This document shows positions 1 to 64,000 of a stretch of 64,000 bases of DNA, in pieces. Within the stretch, counting starts at the first letter, position 1, and every line of letters begins with the position of its first letter. Origin of the DNA: Armatimonadota bacterium (GTDB taxonomy: Bacteria; Armatimonadota; Fimbriimonadia; Fimbriimonadales; Fimbriimonadaceae); contig JAFDWQ010000009.1 in assembly GCA_018268395.1 (NCBI GenBank), positions 186,001 through 250,000 on the forward strand, given 5' to 3'. The notes beneath the pieces are model-generated. The model worked only from the letters and a program-made list of their open reading frames with translations, was not told the DNA's origin and did no database searches. The position numbers were made by a program, and so were the translations under genes.

Positions 1-581
1 ATGGCGACGAGCCGCTGGACGAACTTCGGAAAGTCGTCCGGATTCGGGTTCAGCTTCTTATAGTCGGTCTCCAGAGGTGTCCCCTTGAAGACGTCGGCGG
101 TGAGGCCCGCGATCGCTTTGGACGCGCCTTCGACCATGCCGTCGGGCCGGAACGTGGACGAGACGACGACCGCCTTACGCACCTTGTTCGGATGGCGGAT
201 CGCGCACTCCATCGCCACGGCCCCGCCCATGCTATAGCCGATCAGGTCGGCCTTCGGAACCTTGAGATGGTCGAGCAGCGCGGCGACGTCGTCGGCGAAG
301 TTCTCATAGCTCATGTCCCGCGCGGTGTCGGCCGTCCGACCGTGGCCTTGCATCTCGACGGCGATGACCTTTCGCGACTTTGCGAGCTCGCCGATCCACC
401 CGTCCCAGTTGTTGGTGACGGTCATGAAGGCGCCGTGGAGCAGCACGACCGGCTCGCCGCTGCCGTGGACTTCGTAGTACATCTTGAGCCCGTTGACGGG
501 CGCGTAGCCCGTCGTCGGTTTCGGTTGAGCGGACACGACCGTCATTATGAGGGCCGTCACGAGGAGGGCTGCGATACGCAT
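1..581 (-). CDS. Alpha/beta hydrolase, 3' end cut off by the window
   Basis: The reading frame opens with an ATG at 581 and runs off the left edge, so only the first 193 residues are present. The start encodes a short signal-like segment ([18 protein letters not shown]), which suggests export. An oxyanion-hole motif LLHGAF is followed by the nucleophile elbow GYSMGG with Ser117, the hallmark of the alpha/beta hydrolase fold. The catalytic Asp and His would lie in the missing part. The substrate cannot be told from this fragment; such proteins include esterases, haloperoxidase-like enzymes and C-C hydrolases. The gene points away from the following operon, and a GC-rich hairpin lies between them. 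Confidence 0.85.
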
Positions 582-725
582 GGTTTTTTGAATTGTAGTG
601 TCAGGGTTTCAAGTCTTGCTATGGAAGCGATCGTCGCACTGTCATCCGATGGTGGCTTGAGGAGGAAGGGATCGGGGATGAGGGTTCACGTCCGGAAGCA
701 GCAGGGACGCGCCCTCACCCCCTGC

Positions 726-764
726 CCCCTCTCCCTTTCGCACAGGCATCGAAAAGGAGAGGGG
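726..764. repeat. GC-rich hairpin repeat, possible terminator
   Basis: An inverted repeat with arms of 15 bases (one mismatch; CCCCTCTCC at the base) and a 9-base loop. It lies just beyond the stop of the AHSA1 gene, so it could end that transcript, although no T-tract follows. Similar CCCCTCTCC/GGAGAGGGG hairpins recur near 8.28, 8.51, 13.03 and 36.04 kb and inside the gene at 45.3 kb, so it is probably one copy of a dispersed repeat family. Confidence 0.6.
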
Positions 765-787
765 CCCAGGGCGTCTCACCCCGCGTT

Positions 788-1261
788 TCAGACCAAGGTC
801 GCGAGGAGTTCGTCGAGCTGGTCGAGCGACTCGGGCATCGCACCCGTCGAACCGTCGGCTTCCAGGGCTTCCTTCGACGGATAGTGGTTGCTCACCGTCA
901 GCAGGGTCTTGCCGTCCGTCTCCGTAAAGGTCACCGTCGTGACGGTCTGGCCGCCGTCCTCTTCGTTGGTCCAGACGAGGCGCGAGGGCGGGTCGACTTC
1001 GAGGTAGGTGCCGAAGAACTCCATCGTCGCGCCTTCGTGGAGGAAGCCCAGGCGGTATTGCCCGCCGACGCGGACATCCATCTCGCAGGAGTGCAGGTCC
1101 ATGCCGTACGAGCGCGGCACCCACCACTTCCTGAAGAGGTCGGCCTCGGTCCAGGCTCTCCAGACAAGGCGGGCGGGCGCATCGACGGTGCGGGTGACGA
1201 CGAGTTCGCGGTCGGACGTGCGTTCGACGCGGGTGGCTTGAGTCTGTTGATCGGTCTGCAT
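788..1261 (-). CDS. SRPBCC/AHSA1-domain protein
   Basis: A 157-residue protein of the START/Bet v1-like AHSA1 (activator of Hsp90 ATPase homologue) family, often called SRPBCC. Family features visible are the opening block VVTRTVDAPARLVWRAWTE, then WWVPRSYG, a G-G-x-Y-R strand and a C-terminal helix containing LDQLDELL. These proteins form a cavity that binds hydrophobic ligands; the ligand here is unknown. It is the last gene of an ArsR - DinB - AHSA1 cluster, a common arrangement in which the ArsR protein is presumed to control its partners. The ATG at 1261 was chosen because the longer frame upstream has no recognisable domain. Confidence 0.88.
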   Translation of the reverse strand: MQTDQQTQATRVERTSDRELVVTRTVDAPARLVWRAWTEADLFRKWWVPRSYGMDLHSCEMDVRVGGQYRLGFLHEGATMEFFGTYLEVDPPSRLVWTNEEDGGQTVTTVTFTETDGKTLLTVSNHYPSKEALEADGSTGAMPESLDQLDELLATLV

Positions 1262-1320
1262 AGGGGTTTCCTTGGGTCGGTTTGCGGCCTCCGTGTCTCG
1301 TGAGGCCTTGAAGCGTGGTT

Positions 1321-1857
1321 TCAGGTCCTGGGCGACGGCCAGGCTGGCGTGCCGAAGCCGAAGAGCCGGTTCGGGTGGGGAGCGTCGTAAGGCCCGTCTC
1401 CATCGAGGCCGAGGTCGAAGTGCAGCATCGTCATCTGTCCGCTCTTGCTCACGATGTGCTGCGCCATGTGGAACAAGGCGCCCCGCACGGTCCGGCGGTA
1501 GCCGTCCGGGCTCGAGCGGCCCTCGTCCAGCTTCTGCGCGTCGAGGGTTTGGAAGAGGGCGCGCCATTCCTCCTTCTCCCGTTCGAGCAGGTCGAGCACC
1601 GCGGCGCGGTCCTGCGGGAGGTCAGGGACGGGCGCTTGCTGTGCGGGGTCGACCACCGTGATCTCCTGTCGGTCGGTCCACAGCCACATCCACGCGTGTT
1701 CGCAGATCTCGCGGGCGGTCGGGGTGCGCTCTGAAAAGCTCCAGTTCCATTTGTCCTCGGGGATCTCCCGCGCCCTGCGGAGGATGCCGCCCGTGAACCC
1801 GCAGACCAGTTCCTCGAACGCTTCGATCTCGTTCGAGGGGTGGCCCTTAGCGGCCAT
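1321..1857 (-). CDS. DinB-like protein
   Basis: A 178-residue protein that looks like a DinB/YfiT-type four-helix bundle. Histidines in 'EICEHAWMW' and 'HMAQHIVSKSG' sit where the family usually places metal ligands. The biochemical role of most DinB-like proteins is unknown; some are thiol-dependent transferases. It overlaps the end of the arsR gene by 11 bp and is followed 59 bp later by the AHSA1 gene, so the three are probably co-transcribed and translationally coupled. The family call is good; no substrate is implied. Confidence 0.75.
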   Translation of the reverse strand: MAAKGHPSNEIEAFEELVCGFTGGILRRAREIPEDKWNWSFSERTPTAREICEHAWMWLWTDRQEITVVDPAQQAPVPDLPQDRAAVLDLLEREKEEWRALFQTLDAQKLDEGRSSPDGYRRTVRGALFHMAQHIVSKSGQMTMLHFDLGLDGDGPYDAPHPNRLFGFGTPAWPSPRT

Positions 1858-2200
1858 TGGTTTCCTCCTTGCGCTTCAGGTCCTCGATCACGGCGTCCAG
1901 CTCGTCGAACCGTGCGGCCCAGCGTCGGCGGTACGACTCGATCCACTCGGCTTCTTCGTCGAGCCCGCGCGTTCCGAGCTTGCAGGTGCGGACGCGCCCG
2001 ACCTTTTCGGTGACGACCAGTCCCGCCTTCTCCAAGACGCCGATGTGCTTCTTCATGCCCGTCAGGGTCATGTGGAACGTCTCGGCGAGGGCCGTGACCG
2101 ACGCGTCCGCCCGCCCGAGCTGCTCGAGGACGCCTCGCCGGGTCGCGTCCGAGAGCGCGCCGAACGAAGCGTCGAACTGCACTTGTCCATACTGAACCAT
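1847..2200 (-). CDS. ArsR-family transcriptional regulator
   Basis: A 117-residue winged helix-turn-helix regulator. The block 'LSDATRRGVLEQL' followed by the helix pair around 'ASVTALAETFHMTLTGMKKH' is typical of the ArsR branch that accompanies AHSA1 proteins. The cysteine metal sites of classical ArsR/SmtB are absent, so the signal is probably not arsenic or zinc. First gene of the operon with DinB and AHSA1. A perfect 9+9 inverted repeat overlaps the -10 box and its own start codon, which suggests tight self-repression. Confidence 0.9.
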   Translation of the reverse strand: MVQYGQVQFDASFGALSDATRRGVLEQLGRADASVTALAETFHMTLTGMKKHIGVLEKAGLVVTEKVGRVRTCKLGTRGLDEEAEWIESYRRRWAARFDELDAVIEDLKRKEETNGR

Positions 2201-2212
2201 CTAGTTCAGTAT
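2189..2212. promoter_or_regulatory. Inverted-repeat operator across the arsR start codon
   Basis: Perfect inverted repeat ATACTGAAC - 6 bp - GTTCAGTAT. The start codon of the ArsR gene (2198-2200) lies in the central spacer and the right arm overlaps the -10 hexamer. The arm length and symmetry suit a dimeric winged-helix repressor, so this is the likely autoregulatory operator. Seen directly; the binding is inferred. Confidence 0.75.
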
Positions 2213-2235
2213 ATCACATCTTCGGCGGAAAACAA
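2208..2235 (-). promoter_or_regulatory. Promoter of the arsR operon
   Basis: On the minus strand TTGTTT and TATACT are separated by 16 bp. Transcription would begin about at the ATG itself (7 bases after the -10 box), and no Shine-Dalgarno is seen, so the message is probably leaderless. Confidence 0.6.
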
Positions 2236-2300
2236 GGGGCAGGACAGAAATCCGCCGTGCGGTCTACAGGGCCGACCCTCTCGACCTTGCCAGAATTCCG

Positions 2301-2741
2301 TTGATGGATCAGATCCGAAACGCCCAGCCAGTGATCGAGCGCTTCGGCAATTGGCCTTCGTTTCATGACGCGGAAATCCAATTCGTCACATTGCAGAGAG
2401 GTCTTGATTCAGAGACACCCGGGACGGCGAGCCTCACGATGGCGATCCAATGTTGGGCCCTTGCGCCCGAAGGCGGTCCTCTAAGTCAATGTAAGGTGAC
2501 GCTTCGGTTCCATGGCTTGGTGCTTCAAGGCCTTGAGCACTTCGGAAGTCAGAACGTCATCTTCGAACTCGTGATCGTCGACATCGCTGAGGACCCTCTC
2601 GATACGTCCACTACGAACCACTACCGAAGCGAAGTCGTGGACTCCATGCGGTTCAGAGTTTGGCTTGACATGAGCTGGGGCTGTTCCGGGAGCTTTGGAT
2701 GCGCAGCGATCGAGGTCCTGTCGGTCGAACCCGTCGGCTGA
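2301..2741 (+). CDS. Imm50-like immunity-family protein
   Basis: A 146-residue cytosolic protein (145 if the ATG at 2304 is used) with the early motif 'NWPSFHDAEI', which resembles Imm50 proteins. Those are annotated as immunity factors of polymorphic toxin systems, though many stand alone. No toxin gene lies next to it: the neighbours are the divergent arsR operon and an exported RbsD-like protein. The start is TTG at 2301 or ATG at 2304; no clear ribosome-binding site decides between them. It may be an orphan immunity gene captured from a toxin locus, or a housekeeping member of the fold. Confidence 0.5.
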   Translation: MMDQIRNAQPVIERFGNWPSFHDAEIQFVTLQRGLDSETPGTASLTMAIQCWALAPEGGPLSQCKVTLRFHGLVLQGLEHFGSQNVIFELVIVDIAEDPLDTSTTNHYRSEVVDSMRFRVWLDMSWGCSGSFGCAAIEVLSVEPVG

Positions 2742-2809
2742 CGGCGGTGCCTGACCGTCGACGTTCCGTCCGACGCCCAGGACAAGGTAGCCTTCGGTCG
2801 GGTGCAGCT

Positions 2810-3364
2810 ATGTCCGTCTCTCGCAACGTGGTCCTCTTCGCCGCTCTGATCCCCGCGTCGTTCGCCGTCTCCGCAGGCCAAGCAAAACCGAGCCTCTCGA
2901 ACCTCGTCGCGGTCCGCTTGCCGGCGCTCGGTCACCGCAACTGGATCGTCGTCGCGGACTCCGCCTACCCGTTGCAGACGTCGCCCGGGATCGAGACGGT
3001 CGTCGTGAACGACACCCAGTTGTCGGCGGTCAAGACCGTCCTCGCCGAGCTCGCGAAGAGCAAACACGTCCGCCCCGTCATCTACCTCGACAAAGAGCTA
3101 GCCTTCGTGCCCGAGAAGAACGCTCCCGGGATCGGGGCGTACCGACAAGGTCTCGGCAAGGCGCTCGGGAGCCGGGCTGTCACGAGGCTCGAACACGAAG
3201 ACATCATCGCCAAACTCGATGAAGCGGGCAAGAGCTTCAAAGTCCTCCTGATCAAGACCCCGCACGTCCAACCGTACACGTCGGTCTTCTTCGAGCTCCA
3301 GTGCGGCTACTGGTCGGACGAGGCCGAGAAGGACATGCGCCGCGCGATGGGATCCGGCCTCTGA
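2810..3364 (+). CDS. Exported protein with RbsD/FucU-like features
   Basis: A 184-residue protein with a signal peptide (MSVSRNVVLFAALIPASFAVSAGQA). The segment around 'LGHRNWIVVADSAYP' resembles the start of the RbsD/FucU sugar-mutarotase fold, where a conserved His and Asp act in ring opening. Known RbsD and FucU are cytoplasmic, so an exported member would be unusual. Its stop is 3 bp from the stop of the convergent GH172-type gene; a shared role in sugar use is possible but unproven. The ATG at 2810 was chosen because it begins the signal peptide. Confidence 0.5.
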   Translation: MSVSRNVVLFAALIPASFAVSAGQAKPSLSNLVAVRLPALGHRNWIVVADSAYPLQTSPGIETVVVNDTQLSAVKTVLAELAKSKHVRPVIYLDKELAFVPEKNAPGIGAYRQGLGKALGSRAVTRLEHEDIIAKLDEAGKSFKVLLIKTPHVQPYTSVFFELQCGYWSDEAEKDMRRAMGSGL

Positions 3365-3367
3365 CGT

Positions 3368-5299
3368 TCAGGGCGTGATCCGCTCGAACCTCACGTAACC
3401 CAGATCGAGGCCGAACGCCTTCGACTCGGCGTGCTTGCCGACCATCTGGAAGTAGACGACGTTCTCGCCTTCGTCGGCGTCGAACTCGCCCATCAGGACG
3501 CCTTTCGCTTCCGCCGCCGTCGCCGCGTAAAAGTCCACGGCCTCTCCGATGAACCGCGTCCCGTTCGAGAGCCGCACGGTGCCGCCCTCGCTGTTCCTGA
3601 CCGCGTCGATGCTGACCCGATAACGGCCGGCGACAGGCACGTCGGCACGGAGCCCGAAGTGGGAGTCGACGAACCCGTTCGCACCGCTCGACCGAAGCGA
3701 CAGCACCCTCACACCGCCGTTCCCGACAGGCACGTCCCCGCGCTTGACCGTACACCCGCTCAGGCCGAACGTCGCGATCGGCATCGCCCAGTTCGCGGCA
3801 TAGACCACCGTTTTCGGGTCGACGACACGGCGCGCTTCAGGGCTTGCGACCGTGCGCGTCCCGTGCGGAGGTGAGTCGGCGTAGTAGTAGGCGACGCCCA
3901 CGTAATCAGTCGGCACCTGGTTCTTCTCCGGTCCGTGTTCGATCGTCTGCACGATGCCTTTCTCGAAGGTGTACGCGTCGTTCAGCAAGAACCGGAAGCC
4001 GCCCGTACGGCCGAGGTAGTCGTAGTAGCCGAGGCAGCCGCTCAAGGGGAGCGAGAACATCCGTTCCCAGCGCCCTGGGAGCGCGTACCAGCCGCCGTTA
4101 AAGAAGTCCTCCGAGCCCGTCCCGTGCACCGCTTCGATCCCGTCGACGATCGTCTTGTCGTCGCCTTCGAAGAAAACCGGCAGGCCTGGTTCTTGATCTT
4201 GCGCCTGCAGGGAGAGACCGACGATATGGCCGCGGCCCGAGCGCTCGAGCCACGTGAACGGGCGGCCCGGAGTCGTCGGGTTCTCGCGGTTCCAATGCGC
4301 GTAGAACCGACCCTCGTCCTTGCCGAGCGGACGGTCGTCGACGACCACTTCGCCCGTCACGGGGAATCCAGCACCGTCCGTCCGCGTCGAGACGAGTTCG
4401 ATCTTCGCCGACCGCGCATAGGGCATCGGAAAGTTGCAGTAGAGCGTGTCACCGACCGTGCCCAAGACCGCCGACCTCATCGCCGGGCGCCCCCACGCAA
4501 AGCCGAAGAAGTCGCCGACCGGCATCAGGATCGAGGGCGACGCCTCGCCGTCCCACGTGATGCGGATCTGCACGTCGCGGCCCTTGCCGACGAACGACGA
4601 GGCGGGCTGTAACGCGAAGCCCTTGATGCGCCCGCCCTTCTTCGTCTGGAAGACCGTCGTGGCCTTGCCAGGGAGCACCGTCGCCTTCACCGGGATCTTC
4701 GTTCCGCCCTCCGACGCGAGTCCCACGCGACCAAGGGTTTGCGACGCCCGCTTCATCTCTTCGGCAGGCACCGCGCGGGGATCGAACGTCGTCACGGCCG
4801 TCCCCGCCGGGAACTGCACGAAGTTAATGTCGTAGAACTGCGTCCTCGGCGCGCGGAGCACGACCTTGCACGACTTCGCGTAGAACATCGGCACGTACGA
4901 CATGCAGCCGCCACCAGCAATGTCGACCAGCGGCCGCAAGAACGGAGCGTGCTCACCGTCGAAGTAGTGCCGATAGGGCATCGAGACGCGCGGCGCGGCT
5001 TCGCCGTCGAAGAAGAACTCGAGCTTGTCCATCGTCGGCGTCGGCGTGTGGATGCGCGTGATGCAACCCGGCCCCTTGAGGTCGGCGAGCACGAGGTCGT
5101 CCCCCTCCTTTGCGACGAAGGAGTACTTGCCGCTGAATCCGTCGTCGTTGCCTTCCGTCCGGTCGTAGCTCGTGACCGCGCCGATCTTGTATCCCGTCCG
5201 AAGCCGGGGCAGCAGGCTCAGGTCGCCGAGTGGCCCGAGCCCGACGAGAAGGTCGGCTTGGAGCGGCGCGGCGAGGACGGCGAACGCGAGGGCGGTCAT
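3368..5299 (-). CDS. DUF2961 / GH172-family glycoside hydrolase, exported
   Basis: A 643-residue protein with an N-terminal signal segment (MTALAFAVLAAPLQA). The early blocks 'SYDRTEGNDDGFSGKYS' and 'GPGCITRIHTPTPT' and the motif 'HGTGSEDFF' with Glu397 match DUF2961, now glycoside hydrolase family 172. Characterised members cut difructose dianhydride or alpha-fructo- and arabinofuranosides using paired glutamates. A C-terminal beta-sandwich-like part (about residue 500 onward) resembles a carbohydrate-binding extension. The ATG at 5299 begins the signal peptide and has AGGA upstream; a longer frame adds 13 residues without benefit. The substrate here is unknown. Confidence 0.85.
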   Translation of the reverse strand: MTALAFAVLAAPLQADLLVGLGPLGDLSLLPRLRTGYKIGAVTSYDRTEGNDDGFSGKYSFVAKEGDDLVLADLKGPGCITRIHTPTPTMDKLEFFFDGEAAPRVSMPYRHYFDGEHAPFLRPLVDIAGGGCMSYVPMFYAKSCKVVLRAPRTQFYDINFVQFPAGTAVTTFDPRAVPAEEMKRASQTLGRVGLASEGGTKIPVKATVLPGKATTVFQTKKGGRIKGFALQPASSFVGKGRDVQIRITWDGEASPSILMPVGDFFGFAWGRPAMRSAVLGTVGDTLYCNFPMPYARSAKIELVSTRTDGAGFPVTGEVVVDDRPLGKDEGRFYAHWNRENPTTPGRPFTWLERSGRGHIVGLSLQAQDQEPGLPVFFEGDDKTIVDGIEAVHGTGSEDFFNGGWYALPGRWERMFSLPLSGCLGYYDYLGRTGGFRFLLNDAYTFEKGIVQTIEHGPEKNQVPTDYVGVAYYYADSPPHGTRTVASPEARRVVDPKTVVYAANWAMPIATFGLSGCTVKRGDVPVGNGGVRVLSLRSSGANGFVDSHFGLRADVPVAGRYRVSIDAVRNSEGGTVRLSNGTRFIGEAVDFYAATAAEAKGVLMGEFDADEGENVVYFQMVGKHAESKAFGLDLGYVRFERITP

Positions 5300-5351
5300 G
5301 ATCGAGGGTTCCTGACCCGACTCTAGCACCGCCTGCAAGCTCCCTGCACGG

Positions 5352-5867
5352 TCAACCCTTCGACTTCGTCAGGTCGGCCCGTTGGACGCTCTTGACCCGG
5401 TTCGTCGTGACCTTGCCGTCGCCCGTGGTCGACGTCGCAGCGGCCTCGAACGTCGTCATCTCGCTGACAAGCTTCGGTCCGTCCCGCCGGAGGGAAGCCG
5501 TGATCGTGTTGCCGGAGACGGTGAACACGCCGACGAACCGTTCGCCCGTCCAGTACTGGTCGAGCACGATCCCGTTGCGCTCGTCGATCTGCCAATGCCC
5601 CTTCTCCTTGTCGACCGGCTTTAGCACATAGGGGCGGTCGTCCGTCTCCTTGTCCCCGTAGGTCAGGCGATAGGTGTAGCTGCCGTCGTCTTGCGGCCCT
5701 GCGATCCGGATCCTCATCGCCACGCGTTGCGGCTCGGGCTTGCCCGGCGTCCGCCACTCCATCGTCCCGCGCCAGTCGCCCAGAAAGTCGTCCGGGAACG
5801 TCACTTGGGGCTCCGGAAGGACGGCTCCGGTCACGAAGGCGAGGGCGCACCACATGGAGGCGAGCAT
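5352..5867 (-). CDS. Small exported protein of unknown function
   Basis: A 171-residue protein with a weak signal-like start (MLASMWCALAFVTGAV). The rest looks beta-rich: 'DDFLGDWRGTMEW', repeated short strands and 'GVFTVSGNTITASL' recall lipocalin-like domains with the opening motif FxGxW, but this is only a resemblance. It is divergent from the phosphotransferase gene with 20 bp between the starts, so their promoters must overlap the opposite coding regions. No function is assigned. Confidence 0.65.
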   Translation of the reverse strand: MLASMWCALAFVTGAVLPEPQVTFPDDFLGDWRGTMEWRTPGKPEPQRVAMRIRIAGPQDDGSYTYRLTYGDKETDDRPYVLKPVDKEKGHWQIDERNGIVLDQYWTGERFVGVFTVSGNTITASLRRDGPKLVSEMTTFEAAATSTTGDGKVTTNRVKSVQRADLTKSKG

Positions 5868-5887
5868 ACCGACGGGCGTTCCCGCGT

Positions 5888-6823
5888 ATGCTCGAAGGCT
5901 TGAACGACTGGCGCCCGGACGTCCCGCTCGACCTCGCCACCGCGCACGCGATCGTCGCGCGGCGCTTCCCGTCGTTTGCGGGCCAGACTCCGGTGGAGGT
6001 CGGCCGCGGCTGGGACAACCTCTGCCTCGCCTATGGCGACGGCACCGCGTTCCGGATGCCGACCCGCGCCGTCGCGGCCGAGATCGTCCTTAACGAAATC
6101 GCGGCTTTGCCTGCGCTTGCGCCGCTGCTCCCGCTACCCGTCCCGGACATCAAGCTCGTCGGCGAGCCTGGCGACGACTTCCCATACCCGTTCTTCGGGT
6201 TCGCGCTCCTCCCGGGCGAGACCGCCGACCGGTCGACGTGGCCCGACGTGGCCCTGATGCTAGCCGCAGAAGCCCTCGGAACGTTCCTGCGAGCGCTCCA
6301 CGCCATACCGTTCACGGAAAAGCCGCTCTCGGCCCTGCCCGGCGACCTCATCGCCCGGGCCGACCCGCTCCGCCTTCTCGGCCGCATCGTGAACCGGGCC
6401 GCCGAGATCGCCGGCCAACGACCCGACCGAGCCTCGTGGGCCCAAGGCTTGCAGCGCCGGGCCGATGCGCTGCTCCAGGGCCTCGTCCTCGACGGCGTCC
6501 GCACCGTCGTCCACGGCGACCTCTACCCCCGCCACGTACTCGCCGACGACGCATGCCTCCTCACGGGAGTCATCGACTGGGGCGACGTCCACATCGGCCA
6601 TCCCGGCGTCGACCTGTCCCTCGCGTTCACGTTCTTCTCGGGCCCCTCGCGCGCCGCCTTCTGGCAGGCCTATGGAGGCGGGCCCGACCCGTCCACCCTA
6701 CGCCTTGCCCAAGCCCGCGCTTGCAATTACGCCCTTGCCCTCTGCGCCTATGGGCTCGACGTCGGCGACCCATCTGCCGTCGAGTTGGCGGACGAGATCG
6801 CCGCACGCTCGGCAAGGCCCTGA
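5888..6823 (+). CDS. APH/Mph-like phosphotransferase
   Basis: A 311-residue kinase-fold protein of the aminoglycoside/macrolide phosphotransferase superfamily. The catalytic loop is HGDLYPRH (His209, Asp211, His216) and the metal-binding motif is IDWGD (Asp230). His in place of the usual Asn at the end of the catalytic loop matches the macrolide 2'-phosphotransferase branch. An antibiotic role cannot be inferred, since many members act on small metabolites. The cupin gene follows in the same direction after 27 bp. Confidence 0.82.
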   Translation: MLEGLNDWRPDVPLDLATAHAIVARRFPSFAGQTPVEVGRGWDNLCLAYGDGTAFRMPTRAVAAEIVLNEIAALPALAPLLPLPVPDIKLVGEPGDDFPYPFFGFALLPGETADRSTWPDVALMLAAEALGTFLRALHAIPFTEKPLSALPGDLIARADPLRLLGRIVNRAAEIAGQRPDRASWAQGLQRRADALLQGLVLDGVRTVVHGDLYPRHVLADDACLLTGVIDWGDVHIGHPGVDLSLAFTFFSGPSRAAFWQAYGGGPDPSTLRLAQARACNYALALCAYGLDVGDPSAVELADEIAARSARP

Positions 6824-6838
6824 CCCCGCCCTCGGCGG

Positions 6839-6844
6839 TAGCAT
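6839..6844 (+). promoter_or_regulatory. -10-like box of a candidate leaderless gene (cupin)
   Basis: TAGCAT, then exactly 6 bases, then the ATG at 6851, with no Shine-Dalgarno between. Same geometry as several other genes in the window. Confidence 0.4.
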
Positions 6845-6850
6845 CGAGGC

Positions 6851-7216
6851 ATGGAAGCCAGGCCCCACCGCTGGGACGCCATCGAGCCGGACAACCCCGT
6901 CCCCCACCTTTTCCGCAAGAAGGTGACGGCCGCGAACATGCTCGTCGCGCGGATCAAGCTGGAGAAGGGCTGCGTGGTCGGGCTGCACTCCCACGTCAGC
7001 GAGCAGGTGGCGATCGTCGAGCGCGGGCACGTGCGCTGGACGCTCGGCTCGACCGACGGCCCCGAGACCCGCGAGCTCGAAATGCGGGGCGGCGAAGTGC
7101 TCGAAATCCCCGCCCACGTCCCCCACGGCCTCGTCGCGCTCGAGGACTCCGAGATCATCGACGTGCTCAGCCCGGTCGGCGCGATGGGCGTCGACAGCCA
7201 GCCGCGCGGCCACTGA
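6851..7216 (+). CDS. Single-domain cupin protein
   Basis: A 121-residue small beta-barrel protein. The first cupin motif is seen as 'GLHSHVSEQVAIVERG' (metal ligands His, His, Glu) and the second as 'EIPAHVPHGLVAL' (His). Such stand-alone cupins often bind a metal and a small ligand; the target is unknown. It follows the phosphotransferase gene by 27 bp but has its own -10-like box. Confidence 0.85.
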   Translation: MEARPHRWDAIEPDNPVPHLFRKKVTAANMLVARIKLEKGCVVGLHSHVSEQVAIVERGHVRWTLGSTDGPETRELEMRGGEVLEIPAHVPHGLVALEDSEIIDVLSPVGAMGVDSQPRGH

Positions 7217-7241
7217 ACGCTTCGGGTAAGGTCCCCCGCAC

Positions 7242-8204
7242 ATGCCGCCGTGCACGAGCGTCAAGTGCGGACGCTGGGCTCAGGACGAGTGGGTGTGCTG
7301 CGCCCATTGCGGCGACCCGCTACCTGGCAGGCGCCCGTTCGACGAAAACCTCTGCGACCACGAATTCGTGCTCGAAGGCCGCTACTGCGTCCTCTGCGGT
7401 TTCGATCCCGAGGTGGGTTCCAAGGTCGAACGTCGCGGTCTGCTCCTGGTCGGGAGCCTCATCTGCTTCTTGGGCCTCTTCCTGGCCGGTTCGGGCGCAG
7501 CGTATCTGGCGTCCGGGGCCCCGACCGAGCCGGGAGCGACGTACAGAGGCGGACGCACCGCGTCCTACATCGTCGTCCTGGGGCTCGTCGTTTTCGCGTT
7601 CGGAGTCGGCAAAGTCCTAAAGGCATTAAGGGTCTCCGACTCACCCTCTCTGGCCCGGCCGGCTTCACGCGCGCGGGCGGCCCGACCGGGTAACAACCCG
7701 CACATGGACCTCCGCCAGGCCTTGACCGGCCAGTTTCGCGCCGGGCTCGCCATGCTGCGCGAGTGCGTCGAACTTTGCCCCGACGGCCTTTGGGCCGCGA
7801 CCGTCGACAAGCCGCCCCGCACCTTCTGGCGCATCGCCTACCACGCCGCGTTCTACACCCACTTCTATCTCGGCCAGAACGAAGGTGTCTTCGCTCCGTG
7901 GGACAAACACGTCCGCCACGCCCCGATGACCTTCGCCGACGAAGGGCAGGAGCTTCCCCCCGCCGACACCCTTTACACCCAGGCCGACGTCGTGGCCTAC
8001 ATCGACGGCCTCAGCGACCGGATGGCCGACACGATCGCCGCGCTCGACCTCGACTCGCCCGAGAGCGGCTTCCCCTGGTATCCGGAGTTCGCGAAGTTCG
8101 ATCACGTGTTGCTCACCCTGCGCCACCTCGGCGTCCACGTCGGCCAGCTTCAGGAACTCCTCTTTGCTCGCGGCATCGAGCCGGACTGGGTCTCGCGGCG
8201 TTGA
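7242..8204 (+). CDS. Zinc-ribbon membrane domain joined to a DinB-like domain
   Basis: One open frame of 320 codons with two unlike halves. Residues 1-130 hold cysteine pairs (CVLCGF and others) of a zinc ribbon and two hydrophobic segments near residues 65-85 and 105-127. Residues 155-320, from the Met at 7704, form a DinB-like domain with 'YHAAFYTHFYLG' and 'LRHLGVHVGQLQELLF'. The linker (residues about 130-154) is Arg/Ala/Pro-rich and looks like translated intergenic sequence. This may be a real fusion, or two genes whose stop was lost by mutation or a sequencing error; the second would then start at 7704. Confidence 0.6.
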   Translation: MPPCTSVKCGRWAQDEWVCCAHCGDPLPGRRPFDENLCDHEFVLEGRYCVLCGFDPEVGSKVERRGLLLVGSLICFLGLFLAGSGAAYLASGAPTEPGATYRGGRTASYIVVLGLVVFAFGVGKVLKALRVSDSPSLARPASRARAARPGNNPHMDLRQALTGQFRAGLAMLRECVELCPDGLWAATVDKPPRTFWRIAYHAAFYTHFYLGQNEGVFAPWDKHVRHAPMTFADEGQELPPADTLYTQADVVAYIDGLSDRMADTIAALDLDSPESGFPWYPEFAKFDHVLLTLRHLGVHVGQLQELLFARGIEPDWVSRR

Positions 8205-8718
8205 CCCCCTCCCTCGCCTGACGATGGTGCAGGTGGCGGAGGGTGATAATCCCCTCCGCCTGCAGGTGGGGTTTCCGGATGCCCCCTCGCCCCTCTGGGG
8301 GAGAGGGGGATGGGGGTGAGGGGCCGGTGCAGGTCAGGCCAAGGGTTCGGGGTCTTGGGTGGTTACGGCTCCCCCTCCCTCGTCTGCAGCAGATGCTTCG
8401 TGCTGCGAAGATGAGGGAGGGGCGAGGGGTGGGAGATCCGGAACTGCTCCACCCCCAACCCCCTCCTCCTATTCGGGGCAAAAACCATCCACTGGAAAAC
8501 GGGGTTCCGGATGCCCCCTCGCCCCTCTGGGGGAGAGGGGGATGGGGGTGAGGGGCCGGTGCATGTCGGGCCAAGGGTTCGGGGCTCCCCCTTCCTCGTC
8601 TGCAGCAGATGCCACATCCCCTGCACACGTTAGACCGGACGGCAGTACTGCTCCACCCCCAACCCCCTCCTTATGTTCGGGGCACAAGACATCCCCTGCA
8701 CACGAGGAGGGGGCTCGC
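8205..8718. repeat. Composite GC-rich intergenic repeat, two partial copies
   Basis: No gene is seen. The stretch is a mosaic of modules: a CCCCTCGCCCCTCTGGGGGA hairpin unit (about 8281 and 8516), 'GGCCGGTGCA..GTC.GGCCAAGGGTTCGGGG', 'CTCGTCTGCAGCAGATGC', a CTCCACCCCCAACCCCCTCC box and a 'CCCCTGCACAC' box. The segment about 8500-8717 recurs almost unchanged at about 13010-13331. It abuts the 3' end of the interrupted gene on the minus strand. Confidence 0.75.
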
Positions 8719-9885
8719 TCACACCCTCACGCGGCCGACGCGCACCAGGCCCGTCGTCTGCCCGGTGGACGCTTCGACCAGCTTGATGCTCGCCTCGTAG
8801 TCGCCCGGCGGCGCGGGGACGGTGACGCTCAGGGCGCCTTCCTCGAAGGCATAGAAGCGATGGAGCTTGTCGTGCCCCTTTCGAGGCTTCTCCGCCACCG
8901 AGCGCAGGCGTTGAAGATAGAGGGCGGTCGTGACCCCTGGCGAATTCGGGCGGTCGGAGGTGAAGGTCACGCCGGGGGACGGGTTTCGGGGCTCGGTGGT
9001 CGGGTTTCGGTGGTCGGTGGTCGGGTTGCGGTGGTCGGGGGACGGTTGGCCGGGATTGTGCGGAGAGCCTGCTTCAATCGCGTCAGCATCATTCCGATCC
9101 GATGTGCGTCCTCTAGCTCTGCGATGAGATCCAAGTTCGGGTAAATGCGCATCGTTGCCATCAGGAGTGTCGCAAGCTCGGCTTGGCTCCCGCTCGCCAC
9201 TCCCAGAAACTGGATGTACTCCTTGCGGTTGTTCCTGCCGTTGCCTTCCGCAATGTTCGCCGCAATCGACACGGCTGCCCGCCTGATCTGTCCGGTCAGG
9301 CCGTAGAGTTCCTCCTTCGGCAACTCGCTGGTCTTCTTGTAGACATCGGCAATGAGGTTCATCGCCAATTGCCAAACCTCCAGTTTCTCGAACGAACTCA
9401 TCGTGGCTAGATGATGGCGTCTCACCGAACACCGGCGACCGACTCTCGTCCACCGACGACCGATTCTCGGCAACCGACGACCGACTCTCGACCACCGAAA
9501 CCCGAACGTTATCGCCCAGGAACACGGCCTCGGGCGGGGTGCGGGGCGGGAAGGTGCCGGGGTGGAGGCGCATGTAGGTGCTCGCGAGGACGGGGAACAG
9601 CGTGCTCGGTCGCCACTTCTTCCCGCTTGGCCCCCCGTCCCCGTCATTCGCGACCCGCCGACAGAAGGCCTCCCACGCCTGGTGCTCCTCCAACGTGAGA
9701 CCGGCGAAGATCTTCATCGCCACCTGCCAGTCGGCGCGGCGGTCGAGTTGGGCGTCGGTGCGAGGGTCCTTGAGGCTGGGTCGCTCGCGGAGCACGGTCG
9801 TGCCGTCGGGCATCTGCACCACGACGGCGTTGCCCAGCCCGCCGCTGATCCCGGTCATCAAGGCCCCTGTCCTGATCGTCGCCAT
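8719..9885 (-). CDS. Orphan-family protein interrupted by an S23 cassette
   Basis: A 388-codon frame of the same orphan family as the genes at 37625-38329 and 45291-46217. The family part is residues 1-131 (ending in a 'GDNVRVSV' strand) plus about 303-388 ('SPGVTFTSDRPNS...' to the end). Residues about 132-302 do not match the family: they are translated, out of frame, from an inserted segment made of heptamer arrays around a four-helix-bundle gene. The frame stays open across the whole insertion. The start at 9885 has GACAAT 7 bp upstream and no Shine-Dalgarno. Function unknown; the mature product may be non-functional or may carry a disordered loop. Confidence 0.6.
   Translation of the reverse strand: MATIRTGALMTGISGGLGNAVVVQMPDGTTVLRERPSLKDPRTDAQLDRRADWQVAMKIFAGLTLEEHQAWEAFCRRVANDGDGGPSGKKWRPSTLFPVLASTYMRLHPGTFPPRTPPEAVFLGDNVRVSVVESRSSVAENRSSVDESRSPVFGETPSSSHDEFVRETGGLAIGDEPHCRCLQEDQRVAEGGTLRPDRTDQAGSRVDCGEHCGRQRQEQPQGVHPVSGSGEREPSRACDTPDGNDAHLPELGSHRRARGRTSDRNDADAIEAGSPHNPGQPSPDHRNPTTDHRNPTTEPRNPSPGVTFTSDRPNSPGVTTALYLQRLRSVAEKPRKGHDKLHRFYAFEEGALSVTVPAPPGDYEASIKLVEASTGQTTGLVRVGRVRV
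8967..9401 (-). CDS. S23/TIGR02436-type four-helix-bundle protein, nested
   Basis: A 144-codon gene in a different frame on the same strand as its host. Its product shows the hallmark pattern of the family linked to 23S rRNA intervening sequences: 'FEKLEVWQLAMNL', 'YGLTGQIRRAAVSIAANIAEG', 'EYIQFLGVASGSQAEL' and a final helix 'MMLTRLKQAL'. Related proteins include Avd of diversity-generating retroelements. The last ~20 residues (repeats of 'RPPTT') come from the flanking array and are probably acquired. The ATG at 9401 directly opens the first conserved helix. Its role is unknown; RNA or nucleic-acid binding is the usual suggestion. Confidence 0.85.
   Translation of the reverse strand: MSSFEKLEVWQLAMNLIADVYKKTSELPKEELYGLTGQIRRAAVSIAANIAEGNGRNNRKEYIQFLGVASGSQAELATLLMATMRIYPNLDLIAELEDAHRIGMMLTRLKQALRTIPANRPPTTATRPPTTETRPPSPETRPPA
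8973..9053. repeat. Heptamer array, left arm of the S23 cassette
   Basis: Degenerate G-rich heptamer repeats such as GGTTTCG and GTGGTCG. The 17 bases TCGGGTTTCGGTGGTCG at 9000-9016 are the exact reverse complement of 9489-9505, so the two arrays flank the S23 gene as inverted repeats. Confidence 0.75.
9424..9513. repeat. Heptamer array, right arm of the S23 cassette
   Basis: C-rich heptamers (ACCGACG, ACCGAAA and the like) in inverted orientation to the array at 8973-9053; perfect 17-bp inverted match at 9489-9505. The S23 start codon lies 22 bp inside this arm. Confidence 0.75.
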
Positions 9886-9892
9886 GTTGGGG

Positions 9893-9898
9893 ATTGTC
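9893..9898 (-). promoter_or_regulatory. -10-like box, candidate leaderless gene
   Basis: GACAAT on the minus strand, 7 bases before the ATG at 9885, in the context GCCGACAATCC. The same decamer precedes the paralogous gene at 45291. Confidence 0.4.
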
Positions 9899-10117
9899 GG
9901 CGCTCGCAGTCGTTCCGATCATGGTTGCGGCCCCTTTCTGCACGCTTCGTCGGCCCGTGGTCGTTCCGTCGTCGTTCCGTGGTCGTACCGTGGCGACGGC
10001 GCGACGGCGGCAAGACGAGGATTCGACGAGGCTTGGACGACAGGTGTGGGATGGGGGCGAAACGTGGTCGTGGACCCCCGCGTAAGAGCCTTGTAGGTTC
10101 CCGGAACCTCACGGGAC

Positions 10118-10474
10118 ATGGAAGGCGACCGACTTTCAGAGGAGCAATCGGCACTGCTGCGTCAAGCCCTCGAGCATGACCGGCTCGCGACGGTCAATCA
10201 GCTCATTCGTGCCGTGTCGAAACACCTGGTGGATCCCGACACCGACGTCCGCACACGCACGAGCATGCGCATGGCCGGCGGTGAGGGCGTTTGGGGCGTG
10301 TTCCAACGTAAACAGGCAGCCGCCAAGGCGGTCGGCCGACTTGGTGACGCCATGATCTCCCGAAGGGTCACGATCGAGGACATCGTGGCGAACGTGTGCG
10401 AATTGGTGCAGGAGGATTCCAGCGCCCGCGATGCGGTCGAGCGGGTCTCACTGGACGTGCTGGGTTTGGCGTGA
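10118..10474 (+). CDS. Small cytosolic protein of unknown function
   Basis: 118 residues, charged and mostly helical by appearance ('SEEQSALLRQALEHDRLATV', 'RKQAAAKAVGRLGDAMISR'), with no signal peptide or membrane segment. I do not recognise the family. It lies between the interrupted orphan gene and another unknown gene in the same direction. The 232 bp before it hold an imperfect tandem repeat of GTGGTCGTTCC-like units at about 9957-9996. Confidence 0.5.
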   Translation: MEGDRLSEEQSALLRQALEHDRLATVNQLIRAVSKHLVDPDTDVRTRTSMRMAGGEGVWGVFQRKQAAAKAVGRLGDAMISRRVTIEDIVANVCELVQEDSSARDAVERVSLDVLGLA

Positions 10475-10587
10475 TGTTGTCGAGGTCGAAGACCTGCCAT
10501 CAAAGAGGAACACGAACAGCTCATGGCAGAATGTATTCATCGACAGAGCGGCTTTAACCTGTTACCCTTGCCGCTGGAGGTAGGGCT

Positions 10588-10995
10588 TTGATCGAACGGT
10601 CGTTCCTCGAAGTCTTTGAGGAGGCAAACAAAAGATTGCTGTCCGGAAGGATTTCGGAGTCTTCGATGCTGTCTGAAATCGAGCAGACCGCAGCCCGAGA
10701 CGCAGCGTCCAGCGATGTCCTCATGGTCGGTATAGCGCTGGCCTGGAGATCGGGAAACCTGCCCCTCGCCGGAGATTTGCACAAAAGGCTCTTAGGTCGT
10801 GCAAGCTTACCGAGACCTTGGTGGACGGAGAGTCCGGACTTCAAGCTGGCATCAGGTGTTCTCGAAGAATCGATTGGAGGGGGCCTGGAGGATCGTCTTC
10901 AATCCCGCATGGAGGACATATTCGGACACTCCAAGTACGGTGGACTCATCGTAGACTTTCTCCGAGCTTCCAGCTTATTAGAAAGCGATGGCTAG
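10588..10995 (+). CDS. Small cytosolic protein of unknown function
   Basis: 135 residues, probably helical, with no signal or membrane segment. The start is TTG at 10588, supported by a strong Shine-Dalgarno (GGAGG at 10576-10580, 7 bases before). The family is not recognised. Position 113 bp after the previous small gene suggests a loose unit of two accessory genes. Confidence 0.55.
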   Translation: MIERSFLEVFEEANKRLLSGRISESSMLSEIEQTAARDAASSDVLMVGIALAWRSGNLPLAGDLHKRLLGRASLPRPWWTESPDFKLASGVLEESIGGGLEDRLQSRMEDIFGHSKYGGLIVDFLRASSLLESDG

Positions 10996-11021
10996 GACAC
11001 AGAGTAGCGCCAGCGAGGACC

Positions 11022-11243
11022 GTTGGGTGGCCAGGACAAGGCCGATGGTTCGTGCGGCTTTGTCCTGGTTCCGTGAGGAACACTCTGAAAACAGTGGCCG
11101 CTGCACCAAGCGGGGTCGAACCGCACCCGTGGACGCAAGGGTCATTCACGCAGGTCGGGCGACGAAGGCAAGTTCCTACGGAACCGGGCTGCCAACGGGC
11201 ACGAGCCATCCCCTTTCAGCCCGGCCACCCAACGAGAGGTCAC
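11022..11243. repeat. ~220 bp structured repeat, copy 1
   Basis: Together with the copy at 12464-12709 it forms a direct repeat around the HAF-like gene. Conserved structure is visible: CCAGGACAA (11031-11039) pairs with TTGTCCTGG (11060-11068), directly followed by the hairpin GTTCC-GTGA-GGAAC with a GNRA-type tetraloop. Part of the remainder also looks foldable. It could be a small mobile element or a non-coding RNA gene. The rest of the 325-bp gap between genes holds only the promoter of the next gene. Confidence 0.7.
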
Positions 11244-11308
11244 CCACGGTCAGGGCACCCGTCGACGAAAGCGTTCGGCAGGAGCTAGCGCTCTGTCCGT
11301 GTCAAGCC

Positions 11309-11314
11309 TACAAT
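11309..11314 (+). promoter_or_regulatory. -10-like box of a candidate leaderless gene
   Basis: TACAAT, 6 bases, then the ATG at 11321. No Shine-Dalgarno. Confidence 0.45.
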
Positions 11315-11320
11315 GACACC

Positions 11321-12340
11321 ATGAGGGTGTCGTGCGCGGTGACCTCGCTAGCTGTCGCGGCGATGCTGCCCACTTCGGGGCAGGCAGAGCTGCGTTTCCG
11401 CGTCGTCGACCTTGGGCCTGGAATCAGCTTCAGGGAAACGGGGACGAGGGTCAACTCGGCTGGATGGGTCTTGACCGCCCGTCCCTGGGTCTGGCGGCCG
11501 GCGTCGGCGTGGAACAAGACACCCACGCTCTCGAGGATCTTCGAAGCTCGGCCGATGGACCTCAATGACTCAGGTGGTATGGCGGTCCATCTGCAGAGCA
11601 GCGTTGGAGGGCACAGGACCGGAACATTCGACCCTGCAGGGCGCTTCCGCGAGATCGACATGCTCCCCGGCTTCAAGTACCGGACTACGAACGGCATCAA
11701 CGTCCATGGCGATGTCGTCGGCACCTGCGTCAGCTGGCCGGAGAACCGTGGACACGGATGGCTCTACAGGCCTGGCGTCGGCACGATCGACCTTGGCGAG
11801 TCGCCCGACGGGCCGGGCACCAACGCGGTCGACATCAACGACAACGGGGACGTCGTCGGGGTCCACTTCGAGACGGACTCTACAGGCGACAGATACGTGC
11901 CCCACCTTTGGTTGGGCGGCGTCGTATACGTCAACCTTGGCCGTTACCAGGGGAAAGACCTCTATCCGACGGCGATGAACATCCATGGGGACATCTGCGG
12001 GACATCCAGCTTTCTCGACGCTCCGCAATTGCGACTGGCTGACGGTACCTACATCCGGTTCGGCCCGATCCCGGGAAAGTTTGATTTCTGCGGTGCGCGG
12101 GACATGAACGACGACCGCTGGGTGGTGGGCTCGGGCTCGTACCAGGGCCAGGACCGCTCGTTCCTGTGGCGCCCGGGATATGGGCACGCCGTCCTTGAAG
12201 ACCTCGTGGACTGGACGGGCGCCGGCTATACGTTCCTCTCGGCCTGGGGCGTCAGCAACAACGGCAAGATCTGCGGCCAAGCCAAGAAAGAAGGGGAGAC
12301 GAAGATCCGCCCGTTCCTGCTCGAACCATACTACGACTAG
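11321..12340 (+). CDS. Secreted HAF-like repeat protein
   Basis: A 339-residue protein with a signal peptide (MRVSCAVTSLAVAAMLPTSGQA). The body is a series of degenerate repeats built on 'D(I/L)N(D/x)xGxxVG', for instance 'VDINDNGDVVGVHFE', 'MNIHGDICGTS' and 'RDMNDDRWVVGSGS', each followed by an aromatic strand like 'FLWRPG'. This is the HAF-type extracellular repeat, expected to fold as beta-propeller blades. It lacks the extra C-terminal domain of the paralogs at 24.1 and 46.9 kb. Function unknown. Two copies of a ~220 bp repeat flank it, which suggests duplication or mobility of the unit. Confidence 0.78.
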   Translation: MRVSCAVTSLAVAAMLPTSGQAELRFRVVDLGPGISFRETGTRVNSAGWVLTARPWVWRPASAWNKTPTLSRIFEARPMDLNDSGGMAVHLQSSVGGHRTGTFDPAGRFREIDMLPGFKYRTTNGINVHGDVVGTCVSWPENRGHGWLYRPGVGTIDLGESPDGPGTNAVDINDNGDVVGVHFETDSTGDRYVPHLWLGGVVYVNLGRYQGKDLYPTAMNIHGDICGTSSFLDAPQLRLADGTYIRFGPIPGKFDFCGARDMNDDRWVVGSGSYQGQDRSFLWRPGYGHAVLEDLVDWTGAGYTFLSAWGVSNNGKICGQAKKEGETKIRPFLLEPYYD

Positions 12341-12463
12341 TTTGAGGCAAGTTGTTTCCTCACGTGTCGCCTCAACGGGCCCGAAGAAACGTCCGCCCCC
12401 GCGCAACTACCGGTTCTGCCTCAGATCGTTACGGCGGGTGGCAAAACCAAGGGTGACCTCTCG
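12341..12463. other. Gene-free spacer
   Basis: I see no gene or clear signal in this stretch between the HAF-like gene and the second copy of the ~220 bp repeat. Confidence 0.5.
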
Positions 12464-12709
12464 CTTGGGTGGCCAGGACAAGGCCAATGGTTCGTGCGGC
12501 TTTGTCCTGGTTCCGTGAGGAACACTCTGAAAACAGCGGCCGTTGCACCAAGCGGGGTCGAACCGCACCCGTGGACGCAAGGGTCATTCACGCAGGTCGG
12601 GCGACGGAGGCAAGTTCCTACGGACCGGGCTGCAAACGGGCACCCCGGCCAAGGGCGACGGGGCAGGCGTGCCATGCCCTTTTAGCCCGGCCACCCATCG
12701 GGAGGTCAC
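12464..12709. repeat. ~220 bp structured repeat, copy 2
   Basis: Near-identical to 11022-11243 in its first ~150 bp, including the CCAGGACAA/TTGTCCTGG pair and the GTGA tetraloop hairpin. It diverges and carries extra bases near 12645-12675. Its end overlaps the stop codon of the HNH remnant on the opposite strand. Confidence 0.7.
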
Positions 12710-12882
12710 AGTTGTTCTGGCCGCCCGCCGATGTCTCCCGTCAAAAGCCATCGCAGGTCTTCGATTTTCATCGGTTCATCCGTCGCGTGGACGATTCGGT
12801 GGCAGTTCGCACAGAGCATCGCAAGATCCTCGGGCCTGGTCGTACCTCGGTCAGTTAAGCTCCCGAGTGGAACGCGGCCTAG
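12706..12882 (-). pseudogene. HNH endonuclease C-terminal remnant
   Basis: On the minus strand a frame without a start codon encodes 'LGRVPLGSLTDRGTTRPED' then 'LAMLCANCHRIVH', the second half of an HNH/McrA-type nuclease domain (zinc CxxC and the final histidine). The first half, with the catalytic His pair, is missing. The frame runs straight into the heptamer array at 12883, so the gene seems to have been broken there. Such HNH proteins are often part of restriction or mobile systems. Confidence 0.65.
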
Positions 12883-12957
12883 TCGGTCGGGGGTCGGGGG
12901 TCGGTCGTCGGTGGTCGGGTTTCGGGGCTCGGGTCTCGGGTCTCGGGGCAGCCAAGG
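12883..12957. repeat. Heptamer array at the broken HNH gene
   Basis: G-rich heptamers (GGTCGGG, TGGTCGG, GGTCTCG). It shares the 17-mer CGGGTTTCGGGGCTCGG with the left arm of the S23 cassette. Confidence 0.7.
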
Positions 12958-13331
12958 TGCTCCACCCCCGACCCCCTCCTCCTATTCGGGGCACGAACCA
13001 TCCGCCGGAAAGCGGGGTTCCGGACCCCCTCGCCCCTCTGGGGGAGAGGGGGATGGGGGTGAGGGGCCGGTGCATGTCGGGCCAAGGGTTCGGGGCTTCC
13101 CCTCCCTCGTCTGAAGCAGATGCCTCATCCCCTGCACACGTTAGACCGGACGGCAGTACTGCTCCACCCCCAACCCCCTCCTCATGTTCGGGGCACAAGA
13201 CATCCCCTGCACACGGAATTGGGAAAGCGGAACTGCTCCACCCCCAACCCCCTCCTCCTATTCGGGGCACCCTTCGGCTTCGCTCAGGGCAGGCTCTCCT
13301 TCGGAGACATCCCCTGCACGCGAGGAGGGGG
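12958..13331. repeat. Composite GC-rich intergenic repeat, longest copy
   Basis: Mosaic of the modules seen at 8205-8718: a CTCCACCCCC(A/G)ACCCCCTCC box three times (about 12959, 13161, 13240), the CCCCTCGCCCCTCTGGGGGA hairpin and the 'CCCCTGCACACG' box. It also carries the insert 'CCCTTCGGCTTCGCTCAGGG' (about 13270-13289), an inverted repeat often seen as a dispersed element in other genomes. No gene is seen. Confidence 0.75.
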
Positions 13332-13355
13332 CTACCGCTCTTTGCATGTGGCCAG

Positions 13356-13361
13356 TAAACT
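13356..13361 (+). promoter_or_regulatory. -10-like box of the hsp20-lon operon
   Basis: TAAACT, 6 bases, then the ATG at 13368: a candidate leaderless start. No CIRCE or other heat-shock operator was noticed. Confidence 0.4.
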
Positions 13362-13367
13362 GGAACG

Positions 13368-13841
13368 ATGCCGCGGAAGGAGCTGGACGAATGGATCCTT
13401 CAAATGGGGCTCGACATGCACCGCCTCAGCAACGAGATGGTGCCTGCCGCGCCGAAGCTCGCGATGCAGAAGGAATGGGCGCCGAGGATCGACGTGCTCG
13501 AGACGCCCGGCCACGTGCTCGTCAAGGCCGAACTGGCGGGCGTGCGGACGGGCCAGTTCGTGATCCAGTACAGCCCTGAGAAACATGTGCTCCTCGTCCG
13601 CGGGGAGCGGGCGGCGGAGTCGCTCGGGCCGGACATCCCGACGCTGCCCCATCAGCTTGAGATCGACTATGGGCAGTTCGCGCGCGAAATCCGCTTGCCG
13701 GACGTTCCTTTAGACGTGAACCTGGCCCAAGCCCACATCGCCTGCGGCATGCTGACCGTCCTGATCCCGAAATCTCAGGCCGCGGAAGAGACCCACGTCA
13801 TCGTCGAGCGGACGATCACGGTGCGAAGGAGGATCACGTGA
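13368..13841 (+). CDS. Hsp20/alpha-crystallin small heat-shock protein
   Basis: A 157-residue protein with the alpha-crystallin domain between about residues 38 and 150: 'PRIDVLETPGHVLVKAELAGV' opens it, 'HVLLVRGER' is an inner strand, and the conserved 'A.I..GMLTVLIPK' closes it (AHIACGMLTVLIPK; the usual A-x-x-x-N-G-V-L is A-H-I-A-C-G-M-L). Small heat-shock proteins hold unfolding proteins for refolding or degradation. The gene overlaps lon by 4 bp (ATGA), so the holdase and the protease are made together. Confidence 0.9.
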   Translation: MPRKELDEWILQMGLDMHRLSNEMVPAAPKLAMQKEWAPRIDVLETPGHVLVKAELAGVRTGQFVIQYSPEKHVLLVRGERAAESLGPDIPTLPHQLEIDYGQFAREIRLPDVPLDVNLAQAHIACGMLTVLIPKSQAAEETHVIVERTITVRRRIT

Positions 13842-16306
13842 GCGCGAAAGACGGCCCGATCGAGGATCTCGGGCTCCCGGTCGAAGATTTGGAGGACCTG
13901 GACACTGACGGAGGCACCGCGACCGTGGCGATGGGGATCGAGGACGAGCCGAAGCCGGACATCCCCGACGTCCTCAACCTGCTGCCGCTGAGGGATTCGG
14001 TCGTCTATCCGATGTTGATCGCGCCCCTGAGCGTGGCGCGGCCCGCTGCGATCGAGTTGATCGACGACAGCGTCGCCTCGTCCAACCGGGTGATCGGGAC
14101 GATCGCCCAGCGCGAGGCGAAGACGGACGAGCCGGGGTTCGACGACGTCTACGAGTACGGCTGCGCGGTGATCATCCGCACGCTGATGAAGACGCCGGAC
14201 ACGGTGCGCATGATCGTGCAGGGCGTGTCGCGGTTCCGCATCGTCGAGAAGCTGCAGGACAAGCCGTACCTTCGGGCGAGGATCGAAGTCATCGAAGAGC
14301 CGGCGCTGGATCCCGCAAGCGCGGAGGAGGTCGAGGCGTTGCGCCGTTCGGTGGCGGCGTTGTTCGACCAGGCCGTGCGCCTGGCGCCGCAGTTGCCGGA
14401 CGAGCTCCGCAGTTTGACCACGGCGGTGCAGGAGCCGAACGTGATGGCCGACCTCGTGGCCGCGCACATGCCGATGTCGGTCGAGGCCAAGGAGACGATC
14501 CTCGAGACGCTCGACTTGAAGGAGCGGCTGCGCAAGTTGCTGGAGATCCTGGGGCGCGAGGTGCGCGTGCTGGAACTTTCGAGCAAGGTGCAGAGCGAAG
14601 TCACGGCCGAACTGAGCAAGAACCAGCGCGACTACTACCTGCGCGAGCAGCTGAAGGCGATCCAGCGGGAGCTCGGCGAAGAGGACGAGGCGGGCGACGA
14701 CCTGGTCGAGATCCGGCAACGTATCGACGAATCGCAGATGCCGGCCGAAGCCTTGAAGGAAGTCAACCGCGAGTTCGACCGCCTGCGCAGGATCAACCCC
14801 GGCTCGCCGGAGTACACGGTGGCGCGGACGTACGTGGAAACCATGGTCGCGTTGCCGTGGAGCAAGACGACGGTCGACAACCTCGATCTGCAACGGGTAC
14901 GGGAAGTCCTCGACGAGGACCACTTCGGGCTGGAGAAGATCAAACAACGCATCGTGGAGTTCCTTGCCGTGCGCAAGGTGAAGCAAGACGGGCCGGTGCG
15001 GCAACCGATCCTTTGTTTCTATGGCCCTCCCGGCGTGGGTAAGACCTCGCTCGGCCGCTCGATCGCGCGGGCGATGGACCGGAAGTTCGTCCGCATCTCG
15101 CTCGGCGGGATGAGGGACGAGGCCGAGATCCGCGGGCACCGCCGGACGTACATCGGCGCTTTGCCGGGGCAGATCATCCTCGGTCTGAGGCGCGCCGAGT
15201 CCAACAACCCGGTCTTCATCCTCGACGAGATCGACAAACTCGGTCAGGACTTCCGTGGCGACCCCGCTTCGGCCCTGCTCGAAGTGCTCGATCCGGAGCA
15301 GAACTTCTCGTTCCGCGACCATTATGTCGACGCTCCGTTCGACCTGAGCAACGTGTTCTTCATCACGACCGCGAACCGGATGGACACGGTTCCGGGGCCG
15401 TTGCGCGACCGCATGGAGGTCATCGAGCTCGGTGGCTATACGGAAGAGGAAAAGTTGCAGATCGCGGTCAAGCACCTCGTGCCGAAACAGATCACCGAGC
15501 ACGGGCTCAAGCCTTCGAAGCTGGAATTCCAGGACCGGGCGCTCGTGCACGTCATCCGGCACTACACCCGCGAAGCGGGGGTGCGGAACCTGGACCGCGA
15601 GATCGCGTCCGTCGTCCGCAAGGCGACGCTGCGCTTTGCGGAAGGACGCACCGCCAAGTTGACGGTGACGGTGAAGTTCGTCGAAGAAGCCTTGGGCGCG
15701 CCCCGGTTCTTGCACGACCCGGTCACCGAACGCGAGTTGATCCCGGGCATGGCCGTCGGCCTGGCTTGGACGCCCGTCGGCGGGAGCATCCTGTTCATCG
15801 AGGCGGTGAAGTTCCCCGGCAAGGGGCTGATCGTGACGGGGCAGTTGGGCGACGTCATGCGAGAGTCTGTGACGGCGGCCCTGAGCTACGTCCGATCGCA
15901 CGCGAACGAGCTGAAGATTTCGGACGACGTGTTCGAGAAGAACGAGATCCACGTCCATGTTCCGGAAGGTTCGACTCCGAAGGACGGGCCGAGCGCCGGC
16001 ATCACGATGTTGACGGCGTTGACGTCGCTCTTCACGGGCCGGCGGGTCAAGTCACGGCTTGCGATGACGGGCGAGGTCACGCTGACGGGTCAGGTGTTGC
16101 CGATCGGTGGGGTGAAGGAGAAAGTGCTCGCCGCCCACCGTGCTGGCGTCGTGGAGCTGATCTTGCCACAGGAGAACAAGAAGGACTACGACGAAGAGGT
16201 CCCGGCCGCGATCCGCTCACAGTTGAAGGCGCACTTCGTCGAAAAGGCCTCCGACGTGCTTAAACTAGCGTTGGAACGGCTTCCCGCCCAGTCATCGAAA
16301 CTCTGA
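13838..16306 (+). CDS. lon: ATP-dependent protease Lon
   Basis: An 822-residue LonA-type protease. It has an N-terminal substrate-binding LON domain (about residues 45-240, opening 'LNLLPLRDSVVYPMLI'), a coiled linker with 'YYLREQLKAIQRELGE', the AAA+ module with Walker A GPPGVGKTS (396-404) and Walker B 'VFILDEIDK', and the protease domain with catalytic Ser719 (PKDGPSAG) and Lys762 (VKEK). These match the E. coli Ser679/Lys722 dyad, including the 43-residue spacing. Full length for the family. It is translationally coupled to hsp20 and its 3' end overlaps the convergent serine-protease gene by 15 bp. Confidence 0.98.
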   Translation: MSAKDGPIEDLGLPVEDLEDLDTDGGTATVAMGIEDEPKPDIPDVLNLLPLRDSVVYPMLIAPLSVARPAAIELIDDSVASSNRVIGTIAQREAKTDEPGFDDVYEYGCAVIIRTLMKTPDTVRMIVQGVSRFRIVEKLQDKPYLRARIEVIEEPALDPASAEEVEALRRSVAALFDQAVRLAPQLPDELRSLTTAVQEPNVMADLVAAHMPMSVEAKETILETLDLKERLRKLLEILGREVRVLELSSKVQSEVTAELSKNQRDYYLREQLKAIQRELGEEDEAGDDLVEIRQRIDESQMPAEALKEVNREFDRLRRINPGSPEYTVARTYVETMVALPWSKTTVDNLDLQRVREVLDEDHFGLEKIKQRIVEFLAVRKVKQDGPVRQPILCFYGPPGVGKTSLGRSIARAMDRKFVRISLGGMRDEAEIRGHRRTYIGALPGQIILGLRRAESNNPVFILDEIDKLGQDFRGDPASALLEVLDPEQNFSFRDHYVDAPFDLSNVFFITTANRMDTVPGPLRDRMEVIELGGYTEEEKLQIAVKHLVPKQITEHGLKPSKLEFQDRALVHVIRHYTREAGVRNLDREIASVVRKATLRFAEGRTAKLTVTVKFVEEALGAPRFLHDPVTERELIPGMAVGLAWTPVGGSILFIEAVKFPGKGLIVTGQLGDVMRESVTAALSYVRSHANELKISDDVFEKNEIHVHVPEGSTPKDGPSAGITMLTALTSLFTGRRVKSRLAMTGEVTLTGQVLPIGGVKEKVLAAHRAGVVELILPQENKKDYDEEVPAAIRSQLKAHFVEKASDVLKLALERLPAQSSKL

Positions 16307-17326
16307 CAGCACGAACAGGCTGAGGAACGTGGGACCGGGCCATCCGCCGAGCCCAGCCTTAGCCTCGATCTCGGTCTTGTACTTGAAGAGGTCGACGTCG
16401 TCCCAGGAGTAGCCGGAGTACACGCGGTTCTTGCCGTCTTCCTTGTTGCTTTGGGAGTGGACGCCGACGAGCACCCAGTCTTCGCCCTTCTGTTGGAGCG
16501 TCGGTCCGCCGGAGTCTCCGCTCAGGACGTAGGCGTCGCCCGAGACCTCGGTCCGCACTTTGTTGTCCGGCGGGACAAATCCCCGTTGGAACTGGAGGCT
16601 GCCGACGAGCGCGTCGAACAAGTACGTGATCGGGTGGTCGATGTCAGAGTCGACCTGGACGTTAGCTTTCCGTTCGTCCAAGGTGTCCAAGCCGATCCGG
16701 AGCGTGCCGAACTTGATCGAACGGTCGATCTGATACCACTGTTCGGTGTCGTCGTTGTTGAACTCGGAGGCGGCGCGTCCGTAGCCCGCGAGGACGAGGG
16801 GTTTGTCCTTGTCGACTTCAGCGATTTTGGGAGGTGCGAGGGCAGGGACGTCCGTATTCTTGTCCACGTGGACGATCAAGACCGCAACGTCGATCGGCTT
16901 CCCGCCGACGGGGTTCTTGATCTTGTCGCCGTAGATGACGTCCTTCGCTTTGAACTTGGGATACTCGGCGACGTCGTCCCCAAAGCCGATATAGACGCCG
17001 AGGAACTTACGGTCTTTGACGGGCCGTGCGACGTGGTCGGCGGTGAGCACCCAGAGGTCGACCCCTTTGTTCTCGCCAAGGTCGACGGCACGGATCACGG
17101 TCCCTGTCGAGATCGGCCCGACCGGCTTGTCCCGGAAGAAGAGGTACGGCTTGCCCACCCGGACGATGCAGTTGCGCACCTTTTCGTCGACGGGAGCATT
17201 GGTCTTGAGGTCGCCGCGCTTGTCGCCTTTGATCCAACGGGCGAGGGGACTGGCCTGCCGTGGCGTTGCCGACGCCACCGACAGACAGAGGACCAAGATC
17301 GTATTGCGGAAGGTCGTAAGCGCCAT
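16292..17326 (-). CDS. Secreted trypsin-like serine protease
   Basis: A 344-residue protein with a signal peptide (MALTTFRNTILVLCLSVASATPRQAS) and the S1-type catalytic triad: His98 in 'TADHVA', Asp146 in 'IDVAVL' and Ser272 in 'LSGDSGGP'. There is no PDZ domain, so it is not a DegP/HtrA. It probably acts outside the cytoplasm on unknown substrates. The ATG at 17326 begins the signal peptide; a longer frame to 17452 adds sequence with no recognisable feature. A TATTAC box and GGTGG motif lie upstream. Confidence 0.88.
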   Translation of the reverse strand: MALTTFRNTILVLCLSVASATPRQASPLARWIKGDKRGDLKTNAPVDEKVRNCIVRVGKPYLFFRDKPVGPISTGTVIRAVDLGENKGVDLWVLTADHVARPVKDRKFLGVYIGFGDDVAEYPKFKAKDVIYGDKIKNPVGGKPIDVAVLIVHVDKNTDVPALAPPKIAEVDKDKPLVLAGYGRAASEFNNDDTEQWYQIDRSIKFGTLRIGLDTLDERKANVQVDSDIDHPITYLFDALVGSLQFQRGFVPPDNKVRTEVSGDAYVLSGDSGGPTLQQKGEDWVLVGVHSQSNKEDGKNRVYSGYSWDDVDLFKYKTEIEAKAGLGGWPGPTFLSLFVLSEFR

Positions 17327-17545
17327 ATCGCGATCCACCTGCCCTAGTAATAGCACAGGATCGTGCGGATTGGTGCCCTTCGAGACGAAACCCGCCGACG
17401 GGCTGAGGTACACTGTCGGTTCCCTTAACGGGAGGCTGACTATGACGAACACTGTCCTTGTGTCCTTGAACGCCGCCTCCCCGGCACGCGCCTAGTCCGC
17501 GCATCCGGGTTCGGGCCCGGCGTTTCTCTGTCCCTTCGCACGGCT

Positions 17546-17974
17546 TTGTCGTGCCTGGACCGTTGTGAGAAACGAACAAGACACTTGAAACCAGAACCAC
17601 ATTCGCGCGACCGGAAGCGGGCGCGCCATCGTCGTGAGAAGGACTTTCCGGAGGCCTTCACGTGCCGGAACTGCGGCCTTTACGTCCCTTGCTTTGGCTT
17701 CGGGACGGAGCACCGCAACCACTGTCCGAACTGCTTGTGCTGCGTCCACTTGGACGTCGAACCCGGTGACAGGGACGCCGACTGCGGCGCCTTGATGGAA
17801 CCGATCGCCGTCTGGGTGCGCAAGGGAGGAGAGTGGGCCGTCATCCACCGTTGTCGGAAATGCGGTTCGCTGAGTTCGAACCGTACGGCGTCGGACGACA
17901 ACCCGACCTTGCTGATGTCGCTCGCCGTCAAGCCCCTCGCCCAGCCGCCCTTCCCTCTGGAGCGGCTGGGGTGA
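17546..17974 (+). CDS. RNHCP-domain protein
   Basis: A 142-residue protein with the signature that names the family, 'RNHCPNCLCCVHLDVEPGDR', plus the pairs 'FTCRNCG' and 'HRCRKCGSLSSNR'. This gives a small zinc-ribbon-like protein of unknown function found in many bacteria. The Lys/Arg-rich start may bind nucleic acid. The start is given as TTG at 17546; it is uncertain because the first conserved residues begin only near residue 33. The 219-bp gap upstream shows no other gene. Confidence 0.82.
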   Translation: MSCLDRCEKRTRHLKPEPHSRDRKRARHRREKDFPEAFTCRNCGLYVPCFGFGTEHRNHCPNCLCCVHLDVEPGDRDADCGALMEPIAVWVRKGGEWAVIHRCRKCGSLSSNRTASDDNPTLLMSLAVKPLAQPPFPLERLG

Positions 17975-18011
17975 GGGCGGACTTCAAATCAGAGGCCAAA
18001 GGATCGGCGCC

Positions 18012-18695
18012 TCATCGGTCGGCGGTCTTGTCGGCCGAGGTGCGGACTGACCCGTCTAGGAACTTCAAGAGGTCTGTTCGATAGTCGGTGGCCTTTTCGT
18101 TGAACTGCAGTCTACGATGAGGCACGTCGACGTTCAAATACGCTTCTGCATACGGGACTCCTTCCGCTTCCTCTTCGCCGAAGAAGAGCTTCATCGCAAT
18201 AGGGGAGACTCGCATCTGCGACGGGTCGGAATTGAGGGCCATGACTGCAAAGTAGACCGCCTCAGGCGGTTTCCGGTTCTTCTGAAGCTGGCCCGCACGG
18301 GTGAACACGCTGTGGACGAATCGTTCTCCTTCGTCGCCCGTGATCGCCAGATGGCCTCGGCCCGCCCATACGGTCAGCTGCGGATCGTCCGGCTGTGGCT
18401 GGACTTTCCTCCACATCTTGGAAAGGATCACGGAAACAGCGATTGGTTTGCCTTTCCAAGTCGCGGTTCCAGACAACCTGATCTCTGGCCCTTCCAGATC
18501 TGGTTTCAAGAAGAAGACCGAGTCGATCCACCCTTGTTCACTTTCTGAGTCGACTATCGGCGGGCTCGCAAGAGTCGCCTTTCCTTTCAACTGTTCGACG
18601 GGCGGAACGGAATAGCCGGTGCCCTTTGGCTCCGTCGCGCGTTTCGCACACGCTACGACCATCGGAAGAACGATAAGGAGAGTGAGGGCTCGCAA
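18012..18695 (-). CDS. Predicted lipoprotein of unknown function
   Basis: A 227-residue protein beginning at a TTG with a lipoprotein signal 'MRALTLLIVLPMVVAC' (lipobox V-V-A-C; Cys16). The mature part is charged and contains 'VYFAVMALNSDPSQMRV' and several beta-like stretches, with no domain I recognise. It ends with a charged tail. No neighbour suggests a job: it lies between convergent RNHCP and the FAD/Rieske gene. Confidence 0.65.
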   Translation of the reverse strand: MRALTLLIVLPMVVACAKRATEPKGTGYSVPPVEQLKGKATLASPPIVDSESEQGWIDSVFFLKPDLEGPEIRLSGTATWKGKPIAVSVILSKMWRKVQPQPDDPQLTVWAGRGHLAITGDEGERFVHSVFTRAGQLQKNRKPPEAVYFAVMALNSDPSQMRVSPIAMKLFFGEEEAEGVPYAEAYLNVDVPHRRLQFNEKATDYRTDLLKFLDGSVRTSADKTADR

Positions 18696-18758
18696 CGTGC
18701 CAAGTCTGGCAGACGATGATTGGTAGAGATCCAGCCTTTCCTTCGCGGACGGATGACT

Positions 18759-20276
18759 TCATGGCCCCATGCGTTCCAACGGCTTGGTGGCCGGACCATG
18801 GACGACGGTGCCGTCGTAGGCGAACCGTGACCCGTGACACGGGCAGTCCCATGTCTTTTCGGCCGGGTTCCAGGTCACTTGGCACCCCATGTGGGTGCAC
18901 GATGCGGACACGATCACCAGCTCTCCCGACTGGGTGCAGTGGGCGGCACCATGGCCGTCCTGGAGTTGAACGATCACCGATTCTCCGGGAGCGAGCCCGA
19001 CGAGGTTGTCCCGCTCCGCGGGGCGGACGAGCCCGCCGACCAGGTGCCCGGCGACGTTGACGTTCTCCTTGACCGCTTCCGGCACCATCGCCCAATCGAA
19101 CCGGCCCGGTGAGTAGAGCTCCGACCAAGGGTTCTCCTGTCCGGTCAAGTCGTCGGCAAGGATGCGCGCGGCGGCGAAGCCTTGGGCCATGCCCCACCCG
19201 TTGAAGCCGGTCGCGGTCAAGACCCGCTGTTTCGCGTTGAGCCTGCCGACGAACGGCACCCTGTCGGGCGTGAAGTTGTCTTGAGTCGACCACATGTGGA
19301 GCACCTGTTTGACAGGAAAGTGCGCCCGTGCCCACTCGATGAGCTTCTGATAGCAGAGCCCTGTCTCCGGTTCCTGTCCCACCTTATGGTGGCCGTGCCC
19401 GGCGATCAAGACGTCCTTGCCCCTTAGGGACGCGCGCCGGAAGGAGCCGATGTCCACGGGATCGGTGGAAATGCACAGGCCCTCTGGGACGTCACCGTCC
19501 AGTTCGAACGCTGCCGCATACGAACGATAAGGGGACAGCTTCGCCACGTAAAGGGCCGTGTCGTGGACCGGATAGTTGGTCGCCATCACGACGTGGCCGG
19601 CATGGATCTCGCCGCTGTCCAACTTGACCGTGCACAGGTCGCTCCCCTCTCTGAGCTCGATGCAACGCGAACGCTCGTAGAACGCCACACCGCCTTTCTG
19701 CGCCTCTTCGACGAGGCCTTGCAAGAATTTCACCGGATGGTAAAGGGCTTGGCCGTCCAGGCGGACGCCGCCCCGGACGTCGAACGGGACGCACGTCCCG
19801 TCGAGGGTCGTCGGAATGCCCAAGTCTTGACACGCCCTGTGCTCCTCCATGACCGCATGGAGCCCTTCTTCAGAAACCGCGTACGTGCAGGCGAAGTCTT
19901 CCTCCAGGTCGCAATCGATGCCGTACGTGGAGACGGCGTCACGGACGAACCGGATGCCCCAAGTGTTCGCCTCGTAGTAGTCCCACGCCATTTTCGCACC
20001 GACCGCTTTGGTCAAGTGGGCGTAGATCAGGTCGTGGAGCGCCGTGAGCTTGCCGGTGGTGTGACCCGTGACGCCCGTCAACATCCGGCTGCCCTCGATC
20101 AGGGCCACGCTCAGCCCGCTCCCGCGCAAAAAGAACGCCGTCGCGAAGCCCACGATCCCGCCTCCCACGATCAGGACGTCGAACGTCGATCCCGGGGGCA
20201 CTTGCGGCCATCCAGAGCGGTCTGACGAGGCCAGCCACAGCGACTGACGGTTGACGGTCTGGACGGACGCTTCCAT
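18759..20276 (-). CDS. FAD-dependent oxidoreductase with C-terminal Rieske domain
   Basis: A 505-residue two-domain enzyme. The N-terminal DAO-type flavoprotein part has the dinucleotide motif '[20 protein letters not shown]' and a C-terminal FAD motif '[13 protein letters not shown]'. The last ~90 residues are a Rieske domain with CTHMGC and CPCHGSRF ligating a [2Fe-2S] cluster. This fusion is common in soil and water bacteria and is thought to oxidise amine-type substrates using the Rieske cluster as an electron port; the substrate is unknown. The start at 20276 was chosen over a much longer frame because the conserved domain begins soon after. Confidence 0.9.
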
Positions 20277-20366
20277 CGTTCCTATCGACGACAGCGGACA
20301 TAAGAGCAGCATAAGGAAGAGGGGCCGGGCCGGACGCCGTGTCAGGCAAAGGGTAGAACCAGCGTC

Positions 20367-22058
20367 ATGAGCCGACCCCTGGTCGAGTGCGTCCCTAACT
20401 TTTCTGAAGGCCGCGACGAATCCGTGATCCGCGCCATCGCAGAAGCCGTCCGGAGCGTCGATGGCGTCAGGCTCCTCGACGTCGACCCGGGTCAGGCGAC
20501 GAACCGCACCGTCTACACGTTCGTCGGCCCGCCCGAACCCGTGGTCGAGGCCGCTGTCCGAGCGGCGAAGGCAGGGTGCGCCCTGATCGACATGTCGAAG
20601 CACCACGGCGAACACCCGAGGTTCGGGGCCCTCGACGTGTGCCCGCTCGTCCCGATCGCGGACATCACCATGGACGAAACGGTGGAGTGGTCGAAGACGC
20701 TGGCGCGGCGGCTCGGCGAGGAGGCCGGACTTTCGGTGTACCTATACGAGCGGTCCTCCGTGCAAGACCATCGGCGGAACCTTGCCGACGTCCGGGCCGG
20801 CGAGTACGAGGGATTAGAGGAAAAGCTCCGGCAACCCGGTTGGACGCCTGATTTCGGCCCGTCTGCGTTTCAACCGAAAACAGGGGCGACCGCCGTCGGC
20901 GCACGCCCGATCCTCGTGGCTTACAACGTCAATTTGAATACTACATCGACTCGACGGGCCAACGCCGTCGCGTTCGATATTCGGGAGCGGGGGCGCGTCA
21001 AACGCCACGGAGACCCTCTCGTCGGGGACGTCGTTCGTGACGAGAATGGCGAGCCGATCTACGAGCCGGGTGCCCTGAAAAACGTCAAAGCGATCGGATG
21101 GTTCATCGAGGAGTACGGCGTCGCACAGGTCTCGATCAACTTGACCGATATCGTCGAGACGCCCCTCCACAAGGTTTTCGACGAAGCCTGCGACCGGGCT
21201 CAGGCCCGTGGAATGCGCGTGACGGGCTCGGAACTCGTCGGCCTGGTACCCCTGTCCTGCCTCCTGGAGGCAGGCCGCTTTTTCCTCAAGAAGCAGCAAC
21301 GGTCGACGGGCGTTTCCGACTCGGAACTGATCAAGATCGCGGTCAAGAGCATGGGCTTGGACGAACTCGGCCCGTTCGATCCGCAAAGGAAGGTCATCGA
21401 ATACGCGATGCGGGACGCTGGCCCGAAGCGGCTCGTCGACATGAGCGTCAGGCGATTCGTCGAGGAGACCGCGAGCGAGTCGGCCGCTCCCGGCGGCGGT
21501 TCGATCTCAGCGACGATGGGAGCCATGGGGGCTGCCCTTGCCACGATGGTCGCCAACCTCTCTAGCCACAAGAGGGGCTGGGACGACCGCTGGGAGGAGT
21601 TTTCCGACGCCGCCGATGCGGGCAAGGCCTGCCACGACACACTGTTGCGCCTCGTCGACGACGACACCGACGCTTTCAACGCCTTGATGGAGGCGTTCGG
21701 ATTGCCGAAAAGGACGGACGACGAAAAGGCGCTTCGGTCGGCGGCCGTTCAGTCCGCGACGAAGGGCGCGGTCGAGATCCCCCTTGCCGTCATGCGCACT
21801 TCGCTCGAAGCGATGGCCGTGGTGAAAGCGATGGCGGAGACAGGCAATCCGAACTCGGTCAGCGACGCCGGCGTCGGTGCCTTGGCGGCGACCGCAGCCG
21901 TCCGCGGCGCGGCCCTCAACGTCAAGATCAACTGTGCTTCGATCAAGGACAAAGGCTTCGTCGAGACGGCCCTTGCAGAAGCGGCAGAGATTGAAGCGAA
22001 GGCCGTAGCACTCGAAAGGGACATCTTGGCGACGGTCGAAAGGACCATGTCCGGATAA
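20367..22058 (+). CDS. ftcD: Glutamate formimidoyltransferase / formimido-THF cyclodeaminase
   Basis: A 563-residue bifunctional enzyme of histidine degradation and folate metabolism. Residues 1-~300 are the formiminotransferase (start '[14 protein letters not shown]', then '[12 protein letters not shown]' and 'YNVNLNTTS'). Residues ~360-563 are the cyclodeaminase ('[19 protein letters not shown]', '[14 protein letters not shown]'). The first passes the formimino group of formiminoglutamate to tetrahydrofolate; the second releases ammonia to give methenyl-THF. Fused versions are typical of animals and several bacterial phyla. No other hut genes are in the window. Confidence 0.93.
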
Positions 22059-22162
22059 GCGACCCGGAACGTGTCGGAAAGGTCCCGATGGGGCCGGATC
22101 GGTCCGCAACCCTTCACGGCGACGGGCTGTATCGGAAAGTGTGCAGTTTGGAGAAGCCTCCG

Positions 22163-23419
22163 ATGACTGACCACGGACACGATCCTACCGACCCGCGCGC
22201 GGTCCGAGACCGGCACTACGAACGCGTCCAAAGCTTTCGTGAAGCGACCCGTCGCGAAGTCCAAGAGCGCAAGTCGGAGATCGACGCCCTCAGAGCCCAA
22301 AGACGCGACCTTCGGCTTTCGGCCGCCACGACTGCCGGCACGATCGGCCTTCGTTACAACCCCGAGACGAACACCTTCGTCCGGCTGGTCGGAGCCATGC
22401 CGGAAGAAGTCGTCGTTCCGGACGCTGTGGCACGCCCGGAGCCGATGGCTCCCGAACCGCGCTCGACCCAGGAGCCGGCGAAACTCAAAGACGGACCCGC
22501 TGACCCGGCCGACCGCAAGGAGTCACGGTGGGGCGTCGTGTTGGAGGTCGTCGTCTGGCTGCTCCTGATCGTGCCCGCGTTCTTCGTCGGCATGGGACTG
22601 TTCACGATCGCTGGGTTCAACTATCGGACGGACACCTGGGTTCTCACGGTCAGTCCCCTGCTCGGTTTCAGCGTCCTCGCGGGTCTGAAGATCCTCGTTT
22701 CCAACCTGTGGCGACTGGTCGCACACGCCCAAGCGTTGGGCCATCCTTACTGGGGCCGTCTGCCCGTCGCTGCCGCGGTCACGCTCGGTGGTTGCCTTCT
22801 CGACGCCCACCTCGGTGCGATGGCGCTCAGACAGTATCTGGTCAACCGCGCGTTCACAGAGTCGAGCGTGCCGCCCTATCCCCAACTGTTCTTGCTCGCC
22901 TTGGCGATCACGTGTCCGTTGATCCTCGCCAGCGCCGCCTTGACGTACATCAAGGGGCTCAAGGAGCCGAGCCGAGAAGACCGGGAACGTGCGCGGGCCG
23001 AACGGGCCCAAGCAAGACTTGAGGCGGAAGAAGCCGAGAGGCGCGCCAAGGCCGAAAGCGAAAAGGCCGCCCACCGCACCGCCCTTGCCGCAAAGATCGA
23101 AGCCGAGTACGGCGACCAAAGAGACTCTGCTGCGGCCAAGTACGCCGCGCTGAGAGCCCTCGACGACCAGCGGAGCGAAGACTGGGCCACGCTCAAGTCC
23201 AACGCCGAATTCAAGTGCCTTCAAGGCCTGATCGGTCAGATCGACGTTCTTTCGACCGAAATCTCCGAACAGGAGCGGGACTTGACGAACTTTAAGATCG
23301 CTCGAGGATTCGAAAAGGCAGATGAGTTTCCGAACGGCAAGCCCAACGTCGCGTCGGCCGATGGGCCGCCCGTCCAATCCGCGGAAGAGGCACCACAGGG
23401 AGAAGCGTATGCGAGCTGA
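22163..23419 (+). CDS. Membrane protein with four TM segments and coiled coils
   Basis: A 418-residue protein. It has a charged N-terminal helix (about 15-55), four hydrophobic segments (about 125-150, 160-183, 200-222, 235-262), then a long Ala/Glu/Lys/Arg coiled coil (about 270-360) and a polar tail. The layout resembles DUF4407-type membrane proteins, but the match is only architectural. The ATG at 22163 is supported by GGAG 8 bases before it. The last 11 bp overlap the start of the VWA lipoprotein gene, so the two are coupled and may act as one envelope complex. Confidence 0.7.
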   Translation: MTDHGHDPTDPRAVRDRHYERVQSFREATRREVQERKSEIDALRAQRRDLRLSAATTAGTIGLRYNPETNTFVRLVGAMPEEVVVPDAVARPEPMAPEPRSTQEPAKLKDGPADPADRKESRWGVVLEVVVWLLLIVPAFFVGMGLFTIAGFNYRTDTWVLTVSPLLGFSVLAGLKILVSNLWRLVAHAQALGHPYWGRLPVAAAVTLGGCLLDAHLGAMALRQYLVNRAFTESSVPPYPQLFLLALAITCPLILASAALTYIKGLKEPSREDRERARAERAQARLEAEEAERRAKAESEKAAHRTALAAKIEAEYGDQRDSAAAKYAALRALDDQRSEDWATLKSNAEFKCLQGLIGQIDVLSTEISEQERDLTNFKIARGFEKADEFPNGKPNVASADGPPVQSAEEAPQGEAYAS

Positions 23420-23996
23420 AACTGCGGCCGGATGCCTCGCACTCGCGTCGCTCTTGTCCGGATGCGGCACGTCGCACGCGGAGACCGGACAGAAGTCCGA
23501 CGGCGCCGCCGTCAGGCCCTCGACGGTCGTCATCGCCCTCGATACGTCGACTTCCGCCAAGGCGATCCATGAGGAGTTGTACAACCGGATCGTCCGTCAG
23601 ATGGAGGACATGCCGCCCAAGTCGCACCTCGTCGTTTTCCGGTTCGATTCCTCTCCCGCCGAGATTTACGACGGGCCCGCCATCAACGACGGGGCCGAAG
23701 CCGGCCGTCGCCTGAAGCCCGAACTTCAATGGCGCTCGAAGACGACGGGCACCAATCTCGCGAAACTCTTCGACCGGATCGACAAACGTCTCTTAGCGGG
23801 CTCGTCCGACATCGAGATCCACGTCTACACGGATTGCGGCACGGAAGAGATGTCCGAAAAGGACGACGGTGCCGTCCACAAAATCACCGATCGCTGGAAG
23901 GCGGACGGCGACGTCCACGTCGCGTTCCACGGGGTCAAGACCGGCCACCGCGAAGCCCTTCGCGATCTCGTCGCCTTTCCCGTCGAAATCGACTGA
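23409..23996 (+). CDS. VWA-domain lipoprotein
   Basis: A 195-residue protein with a lipoprotein signal (lipobox L-S-G-C, Cys19). A von Willebrand A-like domain has the MIDAS motif DTSTS (Asp45, Ser47, Ser49), a downstream 'TTGTNLAKLFDRI' (MIDAS Thr) and a third acidic site in 'VYTDCGTEE'. It is probably anchored outside the cytoplasm and binds a partner through a metal ion. It overlaps the preceding membrane-protein gene by 11 bp. The pair shows no toxin or chelatase partner. Confidence 0.75.
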   Translation: MRAETAAGCLALASLLSGCGTSHAETGQKSDGAAVRPSTVVIALDTSTSAKAIHEELYNRIVRQMEDMPPKSHLVVFRFDSSPAEIYDGPAINDGAEAGRRLKPELQWRSKTTGTNLAKLFDRIDKRLLAGSSDIEIHVYTDCGTEEMSEKDDGAVHKITDRWKADGDVHVAFHGVKTGHREALRDLVAFPVEID

Positions 23997-24062
23997 GCCG
24001 AATCCAGGCCCCCACATCAAGCAGGAAGGACCCGTCCGACCCGGACGACCGGAGCGGCGGGC

Positions 24063-25550
24063 TCATTCGAAGTGCCACTTGACCTGGTCGTGCTCGACGC
24101 ACCATCCGGGGACCGACGAAGGCCCGATGCACCGGACGGAATAGCGTGCTCGGACGAGCCTGTCCGTCCGGATGTACCGCTTGATGTCGCCGGTCGCTTC
24201 AAGTTCGTCCGATCGCCACTGTCGGGTCATCGGATCGGTCCGCACGTCCGTCGGGTCATAGTCTCCACGCCGAAAGTCGTAAAGCTCGAGAGTCTGCCGG
24301 AACAACCCCGAGACCATGGCTCGAGAGACGGCGGCCAGGCTGAGTTTCGTATAGGTGGCATTGGGGGAGAAAGCGCTCAAAGTGACTTGGACGGGCGGGA
24401 CTTGCAGGTTTGGGACCGTGAACTTGCAAACACGGAAAACGTCCCCATCGTTGGCGCTGAAACTGAAGTAGTCCCCGAGGGCCAGCCAACCGATGTTCAC
24501 CGTGGCGGCCGCTGGAAAGACGTCGTCGCCGTAGACGGGTACGGCGATGAAAGGCGTTCCGGGAACCCCGTGGAACGTTCCCGTGCCGAAGACGCGGCCG
24601 TCTGGACCGACCGCGACCACTTCTTGGAGCGTCCATCCTTGGGTCGAAGGATCGATCATCGTGTTCATGTCGGACAGCGCCCATCCCGGAGCGCGCCAGA
24701 ACGCCGCGCTCAGCCCGGTAAAGCCGTACACGTCGCCATGAGGTGAAACGGCCCGTGCCATGCTCGTCAGCCCACCGTCGTCTAGGAGCGTCGGCACGGT
24801 GGCCCGCCACACGACAGCCCTGTTCCGGCCACTGAGCTGGCAGTACCCCACCACGGTCTCGGAGCTCGATCCGCTGAGGGCGAAACTATGGGAAGAGGTC
24901 AGGGGATGTGGCAACAACTCTGGCCCGCCGTTCGGGTTCCAGCGCGTCGCCCGGTCTTCCACCGCCGTTTGTCCCAGGTACTGACGGCTTGTGCCGACGA
25001 TGTAGCCTCCCGGAAGCATGTCCGAGGGCCAGGCCGCGTTCGTTCCGGCCAAGGGCTGAAGGACCTGATAGCCGGACGTCGGTGACCAGCGGTAAGGCCT
25101 CTCTGTCCTGGGATCGCCGTTGCCTGCACGGACCACGACGTTGCCGACCTCGTCACAGCCGAGGCCCGTCGCTTGCGTCTGACCGTCCGGAATACCGATG
25201 GGAGTGACCGTGCCGTCTTGCGACCAACTCACCGCGCCCGGTCGACCGATCACGTCGAAAATCTGACCGGCCAGTTGCCCGGTCACGGACCCACCCATGC
25301 ACTTCGAGTCGGGCTGCCATGCAAGACCGGGGAGGAAATCGTAGCCGCCCTCAGGCGTACCCGCATAAGCATAGGTTCCTGATTCCAATCGGGCAAAACC
25401 GACGATGCGACCGTCCCGAGACATGTTCAAGGGCGTATACGATAACGCTCCTGGAGGCCCGTCCAATTGATAGACCTTGAAGCCGGTCAGCACCTGAGCC
25501 GATGAAAAGCACCATGCGGACACGAACAGGCTCATCGCGAAGGACCGCAT
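24063..25550 (-). CDS. Secreted HAF-like protein with a shared C-terminal domain
   Basis: A 495-residue protein with a signal peptide. Residues about 20-330 carry propeller-like HAF-type repeats ('NMSRDGRIVGFARL', 'VSPHGDVYGFTG', 'VGPDGRVFGTGTF'). The last ~160 residues form a separate domain beginning 'ATVNIGWLALGDY', with 'RVCKFTVPN' and ending 'GPSSVPGWCVEHDQVKWHFE'. The same architecture and order occur in the gene at 46941-48425, and the C-terminal domain alone recurs at 60221-61261. Function unknown; a surface or matrix role is possible. A leaderless-type -10 box precedes it. Confidence 0.78.
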   Translation of the reverse strand: MRSFAMSLFVSAWCFSSAQVLTGFKVYQLDGPPGALSYTPLNMSRDGRIVGFARLESGTYAYAGTPEGGYDFLPGLAWQPDSKCMGGSVTGQLAGQIFDVIGRPGAVSWSQDGTVTPIGIPDGQTQATGLGCDEVGNVVVRAGNGDPRTERPYRWSPTSGYQVLQPLAGTNAAWPSDMLPGGYIVGTSRQYLGQTAVEDRATRWNPNGGPELLPHPLTSSHSFALSGSSSETVVGYCQLSGRNRAVVWRATVPTLLDDGGLTSMARAVSPHGDVYGFTGLSAAFWRAPGWALSDMNTMIDPSTQGWTLQEVVAVGPDGRVFGTGTFHGVPGTPFIAVPVYGDDVFPAAATVNIGWLALGDYFSFSANDGDVFRVCKFTVPNLQVPPVQVTLSAFSPNATYTKLSLAAVSRAMVSGLFRQTLELYDFRRGDYDPTDVRTDPMTRQWRSDELEATGDIKRYIRTDRLVRARYSVRCIGPSSVPGWCVEHDQVKWHFE

Positions 25551-25556
25551 GGCAAC

Positions 25557-25562
25557 AGTATA
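25557..25562 (-). promoter_or_regulatory. -10-like box of a candidate leaderless gene
   Basis: TATACT on the minus strand, then 6 bases, then the ATG at 25550. The paralog at 48425 has the identical hexamer and spacing. Confidence 0.5.
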
Positions 25563-25577
25563 GCGACGGTTCGATGA

Positions 25578-25608
25578 CTCCGTGGAATCACGTCAAGGTT
25601 CCACGGAG
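25578..25608. terminator. Hairpin after the large secreted-protein gene
   Basis: Perfect 10-bp stem CTCCGTGGAA / TTCCACGGAG with an 11-base loop. It sits between the stop of the 1281-residue protein gene and the promoter of the next gene. There is no T-tract, so intrinsic termination is uncertain. Confidence 0.45.
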
Positions 25609-25697
25609 CCTGCCGAGGGCTCAGCCCTGCCGATCACGCCGTGACCGTCACGCCGTCTCGGTTCGAAACGTCCGTGGCTGTCCGCTCCCCCGAGCCT

Positions 25698-28600
25698 TCA
25701 GCCCTTCACGCTCAGCACCGATTCCGAACTGCGCGAGCCGTCAGTGGCGACGAGTTTGACCACGGGCGCCTTCAGATCGCCGCCAAAGTCGAACTCCACG
25801 CTGGTCGCGGTCTTTTCGACGAGCGCGTCGCTCCATACCTCGCCGTCCGGCGAATACAGCACGCTGTACAGGAGCGGAGAGCCGTTCGAGGAAGCGCCCT
25901 TCCACTCCAACTTGACGCGCCTGTCCCCGTCGGTCACGCGGGGCGTCGAACCGACCCACTCGAGGGTCGGCGGTGCAGGACTGAAGGCCACTCTGTCGAG
26001 GGTCCCGTCCGGCCCGACAAGTTCGATGCCGGCCAAGCCCGCCGGCCTCTCGATGCGTGCGCTGAACGATGAAGAGTATCGGGGGCGCGGGGCGTCGCCC
26101 CACGTCCAGTCCACGCAGACGGGCACGCGCGACAGGACTTTGCCCGACGCGTCCTTGAGCACGATCGCGTGCTCGGTCTTGCCGTTCCAGGCCGGATCCG
26201 GGACTCCCGAACCCGTGTACACGGGCGCGAGGCGTCCCTTCACGTTTCCGCCGATCCGCGCGAACACGCCGCTGACATCGATCACGTCAGGGTCGGGAGC
26301 TGCTTGGAACGCGTCGAGAAGGTGCTTGTACGCCCCCTGAGTGATCCACCTTGAACTGTCGTTGTCTCCGACGCTCGCCGGGCCCATCATCGGCCAAGCC
26401 ATGTCGAACCGCTTACGGAACGGAGTGTTCGGGAAGATCTTCACGCCTGCGCCGATGTCCCGCACAGGGTTGTTGTGCCAGACCTGGGAGAACTCCGACT
26501 GCATCTCGTTGACGGACCACAGGAACGGTGACGCGTGCGTCGTTTCGTGCAGGATCGTCATCCACCGGGCGAAGGGCCGTTGGATGACGATCGCCTTTTG
26601 GTTCTTCGTAAACGCCGCTGTGCCGTCGCTCTTGAAGTACGTCCGATCGAAATCGTCGGGGTCGAGCACACAGATCACCTTTCCGTTGCCTGATAGCCTG
26701 GAGTAGACGGTCGCGAAGTTGGCCAAAGCGGCAGCGACGCCTTCCGTCCGGGCTTCCTCCCGCGCGATTTCGGGAGAACTGACCAGTTGGGACCACAGCC
26801 ACCCGGTGACGCCGAGCGTGCTGGCTTCCTCATCGAGCTTCGTGAAGTCGTGCAGGGGCAGTAGCGTACAGCGCATCCCGCCCGCTGGGACGGGGAAGAC
26901 GGCCTGCCCCCACAGCCCCGTCGCCCGCGACGCCTCGATGGTCGCGCGCATCAACTCCTGCGTCTGCAACGCGGTCCTTGGCGTCAAGAAGGCCGGCATG
27001 AAATAGAGGGCGGGGGCGGTCGTCGTCACGGCTTCACCGGACACCGTCGCAAAGATCCCGGTCGGCCGGCCGTCCTTCGTCACGAGCTCGGCCCTGAGTT
27101 CGTACGGCCCTGGAGAGAACGTGAACGGTCTGAAGGTGCTGTTCTCTTCAGGAAGGCCGGCCATATTGGTGACCCGGGTCTCAAAGCTCTGGGGAGGGCC
27201 GGGCGAGCCCGAGACCGCGAGGTAGTCCACGGACATCGGGCTTTCGTAGACCAACGACGAACCGCCGTTCTGCTGAAGCGTCACCCGCAGATAGACCGTC
27301 TCTCTGGCGGTGCCGTGGGTCGTACCTCGCAGAACGATGCTGTAGTGGAAGTTCGCTGCGCCGTCGGGATCACGGAGCAAGCCCGCCACAAGGGTCGGCT
27401 TGCCGGCGACCATCTTGAGCTCGGCCCGCCACGCGTTCGGAGCGAGCCGGACGATGCGCTTATCAGGCTGGTCGGCGAAGTACTCGTCGTCTTGCCAGAC
27501 GGATTGCACCGGTTCGAACCAGCCTTCGATGCCGTCCGAAGGCTGTAGCTCCGGCGTGCTCGCTGGAGGAGGTGGCGGCGGGGACAGTCCAGGCTGCCCT
27601 TCCGTCTCGCCGGGCCAAGGGTAGGACAGTTTAGGGAACAGTTTCCAGTCCAGACCGAAGTCGACTTTGGGAAGGTCGGTCGGTGGAGGCGGGTCTGTCT
27701 TAGGCGGCTCGGGCGGCGGCGGGACGTTCACGGGCGGTGCCGGATGGCACGCCTCTGACACGATGACGACCGTCCGGAGACCTTCGAAGGACGAACGGAT
27801 TTCCTCTTCACCATGGCGGTGACAGCAGTACTGGCGGTCGGACACGAGGCCTGTGACGCCCTTCGGATCGTCGAATTGGGCGGGTTGGCGCAAGGCCGCC
27901 GCTCGGACACAGTGGCCGAAATCTCCCCGCACGGTGATGCTTCCGCCGGGCCGGACCGCAGCCGTCGTCAAGAACTCGACGCGCGGCGACGACTTCGTCT
28001 TCGGGTTGTAGACGCGGTAGTACACCGGCGCGTCGCTGTCGTTGAAGAACGTGATCTCCTTGATGCAGCACTCGTCTTCGGGAGGTGCGGCCGCGATCTG
28101 GCGGTCGGGGACGCTGAGGACGCGACCGATCGCCTTCGTCAGGTCGATGCTGACTCCGAGTTCGACCTGGAACGTCCCGCGTCCGTTCTTGTCGCAGTGC
28201 ACCGTGCCTGTCTCGACGCCCCCTTCATGGACGACGCCGACCTCGCAGTCTCCGGGCAACCCCTTGCCCTTTTCGTCTTTCAGTTCAACGGGGACTTCGA
28301 CCGTGGTCTTCCCGGTCGCCGGATCGGTCTTTCCTGTGACGGTGCCGCACTTCGCCTCGCACGGTGGATCGTCTTCCGACTCGGGGACGGTCGGGGTCAG
28401 GTCGAACGCGACTCTGTAGACGCCGACCATCTTGCCCGTGTAACCGACCACTTTGGGCTTGTCCGCCGAGACGCGGAAGACGTGCTCGTCAAGTTGAATG
28501 AAGGGATCGCCGCCGATGATCCGCATCCAACCGTCGACGTTGCTCGTGAACGTGTACGTCCCGCGCTGGCCGACGAGTTCGGCGCGTTGATGGTCGACCT

Positions 28601-29543
28601 TGAAGTCCGAACGGACAAGGGTCTGGGGCAGGTTCGTGGCGTTTCCACCCGGCCCTTTCGCCGAAAGCGAAAACTTCTCGTTCCTCCCGACAAAGGGCAG
28701 GTCACCGATGAAGATCCGCTCGAACGAAGATCCGACCGAGAGCTTCAGGGGGAACGAGCCTCCACTTCCGTCGAGTAGCGCGGCCGTCCAAGTCGGCGAC
28801 AGCCCGACTCCGCGGACCCGGACTCCGAGCGTCGCCGAAAGAACAGGGTCGGCGGCTGTGGCCCGGGGCTCGGACGCGGCCGGGTTCTCCACGCATTCGG
28901 TAGCGAACCGACAACCGGCCGACAATCTGGAGAACGGCAGGCAAGGGCCGTCGCCTAGGCTGGGATAGACCTGGAAATCGAACCGGAGCCTCGCCGGACT
29001 GTGCCCTGCGAACGGGACGTCCACGGCTCCGTTCCGACCGACCGGGAGGACGCGTCCGTTCCAGAGGACGGCCGAACCGCGCGCAAGCGGAGCCGAATCC
29101 GACCCGATGACTTCGAGGACCTGCACGGAGAAGGGCCGTCGAGTGTCGATGAGTCTCGGACCGTTCACTCGGAACCGGACGTCCGCCCATGCGCCGTCCG
29201 GGCCCGCCTTTTGTGCGGTCGTCTTGCCCGGGACACCGTCCTTCCACGACGTTTGGAACGCATAGGCCGCTTGGAGCTTGCCCGAAGAGTCGCGGGCGAA
29301 GGCCGCGAACTTGGTGACGGTCGTCTCGCCGGACTTCGCGTCAAAGGCGACGCTCCTGGTCTGGGCCGGCTCCTGATCGGAGCCACCGACCGGATACCGC
29401 ACCCATTCCTCGAGGACCAGCTTCCCCTTTTCGGTCGTCGAAGCGTGCGCCAGCATGAAGCCGGGGCCATCGAATCGGACTTGCCGGGCTACTTGGACGT
29501 CCGCCAAGAGCACGGAAGCGAGAGACAGGCTCAAGAGTCCCAT
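25698..29543 (-). CDS. Very large secreted protein with HEXXH metalloprotease motif
   Basis: A 1281-residue protein starting with a short signal (MGLLSLSLASVLLADVQ). The first ~580 residues look like several beta-sandwich domains with paired cysteines (for example 'DDPPCEAKCG' and 'PEDECCIKEI'). A Pro-rich hinge follows (about 600-660), then another beta-rich part and a helical part with 'MTILHETTHASPF'. HETTH (999-1003) fits the zinc HEXXH motif of metallopeptidases; a third ligand further on was not identified. The end has a fibronectin-like domain ('PRVTDGDRRVKLEWKGA'). Likely an exported protease or adhesin; no close family recognised. Confidence 0.65.
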   Translation of the reverse strand: MGLLSLSLASVLLADVQVARQVRFDGPGFMLAHASTTEKGKLVLEEWVRYPVGGSDQEPAQTRSVAFDAKSGETTVTKFAAFARDSSGKLQAAYAFQTSWKDGVPGKTTAQKAGPDGAWADVRFRVNGPRLIDTRRPFSVQVLEVIGSDSAPLARGSAVLWNGRVLPVGRNGAVDVPFAGHSPARLRFDFQVYPSLGDGPCLPFSRLSAGCRFATECVENPAASEPRATAADPVLSATLGVRVRGVGLSPTWTAALLDGSGGSFPLKLSVGSSFERIFIGDLPFVGRNEKFSLSAKGPGGNATNLPQTLVRSDFKVDHQRAELVGQRGTYTFTSNVDGWMRIIGGDPFIQLDEHVFRVSADKPKVVGYTGKMVGVYRVAFDLTPTVPESEDDPPCEAKCGTVTGKTDPATGKTTVEVPVELKDEKGKGLPGDCEVGVVHEGGVETGTVHCDKNGRGTFQVELGVSIDLTKAIGRVLSVPDRQIAAAPPEDECCIKEITFFNDSDAPVYYRVYNPKTKSSPRVEFLTTAAVRPGGSITVRGDFGHCVRAAALRQPAQFDDPKGVTGLVSDRQYCCHRHGEEEIRSSFEGLRTVVIVSEACHPAPPVNVPPPPEPPKTDPPPPTDLPKVDFGLDWKLFPKLSYPWPGETEGQPGLSPPPPPPASTPELQPSDGIEGWFEPVQSVWQDDEYFADQPDKRIVRLAPNAWRAELKMVAGKPTLVAGLLRDPDGAANFHYSIVLRGTTHGTARETVYLRVTLQQNGGSSLVYESPMSVDYLAVSGSPGPPQSFETRVTNMAGLPEENSTFRPFTFSPGPYELRAELVTKDGRPTGIFATVSGEAVTTTAPALYFMPAFLTPRTALQTQELMRATIEASRATGLWGQAVFPVPAGGMRCTLLPLHDFTKLDEEASTLGVTGWLWSQLVSSPEIAREEARTEGVAAALANFATVYSRLSGNGKVICVLDPDDFDRTYFKSDGTAAFTKNQKAIVIQRPFARWMTILHETTHASPFLWSVNEMQSEFSQVWHNNPVRDIGAGVKIFPNTPFRKRFDMAWPMMGPASVGDNDSSRWITQGAYKHLLDAFQAAPDPDVIDVSGVFARIGGNVKGRLAPVYTGSGVPDPAWNGKTEHAIVLKDASGKVLSRVPVCVDWTWGDAPRPRYSSSFSARIERPAGLAGIELVGPDGTLDRVAFSPAPPTLEWVGSTPRVTDGDRRVKLEWKGASSNGSPLLYSVLYSPDGEVWSDALVEKTATSVEFDFGGDLKAPVVKLVATDGSRSSESVLSVKG

Positions 29544-29706
29544 ATGTTCGCCCTCACCGCGTGCCGCCCATTATGCCTAAGTCGTCAAGATTGTTCTCAG
29601 TGGCGGCGTTCGACGTGGTGTCGGTCCAGAACATCCTGGCTTCCGCACGTGAGGACGATGGTCCGATGAGGGCCACCGTACAGTCCAGGACCGGCCATAC
29701 GGCATA

Positions 29707-30126
29707 ATGCCGGCAGTGCACCGTTGGGCGGTCCTGGTCGGCATCGTCGCGCTCCTCTTCGGAGACGCGCGGTTCTGCCGCGCCGAGTACGTCCTTCCCG
29801 ACGGATCCCCTTGTGGGACGTGCACGTCCCTTCCGTGCGACGTCGGACCGAAAGCTCCGACCCCGAAGGCGGAGCTGACCGCCGACCATGGTGACTGCCA
29901 TGACTGTTGCCGCCTGGTCGACTGTGACGAGGGGAGCCACCACCAACCCGTCGTCAAAGCCTCGCCGACGGTCGATCTCGCGATAGCGCTCCCCTGCCTA
30001 GACGTCGTCCCGAGGTTGCCGGATTTCAAGTGCGGCGACGTCCGAAGCGTCTACGACGCCGGGACTCCGGCCACCGGGCCTCCTCCAGCCTCCGATCCGC
30101 GCGCGCCGCCGTTCCTCTCCGATTAG
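29707..30126 (+). CDS. Small exported Cys/His-rich protein before a metal-efflux operon
   Basis: A 139-residue protein with a signal peptide and a cluster of likely metal ligands: 'PCGTCTSLPC' and 'DHGDCHDCCRLVDCDEGSHH'. It directly precedes, by 15 bp, the RND efflux genes and is probably co-transcribed. The sequence suggests a periplasmic metal-binding or sensing protein that works with the pump. It is not a family I can name. Confidence 0.6.
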   Translation: MPAVHRWAVLVGIVALLFGDARFCRAEYVLPDGSPCGTCTSLPCDVGPKAPTPKAELTADHGDCHDCCRLVDCDEGSHHQPVVKASPTVDLAIALPCLDVVPRLPDFKCGDVRSVYDAGTPATGPPPASDPRAPPFLSD

Positions 30127-30141
30127 GCCTTTGCTCCCCGC

Positions 30142-31380
30142 ATGGGGGGCCCGACCTTGTCACGAGACCGGAACACTTTGAAGACCGCATTCCTCATCCC
30201 GCTTTTCGGGCTGACCGCTCACGCGTCGGCCCAGCCCTTGACCCTTGACCAAGCCCTTGGGTCTGCCCGTCAGACCCGACCGGCCATCGCCGCCGCTCGA
30301 CTCCGTTCGTCACAGGCGGCCAAGACCCGCGACTCTCTGGGCGCCTACCCGGCACTCAGGTTGCACGCCGGCGTCACGGACCCTCTTGCCACCGGAGGCA
30401 GCGACGACGATCTGGTCCTGACCCAACCGCTCGACGTCTTCGGAAGGACGTCCGCCGCGCGCCGCTCTGGCGACGCCCTCGTGGCCTTTGCCGAAGCCCA
30501 TGTCAGGCGGACCGTGCTCGACGTCCAGTCAGAAGTCGTCGAAGCGTACATCGCCGCCGCCTCGTCGAACGAACTCGTCCGGAGCGCTGAGAAGATCGAA
30601 GACATCTACGTCCGCCTCTACGACGCCACGCGCAGGCGGGTGGACGAGGGCGTCGAACCTGGGTTCCACCTCACACAGGTTTCGCTGGACTTGGGGCAGG
30701 CCCGTCTCAAGACGAAGCTGCGCAAAGGCGAGCGTCAGGCCGCATATGAAAGGCTTGCTTCGCTGATCGGTCGGACCGTTCCGGACGAAGGCGTCGAAGG
30801 GATCCCGAGACTCGAAGGCACGGCGGTCGTACCGCCCGTCCCCGGCGATGTCAGGCCAGACCTCCAAGTCCTGGCCGCAGAACTTCAAGCTGCCCAAGCC
30901 GAACTGCGGGCCGCACGCTTGGTCGGCGCCCCCGAACTCGAACTACAAGCCCGTAGGACGCCATGGCAAGAGTCGGACGGGCGGTTCGGGTTCCGCGTCC
31001 AACTGAACGTCCCGCTCTTCGATTTTGGAAGGGCCCGCTCAGAAACGGCAGCGGCGAGGGCGAAAGTCGAAGCCGCCGAGAAGGCGCTGGCCGACGCGCG
31101 GTCGATCGCAGACGGTGAGCGCAGGTCCGCCCGGACCGAAGTCGCGGCGGCCGAGGGTCAGGTCATGGAGCACGCCGCGTTGGTCGGTCAGGCCCGTGAA
31201 CTCGTCGAGCGCCTCCGTCCCGGTCTGACGGAACAAGCGACGACTCTGATCGAAGTCCTGGACGCGTCCCGCGTGTTGCGGGACATCGAGCAAGCCCACG
31301 TAGAGGCCCAAGCCCGGCTGGCGTCGGCCCGGGCCAAGCTCCTGAGGGCCGAGGGCCGTGTGTTGGAGGTCGGCCCATGA
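30142..31380 (+). CDS. TolC-family outer-membrane efflux protein
   Basis: A 412-residue outer-membrane channel component of the CzcC/CusC type. After an N-terminal signal ('TAFLIPLFGLTAHASAQPLTLDQALG'), two long alpha-helical, Ala/Glu-rich halves follow with the repeat pattern of TolC proteins ('ELVRSAEKIEDIYVRLYDATRRRV', 'ETAAARAKVEAAEKAL'). It forms the exit duct for the RND pump encoded next. The stop overlaps the adaptor start by 4 bp (ATGA). Confidence 0.9.
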   Translation: MGGPTLSRDRNTLKTAFLIPLFGLTAHASAQPLTLDQALGSARQTRPAIAAARLRSSQAAKTRDSLGAYPALRLHAGVTDPLATGGSDDDLVLTQPLDVFGRTSAARRSGDALVAFAEAHVRRTVLDVQSEVVEAYIAAASSNELVRSAEKIEDIYVRLYDATRRRVDEGVEPGFHLTQVSLDLGQARLKTKLRKGERQAAYERLASLIGRTVPDEGVEGIPRLEGTAVVPPVPGDVRPDLQVLAAELQAAQAELRAARLVGAPELELQARRTPWQESDGRFGFRVQLNVPLFDFGRARSETAAARAKVEAAEKALADARSIADGERRSARTEVAAAEGQVMEHAALVGQARELVERLRPGLTEQATTLIEVLDASRVLRDIEQAHVEAQARLASARAKLLRAEGRVLEVGP

Positions 31381-32927
31381 CGCGGCTTTACTGGCTCTCC
31401 GTTCTCGTTGTCTTCCTGTCGGGATGCCGACCGGGCCCCGTCGCGAAAGCGGGCGAGCCGGGACACGGTGAAGACGTCCACGAGGAGACCGGACACTCGG
31501 AAGAGATCGTCCTGACAAGGGAAGCCGTGGAGACGGCCGGGATCCAAGTCGCGACGGTCCGGCGCCTTCCCGTCCAAATGCAGATCGAGGCTCCGGGGAC
31601 GGTCTCGAACACGTCGCAGGGGCGCGCCGTCGTCACCCCTCCCGTCGCGGGGAAGGTCGTCCGGCTCCTCGTCAAGGTCGGCGACACGGTCCGGGCCGGA
31701 CAGGCCCTTGTCGTGATGCAGTCGTCGGACCTCGCGCTCGCGGCCGCGACCGTGACCGAAGGTCAGAAGACGGTGATGTCGGCGCGCGGGGCTGTGGACG
31801 AAGCCGTTGCAGGAGTCAAAGCCGCTGAGTCCCGATTGGCGACGTCCGAACAAAGCCTGGCCCGACAGCGGAACTTCGCCAAGACCGGAGCGTTCAGCCA
31901 ACCCGCCCTCCAAGCCGCACAACGGGAGTTGGCCGACGCCGAGGCCGAACTGGAGCGGGGCCGCCAAGACCAGGGATTGCACCAAGCGCAACTCGAGCGC
32001 GCCGAGCGTTTGTACCGACAGGAGCTGATTTCGCGTACGGAACTGGAGCAGGCGCGGCTCGAAGTCGCGACGGACACGATCCGCCAGAAGAACGCCGAAC
32101 GCCGGATCGACCTGGCCAAGTCGGCCTTTCAACGCGAACAGCGGATCGTCGAGCAAAACCTCACGAACGCGAAAGAGGTCCAAACCGCGGAAGGGGACGT
32201 TCGGGCTGCCCGACAGGACCTCCAGCAAGCGCGCATCCGGCACGAGGCTTCGCTGACCGGGCTCCGCGCCGCCCAGCGCGGTCTCCAAGCGGCGCAGTCG
32301 GTCTACCGGGCCCAAGCCGGCAACAATCCGGCGAGCGGAGGGACCGTCACGGTCACGTCACCGATCGGCGGGGTCGTCACGGAAAGGACCGTCACCATCG
32401 GTCAGGCTGTAGAACGGACAGACGAAATGTGCGAGGTGGAGAACCTGACGAGCGTCGTCGTCGTGGCGCACGTCCCGGAACGTCAGGCTTCGGCGGCGGC
32501 CGTCGGACGGCCTGCCACGGTCTCGGTGGACGCCATTCCCGGACGCCGATGGCCGGGGATCGTCCAGGTCGTGGGGAGCCGCTTGGACGAGAAGGGCCGG
32601 ACCGTCCCGGTCCATGTCCTTGTCGACAACCGGTCGGGGGCCCTGAAAGCGAACATGTTCGCGACGGTGTCCCTCGCCGTCGGGCCCGGCGCGGCCGCGC
32701 TGACCGTCGACGCGTCCGCCCTGGTCCAAGAAGGCGGCACGTCGGTCGTCTACGTCGAAGTCGAACCGGGCCACTTCGAAGAAAGGGCGGTGCAGACCGG
32801 GCGCCGACAAGGCGACACCGTCGAAGTGACGAGCGGACTGGTAGCCGGTGAGAAAGTCGTCGTCAAAGGGACGTTCGTGCTCAAGAGCGAGAAGGTCAAG
32901 AGCGGACTGAAAGGACACGAACACTGA
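31377..32927 (+). CDS. RND periplasmic adaptor (CzcB/CusB-like), lipoprotein
   Basis: A 516-residue membrane-fusion protein with a lipoprotein signal (lipobox L-S-G-C, Cys17) and a His/Glu-rich stretch just after it ('GHGEDVHEETGHSEE'), a feature of heavy-metal adaptors. It contains a lipoyl-type half ('VVTPPVAGKVVRLLVKVGDTV'), a long coiled-coil hairpin (about residues 110-310) and the second half 'VTSPIGGVVTERTVTIGQAV'. It bridges the inner-membrane pump and the outer-membrane channel. The coiled coil is long. The stop and the next start overlap (TGATG). Confidence 0.92.
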   Translation: MTRLYWLSVLVVFLSGCRPGPVAKAGEPGHGEDVHEETGHSEEIVLTREAVETAGIQVATVRRLPVQMQIEAPGTVSNTSQGRAVVTPPVAGKVVRLLVKVGDTVRAGQALVVMQSSDLALAAATVTEGQKTVMSARGAVDEAVAGVKAAESRLATSEQSLARQRNFAKTGAFSQPALQAAQRELADAEAELERGRQDQGLHQAQLERAERLYRQELISRTELEQARLEVATDTIRQKNAERRIDLAKSAFQREQRIVEQNLTNAKEVQTAEGDVRAARQDLQQARIRHEASLTGLRAAQRGLQAAQSVYRAQAGNNPASGGTVTVTSPIGGVVTERTVTIGQAVERTDEMCEVENLTSVVVVAHVPERQASAAAVGRPATVSVDAIPGRRWPGIVQVVGSRLDEKGRTVPVHVLVDNRSGALKANMFATVSLAVGPGAAALTVDASALVQEGGTSVVYVEVEPGHFEERAVQTGRRQGDTVEVTSGLVAGEKVVVKGTFVLKSEKVKSGLKGHEH

Positions 32928-35900
32928 TGTTGGAGCGCGTTCTCCATTTCAGCGCCACTCAGCGGTTGCTCGTTCTGCTCGGGACGTTCGGCCTCGTCCT
33001 CTGGGGCGTCTCGGCCTGGGGGTCCTTGACCCTGGACGCCGTCCCCGACATTACGACCAACCAGGTCCAAGTCAATACGGAGACCGGAGGCATGGGCCCG
33101 GAAGAAGTCGAACGGCTCGTCACGTTCCCGATCGAGACCGCGATGGCAGGCCTCCCCGGGGTCGAAGGCACGCGCTCCTTGAGCCAGTACGGCCTCTCGC
33201 AAGTGACCGTGACGTTCAAGGACAACGTCGACACGTTCTTCGCGAGACAACTCGTGAACGAACGGCTCGGCAGCGTCGTCCCGCAACTGCCCGAAACCGT
33301 CGAGCGGCCCCAAATGGGGCCTGTTTCGACGGGCCTGGGCGACATCTACATGTTCTCTCTGGAGAGCAAGAAGCGCCCGATCCCGGAGCTTCGGGCCATG
33401 TTGGACTGGCAGATCGGGCCTCAAATCCGTGCGGTCCCTGGCGTCGCCGAACTCAACGTCGCCGACGGCCATGTCAAGCAGGTCCAGGTCGTCGCAGACG
33501 TCGACAGGTTGCGCGCCCGGGGCTTGAGCGTCCACGACCTGGTCGACGCCCTGAGGAGCAACAACCAGAACGCCGGGGGCGGCGTGGTGGACGCAGGAGG
33601 CGAAAGGACGCTGATCCGCTCCGTCGGTGCCGCCACGAAAATCGATGACGTGAAGTCCATGCCCGTAGCCACCCGGGACGGGACGCCCGTGCTCGTGCGG
33701 GACGTTGCCGACGTGGTCGACGGGACGCCCGTCGTCACCGGGCTCTCGACCAAGGACGGCGAACCTGCGCTCTTGGCCATCGCCATGATGCTCAAAGGTG
33801 CGAACGGACGCACCGTCGCCGAAGCAGTCGACAAGAAGGTCGCCACGATCCGCTCCCAGCTTCCCGAGGACGTGACCCTGACGACCGTCTACAACCGTGC
33901 GCACCTGGTCGACAAGACCGTGGAAACGGTCGAGCACAGCCTCATCGTCGGCGGAGCCCTCGTGATCGTGGTCTTGATGTCGCTCCTCGGCAACGTCCGC
34001 GGGGCCCTGATCGTGGCCACCGCCATCCCGCTTTCGATGCTCTTCGCCATCGGGATGATGAACACCTGGCACGTCTCGGGCAACCTGATGAGCCTCGGTG
34101 CGATCGACTTCGGCTTGATCGTGGACGGCGCCGTCGTGCTCGTCGAGAACGCCGTCCGCCGCGTCGCTGAGCGCAGAGAACACGCCGGGCGCACGCTGAC
34201 CCGGAAGGAAGTCAGCGAGACGACGTGGAAAGCGACCCGCGAGGTGGCGAAACCCACCGCCTTCGCCGTCACGATCATCACTGTCGTCTATCTGCCGATC
34301 TTGGCCCTGGAAGGCACCGAGGGCAAAATGTTCAAACCGATGGCGCTGACGGTCGTGTTCGCGCTGTTGGGCGCCCTCGTCCTGACCCTTACCCTCGTTC
34401 CGGTCCTGGCGAGTCTTCTCCTTTCGGGCGACACGAAGGAGGCGCGCAATCCGGTCATGGGGTTCTTCGACAAGGTCTATCGCCCGACCCTCGACCTCGC
34501 ATTGCGCGCCAAAGCGGCCACGGCCGGAGCCGCCGCCGTCTTCCTGGCGGTCGCAGGCGTCCTGTCCGCGACCCTCGGTTCCGAGTTCGTCCCGACCCTC
34601 GACGAAGGCGACATGGTCGTGCAGCCGATCCGGGTCAGGACGGTCAATGCCGACGAGACCGTCCGACTGGTCACGGCCGCGGAGCGCAAGGTCAAAGAGG
34701 TCCCCGAAGTCGTCACCGTCTTCTCCCGGAGCGGAACCCCCGAGGTCGCCACCGACCCGATGCCGCTCAGCATGACCGACTCCTTCATCATGCTGAAAGA
34801 CCGGGAGCATTGGCGGCCCGGCTTGACGAAACAGGCCCTCCAAGAGGAGATCGAAGGCAAACTGAACGAGGTGCCCGGACAGGGCTACAACTTCTCGCAG
34901 CCCATCGAAATGCGCTTCTCGGAGCTGGTGTCCGGGGTCAAGGCGGACGTGGGGATCAAGGTCTTCGGCGAAGACCTCGACGTCATCAAGGACAAGGCCG
35001 ATGAGGTCGCCTCCGTCGTGCGTTCGATCCCGGGTGCCGAAGACGTGGAAGTGGAACAGGTCGAGCCTGTTCCCGTGCTCCAGATCGATATCGACCGTAC
35101 GGCGATCGCCCGTCACGGCGTCGCCGTGGACGAGATCCAAGAACTCGTACGTACCGCCCTGGGCGGAGAGGAGGTCGGCCAGATCATCGACGGGGACAAG
35201 CGGTTCGGCCTCGTCGTCCGGCTGCCGGAACGAGTGAGGAACAGCCCCGATGCCATCGCGTCCCTCCCCGTTCCGACCGCGACGGGCGCCAGCGTCCCGT
35301 TGTCCAGCCTCTCCACGATCAGCGACAAGCCCGCTCCGGCCCAGATCAGCCGCGAGAACGGCAAGCGCCGCGTCGTGGTTCAACTCAACGTCCGCGGCCG
35401 CGACCTCGGCTCGTTCGTGACGGACGCCCAACGGTCGATCCGGGAGAACATCGACCTGCCTTCCGGGACGTATATCGAGTGGGGCGGGCAGTTCGAGAAC
35501 CTGCAACGCGCCACGGCGAGGCTGGCGGTCGTCGTGCCGGTCGCCCTCGGGCTGATCTTCGCGCTGCTGTTCATGACCTTCGGCTCGGTGAAGCAGGCGC
35601 TCCTGATCTTCACCGGAGTGCCGCTCGCCGCGACGGGCGGGATCGTCGCCCTTTGGGCGCGGGGGATGCCGTTCAGCATCTCGGCAGGCGTCGGACTGGT
35701 CGCGCTATCGGGCGTCGCGGTCTTGAACGGGGTCGTGATGGTCTCGGCCATCGACCGCCTCCGGTCCTCGGGCGTGGCGGTCGCGGAAGCCGTCCGTCAA
35801 GGCGCGCAGATGCGGCTCCGGCCAGTGCTCATGACGGCGCTCGTGGCCGCCTTGGGGTTCGTGCCTATGGCGGTGAACACCGGGGTCGGTTCCGAAGTGC

Positions 35901-36028
35901 AGCGCCCCCTCGCGACGGTCGTGATCGGCGGCATCCTCAGCGCGACGCTGCTGACGCTCGTGGTGCTTCCCGTGCTCTACGTCTGGTTCGAGGGTAAGGC
36001 CCCGGCCTCGAGCGCCGGTCCGTCCTGA
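32927..36028 (+). CDS. Heavy-metal efflux RND transporter (CzcA/CusA family)
   Basis: A 1033-residue inner-membrane pump of the HME-RND family. Twelve transmembrane segments flank two large periplasmic loops. Family signatures are 'VPDITTNQVQVNTE' near the start and 'AIDFGLIVDGAVVLVEN' in TM4, whose acidic residues carry protons. Such pumps expel Zn/Co/Cd/Ni or Cu/Ag; the sequence does not settle which metal. Third gene of a tightly overlapping TolC - adaptor - pump operon headed by a Cys/His-rich exported protein. Confidence 0.95.
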   Translation: MLERVLHFSATQRLLVLLGTFGLVLWGVSAWGSLTLDAVPDITTNQVQVNTETGGMGPEEVERLVTFPIETAMAGLPGVEGTRSLSQYGLSQVTVTFKDNVDTFFARQLVNERLGSVVPQLPETVERPQMGPVSTGLGDIYMFSLESKKRPIPELRAMLDWQIGPQIRAVPGVAELNVADGHVKQVQVVADVDRLRARGLSVHDLVDALRSNNQNAGGGVVDAGGERTLIRSVGAATKIDDVKSMPVATRDGTPVLVRDVADVVDGTPVVTGLSTKDGEPALLAIAMMLKGANGRTVAEAVDKKVATIRSQLPEDVTLTTVYNRAHLVDKTVETVEHSLIVGGALVIVVLMSLLGNVRGALIVATAIPLSMLFAIGMMNTWHVSGNLMSLGAIDFGLIVDGAVVLVENAVRRVAERREHAGRTLTRKEVSETTWKATREVAKPTAFAVTIITVVYLPILALEGTEGKMFKPMALTVVFALLGALVLTLTLVPVLASLLLSGDTKEARNPVMGFFDKVYRPTLDLALRAKAATAGAAAVFLAVAGVLSATLGSEFVPTLDEGDMVVQPIRVRTVNADETVRLVTAAERKVKEVPEVVTVFSRSGTPEVATDPMPLSMTDSFIMLKDREHWRPGLTKQALQEEIEGKLNEVPGQGYNFSQPIEMRFSELVSGVKADVGIKVFGEDLDVIKDKADEVASVVRSIPGAEDVEVEQVEPVPVLQIDIDRTAIARHGVAVDEIQELVRTALGGEEVGQIIDGDKRFGLVVRLPERVRNSPDAIASLPVPTATGASVPLSSLSTISDKPAPAQISRENGKRRVVVQLNVRGRDLGSFVTDAQRSIRENIDLPSGTYIEWGGQFENLQRATARLAVVVPVALGLIFALLFMTFGSVKQALLIFTGVPLAATGGIVALWARGMPFSISAGVGLVALSGVAVLNGVVMVSAIDRLRSSGVAVAEAVRQGAQMRLRPVLMTALVAALGFVPMAVNTGVGSEVQRPLATVVIGGILSATLLTLVVLPVLYVWFEGKAPASSAGPS

Positions 36029-36036
36029 CCCCTTCG

Positions 36037-36064
36037 CCCCCTCTCCCTGACGGGGGAGAGGGGG
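36037..36064 (+). terminator. GC-rich hairpin after the RND operon
   Basis: CCCCCTCTCCC paired with GGGGAGAGGGG around a TGAC loop, 8 bp after the stop of the pump gene. It belongs to the same hairpin repeat family as 726-764, and no T-tract follows. Confidence 0.55.
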
Positions 36065-36084
36065 CCATCGTATTCCGTCTCGTC

Positions 36085-36400
36085 CTAAGCGGCTTTGCGC
36101 TTCGACGCGCTGCCGCCCGCTTCGACGGACAGCGTCACCTGGTGCACGCCGATCGGGATCATGTCGGTCGCCTGCCCCGTGACCGTGTTCACGAACCGGT
36201 AGCCGGCCGCATAGGTGCCCGGCGGCACCGTCACGTCCGTCGAGAGCGTGCCGACGACGAACGCGAAGAAGGCCTTGCTGCGGTAACCGTCGGGCTGCGG
36301 GTTCCAGTGACTGTTCTTCAGAGGCTGAAGAAGCAGTTCCGTCTTAGAGTTGGGAGAATTCGCGCCGGTGCGGAGAAGGCACAGTTCAAAAAGAACGCCG
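36085..36400 (-). pseudogene. Duplicated 3' tail of the orphan-family gene at 37625
   Basis: About 285 bp (36083-36367) are nearly identical to 37619-37905, the last third of the intact orphan-family gene, including the end 'SASKRKAA' and its stop (36085-36087). There is no start: the frame is closed upstream by a stop at 36401-36403. It differs from the intact copy by a few substitutions ('GANSPNSKTELL' for 'GANTPNTKTELL'). The two copies form a direct repeat around the HAF-like gene. Confidence 0.8.
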
Positions 36401-36436
36401 CGTTAGCGGAGCCGAAGTCGAGAACGGAGTCGGAAA

Positions 36437-36455
36437 GGGGGACGTCACGTCCCCC
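36437..36455 (-). terminator. Terminator hairpin whose loop is the stop codon
   Basis: On the minus strand GGGGGACG-TGA-CGTCCCCC followed by TTTCC. The 8-bp stem encloses the TGA stop of the HAF-like gene in its 3-base loop. Likely intrinsic terminator that overlaps the coding end. Confidence 0.65.
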
Positions 36456-37500
36456 TGACACTGCGGGCCGTTCGCTCCTTTGGAATCAGCACGAACGTCG
36501 TCGGGATACCAAGGAGATGGCCGTAGCCTGCCATCATGCCCCGGTGATTGCTGGCACTGATCCGGGGGGCGATCCAGGCAAGGCCCGCAAAGTCCACGAC
36601 GTTCGTCAGGAATTCGGCCTCGCTCCCTGGTCGCCAAAGGTAGGCGTTGGCGTACCCGTTTCCGTCTGCCATTCCGTAGACAAGCCCATCGCCGAGCAGC
36701 CCGATGAATATGCCATATGACGATGCGGCAGGCCGCGGCCCGAACCACGGTTTTTCTCCGCGCTTCCACAGTGCAGGTTCGTATATCGAGCCGCCTCCGC
36801 GCACGTAGCCCGCGATGGTTCCTGTATCGTCAATGTCGTAAAGGACCGCTTGTCCCGGCAACTTCGATGGCCCGAGCGGATACGGCCCCGATGTGCCCGT
36901 CCAACGCGCCAAATAGGGGTGGCCACTTTGCGTAGTGTAGTTGCCGTAGATCTCCCCAAGGTTGTTCACCGCCAAAGCGCGCGAATCGATACTGTTGTTC
37001 GTGGGCAGGACGACTGGGGGCACAGTGGGTCGCCACAACGTCGCCTGTTCTTGACCCGTGAACTTGCTATAGCTATATCCGACGATCCACCCTTTGTCAT
37101 TGACCTGACAGGGCACGCATCCGTCAAAACCGACCGCAGGTTCCAGGTACCGATAACCCTGTCGTGGCGTCCACGTGATCCCTTGCGACCATTGTCCCAA
37201 TCGCCAAGTGAAGCCCACCGCAAGTTTCGAACTATTAACGTCCCATAAATGCGTGGCCTCGTTCCCATCGCAGGGGCCTGGCCACTCGACGCCACCTTCG
37301 ACGGTATAGAAGTAAGGCACCTTCAGGCCGCCCCACTCACGGTTCCCGACCACGATGCCGCTGTCGCTGATGTCCTCTGCGGCGTCGGAAATGCCGTAGC
37401 CGACAGTAATGACCTTGATCGTATAGGGCCCGTAGGCTTGGGCGGAGGCCGTGACGAGTATGACGGCGAAAAAGGCGGATGTTCGTCGGTTCATGGCCAT
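36445..37500 (-). CDS. Secreted HAF-like repeat protein
   Basis: A 351-residue protein (349 if the second ATG at 37494 is used) with a signal peptide (MNRRTSAFFAVILVTASAQA). It carries the HAF-type pattern repeatedly: 'DISDSGIVVGNREWG', 'VNDKGWIVGYSYS', 'VNNLGEIYGNYTT', 'IDDTGTIAGYVRG' and 'SNHRGMMAGYGHL', each followed by a strand such as 'LWRPT'. This is a propeller-type extracellular protein without the extra C-terminal domain. Its A+T content is a little higher than its neighbours. It lies inside a duplicated stretch: both sides have copies of the tail of the orphan-family gene. Confidence 0.78.
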   Translation of the reverse strand: MAMNRRTSAFFAVILVTASAQAYGPYTIKVITVGYGISDAAEDISDSGIVVGNREWGGLKVPYFYTVEGGVEWPGPCDGNEATHLWDVNSSKLAVGFTWRLGQWSQGITWTPRQGYRYLEPAVGFDGCVPCQVNDKGWIVGYSYSKFTGQEQATLWRPTVPPVVLPTNNSIDSRALAVNNLGEIYGNYTTQSGHPYLARWTGTSGPYPLGPSKLPGQAVLYDIDDTGTIAGYVRGGGSIYEPALWKRGEKPWFGPRPAASSYGIFIGLLGDGLVYGMADGNGYANAYLWRPGSEAEFLTNVVDFAGLAWIAPRISASNHRGMMAGYGHLLGIPTTFVLIPKERTARSVRGT

Positions 37501-37624
37501 TGCCTTTATTGTCGGTACCGCGCATTCTCAAACAAGCGGGCGAGCGGCCGCGAGGCGCTCCCAGAGTGCGGCGAGCGTGGCGGGATCCGGAGGGCGTGCA
37601 TACCGTCCGGCCCCGCCACTCGTC

Positions 37625-38329
37625 CTAAGCGGCTTTGCGCTTCGACGCGCTGCCGCCCGCTTCGACGGACAGCGTCACCTGGTGCACGCCGATCGGGACC
37701 ATGTCGGTCGCCTGTCCCGTGACCGTGTTCACGAACCGGTAGCCGGCCGCATAGGTGCCCGGCGGCACCGTCACGTCCGTCGAGAGCGTGCCGACGACGA
37801 ACGCGAAGAAGGCCTTGCTGCGGTAACCGTCGGGCTGCGGGTTCCAGTGGCTGTTCTTGAGCGGCTGGAGAAGCAGTTCGGTCTTCGTGTTCGGAGTGTT
37901 CGCGCCGGACGAGGTGAAGGTGACCTTGCCGGTTCCGGCTAGGGCGGTCACGGTCACGTTGTCGCCGAGGTACGGAGCGGCCGGAGGCGTGGACGGCACG
38001 GTCCCCGTCGGATTGACTTGGAGGAACTTCACCGCGAGCTGCATGAAGGCGGCGATGTCGGTCGGGTGGTAGGTCTTGCCCGTGACGTCGTCGCGGAACG
38101 TGAGGCCCGACGCATAGGCCTGCCACTGGGCGACCTGCGTGTTGTTCAGCGCCTTGAACGCCCGGGAGCCCTTGCCGAAGTAACTTCGCAACGTTTCTTG
38201 GGCCGTCGTGTTCGGGTTGCGCGGGATGACGTAGGGGGTCAGGATGGTGCCGTTCTTGCTCCGCCGGGCGACGGTGCCCCCGTCTTTCCCTGCGAGGCTT
38301 TCGAAGGCCATGCCGAGGAGGGCCTTCAC
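37625..38329 (-). CDS. Orphan-family protein, uninterrupted copy
   Basis: A 234-residue protein starting at a GTG (38329) with a good Shine-Dalgarno (GGAGG, 6 bases before). The order of conserved elements is a helical N-terminal half ('NPNTTAQETLRSYFGKGSRAF', 'WQAYASGLTF'), 'FLQVNP', 'PYLGDNVTVTAL', 'GKVTFTSSG' and a final beta half ending in a Lys/Arg-rich tail. It is the reference for the interrupted paralogs at 8719-9885 and 45291-46217: nothing is inserted between its 'GDNVTV' and 'VTFTS' strands. No signal peptide is seen. Function unknown. Confidence 0.7.
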   Translation of the reverse strand: MKALLGMAFESLAGKDGGTVARRSKNGTILTPYVIPRNPNTTAQETLRSYFGKGSRAFKALNNTQVAQWQAYASGLTFRDDVTGKTYHPTDIAAFMQLAVKFLQVNPTGTVPSTPPAAPYLGDNVTVTALAGTGKVTFTSSGANTPNTKTELLLQPLKNSHWNPQPDGYRSKAFFAFVVGTLSTDVTVPPGTYAAGYRFVNTVTGQATDMVPIGVHQVTLSVEAGGSASKRKAA

Positions 38330-38800
38330 GCCGCACCTCCGGGTGTGCTGGGCGCTCCCGCCGTGGTTCTTCGCCCGACCTGCCTTTCGCAGTCCGTCCT
38401 GTGCCGATTCGTCACCGTCCTGGCGACGCTGTTTTCGGATTGTTGCTTCATTGTCCCGTTCCTTGACGGCGCCCTTGCCTCATGCCATGAGGTCCGTTCG
38501 CCATCCTTGCACCAGGTCGTTCGCCCCTGGCCTATGGAGGTTTTCGGCAGCCGCTAGGGGTGGTCTTCACCGGATTCGGAGGCTTTTGTCCGTTTTTGCA
38601 GAATTTTTATAGGTGTCGGCTCTGAATCGGGGTTGGCCCGTCGACGACCGCATGCGCTTCCTTTGCTTCAGGGGATCGAGCTCAAGGCCCAAGACCGTAT
38701 GTCCGTCGAGTGTCCTTCCGTGGCCAAGTAGTCACTTTCGCAGACAGGTGACGCACCAGGATATTCTGAAGCCCAAGCAACGAGTCACCCTTGATTCACG
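38330..38800. other. Gene-free spacer
   Basis: I see no convincing gene. There is a T-rich patch with TATAAAAATTC (minus strand, near 38605) that may hold a promoter, and a small CCTCA/TGAGG hairpin near 38478-38492. Confidence 0.4.
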
Positions 38801-38923
38801 CTATGTGGCGAAGACGACCTGCCAGTCGCGTTCGGCCCAGTAAAGCGCGCTGCCCGGTATCGCGGCGGACTTCTCGGCCTCGGCGGGCGTGGAGATCATG
38901 AGATCGACGGCAATGTCTCCAGG
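38801..38923 (-). pseudogene. Nucleotidyltransferase C-terminal remnant
   Basis: Between two in-frame stops on the minus strand lie 40 codons reading 'PGDIAVDLMISTPAEAEKSA' and 'IPGSALYWAERDWQVVFAT'. This is the typical tail of small MNT-type nucleotidyltransferases ('DVVVATPE...YYALREGVVLY'). No start or catalytic GSxxxGD part is present nearby. Such genes are often half of HEPN/MNT toxin-antitoxin pairs, which suits the neighbouring PIN module. Confidence 0.55.
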
Positions 38924-39044
38924 CTATGCAGGGAACTCCTGGTCTGTGTTCCCTGAAAGTAGAGACCCCGACACGGAACCCAGATCAAATCCACCCCCAC
39001 GTTTCGCGCCACTGACTTGTCGAGAAGTTTCACGACGGAACTCG

Positions 39045-39488
39045 TCACGGCCTACGGTTGATGACCGCCCCCGTTGATGGGTCGAACTGAATGAACTGCA
39101 ACGGCGGCGGCAACCTCCCGAAGTCGCCGTCGAACGTCAGAAGGGTCATGTCCAGTTCGATGGTCGTAGAGGCTATCCAGAGATCGTTTTGGCCGACGTT
39201 CAGTCCTTGTGACGTATTGATGACCTCGAGCTCCGCGTATCGGCTCGCTAGCGGGCCGGGCAGAACCGCAACGACCGTCAGATTGCGCACGAAATGGGCC
39301 AGCGCTTGCCGTTTCGCCGTTCCCCACTTGCTCTTAACCGAGAACGCCTCGACTTCCCCGACGGACACCACGCTCACGACCGGCAAAAATCCGCCTTGCA
39401 CCAACCCCAAGGCGCCGTCGATCGCCTGAAACGCAGTCGACTTGCGGGCCGCATGGATCAAGATGCCTGTGTCGAGCAGGTACGCCAT
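39045..39488 (-). CDS. PIN-domain ribonuclease, VapC-type toxin
   Basis: A 147-residue PIN-domain protein with the four acidic residues of the metal-dependent nuclease site: Asp6 (LLDTGILI), Glu45 (VGEVEAF), Asp102 (QNDLWIAS) and Asp120 (LTFDGDF). VapC toxins cleave tRNA or rRNA when not held by an antitoxin. The gene lies 2 bp after the stop of the upstream 339-residue protein, so they are co-expressed in the usual antitoxin-then-toxin order, but no ordinary small VapB is present. Confidence 0.88.
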   Translation of the reverse strand: MAYLLDTGILIHAARKSTAFQAIDGALGLVQGGFLPVVSVVSVGEVEAFSVKSKWGTAKRQALAHFVRNLTVVAVLPGPLASRYAELEVINTSQGLNVGQNDLWIASTTIELDMTLLTFDGDFGRLPPPLQFIQFDPSTGAVINRRP

Positions 39489-39490
39489 GC

Positions 39491-40510
39491 CTAGCTGATC
39501 TCGCGCAGGAAGGCGTCGACCTCTTGGTCGGTCTCGTCCCCGGGCCAGGCGCCGACGATCCTTGCGAAAGCGCCTGGTTCGGCCTTGCCCACCTGCAACC
39601 GCAGACTAGGCGACCATGCCTTCGGAGTCGCCCGAAAGAGCCTATCGCCCTCGCTTGCCGGGCGAGCCGCATCAGCCCGCACACCGACGACCGCTCCATT
39701 TGCACGGAACGAGGCCATGCCTTCGAGGAGGACGTCTTCACCCAGCCACTGCCGCAGATCTAAGTTGCCGTGCTCCCATGCTCCTCTCACCTTCATGCCG
39801 TCGTCCAGGATGATTTGGAACAGGCTGTCGCTCATTTTCAGCATGTCCAGTCGCCCCACGACCCGAACACGTTGCGGATGGGGGGTTTGGAGCAACATTT
39901 CAGTAGCCCGTTCGATCAAGGGCTGATCGATGACGGCACTGCGGCGGGCTTGGTCGGAGAACGCGAAGCACGCGCTTTCGAGGCCTCTATTGAAGCTACC
40001 ACGGAAGCGTGCGACCCGTTCGAGCATCCCGTAGTCCGCCTTCAGCTCGCTTATGGGCGCCTGGTGGACTTCGTTGAGGACTTGGCCAAGCAGGTCGAAA
40101 GCCGTCCAGTCGGGGTTCAACTTGTCCTCGTCAAAGAGGACGCCCTGTTGGAAGAGCTTCGGGGCCGCATCGCCGAGGGTCGGGCTGCGGAAGACGAGGA
40201 GCGTCTCGCCCTTGTCGGTCTCCTGCCAGGGCGCTTGCTCGAGGTCCCAGATGCTGCTGAGGAAGCGGAACGGCCGGCCCTTGGCGCTGGAGAGGTGGAC
40301 CGTCTTGAGCCGCGTCGCGGCACGGATCGCGTCAGTCGTCTGGCGCACGAAGGCGAGCTGAGCCCCAGGCTTCACGTATTGGCCGTGAAACCCCTCCCCT
40401 CGCACTTTGATCGCGACTTCTTGCGTGGCGTTCGTGACGGACTCCGTTCGGGTCACATTGTACAACTGGGAGGTTACGCTCGCTGGCCAGGCGGCGTAGG
40501 GGTCGGCCAT
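39491..40510 (-). CDS. Large partner of the PIN toxin, possible giant antitoxin
   Basis: A 339-residue protein directly upstream of the PIN gene. The main body (about 1-310) is a mixed alpha/beta protein that I do not recognise. The end, 'VGAWPGDETDQEVDAFLREI', closely resembles the C-terminal toxin-neutralising tail of small VapC antitoxins (pattern W-P-G-D-E-T-D-E-E-...-L). The likely reading is an antitoxin tail fused to a large sensory or DNA-binding body. The ATG at 40510 has AAGGA 5 bases upstream. Function inferred from tail and position only. Confidence 0.6.
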   Translation of the reverse strand: MADPYAAWPASVTSQLYNVTRTESVTNATQEVAIKVRGEGFHGQYVKPGAQLAFVRQTTDAIRAATRLKTVHLSSAKGRPFRFLSSIWDLEQAPWQETDKGETLLVFRSPTLGDAAPKLFQQGVLFDEDKLNPDWTAFDLLGQVLNEVHQAPISELKADYGMLERVARFRGSFNRGLESACFAFSDQARRSAVIDQPLIERATEMLLQTPHPQRVRVVGRLDMLKMSDSLFQIILDDGMKVRGAWEHGNLDLRQWLGEDVLLEGMASFRANGAVVGVRADAARPASEGDRLFRATPKAWSPSLRLQVGKAEPGAFARIVGAWPGDETDQEVDAFLREIS

Positions 40511-40559
40511 CGTTTCCTTGCGCGTCGATTATCCCGAGCCTCGAGCCGTTCATGCCCGC

Positions 40560-40605
40560 GCATCGACACTCGAAACCCGAGACCCCAAACCCGAGCCCCG
40601 ACGAG
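40560..40605. repeat. Short heptamer array
   Basis: C-rich heptamers (CGAAACC, CGAGACC, CCAAACC, CGAGCCC) of the same family as the arrays at 9.0, 9.4 and 12.9 kb. It lies in the 269-bp gap between the PIN module and the PHP-ATPase gene. Confidence 0.6.
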
Positions 40606-40779
40606 CGCTGACCACTCCCTTTGCGCTGAGCCTTTGTCGTGAGTTTTCGCCACGGGCTGGAACTCCGTGCCGGGCGCACCGCTCCTAAGCTTCACCGGCA
40701 CTAGATCGGTGCCAATATCGCACCAAACCAATTGCTTCTTCAACCTGTCGCACAACATAGGTCTGAGACGAACTGAACT

Positions 40780-43674
40780 CTACTTATAATTGTTCTTAGC
40801 GCGGTCAAGGATATTGTACTTTGCATCACGAAGGTCAAACGCTGGCTTAGTGCCCTCCAAGACATCAAGAATCAACTGCGTGATGGTAGGGTTCTCAATT
40901 GATCCGGTAGTATAAGTGATTGCATTTCCATCCAAAATGTCGCGTTCCGCGTGCACGATCTGGTCAGCATCGCATACGACCGCGATATTCGGGTTGTGAG
41001 TAACCATGATAACCTGCCTCCGCATCCTAGCGGACTTGACAGCGGGAACCAACATCGTAGCAATTGTATGATTGTCTAAGTTCTCCTCTGGTTGATCGAT
41101 CACGAGAGGAGTATCGCGACGGTCCACTAACAGGTAAAATACAAGCAGAAGCGTGCCACGTTCACCCGGTGACAGCTTGTCTAGCGGCTTGCCCTGCCAC
41201 CGCAATTCGAAAATGGGCTCTACGTATTCAAGGCTGTAAATGTAATTTAGCACATCGGTTGCCTCAAACCCAGCCTTCAGTTGTGACTCCAAAGAGACGG
41301 GCTTTTCGTCTCCATCTCTGAAGTCGTAATTCAGTTGACGTTCTAGCTCACTAGCAAATGCGAGAATCCCGTTGTCCGTCGACAGGTCAGCACTAGCAAT
41401 AAGCTCGTGCAGTCTTTTTCGCCCTTCATCATCTCCATAGAACGATCCAATGCGACCCTGATGGATAAATCGAAGCAGCCCATCAGCCACTTTCGTGGAC
41501 GTAAAGGTAGCACTTACTTGCAGGCCTTCCGCCTCCGCGAATACGCGGTCGTTTTCGATAAACTCCTGAACCGGCCTGTACAATTCCATGTACCGAGCAA
41601 GCAGTCCCAGTTTGGCCCTCGCAATGTTCCTGCAAATGCCGTCTCGGCGCGCGCGTTCCGCGCGTAAGCTCTCTGGAAGTTGCTCCAACGCCTTGAGTCG
41701 GCCCTCCAAGCCTACCAGACTCTCGGGATCCTCGAGGGAGCCGACGATTGAGGAGCGATCATGTTCCCATTGTCGAAGGGAAGTTAGAAATGATTGGTAC
41801 TTCCTGCCGGGCTCATCTAACTCGAGCCGCTTCAAATCGATTTGCTTGTCGAGTCCGGCAAGTCGCTGAGCTATGGACTCCTCCCTTTCTGGATCCAGCA
41901 TGGACCTGACCTCGGAGAGCTCCTTTGTGGCCGCATCCTTGACGGAAACAAGTGGATCCTGGAGAATTGTCAGTTTGACGATCTCTTGAAGGTTTAAGCC
42001 GAGAGCTGCTGCGTCTTCTGAGGCTTCGGCAGTGAAGCTGGCGAATTGCCTCTCCAAATTCTTCAGATTGCCCTGCAAACGCTCAGCAACCGCCACGCGC
42101 CTTGCTGCTTCCCGCTCCCGAACCTCTAACGCCTGGAAATCGTTAGCTACGGAAGTTCGTTGCTCCCGAAGATCCGCCAACTCCTTGTTAGTCGCCACGG
42201 ATGCCGCCTGAGTTTCCGGATCCACACTTGGCTCTGCAACGGCAGACGGCCGGGCCTGGTCGTGCGCCTCTAGCTCAGATTTGCGATGCTGCAGCAGTGC
42301 TTCCAGACTCGCTCTGAACCTCTCCGAGAGTTGCTCTTCAGTTCCGAAGATCTCACGGTTGGAACTTGCCAACTCTCTTTTTGTAATCTCAATTTCGTCC
42401 GTAGTTGAGCTTGTCAGGAACTCAATAAGCTCTTCCAAAGTGCTACAGTTTAACCTTTCCGCTTCGCTGACATGTGAAAAGATGACGTCTTGCAACTCTT
42501 GATCAAAGGCAGTGTCTTTGGGGTCTGCGCAGATACTTTCAAGAAAAAATTGGGGAATGTACTTTACCGTTTCTGGCTTGTCGATATCTGGTGGTTCAGA
42601 TAGCAGAGCACTTGGCATTGAACCATTCCGCCAATGACAAGTTGCGCGAAACATGGGGCCCAGTTTGCCCTTGGGTTCCAAGAATCGTTTCGATGTTAGA
42701 AAAGCAAACTGGCGTCCCTGTCTACTGTTTCCAAGCAAGGCGGCAACATCCGCCAGGGCGCTTTTGCCAGAACCTTTGTTACCAATTATTGCCACGAGCC
42801 CATGATTTAGTTGGACAACGCCTTCAAACCACTTCACTCCCTCCTTGGCCAGCTCAGTGCGTTCAAATGAAATAGAATCGATATACTTTGTAGCTTTCTT
42901 TTCAACACGTGCGCAACTCGGCGGTTCATCTCCAAGGAATATACGGTCTTCGGGTTCATTGATGAGCTGAAGTAGTCCCGCAAATGAAGGGTCTGCTTTG
43001 ACCCACATCGGGCATTTCGTTGAGTATTGCCTAATATTATGGTTGTCCGAGCATAGAATCAGCGGAAGTGCTCTCCCGATATCCGGAAAGACGTGCTTTC
43101 GGTAGCCCGGGCAATCGTCCAAACGGCCTACTTCGAGGGCATGAATGTACTTGCTTGCTAGGTCCGACTTAACGGCCTGCTTTACGACATCCGCATTTGT
43201 CAGGGCTTCGATGCTGTTTGTCTTCTTGCCCGCATGAACTGTAACAATTCCACCCAGTTCGCGGATGAGCCTGAATCCATCGGCGTATGGGACGTATACA
43301 TGATCGTTGCCCTTGGATTGCACGTCCGCAACTGAGATACCAAGGCCCTGCAACTTGATCCAAAGGTCTTCAAGGTCAATGTCGTCCGGGAAGATACCGA
43401 TATAGTGAACACACTCTGAGCCTCCAAGCTCCGATCTGAGTTCAATTCCAGGCAATACCGTTAAACGTCCTTCACCAGCTTTCTGCATCGCTGAGATGAA
43501 AGTCGTGTCGATGACATGGTGATCGGTCACCGCAACGAGGCGGACTCCATGGTGGGCCAGCCCATCAGCCATATCGTCCGGGGAGACAGTCTTGTCTCCG
43601 TAATCGAAGCTGGCAGGTGAGTGCAGATGAAGATCCCACCTCCTCCAGAGTGAACCGCGTGGGTCATACTTCAT
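40780..43674 (-). CDS. PHP-domain + SMC-like ATPase, candidate anti-phage protein (Ppl/TrlF type)
   Basis: A 964-residue protein. The N-terminal PHP phosphoesterase domain has metal ligands in 'WDLHLHSPASFDYG' (His16, His18), 'AVTDHHVIDT' and 'ILCSDNHNI'. An ABC/SMC-type ATPase follows: Walker A GNKGSGKS (298-305), a long coiled-coil middle (about 425-650), ABC signature LSPGERG (Ser835) and Walker B LVIDQPEEN (Asp860, Glu863). This layout matches the single-gene 'ppl' defence type and TrlF-family ATPases. The gene is clearly AT-richer (about 45-50% G+C in sampled lines) than its surroundings, which suggests recent transfer. Its start overlaps the DUF2130 gene by 11 bp. Confidence 0.82.
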   Translation of the reverse strand: MKYDPRGSLWRRWDLHLHSPASFDYGDKTVSPDDMADGLAHHGVRLVAVTDHHVIDTTFISAMQKAGEGRLTVLPGIELRSELGGSECVHYIGIFPDDIDLEDLWIKLQGLGISVADVQSKGNDHVYVPYADGFRLIRELGGIVTVHAGKKTNSIEALTNADVVKQAVKSDLASKYIHALEVGRLDDCPGYRKHVFPDIGRALPLILCSDNHNIRQYSTKCPMWVKADPSFAGLLQLINEPEDRIFLGDEPPSCARVEKKATKYIDSISFERTELAKEGVKWFEGVVQLNHGLVAIIGNKGSGKSALADVAALLGNSRQGRQFAFLTSKRFLEPKGKLGPMFRATCHWRNGSMPSALLSEPPDIDKPETVKYIPQFFLESICADPKDTAFDQELQDVIFSHVSEAERLNCSTLEELIEFLTSSTTDEIEITKRELASSNREIFGTEEQLSERFRASLEALLQHRKSELEAHDQARPSAVAEPSVDPETQAASVATNKELADLREQRTSVANDFQALEVREREAARRVAVAERLQGNLKNLERQFASFTAEASEDAAALGLNLQEIVKLTILQDPLVSVKDAATKELSEVRSMLDPEREESIAQRLAGLDKQIDLKRLELDEPGRKYQSFLTSLRQWEHDRSSIVGSLEDPESLVGLEGRLKALEQLPESLRAERARRDGICRNIARAKLGLLARYMELYRPVQEFIENDRVFAEAEGLQVSATFTSTKVADGLLRFIHQGRIGSFYGDDEGRKRLHELIASADLSTDNGILAFASELERQLNYDFRDGDEKPVSLESQLKAGFEATDVLNYIYSLEYVEPIFELRWQGKPLDKLSPGERGTLLLVFYLLVDRRDTPLVIDQPEENLDNHTIATMLVPAVKSARMRRQVIMVTHNPNIAVVCDADQIVHAERDILDGNAITYTTGSIENPTITQLILDVLEGTKPAFDLRDAKYNILDRAKNNYK

Positions 43675-44962
43675 CTTCTTCAGGCTCCATCGTACGATCT
43701 GAGCTGTCACGTTCTGACGGGTACTGGAACCCCGGCAACTCAGCCATCTCACTTCCTGCAATCCCCTGCAAGTCCCCTTGCAAGCCCGCCACGCTCGTCA
43801 GCACCCGCTCGATGCGCCGTTCCTGGCGGCGCCACCGTGCAAGGGTCGCGCGCTTTTCGGCGAGCAGCTCTTCGTGCAACTCCCTGAACGGCAACGCGAT
43901 GCCCTCCAGGGTCGACCGGAACTCGGGGCCGGTCATGTAGGCGTAGAGGCGTTCCATCTTCGTCTCGCGACCGGAGGCGCTCAGGCGGGCTTCGGCGGTT
44001 GCCATCAAGCCCTCGCGCAAGGCGACGCCCAGCATCACTGCGTGCGACGGACGCACGGTCCACACCCCGTCTTGCGGCCCGAAATCGCAGAGCCCCTTCG
44101 GAAGGACTTCGCTGACGATCACGGCGACTTCGGCCTTGGCGTCGGCCGCGTCCTTCTTGGCCTTGCCGCACCAGTCGCCTCCCCAGGACTGGGCGCGCTT
44201 CGCTTCCCAGAGGATCGTGCCGACGGGCCGGCCCATGTTGCCGAGGACCCGCTGCAAGATGTCGCCGCCGTACGCCCCCGTCTTCACCGGCTCGATCAGG
44301 TCTTGCGGAAAGGCGGACCTTAACGCCGCTTCGAAGTCAAGCTCCAAAACGTCGCCCTGCGCCTGTTGGGATCCCTGGGTGCCCTTGCGCTTCAGTTCGT
44401 CCGCCTGCTCCGTGAGTTGCCGGATGAGAAGGTCTTTCTCCGCCATCTTCAGACGGTATGACTCGTCCGCGTCCTTCGCCGCCTGCTCCTGGATGCCCAC
44501 CCGCTGCTCGTCCACTTTGCGGGCGATCTCCAGATCGAGGCTCCTCGCCCGCTGGTCCAAGGCGTCCTTCTCCTGGCGCAATCTCAGCTCGTTGGCTTGC
44601 GCCGTCGCCAGGTCCGCTTCGAGCTTCTTGGCCCGTTCCCGCTCGGATTGGATCTCGGGCGCGAGTTCTAGGCGGAGCGCTTCCCGCTCCTTTTCGCGGA
44701 TCGCGAGGCGCTCTTCGGCGACGCGTTTGTCCACCTGCGCCTGGACCGACGACTCCCGCTCTGCAACGGCGCGCTCACGGGCGGCCACTGCGTCGGCCTG
44801 CTCGCGCGCCTTGTCCTCGGCCTCCGCGGCTTTCTTGGCTTCCGCCTGGACACGTGCTTCGGCCTCGGCTTTGACCTTCGCGATCAACGGCCCGGCCAAG
44901 GTCTCGTCGAGCGGGATCTCCACGCCGCAAGACGGACATTTGATCTGACTGCCTTCTGACAC
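43664..44962 (-). CDS. DUF2130 protein, nuclease-like
   Basis: A 432-residue protein starting at a GTG. A zinc finger-like start ('IKCPSCGVEIPLDE') is followed by a long charged coiled coil (about 25-200) and a C-terminal domain with 'GAYGGDILQRV' and 'TILWEAKRAQSWGG'. The spaced D and E-x-K suggest a PD-(D/E)xK-type nuclease core, typical of DUF2130. Unlike the next gene it has host-like G+C. The operon order DUF2130 then PHP-ATPase, with 11-bp overlap, suggests a two-gene system. DUF2130 proteins are often near restriction and defence genes, but their biochemistry is not settled. Confidence 0.82.
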   Translation of the reverse strand: MSEGSQIKCPSCGVEIPLDETLAGPLIAKVKAEAEARVQAEAKKAAEAEDKAREQADAVAARERAVAERESSVQAQVDKRVAEERLAIREKEREALRLELAPEIQSERERAKKLEADLATAQANELRLRQEKDALDQRARSLDLEIARKVDEQRVGIQEQAAKDADESYRLKMAEKDLLIRQLTEQADELKRKGTQGSQQAQGDVLELDFEAALRSAFPQDLIEPVKTGAYGGDILQRVLGNMGRPVGTILWEAKRAQSWGGDWCGKAKKDAADAKAEVAVIVSEVLPKGLCDFGPQDGVWTVRPSHAVMLGVALREGLMATAEARLSASGRETKMERLYAYMTGPEFRSTLEGIALPFRELHEELLAEKRATLARWRRQERRIERVLTSVAGLQGDLQGIAGSEMAELPGFQYPSERDSSDRTMEPEEDEV

Positions 44963-45023
44963 CTTCGATTGAACCTTTGCGCCCCGTCCCGCTTCCTCCC
45001 CTGAAAGTCCGTACGCTGATAAT

Positions 45024-45039
45024 CGATTCTACAGAATCG
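45024..45039. promoter_or_regulatory. Inverted repeat upstream of the DUF2130/PHP-ATPase operon
   Basis: CGATTCT-AC-AGAATCG, a perfect 7+7 palindrome 62 bp upstream of the GTG. On the minus strand the right half contains TAGAAT, a possible -10 box. Candidate operator for the operon; no repressor gene is next to it. Confidence 0.45.
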
Positions 45040-45149
45040 TGTTTGGATAAGTCCAGCCGAGCCGCTCGAGCGGTCTGTGACCAGACGCCTCGACCTCTGG
45101 GTGGCGTTCAGACCCGCTTCAATAGATCTCCTATCAGAGTTTCCAAGGG

Positions 45150-45223
45150 GCGGCAAGACGTTCCACCCCCACAACACCCCCGCCAAACCCCCGCATCACC
45201 CCCGCAAACAGGCTTTGCGGGGG
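45150..45223. repeat. CCCCCGC mini-repeats ending in a perfect hairpin
   Basis: Four to five imperfect copies of an ACCCCCGC unit lead into CCCCCGCAAA-CAGGC-TTTGCGGGGG (45199-45223, 10-bp perfect stem). It lies in the 328-bp gap between the divergent DUF2130 and orphan-family genes, so it cannot be a simple terminator for either. The gap holds no gene. Confidence 0.6.
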
Positions 45224-45278
45224 TCATGAGAGGGTCGTCCGGTGCTCGTGAGGGGTTCGGAGGTCGGGCGGACCTGCC

Positions 45279-45284
45279 GACAAT
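45279..45284 (+). promoter_or_regulatory. -10-like box of a candidate leaderless gene
   Basis: GACAAT, 6 bases, then the ATG at 45291, in the context GCCGACAATCC shared with the paralog starting at 9885. Confidence 0.4.
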
Positions 45285-45290
45285 CCGGTT

Positions 45291-46217
45291 ATGGCCAAAA
45301 TCGCACCGAGCCCGGTATTAGGCAAAGCGAGCGGGGCGTATTTCGGCGTCGTCGTGGCGAACGGGCGGAACGGCCTCGTCATGCGCCGGGCCGCGCGGTA
45401 CAAGCGGGCTCAGAGCGACCTGCAACGCGAGGCGGCGCTCCGGATGTCGCTCGTCTCCGCCCTCTGGCCGGACCTGCCGACCGAGACCGTCGAGGCCTGG
45501 AACGACTATGCGGAGACGCTGCACCGCCGCGACCGCGTCACGGGCCAAGAGTATTCGCCGACCGGCTTCAACGCCTTCACCGGGCTGGCGTGCAAGGTGC
45601 TCCAGGTCGACCCGGACGCCGAGGTGCCGCTCCTGCCGCCGACGGGCGTGTTCATGGGCGACGCCTTGGTCCTCTCGGTGGACTCTGACGGAACGCCCCT
45701 TAGCGCCGTCCCCCTCACCCCCTACCCCCTCTCCCCCGGAGGGGCGAGGGGACGATCGGAGGCACTCTCGCGGGCAGACGGGGCGACGGCCCGGCCCCAC
45801 AAGGGCGAGAGGAGCCGGAACCCTCGCGATAACGAGCCCAGGGACGCCGCCGAGCCCCTCACCCCGTGTCCCCTCTCCTCCGGTGTGGCCTTGGGCAGCT
45901 CGGGCCTCCACCCCTCGACCCGCGCCTCATGGGCGAGCGGCGTCGCTCGAGGAGAGGGCACCGTCCGTTGGACGGCCGACATACCGAACTCGCCCGGGAC
46001 CGTCACCGAACTCCTCTGGGAAAAGCTCCCGAACAAGAACCGCAAGCCGACCAGGCGCTGGCGCACGGCAGGTTTCCACCACTTCGCGCAGGGGGCGATG
46101 TCGGTCGAGACGCCCGCCGGCCCAGGGTGGTACGTGGTGGGATACCGCTATGTCGAAGCCGCGACCGGCCGGGTCGTCGGGGGATGGACGATCGGGCGGC
46201 TCCTCGTGGAGGGCTGA
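45291..46217 (+). CDS. Orphan-family protein with repeat-derived insertion
   Basis: A 308-residue member of the orphan family at 37625-38329. Family parts are residues 1-138 (helical half, 'CKVLQVDPDAEVP', 'FMGDALVLSV') and about 224-308 ('GTVRWTADIPNSPGTVTELL' to the end). Residues about 139-223 are translated GC-rich hairpin repeats ('PLTPYPLSPGGARGRSE', 'PLTPCPLSSGVAL'). The insertion falls between the same two strands as the S23 cassette in the paralog at 8719, and again the frame is kept. Function unknown. Confidence 0.65.
   Translation: MAKIAPSPVLGKASGAYFGVVVANGRNGLVMRRAARYKRAQSDLQREAALRMSLVSALWPDLPTETVEAWNDYAETLHRRDRVTGQEYSPTGFNAFTGLACKVLQVDPDAEVPLLPPTGVFMGDALVLSVDSDGTPLSAVPLTPYPLSPGGARGRSEALSRADGATARPHKGERSRNPRDNEPRDAAEPLTPCPLSSGVALGSSGLHPSTRASWASGVARGEGTVRWTADIPNSPGTVTELLWEKLPNKNRKPTRRWRTAGFHHFAQGAMSVETPAGPGWYVVGYRYVEAATGRVVGGWTIGRLLVEG
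45711..45960. repeat. GC-rich hairpin repeats inside a coding gene
   Basis: Two CCCTCACCCC(C)T(A/G)-type units (from about 45712 and 45857), each with a CCCCTCTCC..GGAG-type arm, of the same family as the intergenic repeats at 0.73, 8.3, 13.0 and 36.0 kb. They read in frame within the orphan-family gene. Confidence 0.65.
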
Positions 46218-46287
46218 TCCGAACCCCGGTGGCATCAAGTCTCAATCTCCCTCCGTCACGGACCAAAGCCCGGTCCACGGACCACGC

Positions 46288-46806
46288 CTACCGCAACGAG
46301 ACCTTGGCCCAGTCAGGGTCGCCGACGACCTCTCGGACCAAGGACATCAGCGCCGGTTTGCGCTTGCCATAGCAGAACACGCGGAACTCGCCGCCTCCGA
46401 CGTCGTTGCCGTCGACGAACCCCTGGTCGTCAGCTTCAAGAACTTCGGCGAGGTGGGATTCGAGACGCGAGCACCGGTCGAACCAGTCGTCGACGCCCGC
46501 ACGGGGCCGCAAGGTGACCACGCACTTCGCCCGGTAGGCCGCCATCGCGTTAAAGAGCCCGGCCCGGTTCTCCGGCTGGAACCCGGGCGGCACGATGCCG
46601 CTCAATCCGACGTCGATCTTGGCGTCGTCCCATTGGTCGACCCCCAAGTGCCGGCGCACCTCTTCCAAGACCCTTGCGCGCGCCTCGAGCGAATCCGGTT
46701 CACCGACCGACCACTTTCCTTGCACGTCCTTCGAAGAACGCTTTCCCCCGACGACGGTCCGGACGGACCACCCCGTCACCGAATAGTACGCCACCAAGGG
46801 CCTCAC
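46288..46806 (-). CDS. Cytosolic protein of unknown function
   Basis: 172 residues from a GTG start, no signal or membrane segment. Visible blocks are 'LVAYYSVTGWSVRTVVG', 'DAKIDVGLSGIVPPGFQP' and 'EFRVFCYGKRKPALMSLVRE'. The alternation of strands and helices suggests a compact alpha/beta fold. I do not recognise the family; single-gene immunity-type proteins have a similar size. TATAGT lies 8 bases before the start. Confidence 0.55.
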   Translation of the reverse strand: MRPLVAYYSVTGWSVRTVVGGKRSSKDVQGKWSVGEPDSLEARARVLEEVRRHLGVDQWDDAKIDVGLSGIVPPGFQPENRAGLFNAMAAYRAKCVVTLRPRAGVDDWFDRCSRLESHLAEVLEADDQGFVDGNDVGGGEFRVFCYGKRKPALMSLVREVVGDPDWAKVSLR

Positions 46807-46940
46807 GACCGACGACTATAACCCCTGGACCGTCCCTCAGGGCGATCCCGGCGACACGCCCTCAGGAGCATGGTGGCCGGCACGGCAAAAGCGGCACGGA
46901 ACCCCAAGCGACCGCACCGCGCCGGCTCTGGGCCGTGACG

Positions 46941-48425
46941 TCACTGGACGTGCCACCTGACCATGTCGTGCTCCACGCACCACCCGGGTATGGCCGTCGG
47001 ACCGACCGCACGGACCGAATACCGCGCCCGCATCAGGTTGTCGTCGCGGACGAGCCGACGGAGCGTTCCTGTCGCCTCGAGCTCCAGATACGACCAACTG
47101 CGGCCCAAGGCGTCGGTCCTCACGTCCGTGAGGTCATAAGTGCCCGTTTCGAAGTTGAAGAGCTCGATGCATTGGGCGAACATCCCGGACGACATGGCCC
47201 TGGAACACGATTCGAGGGTCATGCGGCTGACGTTCGTCAGCGGGAGGAAACCACTGACGGTGACCTGGATCTGAGGTGCTTGCTGGTTGGGGACGAGGAA
47301 GCGGCACACCCGGAACACGTCGTTGTCGACTTTCGTGAGGCTGTAGGCGTCTCCTTGGGACAGCCAACCGAGGTTGACGGTCGCGGAAGAGGGATAGACG
47401 TCCAGCCCGTAGACGGGCCGAGCGACGAACGGCGTGTCCGGCGTGCCTTCGAACGTGCCCGTTCCGAGCACCGTGCCGTCGGGTGCGACACCCCGCACGG
47501 TCTGCAGCGACCAGCCCGGCGTCCGGAAGTCGAGCAAGGTGTTCATGTCCTTTCGGCCGGTGCCCCCGAGCCAGACCGTGGACGATCCGCCGGCCTCGCC
47601 GAACACGTCACCGTTCGCCCCAGCCGCCCGCGCGATGCTCGGCGAGCCCGTGTCTGGGAGCAGCTTGACGACGCCCGACACCCAAACGGTCGCGCGCGTA
47701 CGGCCGCTGATCTCCGCAAAGCCCACGACGAGGTCAGGATCACGGGCGGACAGGGCCAAGGAATGGGTCGTTCCGCTGGGATGAGGCAGGGACACGACCG
47801 TTCCGGTCGGCGACCTCAACGTAGCCCGTTCCTCGTTGAGCGCGCCGCCGACGTACCGGCGGGATACACCCACGATCGTGCCGTCTCCGAGCACGTCGGC
47901 CGGCCACGCCGCGTTCGTCCCCGATGCAGGCTGGCGGACTTCGAAGCCGGTCCCTTCCGTCCACAGGTAGGGGCGTTCTGTCCGCTGGTCGCCGGAGGCC
48001 GCACCCAGGGCCACGCGACCGGCGGTGTCGCAACCGACCGCAGTCGAATAGTTCGCCCCGGAAGGGATCCCGACCTGCACGAGCGTCCCGTCGAGGTTCC
48101 AGGCGATCGTGCTCAAGCGTCCAAAAGCGTCGTACGTCTCGCCTGCGAGCCGGCCCGACACCGAGCCGCCGAAGCAAGCCGAATCCGGGTGCCACGAAAA
48201 GTCGGACAGGTAGGAAAGACCGTTCTCTAACGTTCCGGCGACGGAGCGGTGACCGCCGTCGAGAACGGCGTAGCCGACGATCCGACCGTCACGGGCGAAG
48301 TTGAGGGGTACGAAGGACGTGGCCCCCGCCGGCGGCTCCAACCTGTAGACCTTGTAAGAGTACAGCGTAGCCGCGTTCGAGGTCGCGGCAAGGGTCGTCA
48401 CAAACAGGGCCGCCGCGACACGCAT
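46941..48425 (-). CDS. Secreted HAF-like protein with a shared C-terminal domain
   Basis: A 494-residue paralog of 24063-25550, alike over its whole length. Signal peptide (MRVAAALFVTTLAATSNA), HAF-type propeller repeats ('NFARDGRIVGYAVL', 'GANGDVFGEAGG', 'VAPDGTVLGTGTF'), and the same C-terminal domain ('ATVNLGWLSQGDA', 'VCRFLVPN', 'GPTAIPGWCVEHDMVRWHVQ'). The start has TATACT 6 bases before the ATG, identical to the paralog. The copies are too diverged to be a recent duplication. Function unknown. Confidence 0.78.
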   Translation of the reverse strand: MRVAAALFVTTLAATSNAATLYSYKVYRLEPPAGATSFVPLNFARDGRIVGYAVLDGGHRSVAGTLENGLSYLSDFSWHPDSACFGGSVSGRLAGETYDAFGRLSTIAWNLDGTLVQVGIPSGANYSTAVGCDTAGRVALGAASGDQRTERPYLWTEGTGFEVRQPASGTNAAWPADVLGDGTIVGVSRRYVGGALNEERATLRSPTGTVVSLPHPSGTTHSLALSARDPDLVVGFAEISGRTRATVWVSGVVKLLPDTGSPSIARAAGANGDVFGEAGGSSTVWLGGTGRKDMNTLLDFRTPGWSLQTVRGVAPDGTVLGTGTFEGTPDTPFVARPVYGLDVYPSSATVNLGWLSQGDAYSLTKVDNDVFRVCRFLVPNQQAPQIQVTVSGFLPLTNVSRMTLESCSRAMSSGMFAQCIELFNFETGTYDLTDVRTDALGRSWSYLELEATGTLRRLVRDDNLMRARYSVRAVGPTAIPGWCVEHDMVRWHVQ

Positions 48426-48431
48426 GGCCTC

Positions 48432-48437
48432 AGTATA
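48432..48437 (-). promoter_or_regulatory. -10-like box of a candidate leaderless gene
   Basis: TATACT on the minus strand, 6 bases, then the ATG at 48425. No Shine-Dalgarno. Confidence 0.5.
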
Positions 48438-48715
48438 GCGACCCTACTTTCGGATCAAGCTCAGATGCAGACCGCTCTTTGGACTCGTGGACCGGTCCGC
48501 CGAGGCGTCCGGAGTAGGGGCGGCCCGGCGAGTCGGCCGTCGACGCCCCGTCCGCGACTTCGAACCGTCCGGGCGCTTTGGTGCATCGGCTCAGGCCCGA
48601 CTGTCCACATCTCCGGAATCCGCGGACCGACCCGTGTTCTCGGGAACTCCCAGGCTCCGCCAAGATCCGCGCTCCGGTGCGGAAACAGCGACGGTCGGCG
48701 ACCGTCCTAGAGATC

Positions 48716-49756
48716 ATGCTCCTCGCGCCTGCGCTCGTCCTCGCCCAGCAGGTCGTGCCGACCGTCCAGTCGACCTTCGTCATGGCAGGGGGCGAGGCGT
48801 ACGTCCCCTCACCCGTCTATGTGGTCAAGCCGGTCACCCCGGACGAGGTCTACGGCTGGTCGCCGGACGGGACGCGGTTGGCCACCGTCTCGGCGACCAC
48901 GGGTGCAAGTCCGCGCTCGATCGAGAACAAGCTCGCGAACGGCCTGTCGCCCCACGGCAACACGCGCATCGGGGTCTGGAGCAAGGACACCGGAAGGGCG
49001 GTCGACGTCTTCGTCGCACAGAACGCCACGACGGGGATCGGCGGCTTTACTTTCGCGGGCAGCACGCTTGTGTTCGCGACCTTCGACGGAGGAGTAGGCT
49101 CGACGGTGCACCGTCTCTGGACGTCCCGTGCCGGCCAGTCCGCCCGACCGCTGGACCTCGCCGGCTTCACGGGCGGTGCGCAATTCGTGGCCTCGAAAAG
49201 CGGCGACGCGGTCTTGCTCACCTCTGGCCCTCGTGCCTGGGTGCTGAAGGAGAACGCGACTTTGCCCGTGTCGTTCCAGGGATACGAGGCGCTCAGCGCG
49301 CGGGGCCTCACTCCGAAGGGCCGGGCCCTTGTCGCCGCCATGAAGCAAGCCAGCCCCATGGAGATGTTCGAGGTGGACTTCGCGACGGGCACGGCGGCGA
49401 GGATCGAGGAACCGACGCTGCCACGGGTGGACGCGGTCTTCGACGGACCGTTCGTCCTCGACGTCTATCGGCTCAACGGAAGAAGGCTCGGCCCGTTCAC
49501 GATCGACCACCGGGCTGACCATTTGGATGAAAAGCCCGCCATGATCGCCGAGGAGGACGGGGGCTACCGGATGGACGTCGTGGAGGCGAGTGGCGAGAAG
49601 CGCCGACGCATCCCGTTCGTCCACGAGATGTCCAGTACGGTCTTCACGTCGCCGGACTTCCTCAACATAGCGTTCGTCTCGAACAAGACACTGATGGTCC
49701 GCTCGCTCGTCAAGGTGTCCGAGAAAGAAAGGAAGCGGCTGCTGGGCGAAAAGTGA
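48716..49756 (+). CDS. Exported beta-propeller-like protein
   Basis: A 346-residue protein with a short signal (MLLAPALVLAQQ). Successive blocks such as 'VYGWSPDGTRLATVSATTG', 'TRIGVWSKDTGRAVDVF' and 'FVASKSGDAVLLTSGPRAWV' resemble the blades of WD40/TolB-like propellers. It lacks a named enzymatic motif. The ATG at 48716 was chosen because it begins the signal; an upstream extension of 46 codons is Arg-rich and non-conserved in look. The 290 bp before it show no other gene. Confidence 0.65.
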   Translation: MLLAPALVLAQQVVPTVQSTFVMAGGEAYVPSPVYVVKPVTPDEVYGWSPDGTRLATVSATTGASPRSIENKLANGLSPHGNTRIGVWSKDTGRAVDVFVAQNATTGIGGFTFAGSTLVFATFDGGVGSTVHRLWTSRAGQSARPLDLAGFTGGAQFVASKSGDAVLLTSGPRAWVLKENATLPVSFQGYEALSARGLTPKGRALVAAMKQASPMEMFEVDFATGTAARIEEPTLPRVDAVFDGPFVLDVYRLNGRRLGPFTIDHRADHLDEKPAMIAEEDGGYRMDVVEASGEKRRRIPFVHEMSSTVFTSPDFLNIAFVSNKTLMVRSLVKVSEKERKRLLGEK

Positions 49757-49836
49757 GGGGCCTGCGCCCAGTCGCCGGACTCCCGGCCCTGGTGCCGAAG
49801 TCCTTGACGTCTCTCCTTCGAGAGCCGTGCCACCCG

Positions 49837-49842
49837 CATAAT
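49837..49842 (+). promoter_or_regulatory. -10-like box of a candidate leaderless gene
   Basis: CATAAT, 7 bases, then the ATG at 49850. No Shine-Dalgarno. Confidence 0.4.
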
Positions 49843-49849
49843 CCGCAAC

Positions 49850-50800
49850 ATGTCCGAAAGCAGAAAGATCGCCGTCATCGGCGCGACGGGCGCCCAGGGA
49901 AGCGGGCTCGTGAACGCCGTCCTCGCCGACCCAGGCTCGGGGTTCACCGTCCGGGCGTTGACCCGCGACGCCGCCTCGCCCAAAGCGGAAGCGCTCAAGG
50001 CGAAGGGAGTGGAGGTCGTCACGGCCGACGTGGACGACCAGGACAGCCTGAAGAGGGCGTTCGACGGGTGCCACGGCGCGTATTGCGTCACGTTCTATTG
50101 GGACCACATGGATCCCGAGCGCGAAAAGGACGAAGCCCGCAAGATGGCCCAAGCCGCGAAGTCCGCGGGCCTGGGGCACGTCGTGTGGTCGACGCTGGAA
50201 GACACCCGCAAACGCGTGCCGCTCGACGACGACCGCATGCCGACGCTGATGGGCAAATACAAGGTGCCGCACTTCGACGCCAAGGGCGAGAGCGACGCCG
50301 TCTTCGAAGAGGCCGGCGTCCCGACGACGTACATGCTCACCAGCTTCTACTGGGACAACTTCATCCACTTCGGCATGCACCCTCAGCCGGGCCCCGACGG
50401 CGTCTTGGCGATCACGTTGCCGATGGGTGACAAGAAGCTTCCTGGAATCGCGGCGGCCGATATCGGTGCCTGCGCGTACGGGTTGTTGAAGGGAGGCAGC
50501 GAGTGGACCGGCAAGAGGGTCGGCATTTCGGGCGGGCATTTGACGGGCGAGCAGATGGCCCGGTCGCTCACCCACCTCTTGGGCAAGGAGGTCCGCTACA
50601 ACGCCGTCGAGCCTGACGTGTACCGGAGCTTCGGGTTCCCGGGCGCGGACGACCTCGGCAACATGTTCCAGTACAAGCGCGACTTTGAGGAAGAGTACTG
50701 TGCGGCCAGAAGCCTCGAGACTTCCCGCAGACTGAACCCTGACCTCCTGTCGTTCGACGATTGGCTCGACAAGCACAAGGCCGACTTCCCGAAAGCCTAG
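49850..50800 (+). CDS. NmrA-family NAD(P)-binding protein
   Basis: A 316-residue Rossmann-fold protein of the atypical short-chain dehydrogenase group. The dinucleotide motif is 'IAVIGATGAQGSG' near the start, then 'VVTADVDDQDSLKRAFDG'. The catalytic Tyr-x-x-x-Lys of classical SDRs is not obvious; 'TYMLTSFYWDN' replaces it, as in NmrA/HSCARG redox sensors. It may sense NAD(P)H rather than catalyse. It is a single gene; the neighbour upstream is an exported propeller protein. Confidence 0.88.
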   Translation: MSESRKIAVIGATGAQGSGLVNAVLADPGSGFTVRALTRDAASPKAEALKAKGVEVVTADVDDQDSLKRAFDGCHGAYCVTFYWDHMDPEREKDEARKMAQAAKSAGLGHVVWSTLEDTRKRVPLDDDRMPTLMGKYKVPHFDAKGESDAVFEEAGVPTTYMLTSFYWDNFIHFGMHPQPGPDGVLAITLPMGDKKLPGIAAADIGACAYGLLKGGSEWTGKRVGISGGHLTGEQMARSLTHLLGKEVRYNAVEPDVYRSFGFPGADDLGNMFQYKRDFEEEYCAARSLETSRRLNPDLLSFDDWLDKHKADFPKA

Positions 50801-50843
50801 GCGGACTTCGGGATCAGGGGCATCGGGCATTGCGGGCCTGGTG

Positions 50844-50963
50844 CTAAGTCGTGACGATCCGACCGACCTGGTCGTACTCGGGGCACCACAGTGCGACGCT
50901 TACAGGGCCCGTCTGCCGGACGCGGTAACCGGCCATCGGGTGGTCCGACACGTCCAGGCGTGC
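50844..50963 (-). pseudogene. Fragment of the shared C-terminal domain
   Basis: On the minus strand, in frame with and directly after the stop codon of the porin gene, 39 codons read 'LDVSDHPMAGYRVRQTGPVS' and 'VALWCPEYDQVGRIVTT'. This matches the end of the domain found at the C-terminus of the secreted proteins at 24.1, 46.9 and 60.2 kb ('YRIRATGPVSTLLWCHELDHAAW'). No start and no upstream part remain, so it is a relic. Confidence 0.6.
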
Positions 50964-52133
50964 TCAGAACTTCGCCGCGACCTGGAAATACAGCCACGTC
51001 TGGCGGTCGGCCGAGCCCCCGTTCAGCTTCTTGACGAACGAGCCCGGTTCGAAGAGGCCGATGCCGAGCCCCAGCGAGACCTTGTCCGTCGGGCGGAACG
51101 TCGCTTCCAGGTCGATCTCTGAGCCGACGCGGCGTCCGCTCGATCCGGTCGGATCGACGAAGTCGCCGTTCGCACCTTTGTTCGGCGCGCCACCCGCGCC
51201 GTACCATGCGTCGGACGGGTCACGGAGCGAGAACGTCCGCCAGGACGCGGAGAGGTCGAGCTGTTTCATCGGCTTGTGCACCACGCCGACGGCGAACTCG
51301 TCCATGTTCTTCCACGCCTGCAAGTCCATCGAGCCGTAGAACTTGTGATTGGTGGGATAGAGGTTGTCGAACGTCATGACCGTGTCCGCGTTCGAACCGC
51401 CGCTCGCCGAATCGGCTTCGACATACGCCTTCGTCTTGGGGCCGAACGGCCTCGAAGCCGAAGCGTGCCACGCCCATGCCCGCTGGTCGCGGGACTGCAC
51501 CTTTCCGAACTGCAGGGCCGCCTCTGCCTCAATCGTCCAATCCCCCACCTTCCGGTTGAACTCGTGTGCCAAGGTCGTGATATCGACGCTACGCCCGTTG
51601 ACGCGGTCGTGCTTTTGGACGACCATCGAGCGTCCGTACTTCCATTGGCCGGACAGGCCGAACACCCTGGCGTCCTGCGGCTTGGGCTGGCCGACCCCGA
51701 ATTTGAAGGCGAACGCATCCCAGACCGGCGTCTGAAAGCGGATGCCGTCCATCGAGCGCGGGACGTTGACCCACTCCGCCGTTCCGATCAAGCGTTCGGT
51801 ACCGACCACGATCTTCTGTCGCCCGATCGTCGCCGTGCTCTGGGCGGACTTGAACTGGACATAGGCGAGCGACAGGTCGCCGGCCTCGTCTTCGACGCGC
51901 TTCGTCGGCAGTTCTGACCAAGCATGGGCGTACAAGTACTGAAGCCCGAATTTGAGTCGGTCGCCCTTCTTGCCTTCGATGCCGACCTTGAGTCGTCCGA
52001 GATGGTCGGTCCGGTCATCGGAAACGGCAGAACTGAAGTCCCGCTCCAGACGCCTCTCCAAGCGGTAGCGGAACTCGTACAGGGGCTTGATCTCGATCTT
52101 GTCCTGGTCGACGGGATGGGAGTCGAAAAGCAT
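50964..52133 (-). CDS. Alginate-export-family outer-membrane porin
   Basis: A 389-residue beta-barrel protein of the alginate_exp type: 'YEFRYRLERRLERDF', 'RLKVGIEGKKGDRLKFGLQYLY', 'IGRQKIVVGTERLIG' and a terminal strand ending in Phe ('LYFQVAAKF'), the usual outer-membrane insertion signal. A signal peptide is not seen at the start used here (52133), and another frame overlaps upstream, so the true N-terminus may be lost or frameshifted. Divergent from the nitrate operon across a shared regulatory region with two palindromes, it may admit nitrate or nitrite. Confidence 0.8.
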   Translation of the reverse strand: MLFDSHPVDQDKIEIKPLYEFRYRLERRLERDFSSAVSDDRTDHLGRLKVGIEGKKGDRLKFGLQYLYAHAWSELPTKRVEDEAGDLSLAYVQFKSAQSTATIGRQKIVVGTERLIGTAEWVNVPRSMDGIRFQTPVWDAFAFKFGVGQPKPQDARVFGLSGQWKYGRSMVVQKHDRVNGRSVDITTLAHEFNRKVGDWTIEAEAALQFGKVQSRDQRAWAWHASASRPFGPKTKAYVEADSASGGSNADTVMTFDNLYPTNHKFYGSMDLQAWKNMDEFAVGVVHKPMKQLDLSASWRTFSLRDPSDAWYGAGGAPNKGANGDFVDPTGSSGRRVGSEIDLEATFRPTDKVSLGLGIGLFEPGSFVKKLNGGSADRQTWLYFQVAAKF

Positions 52134-52198
52134 GGTCGCAACCTTCCGGCCTTCGGGCCGTTGTTATCCATCTTCGGGCTCCGCACCAAGGGTGTGCT

Positions 52199-52212
52199 AT
52201 GACCACCGTCAT
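52199..52212. promoter_or_regulatory. ATGAC-N4-GTCAT palindrome, porin side
   Basis: Perfect 5+5 inverted repeat with the 4-base spacing of CRP/FNR-type sites. Its centre is 72.5 bp upstream of the porin start at 52133. Confidence 0.65.
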
Positions 52213-52294
52213 ATCGGCGAAGGACACGGGACTTCCGTCCTCAAGAGGGCCCGCGCGGAAGGCTCTCTGGCAGGTGGAGTTTTTTGTGCGCGAT

Positions 52295-52308
52295 ATGACG
52301 GACGTCAT
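52295..52308. promoter_or_regulatory. ATGAC-N4-GTCAT palindrome, nitrate operon
   Basis: Perfect repeat, centre 72.5 bp upstream of the catalytic-subunit ATG (52374). A GAGAAT box at 52331-52336 lies 32 bp after the centre, the distance expected for an activator site at -41.5. Confidence 0.7.
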
Positions 52309-52373
52309 GTCGCAGGTCGAATTTGACGCTGAGAATTGCTTTCGGTTGCGGAATTCCGCACAGAGCGAACACG

Positions 52374-54869
52374 ATGGCCACCAGACACGCGGTCCCTGGC
52401 AGACAACCGGCATCGGCGCCGTCGGGCAACGCCCGCGTCGTGCGCACGACGGACAGCCCGAACTGCACGGGTGCTTGCGGTTGGTTGGCGACGGTCGTCG
52501 ACGACGTCATCGTCGACCTGAAGCCTGCCGCCGACTATCCCTGCGAGGCCTACAATCCGCGCGGCTGCCTTCGCGGCATGTCGATGACCCATATGATCTA
52601 CGGCCCGGACCGCGTGAAGAAGCCTCTGATCCGTCAGGGGGCCCGGGGAGAGGGTCGCTGGCGGGAATCGAGCTGGGACGAGGCGCTCGACCATGTCGCC
52701 GGGCACATGAAGCGGATCATCGCCGAGCACGGCGCCGACCACTTGCTGCTCTTCAACCAAGTGGTCGGTACGGGATACCTGCAAAAGGGCGCCCAAGTGC
52801 GGATGGCAGCGACGCTCGGAATGTCGTTCGCCACCGCGTACGACTTCAACGGTGACATCAGCATGGGTTTCACCCACACCGTCGGCATCGACTGCGTCGA
52901 ATGCGAGACGAAGAGCTGGGCCGAAGCCAAATACGCGATCCTCTGGTCGTCCAACGTCTTCCAGACCCGCATCCCCGACGCCAAGTTCCTCACGAAACAC
53001 GCGAAGCAAGAGAACGGTTGCAAGATCGTCTGCATCGACCCGCGGTGTTCCCAAACGGCCAAAGGAGCCGATCTGTGGATCCCCATCCGGCCCGGAACCG
53101 ACGGCGCAATGGCCCTTGCGATGTGCTACACGGTGATCGAAGAATCGCTCGTCGACTGGGAGTTCCTGAAGACGTTCACGGACGTGACGACGTTTGCCCG
53201 GTCAGACAACGGGATGCGGCTGAGGGCCTCGGACGTCGGGTTGGGCTCGGAGGACGAGTTCGTCGTCTGGGACGAAGCGGTCCAGGGTTGGGCCGTGTTG
53301 CCGCCAGACACCCTTCGCCTTCCCGAAGGTCTTAAGCCCGCGTTCCGGGGCGAGAGGACCGTGACGATCGACGGGCAAAGCGTCGTTTGTCGGCCTGTCT
53401 ACCAGATCCTTGAAGACACGATCATGCGGGACGAGTACCGTCCGGAGCAGGTCGCGAACATATGCGACGTACCCGCCGAGACGATCCGCCAGGTGGCCCG
53501 GGAGTACGCGACGACCCGCCCCTCTTCGATCGTGATCGGCATGGGGTTGAACCACCGGCTCCACGGCGATCTCACGATCCGCGCTGTCCTACTTCTGGCT
53601 TCGCTCGTTGGCGCGCACGGCAAGCCTGGCGAGTCTGTCAGCATCTATAGCGGCCAGCACCACTTCCGTCTGGACGTCAGTTCCTGGTGGTTCCCGGAAG
53701 GCGTCCGGCCGAAACCCTGCCCGATGCACTACTTTGTCATGGGCGGGCCGACGGAAACTGTCAACCCAAAGGTGAAATATCCCAAGGACGGGTTCAAGGC
53801 GCTGTTCTGCAGCCATGCGAACCCGCTCGTCACCGAGTTCTCGGACCTCATCAAAGAAGCGATCGACAAGCTCGACCTTTTCTGCGTCTTCGAGTTCTCG
53901 ATGTCGCCGACCGCCGAATATGCCGACGTCGTCTTCCCCTGTCCGACGTTCTGGGAGAAGCAGGAACTCGTGGGGACGAGCTGCCACCCCTATCTGCAGG
54001 TCCAACAGGAGGTCGTGCGGCCGCAGTACGACTCGCGTACCGAGTTCTGGATCGTGAAGGAGCTCGTGCGCCGTGTCGACCCGGACGTTTTCGACAAGTA
54101 TTTCACTGTCACCGAAGACGAAGCGCTTGAGATGCTTTTGGCCAACGGAGGCAGAGAGTGTGCCGGGATCACCCTGGAACGCCTCAGACAAGGGCCTGTG
54201 CGGCTCGACGTCCACGACCCGGAATGCGGCTGCGACGAGCAGTTCCACGACATGAAGCCCTTCCCGCCGCGAGCCTATCCTTTCCCCGAAGGGGCCAATC
54301 GAGAGTTCGTCAAGACCGGGCGAATGGAGTTCTACAAGGAGGAAAAAGTCTTCGGCATGACAGGTGAGCGGATCCCCGTCTATAAGCCGGCCTTTTCCCA
54401 CCTGACAGCCGAAGACCAAGCCATGCCGCTGTGCGTGGTCACGCCCCACAGCAAGTGGCGCGTCCACTCCACGCACAGCAACAACCCGGTGCTGCTCAAC
54501 GTGAACCGGAAGGCCGTCGTCGAGATCAATCCGATCGACGCAGCCGCCCGTGGCATCGGGGACGGCGACACGGTCGAGGTCTTCAACCGCCTCGGCAGCT
54601 TCAAGCTGTGGGCCCTCGTGACGGAAGCGATCAAACCCGGCGTACTTTGCATCGACCACGGGTGGTGGGACAGGTACCTTGCCGAGGGCAAGTACCACAG
54701 TGTCCACACCCACCAAAAGGTCAAACCGACGCACGAGAACTACTTCTTACCCGCGGTCTATGCACCAGGGCAACATTGGAAGGACACCCGTGTCGACGTG
54801 CGCAAGGTCACGGACCCTGGCAGGCGTCACCACGGGCCCCTGAACGGCCGCCGCGGGGAGGTGTCGTAA
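52374..54869 (+). CDS. Molybdopterin oxidoreductase, NarG-like catalytic subunit
   Basis: An 831-residue type II DMSO-reductase-family enzyme. The N-terminal FeS region reads 'NCTGACGWLATVV' (Cys31, Cys35) and 'NPRGCLRG' (Cys65). The segment 'TAYDFNGDISMGF' places Asp161 at the molybdenum ligand of NarG, and 'SNVFQTRIPDAKF' and 'GTDGAMALAM' are also NarG-like. It is much shorter than E. coli NarG (~1250). There is no twin-arginine signal, so it probably works on the cytoplasmic side. Nitrate is the best guess because of two narK genes; related enzymes use chlorate, nitrite or selenate. The ATG at 52374 was chosen over an upstream TTG. It overlaps the next gene (TAATG). Confidence 0.88.
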   Translation: MATRHAVPGRQPASAPSGNARVVRTTDSPNCTGACGWLATVVDDVIVDLKPAADYPCEAYNPRGCLRGMSMTHMIYGPDRVKKPLIRQGARGEGRWRESSWDEALDHVAGHMKRIIAEHGADHLLLFNQVVGTGYLQKGAQVRMAATLGMSFATAYDFNGDISMGFTHTVGIDCVECETKSWAEAKYAILWSSNVFQTRIPDAKFLTKHAKQENGCKIVCIDPRCSQTAKGADLWIPIRPGTDGAMALAMCYTVIEESLVDWEFLKTFTDVTTFARSDNGMRLRASDVGLGSEDEFVVWDEAVQGWAVLPPDTLRLPEGLKPAFRGERTVTIDGQSVVCRPVYQILEDTIMRDEYRPEQVANICDVPAETIRQVAREYATTRPSSIVIGMGLNHRLHGDLTIRAVLLLASLVGAHGKPGESVSIYSGQHHFRLDVSSWWFPEGVRPKPCPMHYFVMGGPTETVNPKVKYPKDGFKALFCSHANPLVTEFSDLIKEAIDKLDLFCVFEFSMSPTAEYADVVFPCPTFWEKQELVGTSCHPYLQVQQEVVRPQYDSRTEFWIVKELVRRVDPDVFDKYFTVTEDEALEMLLANGGRECAGITLERLRQGPVRLDVHDPECGCDEQFHDMKPFPPRAYPFPEGANREFVKTGRMEFYKEEKVFGMTGERIPVYKPAFSHLTAEDQAMPLCVVTPHSKWRVHSTHSNNPVLLNVNRKAVVEINPIDAAARGIGDGDTVEVFNRLGSFKLWALVTEAIKPGVLCIDHGWWDRYLAEGKYHSVHTHQKVKPTHENYFLPAVYAPGQHWKDTRVDVRKVTDPGRRHHGPLNGRRGEVS

Positions 54870-55603
54870 TGGCGCGTTACGCGATGCTGATCGACCTCGC
54901 CCGGTGCATCGGCTGTGACGCTTGCACTATTGCCTGTAAGCAGGAGAACGGCACGCCGCAGGACACGTTTTTCGCCAGGGTGTTGAATGTCGAAACGGGC
55001 ACATATCCAGACGTCAAAAGGCTCTACATCCCCGTCCTTTGTAACCACTGCGAAGACCCGGCCTGCCTCAAAGCCTGCCCGAACAAGGCGATCTTTCGGC
55101 GTCAAGACGGCATCGTGTTGATCGATCAGGACCGTTGCCGAGGTACCGGAGCCTGCGTTTCGGCATGTCCTTATGGCAACGTCATTCTTCACCGCAACGA
55201 CGAGGAGTGGTACCTCAATGAAGACGAACCGTACGAGAGGGACTTCGTCAAACCTCGTCTCAAGGAAGGTACGGCCCGGAAGTGCACGTACTGCGCCCAT
55301 CGGGTCGACGAAGGTCTGAAACCGGCCTGCGTGGTCGCTTGCCCGACCACCGCACGGATCTTCGGCGATCTCGAGGACGCAGAGAGCGACGTTTCGGCCT
55401 ATGTCGAGCAAGAGCGCGGCAAAGGTCGCGACCCGTTCAAGCTCCTGCCCGAGGCCGGTACCGAGCCAGGGGGTATGTACCTCGGCCCGCTGGCCAAACA
55501 GGAAGTCTCGACCCTTGGGGGACGTGCTGAGGCGGAGGTGTTCGAGCCCAACGAAACCGCATCCTATTCGACTTGGAGCCGCCAGGAGGCCTCGCGCCCA
55601 TGA
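54869..55603 (+). CDS. Four-cluster ferredoxin-like electron-transfer subunit
   Basis: A 244-residue NarH/NrfC/DmsB-like protein. Several Cys-rich motifs are visible: 'CIGCDACTIACKQENG', 'CNHCEDPACLKACPNK', 'CRGTGACVSACPYG' and 'CTYCAHRVDEGLKPACVVACP', enough for four [4Fe-4S]-type clusters. It passes electrons between the membrane subunit and the molybdenum subunit. In the second-to-third motif 'CRGTGAC' replaces the usual C-x2-C. No signal peptide. Overlaps the genes on both sides. Confidence 0.92.
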   Translation: MARYAMLIDLARCIGCDACTIACKQENGTPQDTFFARVLNVETGTYPDVKRLYIPVLCNHCEDPACLKACPNKAIFRRQDGIVLIDQDRCRGTGACVSACPYGNVILHRNDEEWYLNEDEPYERDFVKPRLKEGTARKCTYCAHRVDEGLKPACVVACPTTARIFGDLEDAESDVSAYVEQERGKGRDPFKLLPEAGTEPGGMYLGPLAKQEVSTLGGRAEAEVFEPNETASYSTWSRQEASRP

Positions 55604-56736
55604 AACATCTGATTCGAATCGTCGTTGTTGCCGCCTGTCTCTGTGCTTCGGCTTGGGGGCAAAGCGAGATGAAGCAGCCGCTGACCGATGTTTACGGCTC
55701 CTCGTCATGCGTGGGTTGCCACGGCATGACCGCGATGGGCGGACTCGGCCCGCCCCTTGCCCAGACCAAGCTCAAGGAAGTCGAGTTCCTAGCCACGGTG
55801 CGTAAGGGACGTGGCATGATGCCTGGCACGAGTCTCGCCCAAATGGACGACGGCAAGGCCCGGTCGGTCTATCAAGAAGTCCGGACTAGAGCGTGGGACG
55901 AGACCCAGATCCCGATCGCCTTTAAAGTCGGCGCGCTCCTCTCGACCCGGAACGTGGGGCATCTCTTCTTGGCGGCAGGGATCGTGTCCTTGCTTTTGAG
56001 CCTGTGGGTGCTCAGGTACTGGCTGAAGCTCGCCCAATTGAGAGACCTGAAACCGGCCCTGGCCCGCTTGGGTTATGGGCGCGTAACAGCCGTCTTCCTG
56101 CGGTCGCTCGTGGTCGACGGTCTCTTCGTCTCGTCCCTCTGGGCGTCAAGCAAGAAGCGTTGGGCGATGCATGGCCTGATGCTCTATGGGTTCCTCGGGC
56201 TTGGACTGGCGGACATCCTGATGCAGGTGAACGACCCCGCACGGGCCAAGCTTCCCCTCGACCATCCGGTGAAAATTCTGGCGGTCGTATGCGGGGCGGC
56301 GGTGATCACCGGTGTCCTGTACGTTATGGTCCGTTACCGGACGGACAAGTTCATCGACAATGGGGTGACGCTCGGGCGCGATTTCCTGTTCGTAAACCTG
56401 CTGCTGCATTCGGTCTTCAGCGGATTCCTGACGGTCGTCCTCGGCCGGACAGGTGCGTTCACGTGGGTCATGCCCGTGTACATCTACCATCTCCTGACCG
56501 TGCTGACCTTGATCGTCAGCATGCCGTTCACCCGGATGAACCACATCTTCATCGTGCCCGTCATGGCGGGGTTGACCGCCGTCGTCGACGAAGTGGTCAA
56601 AGCCGGGATCGATCTCGGGTTCGTCCGCGAACCCTCGCCAGGTCGGCACCACAAGTCCATCGCGATCGCGAGAAACGTGCTGCAGTCCGTCGAACCGGAG
56701 GCGGCGGAGAAGTTCCGTCTGCGCTACTACCCGTAA
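55600..56736 (+). CDS. Cytochrome c fused to a NarI-like membrane cytochrome b
   Basis: A 378-residue protein. After a signal peptide (MKHLIRIVVVAACLCASAWG) comes a c-type heme site CVGCH (Cys37-His41) with a likely Met ligand in 'GMMPGTS'. It is followed by about five to six transmembrane segments containing histidines suited to b hemes ('RWAMHGLMLYGF', 'LLLHSVFSGF', 'VYIYHLLTVL'). This is a membrane quinol- or cytochrome-linked anchor for the NarGH-like pair, with an extra periplasmic heme. The ATG at 55600 overlaps the previous gene (ATGA) and has AGGAGG upstream. Confidence 0.85.
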   Translation: MKHLIRIVVVAACLCASAWGQSEMKQPLTDVYGSSSCVGCHGMTAMGGLGPPLAQTKLKEVEFLATVRKGRGMMPGTSLAQMDDGKARSVYQEVRTRAWDETQIPIAFKVGALLSTRNVGHLFLAAGIVSLLLSLWVLRYWLKLAQLRDLKPALARLGYGRVTAVFLRSLVVDGLFVSSLWASSKKRWAMHGLMLYGFLGLGLADILMQVNDPARAKLPLDHPVKILAVVCGAAVITGVLYVMVRYRTDKFIDNGVTLGRDFLFVNLLLHSVFSGFLTVVLGRTGAFTWVMPVYIYHLLTVLTLIVSMPFTRMNHIFIVPVMAGLTAVVDEVVKAGIDLGFVREPSPGRHHKSIAIARNVLQSVEPEAAEKFRLRYYP

Positions 56737-56779
56737 GGGCCTGACCCACGACGTCCCAAGACGCCATCGGAAGACACAC

Positions 56780-57301
56780 ATGTGCGAAGGAAACTGCGAA
56801 AACTGTAAGAATCAAAAAGTTGAAACCGATCCGAAACGGAGGTCGTTTCTTTCCTGGTCCGTCGGAGCGATCAACCTCGCCGTACTTGGCGGGATCTTCA
56901 CTCCGGTGATCGGGTTCATCGGATCACCTTTGAGACAGAAGCCGAAGGACGACTGGATCGACGTCATCGGTCAAGACGAAATCCCGGTCGGAGCGACGCG
57001 AGAAGTCCGCTTCAAAGCGAAGGTGGTCGACGGTTACCAGACGGTCACCCGGGAATACGTCGTGTTCCTGAAGCGCTATCCCGAGAAGATCGTCGCCTTC
57101 GATCCGGCATGCACCCACTTGGGATGCCGGATCCTCTACAAAGACGATCAGAAGAAATATCTCTGCCCCTGTCACGGCGGGGTGTTCGATGAAGACGGAA
57201 AGGTCGTCAGCGGTCCGCCGCCGCGGGCGCTGACCGAGCACGCCGTCAGGATCAAAGACGGCCGCGTTTTCGTCGACAGGAGGTTGACCGATGCCACATG
57301 A
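56780..57301 (+). CDS. Rieske iron-sulfur protein of a bc-type complex
   Basis: A 173-residue Rieske protein: [2Fe-2S] ligands in CTHLGC and CPCHGG, one N-terminal membrane segment ('VGAINLAVLGGIFTPVIGFI') and a twin-Arg-like 'KRRSFLSW' before it. It pairs with the cytochrome b encoded next. The first residues 'MCEGNCENC' add a cysteine cluster not usual in Rieske proteins. It overlaps the cytochrome b gene by 11 bp. Confidence 0.92.
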   Translation: MCEGNCENCKNQKVETDPKRRSFLSWSVGAINLAVLGGIFTPVIGFIGSPLRQKPKDDWIDVIGQDEIPVGATREVRFKAKVVDGYQTVTREYVVFLKRYPEKIVAFDPACTHLGCRILYKDDQKKYLCPCHGGVFDEDGKVVSGPPPRALTEHAVRIKDGRVFVDRRLTDAT

Positions 57302-58502
57302 TGTCCTGTCCCCGGAAGAGCCCGTCGTCGGCAAGCACGTCAAGTCCGAGCAAGAACAGCTCGTTGCGGACCGCCCCAGTATCAAGGATTGGACCGACCT
57401 GCGCCTTGGCTGGTGGGGGTTCGTCCGCAAGAACCTGGACGAGCCGATGCCTCCCGGAGTCGGCTGGTGGCAGACCCTCGGCAACCTCCTCATGACGCTG
57501 TTGGCCTTCCAGTTCGTGACGGGGCTGGCTCTGGCCATGTTCTATTCACCCGGTACTGAGAGCGCGTACCTCAGTGTCAAACACATCAACGAAGGACATC
57601 CGGTCGGCCTGTTCGTCCGGGGACTCCATGTCTGGGGCTCGACACTGATCGTATGCGTCACCGTCGCACACGTCTTACGGGTCTTCTTCTGGGGCTCTTA
57701 TAAGAAGCCGAGAGAGTTGACCTGGGTCGTCGGTGTGATGATCTTCAACGTCATCCTCGGCTTTTCCTTCACGGGTTATCTGCTGCCTTGGGACCAGAAG
57801 GCGTTCTGGGCCACGACGGTCGGCACCCGTATCGCAGGAACGTTGCCCGTCGTCGGACAAGGCCTTATGACGCTCATCCGAGGAGGTGAAGAAGTCGGCG
57901 CGCTCACCCTGACTCGGTTCTACGCGATCCACATCATGGTCTTGCCCGCAGCGCTGATGGGCTTCACGGCGCTCCACCTCTATCTTGTCCGGCGGCACCA
58001 CATCGCCGGCCCGGTAGTCCCGCAAAAGGGCGAGCCCGTCAAGTTTTATCCCAACCAACTGTTCAAGGACGCGATCGTCGTCCTGCTCGGAGTCGGGATC
58101 CTGGCCTACATGTCGTTGTCCATGCCGCCTTCGCTCGAGGCGATCGCCGACCCTACCGGTGCCGACTTCGCCCCCCGACCCGAGTGGTACTTCCTTGGCA
58201 TGTACGAGCTCCTGAAAATCATGCCTGCGGGTTGGGAAGTGCTCGCGACGGCGGTGATCCCAGGCTTCGTGACAGTCGGCATGCTCCTCGTCCCTTGGAT
58301 CGACCGGGCCAAATCGCGACACCCGGCCTATAGGCATTGGACTATTGTCGCTGGAACGGCCGTGATCCTGATGATCGGGATCATGACCCTCAAAGGCATC
58401 CTTGAGACACCACCAGAACACAAGGCGGCGCATGCCGCAGAGAAGGTTTCGGTCGGGACGCCCGAGGTCACTCCTGTCCCGCGCCTGGAATCCGGCCGCT
58501 GA
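57291..58502 (+). CDS. Cytochrome b of a bc1/b6f-type complex
   Basis: A 403-residue cytochrome b. It has paired heme histidines in 'VRGLHVWGSTLI', 'VTVAHVLRVFFWGSYK' and 'IHIMVLPAALMGFTALHLYL', and the quinol-site motif PEWYF in 'RPEWYFLGMYELLK'. The N-terminal and C-terminal parts are fused as in bc1, with about eight membrane segments. With the Rieske protein it forms a quinol-oxidising module inside the nitrate operon, as in some archaeal pNar operons. The narK gene begins 11 bp later. Confidence 0.93.
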   Translation: MPHDVLSPEEPVVGKHVKSEQEQLVADRPSIKDWTDLRLGWWGFVRKNLDEPMPPGVGWWQTLGNLLMTLLAFQFVTGLALAMFYSPGTESAYLSVKHINEGHPVGLFVRGLHVWGSTLIVCVTVAHVLRVFFWGSYKKPRELTWVVGVMIFNVILGFSFTGYLLPWDQKAFWATTVGTRIAGTLPVVGQGLMTLIRGGEEVGALTLTRFYAIHIMVLPAALMGFTALHLYLVRRHHIAGPVVPQKGEPVKFYPNQLFKDAIVVLLGVGILAYMSLSMPPSLEAIADPTGADFAPRPEWYFLGMYELLKIMPAGWEVLATAVIPGFVTVGMLLVPWIDRAKSRHPAYRHWTIVAGTAVILMIGIMTLKGILETPPEHKAAHAAEKVSVGTPEVTPVPRLESGR

Positions 58503-58513
58503 GGTCCCGTCCT

Positions 58514-59998
58514 ATGTCAGATCGCTCTGCATCGAACCGTATCCTCTTCATGAACACGCTGGCCTTTACGGTCTGCTTCGCCGTATGGACGCTCTACGGG
58601 GTCTTGATCACGTTCCTTGTCGACAACCAGGTGCTCGTCGCGGACAAGGCGAAGATCGGCTGGCTCATCGGCATCCCTGTCCTGTCGGGCTCCTTGTTGA
58701 GGCTCCCCGTCGGGATGCTGACCGAGCGGTTCGGCGGGAAGCCCGTCACCATCGGGGTCATGCTGTTCTCAGCGGTCTCGGTGTACCTGACAAGCTTTGC
58801 GGAGACCTTCGGCCAGTTCATGCTTGGTGGCTTGGCATTCGGGACGGCGGGCTCGGCGTTCGCGGTCGGCATCGCTTACACGTCGGTCTGGTTCCCGAAG
58901 AAGAGCCAAGGCACGGCGTTGGGCGTGTTCGGGGTCGGCAACGCGGGTTCGGCGTTCACGACGCTGGCCGCCCCGACTCTGCTCGCCACGTTCACGAAAG
59001 GCGGGACCGTCATCGAAGGCTGGCGCGCGTTGCCGCAGGTCTATGGCGCGGCGTTGGTCGTCATGACCCTCGTCTTCGCCATGACGACCCAGAACCGGAC
59101 GGACAAGGACGCCTCGGCGAAGAGCGCCGTGCAGATGCTCGCCCCCTTGCGCGACGTCCGCGTCTGGCGCTTCGGGCTCTATTACTTCCTCGTCTTCGGA
59201 GCCTTCGTCGCGCTCGCGCAGTGGCTCGTCCCGTACTACTTGAACGTCTACGGCGTGTCGCTCGCCGTAGCGGGGGCCATGGCTTCGGCGTTCAGTCTTC
59301 CCAGCGGGGTCGTCCGGGCCCTCGGAGGCTGGGCGTCCGACCGGTTCGGTGCCCGGGCGACGATGTACTGGGTGCTCGGCAGTTGCGCGGTGTTGTTCGC
59401 CCTCCTCGTCGCTCCGCGCATGGAGATATTGTCGCCGGGCGAAGGCGTGATGGCGGACAGTCCGGGCGAGGTCGTCGCGGTCTCCCCGACGGAGGTCCAA
59501 GTCCGCGCCAAAGACGGTCCGGTCAAGACGTACAAGTTGAAGCAGGCCCCGACGGCGCAAGTCCGGGAGGGCGAACTCATCTTCCCGACGTTCGAGTCGT
59601 GGCAAGCTCCGGCCGTCACGGTCGGCCAAACGGTGAAGAAGAAGGAGCTCGTCGCCAAGGGGACGACGCACGTGTTCTTCCAAGCCAACATGTGGGTGTT
59701 CACGGTGATCGTCTTCCTTGCCGGCATCATGATGGGCGTGGGAAAGGCAGCGGTCTACAAGCACATCCCGGAGTACTTCCCCCACGACGTCGGCGTCGTC
59801 GGCGGGCTGGTCGGCGTGATCGGTGGCCTCGGGGGGTTCTTCTGCCCGATCCTCTTCGGGGCGGTCTTGAACGCGACAGGCCTTTGGTCGACGTGCTGGC
59901 TGTTCCTGGGCGCCTTGGCCGTCGTGTGCCTCGTCTGGATGCATCTCGTCATCCTCAAGATGGCCGCCCATCAGAAGATCGAGCACGCACAGGACTAG
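58514..59998 (+). CDS. narK: NarK-type nitrate/nitrite transporter with loop domain
   Basis: A 494-residue major-facilitator protein of the nitrate/nitrite porter family: 'LRLPVGMLTERFGGKPV', 'FVVGNAGSAFT'-like 'GVFGVGNAGSAFTTLAAP' and 'VGKAAVYKHIPEYFP' are the family's signature stretches. Unlike ordinary members it has a soluble insert at about residues 303-390, between membrane segments, with 'SPGEVVAVSPTEVQVRAKDG' and 'VTVGQTVKKKELVAKG', which looks like a lipoyl/barrel-sandwich fold. It is the last gene of the nitrate operon. Confidence 0.9.
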   Translation: MSDRSASNRILFMNTLAFTVCFAVWTLYGVLITFLVDNQVLVADKAKIGWLIGIPVLSGSLLRLPVGMLTERFGGKPVTIGVMLFSAVSVYLTSFAETFGQFMLGGLAFGTAGSAFAVGIAYTSVWFPKKSQGTALGVFGVGNAGSAFTTLAAPTLLATFTKGGTVIEGWRALPQVYGAALVVMTLVFAMTTQNRTDKDASAKSAVQMLAPLRDVRVWRFGLYYFLVFGAFVALAQWLVPYYLNVYGVSLAVAGAMASAFSLPSGVVRALGGWASDRFGARATMYWVLGSCAVLFALLVAPRMEILSPGEGVMADSPGEVVAVSPTEVQVRAKDGPVKTYKLKQAPTAQVREGELIFPTFESWQAPAVTVGQTVKKKELVAKGTTHVFFQANMWVFTVIVFLAGIMMGVGKAAVYKHIPEYFPHDVGVVGGLVGVIGGLGGFFCPILFGAVLNATGLWSTCWLFLGALAVVCLVWMHLVILKMAAHQKIEHAQD

Positions 59999-60220
59999 GA
60001 GCGAGGACCGCCGCGCCGTCCACAGGCCGAGACCCGGTGCGGGCAGGAATCTTGAGGATCTTGTCGGCCCGGTCGCTCTTAACGGACGGCGGGGCGTGGC
60101 GCCTGGCTAACGGTCAATGTCCCGACCGCACCGCGACTTCAATCCGTTCTAAACATTCACGTTTTATGGGCACTCGGTACCCGTCATAAAAGCGAGGTTT
60201 CCGGAGTCGAAAGAAGTGCT

Positions 60221-61261
60221 ATGAGACACGCAAGAACGACACTCGCGGCGCTCATGGTCCTTGGGGGGATCGGAAGCGCCTACGCACAGACCGTCAGCAC
60301 CTTCGACACCGACGCCGAAGGTTGGACGGCGTACAACGACGGCACGCTGAGCTGGTCGGGGACGGTCGGCAACCCGCCCGGCAGCTTGAAAATCGTCGAC
60401 AGGAACTCTGGCACTTATTTCGGGTTCCAGGCACCGGCCGCCTATTTGGGCGACCACGCCCTCAAGTACGGAGGGACACTGGAATACCAGTCGATGGCGA
60501 CGGGCTCGGCGGACAGCGGCGCGACCCAGCCGGACGTGACCCTCGTCGGCGCGGGCGTGACCCTCGTCCTCGATCTCTTGAAGCCACCGAGCTCTGCCTT
60601 TGAAGTGCGCTCGATCGCGCTCGATACGTCGAGCGCCTGGCGGATCGGAACGTTGACGGGAGCCCTTGCCGACGAGACCCAGATCCGACAGGTGCTCGCC
60701 GACCTGACGGCGCTTCGGATCCGCGGCGAGTTCACAGGCAGCCCGGACACGGCGTATCTCGACAACGTCCGCTTCCTGCCCGCAGGATCGGTCATACCGC
60801 CGACGATCGCGACCGTCCGCCTTGGGAAGCTCTCTTCTGGAACGGTGGCGAACCTCGGCACGACCGACGGAACTTCTCTGGTCGTGTGCAAGTACGTCGT
60901 ACCGAACCAGTCGACGCCGCCCGTGTCCGTGGAACTCGAGGCCTTGTTGCCTGAAGTACCGACCGGCCGCTTCGGCTTCCGCACGTTCTCGAAAACGACG
61001 AACAACGGGCTGTTCGCCCAGCGCGTCGAACTTTGGGACTGGCAGGCCGGACGATGGGACCCCGTCGACACGGTCGACCAGCCCGTGACGACCACGCCGA
61101 CGTTTGCGACCGTCACCGCGACGGCCCCGTTCGACCGCTACTGGAACGAGGGTGCGGTCAAGGCCCGGTACCGGATCCGCGCGACGGGCCCGGTCTCGAC
61201 CCTTCTGTGGTGCCACGAACTCGACCACGCGGCCTGGACGGTCGACAACGGCCCCGGATAG
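60221..61261 (+). CDS. Secreted protein with laminin-B-like and shared C-terminal domains
   Basis: A 346-residue protein with a signal peptide (MRHARTTLAALMVLGGIGSAYAQ). The N-terminal half resembles laminin B/IV domains: 'STFDTDAEGWTAYNDG', 'NPPGSLKIVD', 'FQAPAAYLGDHALKYGGTLE'. The C-terminal ~160 residues ('ATVRLGKLSSG', 'VCKYVVPN', 'GPVSTLLWCHELDHAAW') match the domain at the end of the HAF-like proteins at 24.1 and 46.9 kb. It is unrelated to nitrate in sequence. Function unknown; likely extracellular binding. Confidence 0.75.
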   Translation: MRHARTTLAALMVLGGIGSAYAQTVSTFDTDAEGWTAYNDGTLSWSGTVGNPPGSLKIVDRNSGTYFGFQAPAAYLGDHALKYGGTLEYQSMATGSADSGATQPDVTLVGAGVTLVLDLLKPPSSAFEVRSIALDTSSAWRIGTLTGALADETQIRQVLADLTALRIRGEFTGSPDTAYLDNVRFLPAGSVIPPTIATVRLGKLSSGTVANLGTTDGTSLVVCKYVVPNQSTPPVSVELEALLPEVPTGRFGFRTFSKTTNNGLFAQRVELWDWQAGRWDPVDTVDQPVTTTPTFATVTATAPFDRYWNEGAVKARYRIRATGPVSTLLWCHELDHAAWTVDNGPG

Positions 61262-61336
61262 GCCCGTCGTCCACGAGACGGACAGGGGGGCGAAGGAGAG
61301 GCGTTCCCCCCGACGTCCGCCGTTGCGACAAAGGAC

Positions 61337-61362
61337 GCCCTCTTCCCGTTGGGGAAGAGGGC
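61337..61362. terminator. Bidirectional terminator-like hairpin
   Basis: GCCCTCTTCCC / GGGAAGAGGGC, perfect 11-bp stem with a GTTG loop, between two convergent genes. No long T-tract on either side. Confidence 0.6.
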
Positions 61363-61387
61363 GCTCGCGGCGTCGTCCTACACCGGT

Positions 61388-62725
61388 TCAACAGGGCTTT
61401 TCGGCGCCTTTCCGGACGTAGAACCACCAATTGAGGGCGACGCAAAGGGCATAGAACGCCGCCGCCACGAAGAAGAAGACGGTCGGCTTACCCGTCGCGG
61501 CGATGACAGCCCCGAACGAGAGGCTGAAAAGGAACGGGCCGTAGGCAGCGACGGCCGAAGTCCACCCGATCACACCGCCGGCCTGGCGGGGCGGGAAGAT
61601 CATCGGCATCTGCTTGAACGTGGACGCGTTGCCGATCCCGCTGAAGAGGAAGAGGCCGAGCATAAAGCCAAGGAAGCCGCCCCACTGTTGGAGGCCCGTG
61701 GGGGCGGTGTACGCCGTGACGCCCAAAGCGCAGACGACCAACCCGACGCCGCTCACCATGGTCACGCGGCCGCCGCCCAGCTTGTCACTGACGGGTCCGA
61801 AGAGGACTCGGACGGCCGCGCCGATCAGCGGGCCGAGGAACGCATAGGCCAGGGGGTCCGGCCCGCCGGGGAACTGACCGTACGTCTCCTTGATGAGGAG
61901 CGGAAAGGCGGCCGAGTATCCGCTGAAGGAGCCGAAAGTCATGACATAGAGCAGCGTCATGAGCCAGGTGTGCTTTTCGCGGAAGATGTCGAGCTGTTGC
62001 CGGAAATCGGCCTTAACGGGCACGCTTTTCAGCCCGGCCCACGCCAGGGCCGCAGCTACGATCACGAAGGGGAGCCAGACCAACGCGGCGTTCTGGAGGT
62101 AGACCGGATGCGACGTCTTGTCTTTCTCCACGAACGTCTGCCCCGTCCCGATCCAAGCCATCCCGATCACGGCAGGAATGAGGAACTGCGCTACGCTCAC
62201 GCCGAAGTTGCCGACGCCGGCCTGGATGCCCAGGGCCGTCCCCTGTTTCGTCTTCGGGAAGAACAGCGACGTGCTCGGCATGAACGAGCTGAAGTTGCCC
62301 CCTCCGAGTCCGGCTAAAAAGGCGAGGACGAGAAAGGTCGTATACGACGTCTGAGGGTTCTGGACTGCGGCCGTCCAGCCCAGGCACGGCACGACGAGGA
62401 GCACGGTCGAGAGGGCCACGGTCTTGCGTGTCCCGAACAACGGGATGAGGAAGGTATGGACGATCCGGAGCGTCCCAGCGGCCAGGCCCGGCATTGCGGT
62501 CAGCCAGAACAGTTGCTGCTTGTCGAACTTGAACCCGACGCCACTCAGTTTGACGACGATGGCGCTCACCATGAACCAGGTGCTGAACGACAGGAACAAG
62601 GCGAACGTCGTGAGCCAGAGCGTGCGCCACGCCAGGCGCTTCCCTTCGCCGCCCCATGCTTGGACGTCTTCTGGGTTCCAAGTCGCGGGCAATGGATCTT
62701 GATGGGCCGAGGTGGTCAAGGACAA
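61388..62725 (-). CDS. narK: NarK-type nitrate/nitrite transporter
   Basis: A 445-residue twelve-segment major-facilitator protein. The nitrate-porter signatures are 'AGLGGGNFSSFMPSTSLFFP' and 'SGIGNASTFKQMPMIFP', both typical of NarK/NrtP proteins. It starts at a TTG (62725) backed by AGGAG 7 bases before. It lies downstream of the nitrate-reductase gene on the same strand, but an ATGAC-N4-GTCAT box in the gap suggests its own regulated promoter. It differs from the other narK by lacking the soluble insert. Confidence 0.92.
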   Translation of the reverse strand: MSLTTSAHQDPLPATWNPEDVQAWGGEGKRLAWRTLWLTTFALFLSFSTWFMVSAIVVKLSGVGFKFDKQQLFWLTAMPGLAAGTLRIVHTFLIPLFGTRKTVALSTVLLVVPCLGWTAAVQNPQTSYTTFLVLAFLAGLGGGNFSSFMPSTSLFFPKTKQGTALGIQAGVGNFGVSVAQFLIPAVIGMAWIGTGQTFVEKDKTSHPVYLQNAALVWLPFVIVAAALAWAGLKSVPVKADFRQQLDIFREKHTWLMTLLYVMTFGSFSGYSAAFPLLIKETYGQFPGGPDPLAYAFLGPLIGAAVRVLFGPVSDKLGGGRVTMVSGVGLVVCALGVTAYTAPTGLQQWGGFLGFMLGLFLFSGIGNASTFKQMPMIFPPRQAGGVIGWTSAVAAYGPFLFSLSFGAVIAATGKPTVFFFVAAAFYALCVALNWWFYVRKGAEKPC

Positions 62726-62773
62726 GGTCGTACTCCTGTAAGAAGATCATTGACCTCATCGTCCAGGCACGCT

Positions 62774-62787
62774 ATGACGCCCGTCAT
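62774..62787. promoter_or_regulatory. ATGAC-N4-GTCAT palindrome before narK
   Basis: Third perfect copy of the palindrome, centre 55.5 bp before the narK start. A weak AATGAT box follows about 31 bp downstream on the minus strand. Confidence 0.6.
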
Positions 62788-62834
62788 GCCCTAGGCCCAA
62801 ACCGCCTTGCGGCCCGGGAGGACGACCGTTCCTC

Positions 62835-64000
62835 TTAGTCCGGTTCGGGACTGTCGGCCTTTGAGATCCGGACGACCGACTTCTTGAATTCGGGGATCTT
62901 GCTCACCGGGTCAAGGGCTCGGACGGTCAGGTTGTTCGCCGACTTGCGCCCCGGCCAATGGTAGGGGATGAACACGGTGTCTGGCCGGATCGTGGTCACC
63001 ACCTTGGCCTTGAGGGTGACCGCGCCACGGCGGCTTTCGACGCGGGCCCAATCGCCGTCCTCAAGACCGTGCCGCCCGGCAAGCGTCGGATGGATCTCGA
63101 CATAGGGTTCCGGGCACAGGTCGACGAGCCCTCCGATCCGCCGCGTCTGCGTCCCGCTCAGATACTGCGTCACGATCCGTCCCGTCGTCAGGATGACGGG
63201 GTAGTCGTCGTCGGGCTCTTCGGCCGAGGGACGGTAAGGCGTCGGATGGAAGTGGGCTTTGCCGTCGGCGGTCGGAAACTTCAGGTCTTCGAAGAGCCGG
63301 GGCGTTCCGGGATGTCCGATCTCCGGGCACGGCCAGAAAACGCCCATTTCGTCGACGATCCGCTCGTACGTGATGCCGTAATAGTCGGCCGTCCCTCCTT
63401 TGCTCGCGACGCGGAGCTCGTTGAAGACGTCCTCGCTCGTCTTGAAGTGGTCGAAGAACCCGCCCCGCCCCAACCTCCGCGCGATGTCCAAGAGAATGGA
63501 CGTGTCCGTCCGCGCATCGCCGGGAGGATCGACGGCCTTATTGATCTTGATGACCCGCCCTTCTGCGCTCGTACTCGTCCCTTCTTCCTCTTCGTGCAGG
63601 GATCCCGCCAGCACGATGTCGGCATGATGGGCGGTCTCGCTCAAAAAGAAGTCGATGGCGGTGTAGTGCTCGAGACGGGACAGGGCATCGCGCGTAAAGT
63701 TCGAGTCCGGAAGTGAAACCAAAGGGTTAAAGCAAATCGAGATCAGGGCCTTGATCTCTCCGGCATGGATCCGTTCCATGATCTCCTGGGCCGAGTGGCC
63801 CTTCCGCGGCAGTTCAGGTTCCGGGATGCCCCATACACCGGCAATGTACGACCGGTGTTCCGGATTCTCAATGTCGCGGTTTCCGGGTAGCTGGTCGCAC
63901 TTGTGTCCGTGCTCGCGGCCGCCTTGTCCGTTGCCTTGTCCCGTGATCGTGCCGTATCCGCAACCCGGCCGGCCGATGCGGCCCGTCGCCAACACAAGGT
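62835..64000 (-). CDS. nasA: Assimilatory-type nitrate reductase catalytic subunit, 5' part missing
   Basis: The last ~388 residues of a NasA/NarB-like molybdopterin enzyme; the beginning lies beyond the window. The block '[20 protein letters not shown]' is a hallmark of this branch, followed by '[13 protein letters not shown]' and '[14 protein letters not shown]'. The C-terminal molybdopterin-dinucleotide domain ('[19 protein letters not shown]', 'VFIPYHWPG') is complete. It would reduce nitrate to nitrite in the cytoplasm for nitrogen assimilation, or could serve another oxyanion. It precedes narK on the same strand by 109 bp. Confidence 0.88.

Follow-up and report, generated by a model that had tools for sequence, protein, structure and literature searches.

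The S23 gene and its heptamer arrays

The stretch of 64,000 nt analysed here (hereafter the window) contains a gene of the S23/IVP family that lies between two arrays of degenerate heptamers, with the whole unit placed inside a larger open reading frame (Table 1). The window S23 matches PF05635 with 103 bits against a curated cut-off of 33.8 and TIGR02436, described as "four helix bundle protein", with 98.4 bits against a cut-off of 24; the PF05635 match is the only domain match in the element, within which the profile search found no transposase or recombinase. The conserved core of the protein covers approximately residues 1-115 and is followed by a C-terminal tail (RPPTTATRPPTTE...) of some thirty residues that is encoded by the downstream array. 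Proteins of the S23/IVP family are common and pentameric structures have been solved, yet we know of no function for them. The homologue structures 2gsc and 2rld have five chains each, and five four-helix bundles are described in the 2006 structure paper to which PMC10053308 refers. A related four-helix-bundle fold is found in Avd of the diversity-generating retroelements (2GSC compared with 4DWL, PMC10053308); identification of the window protein as Avd was rejected, as it scores 18.2 bits against a profile cut-off of 80.

Table 1. Positions in the window of the cassette, the halves of its host gene and the solo arrays
Feature	Position	Strand	Basis and remarks
Host gene, N-terminal half	9507..9885	-	Family residues 1 to ~126; tblastn against the family and alignment
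Host gene, C-terminal half	8719..8985	-	tblastn against the family and alignment
S23/IVP gene	8967..9401	-	144 aa; PF05635 (1.2e-29), TIGR02436, start at 9401, codon pattern
Upstream array (relative to S23)	9426..9506	-	Tandem repeat 9426-9498, 21 nt = 3 x 7; inverted arm 9447-9506
Downstream array (relative to S23)	8973..9045	-	C-rich heptamers on the S23 sense strand
Solo array, GGTCGGG, same heptamer family as the cassette, no S23 gene	12885..12947	+	Lag-7 score 38
Short solo array, heptamers GGTTTCG/GGTCTCG (minus strand), related to those of the cassette	40563..40601	-	Repeat searches

Repeat searches of the window detected both arrays, at 8973-9045 and 9426-9498, with units of 7 nt and a higher period of 21 nt, the upstream units being of the TCGGTGG type and G-rich on the S23 sense strand. 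The two are inverted copies of each other that are 77% complementary over 60 nt and that include a perfect 17-bp pairing between 9000-9016 and 9489-9505. This inverted pairing is far beyond chance: its ungapped score is 32, whereas 1000 shuffles reached at most 16 and 2000 random pairs of window segments at most 15. The arrays are also conducive to a strong RNA fold (z=-3.67). The repeat and profile searches thus confirmed the preliminary description of an S23 gene between mutually inverted heptamer arrays with a perfect 17-bp match. The solo array 3.5 kb from the cassette is the only other cluster in this genome that matches the cassette heptamer. The window also has tandem arrays with a unit of 11 nt, not 7, at 9949-10040 and 45164-45206.

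The interrupted host gene

The host ORF (8719-9885, minus strand, 388 aa) contains the S23 gene on the same strand in a different frame and is open throughout the cassette. The host protein has no match among the Pfam and NCBIfam profiles. It nevertheless belongs to a multicopy family: this genome has 19 stretches that match, and a search of 61 genomes found members in 17, most of them from the same taxonomic family and order. The earlier claim that the unit interrupts an orphan-family gene, on the same strand and in another frame, therefore stands as regards the interruption, the strand and the frame but not as regards the orphan status.

Alignment of the host family reveals two conserved halves that meet at a hinge, and the paralogues differ in in-frame insertions at or near it, several of which consist of a dispersed palindromic repeat. 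This repeat, with CCCCTCGCCCCTCTGGGGGAGAGGGG, is present in the window at 8283-8320, 8515-8552 and 13000-13180, and its translated copies lie in frame at the hinge in several host paralogues. The closest relative of the window host gene, in genome G010, has no insertion. In a second genome of the same genus (G001) a cassette is found at the same hinge but in a different paralogue, and it has heptamers of the same family and an S23 protein that is 80% identical to that of the window; the relative of this paralogue in the window genome (G000 C3:339) has the palindromic repeat in place of the cassette. Together these cases indicate that the hinge of the host is a permissive loop and that the cassette was gained or has moved. 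Across the family the other host genes are mostly without the segment, rather than all containing it as an old domain of the protein. No target-site duplication was found, the nearest empty host being too diverged for a nucleotide junction, and the search for an integration enzyme and for an empty site of the cassette at the nucleotide level found neither.

Comparison of the S23 genes of the window and G001 gives 23, 8 and 58 differences at first, second and third codon positions, and the gene is therefore under purifying selection. Across the cassette the host frame is 43% identical between the two genomes and stop-free in both; synonymous recoding of S23 keeps this frame open in 3.3% of trials (P about 0.03). 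A host frame that is stop-free through the cassette speaks for a host translated together with the insert and against excision of the segment from the mRNA; with the frame open such excision is not needed.

S23 loci across bacteria and archaea

A scan of an 84,980-species collection confirmed 582 relatives of S23, and the survey rests on the 80 best of these. Having been selected as the best matches to proteins related to that of the window, they under-sample distant S23 branches. The loci come from many bacterial phyla and some archaea. An rRNA context was rejected, as neither Rfam on ten loci nor a search for conserved 23S motifs in all 80 found any. In both flanks of S23 a lag of 7 (with 14 and 21) is strongly enriched over controls, lags of 8 and 9 are in slight excess and other lags show none. 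Inverted pairing of the two flanks was seen in 68% of comparisons within an S23 locus, as opposed to 4% when the flanks came from different loci and 5% around control genes. Under a stricter control, with flanks extended over the 3' end of the gene and small ORFs from the same DNA as the comparison set, inverted flanks are present at 61 of 75 S23 loci (81%) and at 17 of 185 other small ORFs (9%, p=5e-30), and at about a fifth of the surveyed S23 loci no inverted pair was detected. A second set, from viral contigs, has inverted flanks in 23 of 25, some of these contigs being near-copies of each other. The arrays have a marked polarity, with the upstream one G-rich in 44 of 49 and the downstream one C-rich in 45 of 51, and median lengths of 37 nt and 35 nt respectively, a five-heptamer length that is shaped partly by the detection threshold. 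Their units share a weak common consensus that resembles TTAGTGG (2.32 bits against a permuted null of 1.86 +/- 0.06). The check proposed in the preliminary description, in which the same S23 is located elsewhere and its flanks compared, thus yielded array-bounded cassettes at most sampled loci, and far from never being flanked by such arrays S23 homologues usually are.

Most cassettes lie between genes on the same strand, including groES and groEL, carA and carB, sdhA and sdhB, fadJ and fadA, a thiolase and an acyl-CoA dehydrogenase, and others, with gene names assigned by eye from translations. Related S23 genes occupy different operon slots. Several copies hold the same slot across genera (groES and groEL, sdhA and sdhB, fadJ and fadA), which implies either that S23 moves slowly or that function keeps copies in place. 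In the genus of the window S23 is also found between groES and groEL (L050, L048, L032 and L037), with units that by eye are 7 or 9 nt. Supported clades of the S23 tree mix phyla, one of them containing Acidobacteriota, Cyanobacteriota and Alphaproteobacteria, and S23 copies occur on plasmids and viral contigs. Searches of named phage records gave no match for the cassette as phage cargo and searches of plasmids no DNA relative of the window cassette. On a Calothrix plasmid the neighbour of S23 is a phage-integrase gene, and TGTAGGG arrays flank S23 on either side (L357).

Five cassettes from other phyla appear to be nested in DNA-methylase genes. By Pfam three of these hosts are over the cut-off (L088, L154 and L132) and one is below it (L100), the fifth (L102) being judged by eye, with host parts upstream and downstream of the cassette that seem to be in different frames. 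Two further loci with frames open across the cassette were not counted as nested, L117 as it resembles two adjacent genes and L157 as it is ambiguous. The cassettes of L088 and L154, from Dehalococcoidia and Balneolales, lie in the same loop of an N6_N4_Mtase gene, and this loop varies in length. With the flanks of the Balneolales host joined as a query, 28 plasmid records match over at least 80% of its length, and so uninterrupted hosts are usual.

The heptamers are specific to the element rather than to the genome. The highest number of PF05635 copies per genome is 16, in one Clostridia genome, where the copies that were read have different heptamers; a single genome-wide heptamer per genome was therefore rejected. 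Where a solo array lies near an S23 gene, its units usually match those of that gene's own arrays, with a mean score of 20.0 against 7.9 for other genomes. Similarity of heptamers covaries weakly with similarity of S23 proteins (Mantel p 0.0005, and 0.0055 below 50% identity), to which base composition may contribute. Counts based on sampled stretches of genomes, and thus on small samples, gave 10 arrays per 400 kb in S23-bearing and 2 per 620 kb in S23-free genomes within one family, and 4 against 0 per 400 kb among the relatives of the window.

Alternative explanations

The most ordinary account is that heptamer repeats are common in the intergenic DNA of some bacteria and that S23 is there by chance. 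Such repeats are indeed over-represented in bacteria and form inverted pairs in Xanthomonas (PMC4692102), but the 9% of other small ORFs with inverted flanks, against 81% for S23 in the same DNA, together with arms that match inside one locus and not between loci, make this account very improbable. The preliminary description also hinted at an RNA-processed element; in the manner of rRNA intervening sequences, the stem of the arrays would be cut by RNase III so that the segment leaves the host mRNA. The inverted arms and the favourable fold would suit this, as would the Coxiella 23S element, which has three tandem heptamers (GACAGAT) ahead of its S23 ORF and is cut by RNase III (PMC4990558). 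However, a cut of the mRNA that is not rejoined would destroy the host message, and a frame that is open through the insert in both genomes of the genus (P about 0.03), as well as in five of five nested cases (P 0 to 0.033 each, in a sample biased by being found through open frames), is unneeded under excision; the proposal fares poorly against this and we regard it as improbable.

Two further accounts deserve more weight, although we consider both unlikely. Homologous recombination among the copies of the host family, or from array to array, might have produced the nested position in the window with no insertion of a mobile unit. The 19 family stretches in the genome and the solo array only 3.5 kb away speak for this, and the use of the same hinge in different paralogues of two genomes of the genus makes cassette exchange between paralogues possible; the similar cassettes that other phyla have in unrelated hosts and in operons are left unexplained, and we consider recombination rather unlikely. 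Somewhat less unlikely, but still doubtful, is that the cassette is a regulatory device, itself immobile, in which S23 would act on its own operon by binding the G-rich array of the mRNA, so that expression of the neighbouring genes is tuned, with arrays that turn over yet remain complementary as either the stem or the binding matters. The strong array polarity, the weak common unit consensus, the RNA fold (z=-3.67) and the operon slots that several genera share with different heptamers all point in this direction, whereas the insertions inside methylase genes and in different paralogues, the related S23 genes in different slots and the many solo arrays that have no S23 point away from it.

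Comparison with known repeats and elements

The closest known arrangement is that of the 23S rRNA intervening sequences of Coxiella and Leptospira, where likewise an S23-family ORF lies between complementary arms (PMC4990558). The window cassette has the complementary arms around the ORF but lies in a gene of a protein family and not in a 23S rRNA gene, other cassettes lie in operon gaps, the arms are element-specific heptamer arrays and there is no sign of excision. The Rickettsia palindromic elements likewise insert in frame into protein-coding genes, but they are repeats with no gene aboard, whereas the S23 cassette carries one.

Heptamer repeats in bacteria are over-represented and little explained (PMC4692102). 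In Xanthomonas and Nostoc there are degenerate G-rich 7-nt intergenic arrays, often in inverted pairs, but S23 is absent from that account (PMC4692102), whereas the arrays described here flank S23 genes and exist in many sequence versions. The TAACTGA repeats of Beggiatoaceae are dispersed tandem heptamers, as here, but they are mostly direct repeats ahead of start codons and are reported with no mention of S23 (PMC4679880). Within a partial coverage of the literature no paper was found that links S23 to heptamer arrays, only fragments of the rule, and a cassette of this kind looks undescribed.

A probable mobile cassette

We consider it probable, if by no means certain, that the window segment represents a type of small mobile cassette that is widespread and that consists of an S23/IVP gene bounded by inverted degenerate 7-nt arrays. 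The suggestion of a mobile element made in the preliminary description is supported by the homologous host that lacks the segment, by the second cassette of the genus, whose S23 is 80% identical and which occupies this hinge in another paralogue, and by the array-bounded cassettes found in varied places across phyla. Units would be of 7 nt and in a minority of 8 or 9 nt, and the ends would be set by period, strand bias and mutual complementarity rather than by a fixed sequence. Insertion would take place mostly between operon genes and sometimes in protein loops that tolerate extra residues; translation of the window host most likely includes the insert, S23 being made from its own start in the other frame. 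During movement the arrays may be copied along with the S23 gene, and since S23 has no recognisable catalytic domain the enzymes for this would come from elsewhere.

Several results count against the cassette reading: the copies that hold one slot across genera, the fifth of loci in which no inverted pair was detected, the searches that found no integration enzyme, target-site duplication or nucleotide-level empty site, and the variation of the heptamer sequence among S23 homologues. For this last reason recognition of the arrays by S23 is something that we only infer. The S23 pentamer may recognise them with perhaps one heptamer per subunit (~35 nt for five), comparable to TRAP on triplets, and a ring with one unit per subunit would explain why unit length is fixed and sequence is free. 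More tentatively still, and with a likelihood that we place clearly below even, the cassettes could constitute a categorically new class of mobile element, one where recognition of the ends depends on unit length and mutual complementarity and not on sequence, with each pentamer reading a private array at one unit per subunit, and this would explain the excess of heptamer repeats in bacteria.

The link between S23 and heptamers gives both of them a testable role, as a ring protein and a private tandem array that travel together in cassettes; these would insert into operons and even the loops of enzymes that modify DNA. If true, this would provide genome annotation with a new kind of mobile cassette, together with a panel of natural protein-repeat pairs.

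Follow-up and report, generated by a model that had tools for sequence, protein, structure and literature searches.

We favour, with moderate confidence, the reading that the two adjoining genes described here form a modular operon directed against mobile elements, in which a constant first gene encoding a DUF2130 protein is followed by an exchangeable effector gene, here a PHP-ATPase of the TrlF family. The pair lies on the minus strand of a 64,000-nucleotide stretch of DNA from an Armatimonadota bacterium (GCA_018268395.1 JAFDWQ010000009.1:186001-250000), referred to below as the window. An initial annotation made from the sequence alone had placed a DUF2130 gene and a PHP-ATPase gene at this position with an overlap of 11 bp, and our coordinates agree with it. 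The features of the locus are as follows.

43664-44962, minus strand: DUF2130 gene, 432 aa, GTG start (PF09903 match, fold model, invariant residues)
40780-43674, minus strand: TrlF-family PHP-ATPase gene, 964 aa, ATG at 43674 (NF045780 match; AT-richer than surroundings)
43664-43674, minus strand: overlap of both reading frames, 11 bp
44927-44938, minus strand: CPSC motif, DUF2130 residues 9-12, putative zinc site (C9 and C12 invariant in 72 sequences)
43976-44374, minus strand: predicted PD-(D/E)XK nuclease core, DUF2130 residues 197-329, with D234, E253 and K255
42925-43659, minus strand: PHP domain, TrlF residues ~6-250, metal-site residues intact (weak N-terminal PF02811 match; motifs)
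42760-42783, minus strand: Walker A motif GNKGSGKS, TrlF residues 298-305 (motif reading)
41155-41175, minus strand: ABC signature LSPGERG, TrlF residues 834-840 (motif reading)

For the PHP-ATPase gene we used the ATG at 43674, while an automatic ORF list begins it at an upstream TTG (43761). The overlap at 43664-43674 bears out the close coupling that had been proposed for the two genes. Likewise, the ATPase gene had been described as foreign-looking, and per-gene composition shows it to be AT-richer (G+C 51.3%, GC3 54%) than both its partner (G+C 65.7%, GC3 82%) and the whole window (63.8%). Within the window the TrlF gene is neighboured by DUF2130 upstream and by P0003/PIN downstream. The latter two genes were considered as a further part of the system and left out because they form a separate unit of their own in 4/4 genomes and lie near DUF2130 in only two of these. 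In the same-genus genome G106, CusA is present but the sequence that follows it is unrelated to that of the window, so that no insertion borders can be drawn from a same-genus empty site.

The ATPase was assigned to the TrlF family by its match to the profile NF045780 (TrlF_fam_ATP), which scored 596 bits against a curated cut-off of 350 and extended over essentially the full length (residues 6-954, profile positions 1-944); the combination of a PHP domain with a split SMC-like ATPase is common to the protein and the family. The PHP motifs are kept (DLHLH at residue 14, TDHH at 50, PGIELR at 75, VHAG at 146 and SDNHN at 209), and the ATPase motifs are all in place (GNKGSGKS at 298, LSPGERG at 834, LVIDQPEENLD at 857 and VTHN at 891). 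By sequence, the gene thus encodes an intact PHP domain together with an SMC-like ATPase. The initial annotation had likened this layout to both Ppl and TrlF. The second likeness stands, while identity with Ppl was rejected, as the Ppl profile NF042955 gave only 133.9 bits (equivalog cut-off 1000). Ppl, in which a PHP domain is joined to an SMC-like NTPase as in TrlF, is nevertheless the closest model for the mechanism: it is a single-gene anti-phage system, reviewed as an ssDNA 3'-5' exonuclease that NTPs inhibit and that requires 3'-OH ends (PMC12904381). It differs from the window gene in belonging to another family and in being reported as a single gene, whereas the TrlF gene of the window overlaps DUF2130. 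The name TrlF derives from the Photorhabdus TRL operon trlR-trlF-trlG, a temperature-restriction locus in which TrlG is the operon partner (PMC7554251). In the TRL operon, trlG (AlbA_2 + HATPase) and trlR lie beside trlF; the ATPase of the window is accompanied by neither, and DUF2130 adjoins it instead. At one related locus (L216, see below), three successive genes encode a TrlG-like protein, DUF2130 and TrlF.

Assignment of the first gene to DUF2130 was confirmed by a PF09903 match of 158 bits, above the gathering cut-off of 26.7. An AlphaFold2 model computed from a 72-sequence input (mean pLDDT 83; core mostly >90) places two short strands around the CPSC motif (residues 9-12), after which come a helix of 174 residues (20-193) and an alpha/beta core, with further helices at the C-terminus. 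Searched with Foldseek, the core matched the entry 2eo0 (Hjc; prob 0.97, E 0.009), and VIA-align of residues 197-329 gave McrC (Z 9.5), Hjc (Z 8.8) and Can2 (Z 8.3); by the two methods the core falls among PD-(D/E)XK nucleases, for example Hjc, McrC, Can2 and NucC. The D...ExK nuclease-like site that had been noticed at the outset is supported by the alignment of 72 sequences, in which D234, E253 and K255 are invariant, as are C9 and C12. Judged by alignment and model, DUF2130 is therefore a coiled-coil protein with an intact predicted PD-(D/E)XK nuclease. It has the predicted fold and the D...ExK site in common with nucleases of the Hjc/Mrr/McrC type, but differs from them in that its core is preceded by a CxxC motif and the 174-residue helix; the CPSC motif may possibly be a zinc site common to two chains. 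Models of PADLOC-DB 2.0.0 matched DUF2130 no better than E 0.035, and no NCBIfam match is listed for it. The literature searched yielded no function for DUF2130 (PF09903), and the accessible part of it, which excludes preprints and most subscription papers, yielded no description of DUF2130/COG4487 in defence, so that an earlier description is possible. DUF2130 genes are also found on phage-like contigs, some of them adjoining a DNA polymerase gene, with no effector evident there.

Among the 291 genomes of the same-phylum set, DUF2130 and TrlF lie side by side only in the window. The pairing nonetheless recurs elsewhere, as the initial annotation had asked of it, in three further lineages (Planctomycetota twice, Gammaproteobacteria once) with the same order and strand: at L097 from an uncultured planctomycete (gap +9), at L128 from a gammaproteobacterium (gap +14) and at L216 from another genome in the planctomycete sample (gap +37), where the TrlF frame is split in two. 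The TrlF of the window groups with those of L097 and L216, while its DUF2130 is closest (62-63%) to same-phylum DUF2130s with AAA_13 and OLD partners and shares only 41% identity with that of L097. On a Bradyrhizobium plasmid, a toxin-antitoxin-like pair separates a more distant TrlF from DUF2130. Given this recurrence in other phyla, and a general excess of large ATPase genes directly 3' of DUF2130 (see below), we consider it very improbable that an AT-rich TrlF gene merely landed by chance behind a resident DNA-repair nuclease gene to which it is functionally unlinked, even though such an insertion would agree with the G+C difference between both genes and with three same-genus genomes that are without DUF2130 and without a TrlF match above cut-off.

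The two genes are by no means exclusive to each other. DUF2130 adjoins TrlF in 1/13 flanked TrlF loci (from Planctomycetota, Gammaproteobacteria and Nitrospirota; some on short contigs), in none of the five nearest plasmid loci, in none of 43 viral-contig loci and at no other same-phylum TrlF locus; an alphaproteobacterial TrlF sampling at E 1e-60 returned nothing, which shows little. Conversely, the gene after DUF2130 in the same-phylum set encodes an OLD-like ATPase, AAA_13/PDC-S06, SIR2 (with HerA as the next gene), a metallo-beta-lactamase-fold protein/PDC-M48B or a 5'-nucleotidase/PDC-S08, and the defence profiles met among DUF2130 partners are PDC-S06, Old/GajA-like, SIR2, HerA, PDC-M48B, PDC-S08 and Cas4-Cas1. 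Many DUF2130 genes have neither a large-ATPase nor a defence neighbour. Because of this diversity of partners, and of the TrlF loci that mostly are without DUF2130, the original suggestion of one dedicated DUF2130/PHP-ATPase two-gene system was abandoned. TrlF being usually alone and DUF2130 often without a defence neighbour, neither gene needs the other.

The position directly 3' of DUF2130 is, on the other hand, occupied by a particular kind of gene. Across 80 GTDB loci, the tight same-strand gene 3' of DUF2130 encodes a Walker-A protein of at least 350 aa in 18/36 cases, as compared with 19/310 among the remaining tight gene pairs at these loci (odds ~15-fold; Fisher p 1e-10, an optimistic value, as are the p-values generally, since the loci were selected with a single peptide pattern and for their nearness to the query, and are related rather than independent). 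The tight gene upstream is such a large Walker-A protein in only 2/33. Genes outside annotated records were called heuristically with a simple script, and partner labels were assigned partly by hand. These counts bear on the view that TrlF is a single-gene defence and DUF2130 independent of it, both clustering in defence islands with the DUF2130 3' end as a frequent recombination point. We hold this to be unlikely, though it carries appreciable weight: TrlF without DUF2130 is the rule in the loci sampled, many DUF2130 genes are without a defence partner and the related PHP-NTPase Ppl acts as a single-gene system (PMC12904381), whereas four lineages that agree in order and strand, with spacings between -11 and +37, and an enrichment of large ATPases on the 3' side, against only 2/33 upstream, speak for a link between the genes.

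Comparison of closely related loci shows that the gene after DUF2130 has been swapped repeatedly while DUF2130 stays. The DUF2130s of L128, L116 and L106 are 92-94% identical, their partners being TrlF, OLD and AAA_13, respectively. Between L128 and L106, a DNA identity of 90% runs through DUF2130 until ~58 bp before the L128 stop, gives way to TrlF in the former and AAA_13 in the latter, and resumes at 90% where a type III methyltransferase (Mod) gene begins; in this one comparison, which is well resolved, the Mod gene downstream has stayed through the swap as well. In a single genome, L097 and L096 share 85% DNA identity over a stretch that opens 414 bp upstream of DUF2130 and closes 42 bp short of the L097 stop, beyond which L097 has TrlF and L096 has OLD. 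On quick trees, the partner classes require 21 changes along the DUF2130 tree versus 23.7 on average after shuffling, and the DUF2130s linked to TrlF, four in number, do not form one clade (AU p ~1e-44). In 26/30 pairs, the AT-richer gene is the partner rather than DUF2130, and the composition step seen in the window is therefore general.

An upstream DUF2130 that stays while effectors swap, and that is more host-like in composition than its partner, might alternatively be a regulator or guard (antitoxin-like or an activator) which restrains any ATPase effector via its coiled coil, nuclease activity being secondary. This we judge improbable in view of the invariance of the catalytic residues D234, E253 and K255 and of the DUF2130 genes on phage-like contigs, which have no evident effector to restrain and of which some lie beside a DNA polymerase gene.

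Several relatives share a wider gene order, consisting of an SNF2 helicase (DrmD-like), a TrlG-like or HATPase gene, DUF2130, a variable slot, type III Mod and Res, although not all of these genes are present in each relative. The slot is empty in L088 and holds AAA_13 in L106, OLD in L107 and L149, an LmuB-like ATPase in L111 and L139, SIR2-HerA in L103 and TrlF in L216 and L128, the last with only remnants of Mod and Res. Any of SNF2, Mod or Res was found within the flanks of 18/80 DUF2130 loci; the profiles met in the wider locus are a DrmD-like SNF2, a type III MTase and an REase. A contig from a viral database (L236) has the order SIR2-HerA-SNF2-TrlF-Mod-Res without DUF2130. Several DUF2130 relatives have the layout of a type III restriction-modification locus with additional genes, whereas the window is without Mod, Res and SNF2: queries for the three against the whole window gave no match, and no hidden copies were found there. 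Zorya, the modularity of which is treated in PMC11890865, provides a lead for comparison. A constant core and a variable partner are common to Zorya, other modular systems with exchangeable parts and the DUF2130 loci, in which the nuclease gene forms the core and the partner is usually a large ATPase; the components of Zorya and the other systems are presumably different from these.

DUF2130 recurs in many phyla directly upstream of differing defence-type genes and so has the look of a fixed module whose partner can be exchanged. This partner is probably anti-phage, and the locus would act against phages or plasmids. On the modular-operon reading that we favour, DUF2130 would form elongated dimers or oligomers and nick or cut DNA that looks foreign or damaged, and its nuclease site, located at the end of the long helix, could make or hold ends for TrlF and other effectors, perhaps in a complex with them. 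From an architecture of the Ppl kind, we infer that TrlF is a nucleotide-gated PHP nuclease. Like Ppl, it would be restrained by nucleotide binding, be freed once infection drains the nucleotide pools, and then degrade DNA from ends that DUF2130 or the phage has made, so that DUF2130 would feed ends to TrlF. The other partners (OLD/Gabija-like, AAA_13 and LmuB-like ATPases and SIR2-HerA) would take the place of TrlF in responding to these DNA ends or complexes, and the large number of partners found with a single nuclease gene would thereby be accounted for.

Beyond the window, we tentatively propose that DUF2130 constitutes a widespread modular immune family, a suggestion made with somewhat less confidence than that for the operon itself. 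Its coiled-coil nuclease would make or recognise a common DNA signal and be combined with exchangeable responders (TrlF, OLD-like, AAA_13, LmuB-like or SIR2-HerA), often within a type III restriction-modification operon conserved around the slot. The loci L106, L116 and L128, together with L096 and L097, represent natural swap sets in which near-identical DUF2130s are joined to different partners. DUF2130 is a common but little-studied family, and if it is the shared nuclease core, then TrlF, OLD-like, AAA_13 and SIR2-HerA, themselves poorly understood defence genes, may share the DNA signal on which they act.

Two further features were recorded in the window:

39045-40510, minus strand, two-gene unit of P0003 and a PIN-domain gene
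36079-36368 and 37619-37908, copies of a 290-bp direct repeat (96% identical)

The repeat copies flank a gene at 36445-37500. P0003 (339 aa, without a Pfam match) and the PIN-domain protein form a toxin-antitoxin-like unit that is conserved in four of four genomes, and a homologue of this unit lies downstream of DUF2130 at comparison locus L074, with other genes intervening. Elsewhere, a Cas4-Cas1 fusion gene lies 40 bp downstream of DUF2130 (L153:6989-10037), and in one DUF2130 clade (L063, L065, L066 and L069) the next gene consistently encodes a 5'-nucleotidase belonging to PDC-S08, a PADLOC candidate family, assigned by profile match for L069 and by sequence likeness for the other three. 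DUF2130 is absent from a viral-database contig (L236:2-14323) with the gene row SIR2-HerA-SNF2-TrlF-Mod-Res.

DUF2130 is also encoded on five phage-like IMG/VR contigs (L167, L172, L175, L177 and L180), beside or near apparent DNA polymerase genes, that of L167 being confirmed as family A. This proximity suggests that DUF2130 on phage contigs takes part in replicating or recombining phage DNA, and that these phage genes are a possible source of the bacterial DUF2130 genes.

Follow-up and report, generated by a model that had tools for sequence, protein, structure and literature searches.

An Armatimonadota operon predicted to join a cytochrome bc-type module to a cytoplasm-facing respiratory nitrate reductase

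The operon described here shares with Escherichia coli NarGHI an inward active site, a Mo-bisMGD catalytic subunit paired with a four-cluster Fe-S subunit containing a predicted [3Fe-4S] cluster, a NarI-like membrane cytochrome, and a neighboring NarK gene. It departs from NarGHI in that its catalytic subunit is short (831 versus ~1250 aa), lies outside the NarG clade, and has Asp in place of His at the FS0 cluster; its Fe-S subunit is short and ArrB/PsrB-like; its membrane subunit bears a cytochrome c domain and has one heme ligand fewer; and the operon lacks NarJ and includes its own Rieske and cytochrome b genes. In Nitrobacter-type nitrite oxidoreductase (NXR) and in Thermus NarC-GHJIK, cytochrome c likewise adjoins a Nar-type enzyme and NarK. 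However, those systems have a canonical-size NarG or NxrA, a NarJ, an unfused cytochrome c, and operons without Rieske or cytochrome b genes. Haloarchaeal pNar clusters (L052, L054) resemble the operon in that genes for a type II Mo enzyme, an Fe-S subunit, a Rieske protein, and cytochrome b occur together, but lack a fusion of cytochrome c to NarI. The first-pass annotation had already set the operon apart from them, a contrast that holds and is widened by the TorD gene the pNar clusters carry. The haloarchaeal enzyme is exported (PMC7754194). The idea that a bc complex could feed an inward-facing Nar, giving 4 rather than 2 H+, comes from Streptomyces coelicolor Nar1 with its bcc-aa3 supercomplex (PMC7931247). 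In that organism, the oxidase supercomplex associates with a canonical NarGHI that has a NarJ, whereas here the bc genes lie in the operon and the membrane subunit carries cytochrome c as a fused domain. We consider it somewhat probable that the operon encodes a cytoplasm-facing respiratory nitrate reductase complex that receives its electrons from a cytochrome bc-type module of its own.

Layout and conservation of the operon

The first-pass annotation described six genes joined by overlaps and short gaps. All six open reading frames (A to F) were recovered, closely spaced or overlapping on the plus strand, at positions 52374-59998 of the window, by which we mean the whole 64,000-nucleotide stretch of DNA that was analyzed. 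Their domains were assigned with Pfam and NCBIfam profiles:

52374..54869, plus strand: A, catalytic Mo-bisMGD subunit, 831 aa (alternative TTG start at 52323)
54869..55603, plus strand: B, four-cluster ferredoxin subunit (GTG at 54860 a possible start)
55600..56736, plus strand: C, anchor helix, mono-heme cytochrome c domain, and NarI/EtfD-like 5-TM domain (overlaps B through ATGA; TTG at 55573 a possible start)
56780..57301, plus strand: D, Rieske [2Fe-2S] protein (Pfam Rieske)
57291..58502, plus strand: E, b6/petD-type cytochrome b, 403 aa, with cytochrome b N and C domains in Pfam (overlaps D)
58514..59998, plus strand: F, NarK-type MFS transporter (NarK family profile)

The order A-B-C-D-E is identical in all 22 complete Armatimonadota loci, which include other families of the phylum, and this arrangement is far beyond chance; the position of the NarK gene, unlike that of A to E, varies between loci. 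The bc-type module thus belongs to the operon unit, as had been proposed. Of 23 loci, 10 have B and C as a single open reading frame, and at one locus (L082) the C-terminal part of A is joined to them as well. These fusions indicate that the A, B, and C parts act together, and they locate A and B at the cytoplasmic face of C. A has no membrane segment in a hydropathy scan and no twin-arginine signal in its 831-residue sequence, and B has neither a transmembrane segment nor an export signal. The inward-facing active site suggested by the first-pass annotation is therefore well founded.

Close relatives outside Armatimonadota were sought in genome contigs (7 loci, all Armatimonadota; the peptide patterns used reach close kin only) and among plasmids, where C had no relative and the best match to A reached 33.6%. 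Most of the sequences from relatives come from metagenome assemblies; the carriers of the operon are uncultured Armatimonadota of soil and wastewater.

Phylogeny and chaperones of the catalytic subunit

A has the Pfam domains Molybdopterin, Molydop_binding, and Molybdop_Fe4S4. The earlier description of A and B as a NarGH-like pair is loose as regards their closest families. A scored 466 bits against the type II DMSO reductase subfamily (TIGR03479), its best family, though under the 985-bit cutoff, versus 239.5 bits against narG (TIGR01580; cutoff, 1084 bits), and B is closest to the ArrB, PsrB, and TtrB profiles. In trees with DmsA/PsrA as the outgroup, A falls within the type II clade (NarG/NxrA/ClrA/PcrA/pNar; support, 99/98) and outside NarG, pNar, PcrA, and NxrA. 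Grouping of A with NarG (AU P = 0.0007), pNarG (P = 3e-5), or PcrA (P = 3e-5) was rejected, grouping with chlorate reductase ClrA (L049) was not (P = 0.25), and no firm grouping with NxrA-like sequences was obtained (P = 0.04). Phylogeny, which had been suggested as a check on the nitrate assignment, thus places A neither in a nitrate clade nor in a characterized non-nitrate one. Judged from sequence, A is not NarG but forms a deep branch of its own among type II DMSO reductases; because it lies outside the NarG clade, its substrate is not readable from phylogeny.

The FS0 motif of A reads D27-x3-C31-x3-C35-x29-C65, and Asp27 replaces the FS0 His in all 23 sequences covering that region. The ligand pattern His-x3-Cys-x3-Cys-xn-Cys seems to be conserved across all type II enzymes (PMC8301774). 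Highest similarity to A is found in ClrA of L049 (33.6% over 95%), which has Asn at the FS0 position, and the best PDB match is PcrA (5e7o), which has His. Unlike the operon, the L049 locus encodes a TorD chaperone, has cytochrome c as an individual gene, and lacks Rieske and cytochrome b. Asp157 of A is invariant and aligns with the YD motif of NarG and PcrA, which makes it a putative Mo ligand. Canonical NarG is ruled out as the identity of A by the curated score, by the tree and AU test, and by the FS0 motif.

The absence of a NarJ/TorD-type chaperone gene from the cluster, noted in the first pass, extends to the whole 99.8% complete genome in a search for PF02613 for which control genomes were positive. 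Among 61 relatives, this family gave six matches, each adjoining genes for NxrA- or NarG-like proteins of ~1160-1370 aa. Canonical NarJ is ruled out as an explanation. The genome search also found no FdhD chaperone. An ordinary NarGHI variant with the bc genes as accidental neighbors is the least plausible account that we consider, and a very improbable one: haloarchaeal nar genes do also adjoin Rieske and cytochrome b genes, but here the gene order is fixed across families of the phylum, the AU test excludes A from NarG, and the genome has neither NarJ nor a canonical NarI (PF02665).

CRP/FNR-type boxes and the likely substrate

A CRP/FNR-type palindromic box with the consensus TATGAY-N4-RTCATA occurs 4 times within the window, versus 0.05 expected. 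Three of its sites and a second NarK gene are as follows:

52199..52212, plus strand: box 1, TATGACCACCGTCATA, 162 bp before the ATG of A
52295..52308, plus strand: box 2, ATGACGGACGTCAT, 66 bp before the ATG of A
62774..62787, plus strand: box preceding the second NarK gene by 49 bp
61388-62725, minus strand: second NarK gene (narK2)

Of the 23 loci, 17 have a box ahead of A, versus 0.008 in shuffles, and the operon's own genome has 22 sites, versus 0 in a reversed control. Sites in the genome precede narK2, nasC, the NasC Fe-S/Rieske genes, nrfA, and a multiheme cytochrome gene, and one precedes a gene immediately followed by that of a CRP-family regulator. A 14-bp palindrome at 52347 (TGCGGAATTCCGCA) was dropped because it is not kept in relatives, and scans for sigma-70 promoters and terminators gave nothing exceeding chance. 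A NarK-like or nasC gene also neighbors the operon in 17 of 23 loci. NrfA, with a score of 500 bits, is encoded in the same genome but is only weakly enriched among operon-bearing genomes (8/20, versus 6/41 of the others; Fisher P = 0.049), and its absence from most of them counts against the favored reading. Despite the phylogeny of A, we infer from this common box and the linkage to NarK, NasC, and NrfA that nitrate is the best substrate call.

Could A instead act on another oxyanion or other substrate, such as chlorate or selenate, with nitrate transport merely a neighboring function? Its position outside the nitrate clades, the unrejected grouping with the chlorate reductase of L049, and a perchlorate reductase as its closest solved structure all point that way. 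Yet chlorate and perchlorate reductases are periplasmic, and export is a feature of the known chlorate and selenate reductases that A does not share. With the NarK/NasC neighbors and the box common to narK2, nasC, and nrfA also weighing against it, we regard this alternative as distinctly unlikely.

Still less probable, and only slightly more credible than the NarGHI variant, is the reverse direction, in which electrons from cytoplasmic nitrite would pass to cytochrome c and an oxidase, as in Nitrobacter-type NXR. The cytoplasmic orientation, cytochrome c, and NarK do recall Nitrobacter-type nxr operons, and an oxidase is encoded: the single COX1-family gene in the genome strongly matches oxidase instead of NorB. 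However, the box is shared with nrfA and nasC, RuBisCO is absent from the genome, A does not group firmly with NxrA-like sequences, and a Rieske/cytochrome b pair with a PEWY motif is a quinol oxidase, for which nitrite oxidation has no need. A genome search for NirK gave nothing above the cutoff.

Membrane subunit, bc-type module, and electron route

B has a 4Fe-4S domain with 15 invariant Cys residues. The 16th, in the third cluster motif, is replaced by Thr or Ala at the position of a NarH Trp, and three [4Fe-4S] clusters and one [3Fe-4S] cluster are therefore predicted. For C to F, Pfam and NCBIfam agree with the earlier calls of a cytochrome c-NarI fusion, Rieske protein, cytochrome b, and NarK, although the NarI-type domain of C is weak (PF02665 in 17 of 22 homologues; best, 3e-6) and C also matches the QmoC profile (1.6e-13). 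The cytochrome c domain (PF13442) has the heme motifs CVGCH and GMMP. In an AlphaFold model of a fused B-C protein, the B part was poor (pLDDT mostly <50); the C part alone was used, and no B-C interface is claimed. Its best fold match is EtfD (Z 11.7), followed by NarI (Z 10-10.8). We know of no EtfD, QmoC, or NarI membrane domain with an N-terminal cytochrome c domain.

Invariant in C are His200, His306, His324, and Lys234 (numbered from TTG 55573). His200 and His324 match NarI His56 and His205, and Lys234 probably matches Lys86. NarI has four His ligands for its two hemes b, versus three invariant His residues in C, and the NarI His66 position is an invariant Leu210; confident prediction is therefore limited to one bis-His heme b (His200/His324) on the inner side. 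Passage of electrons from cytochrome c to this inner heme would need a second, unusually ligated heme, perhaps involving His306, or another route.

The Rieske protein D has a twin-arginine-like N terminus (KRRSFLSW) and one anchor helix, so the cytochrome c and Rieske sides of the membrane would match. Its Rieske motif is kept in all loci, as are the two His pairs and the PEWY quinol-site motif of E. The best PDB match of F is NarK (4u4w; E 3e-13); F has an inserted beta domain of ~85 aa and invariant Arg63 and Arg268, which we take to be equivalent to NarK Arg89 and Arg305.

These features of C also permit a direct quinol route, in which C itself would oxidize menaquinol beside heme b, as NarI does, and feed B and A, while the Rieske protein, cytochrome b, and cytochrome c would form a separate branch to NrfA, an oxidase, or the like. 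The retained counterparts of NarI His56, His205, and probably Lys86 are consistent with this route, the transmembrane heme wire looks incomplete, and EtfD is a one-heme enzyme that reduces quinone directly (PMC13083937). Nevertheless, the cytochrome c domain, Rieske protein, and cytochrome b stay in the operon in all 22 loci; in 10 loci the cytochrome c domain and the Fe-S subunit form one chain, an arrangement hard to reconcile with other acceptors; and a second Rieske/cytochrome b cluster in the genome is available for such acceptors. We therefore consider the direct route unlikely, if less so than the alternatives above.

For the bc-fed nitrate reductase that we favor, we infer one physical complex and its direction, electron route, and stoichiometry as follows. 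Menaquinol would be oxidized at the outer quinol site of E; the first electron would travel via D to the cytochrome c domain that C would expose on the outer side, and the second would be recycled via the b hemes of E in a Q cycle. From cytochrome c, the route would turn inward by way of the heme b region of C, follow the Fe-S clusters of B and A, and end at the Mo of A, where nitrate would be reduced in the cytoplasm. F would import nitrate and export nitrite, which NrfA, encoded elsewhere in the genome, could convert to ammonium. About 4 charges would be separated per 2 electrons, versus 2 for NarGHI, because electrons go out to cytochrome c and return to a proton-consuming site; the 4-versus-2 H+ argument made for Streptomyces Nar1 is of this kind (PMC7931247).

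More tentatively, and with rather more doubt than belief, we propose that a complete Rieske/cytochrome b proton pump, cytochrome c, and an inward Mo nitrate reductase are genetically fixed here as one new complex, with an Asp-ligated FS0 and no dedicated chaperone, which would respire nitrate as the bc1-cytochrome oxidase chain respires oxygen. If so, the energy from nitrate respiration could be about twice the usual, which bears on whether a bc complex feeds inward Nar with doubled proton yield in Streptomyces, the link here being fixed in the genes. A would then define a new deep type II molybdoenzyme branch with altered FS0 ligation and lacking NarJ/TorD, and a nitrate-respiration marker for Armatimonadota that surveys based on narG and narJ would miss or misname. 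An abundant Armatimonadetes MAG (ARM1) is reported to have expressed NarGH and Nrf genes, as they were named in that study (PMC6714388). Armatimonadota are common in anammox reactors and soils.

Make-up and conservation of the gene cluster

The six open reading frames proposed in the first-pass annotation are all present at 52374-59998 on the + strand, joined by overlaps or short gaps, and were assigned by family search.

Genes of the cluster at 52374-59998
A, +, Mo enzyme
B, +, 4Fe-4S protein
C, +, cytochrome c plus NarI-type domain
D, +, Rieske protein
E, +, cytochrome b
F, +, NarK

Subunit A is 73-87% identical to that of named close relatives (Armatimonadetes/Fimbriimonadaceae metagenome assemblies). 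The name FNar is used here for A and its close homologues. Across the phylum, 40 of 291 genomes hold a match at E<=1e-60, and in three of the 40 it is a weaker match (37-39%) to another type II enzyme. The order A-B-C-D-E is kept in all 22 complete loci. The position of NarK varies between loci, from collinear with the operon to divergent or a few kb off; NarK-like or nasC genes lie inside the fetched flanks of 17 of 23 loci. An Alginate_exp-type porin gene (50964-52133, - strand) is divergent from the operon and is also found near it in L055 and L063.

B and C form a single ORF in 10 of the 23 loci. This fusion is scattered over families, one of which holds both a fused (L059) and an unfused (L060) form, and in L082 one ORF comprises the C-terminal part of A together with B and C. 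Such fusions tie A, B and C to one another and indicate, for the fused forms, that C's first helix serves as an anchor and is not cleaved off as a signal; the predicted topology thus has A and B in the cytoplasm and the cytochrome c of C outside. As previously noted, A lacks a twin-Arg signal, and a hydropathy scan found no membrane segment in it. Since D has a Tat-like KRRSFL and an anchor at its N-terminus, its Rieske cluster is expected on the outer side. A second cytochrome c motif is seen in L056, L057 and L061, whose fused or enlarged C proteins have two cytochrome c domains.

Phylogenetic placement, cofactors and chaperones

A had been described as NarG-like. In two trees it stayed inside the type II enzymes and fell outside the NarG, pNarG, PcrA and NxrA-like rows and relatives, forming with its homologues a clade with 100/100 support. 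Forced grouping was rejected with NarG (AU p 0.0007), PcrA (3e-5) and pNarG (3e-5), and gave p values of 0.04 with the NxrA-like rows and 0.25 with the chlorate reductase ClrA (L049), in trees that were built without SerA and DdhA, contain long branches, and represent PcrA and EbdA solely by HMMER-aligned stretches.

B has 15 invariant cysteines, and the place of the sixteenth, in a CRGxxxC motif, is taken by Thr or Ala. NarH has Trp in this place; the Thr or Ala predicts three [4Fe-4S] clusters and one [3Fe-4S] cluster, as in type II beta subunits. The FS0 motif of A reads Asp27-x3-Cys31-x3-Cys35...Cys65, with the Asp kept in 23/23 sequences covering the region. This position is His in NarG, PcrA and pNarG and Asn in chlorate reductase L049, and because the His pattern seems conserved across all type II enzymes (PMC8301774), the FNar Asp is a departure from it.

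C carries the heme c motifs CxGCH and GMMP, and its His306 and His324 align to NarI His187 and His205. By motif reading, His200 would be equivalent to NarI His56 (hhalign shifts this part five residues), in which case the invariant Leu210 sits at the NarI His66 position. Fold comparison of C gave Z 11.7 for EtfD, which has one heme b adjoining menaquinone (PMC13083937), and 10-10.8 for NarI. Given this His/Leu210 pattern, the fold matches and the one-heme EtfD, a single inner heme b in C is likely and an outer one uncertain.

The apparent lack of a NarJ/TorD-type chaperone extended from the cluster to the whole genome (3.72 Mb, 99.8% complete), in which no PF02613 was found; the operon therefore functions without a chaperone of this family or with one of another kind. 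No FdhD was found in the genome. PF02613 occurs in 6 of 61 relatives, always adjoining a long NxrA-like gene or a NarG gene. Long NxrA-like enzymes with TorD chaperones are present in other Fimbriimonadales (L093-L097, in relatives G020, G029, G044, G037 and G042), that of L095 scoring 1648 bits to the Kuenenia nitrite oxidoreductase (NXR); G020, G029 and G044 also have the FNar operon. Relative G045, which lacks the FNar operon, has a canonical NarG beside NarH-, NarJ- and NarI-like genes (L098).

Proposed electron route

D, E and the cytochrome c of C make up a full quinol-to-cytochrome-c module, and C, B and A an inward reductase; in the simplest reading the two would be joined in series. 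For Streptomyces Nar1, a bc link was argued to lift the proton yield from 2 to 4 (PMC7931247). As the second heme in C is putative, a direct quinol route is a serious rival to the series arrangement. The individual parts of the system are known; as far as we know and within the literature searched, the fixed gene combination, the cytochrome c-NarI fusion, the B-C fusions, the FS0 Asp and the chaperone-free state are undescribed.

Putative regulon and substrate

A palindrome, TATGAY-N4-RTCATA, was read from the relatives' upstream regions, mostly 35-120 bp before A; its core, TGA-N6-TCA, is that of CRP/FNR sites. ATGAYN4RTCAT lies upstream of A in 17/23 loci (shuffles, mean 0.008), a descriptive figure since the pattern was derived from these same loci; the independent test is provided by other genes of the genome. 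There were 4 matches in the window, which spans C9:186001-250000 of the genome, versus 0.05 expected, and 22 in the whole genome versus 0 in the reversed control.

Boxes in the window and elsewhere in the genome (contig:position)
52199
52295
62774
58371, in the cytochrome b gene
C5:286579
C9:251061
C9:253650
C3:22756
C3:24170
C1:470932
C1:471373

Two boxes precede the FNar operon, and others stand in front of narK2, nasC, the Fe-S/Rieske genes adjoining nasC, nrfA, a multiheme cytochrome gene, and a membrane-protein gene whose immediate downstream neighbour encodes a CRP-family regulator (C3:25656-26366). About 9 of the 22, such as 58371, fall within coding sequence and are probably chance matches. 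The box is apparently the mark of a nitrate/N-oxide regulon. FNR carries an N-terminal cysteine set; the CRP-family regulator lacks it and so may sense a different signal. A second Rieske/cytochrome b cluster (L128, C1:470200-475200), with two boxes around it, includes genes for a PAS-LuxR regulator and for a protein resembling subunit I of cytochrome bd.

The encoded NrfA, the NarK fold of F (by structure comparison), nasC and the common box together point to nitrate reduction, with ammonium a likely end product. No RuBisCO was found in the genome, which argues against a nitrite-oxidising autotroph. An abundant Armatimonadetes heterotroph in an anammox reactor is reported to express genes named NarGH and Nrf (PMC6714388). 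F (58514-59998) is a NarK-type transporter with a beta-rich insert of ~85 residues (~304-388) between two transmembrane helices. Every relative at >=62% shares this insert, and more distant NarK-like neighbours lack it. The genes adjoining nasC, just right of the window (L075 5141-7630; C9:251141-253630), encode a Rieske protein, an Fe-S protein with four clusters, and a membrane protein of 351 aa whose His motifs resemble those of NarI. Together they may provide the assimilatory enzyme with a quinol-linked source of electrons.
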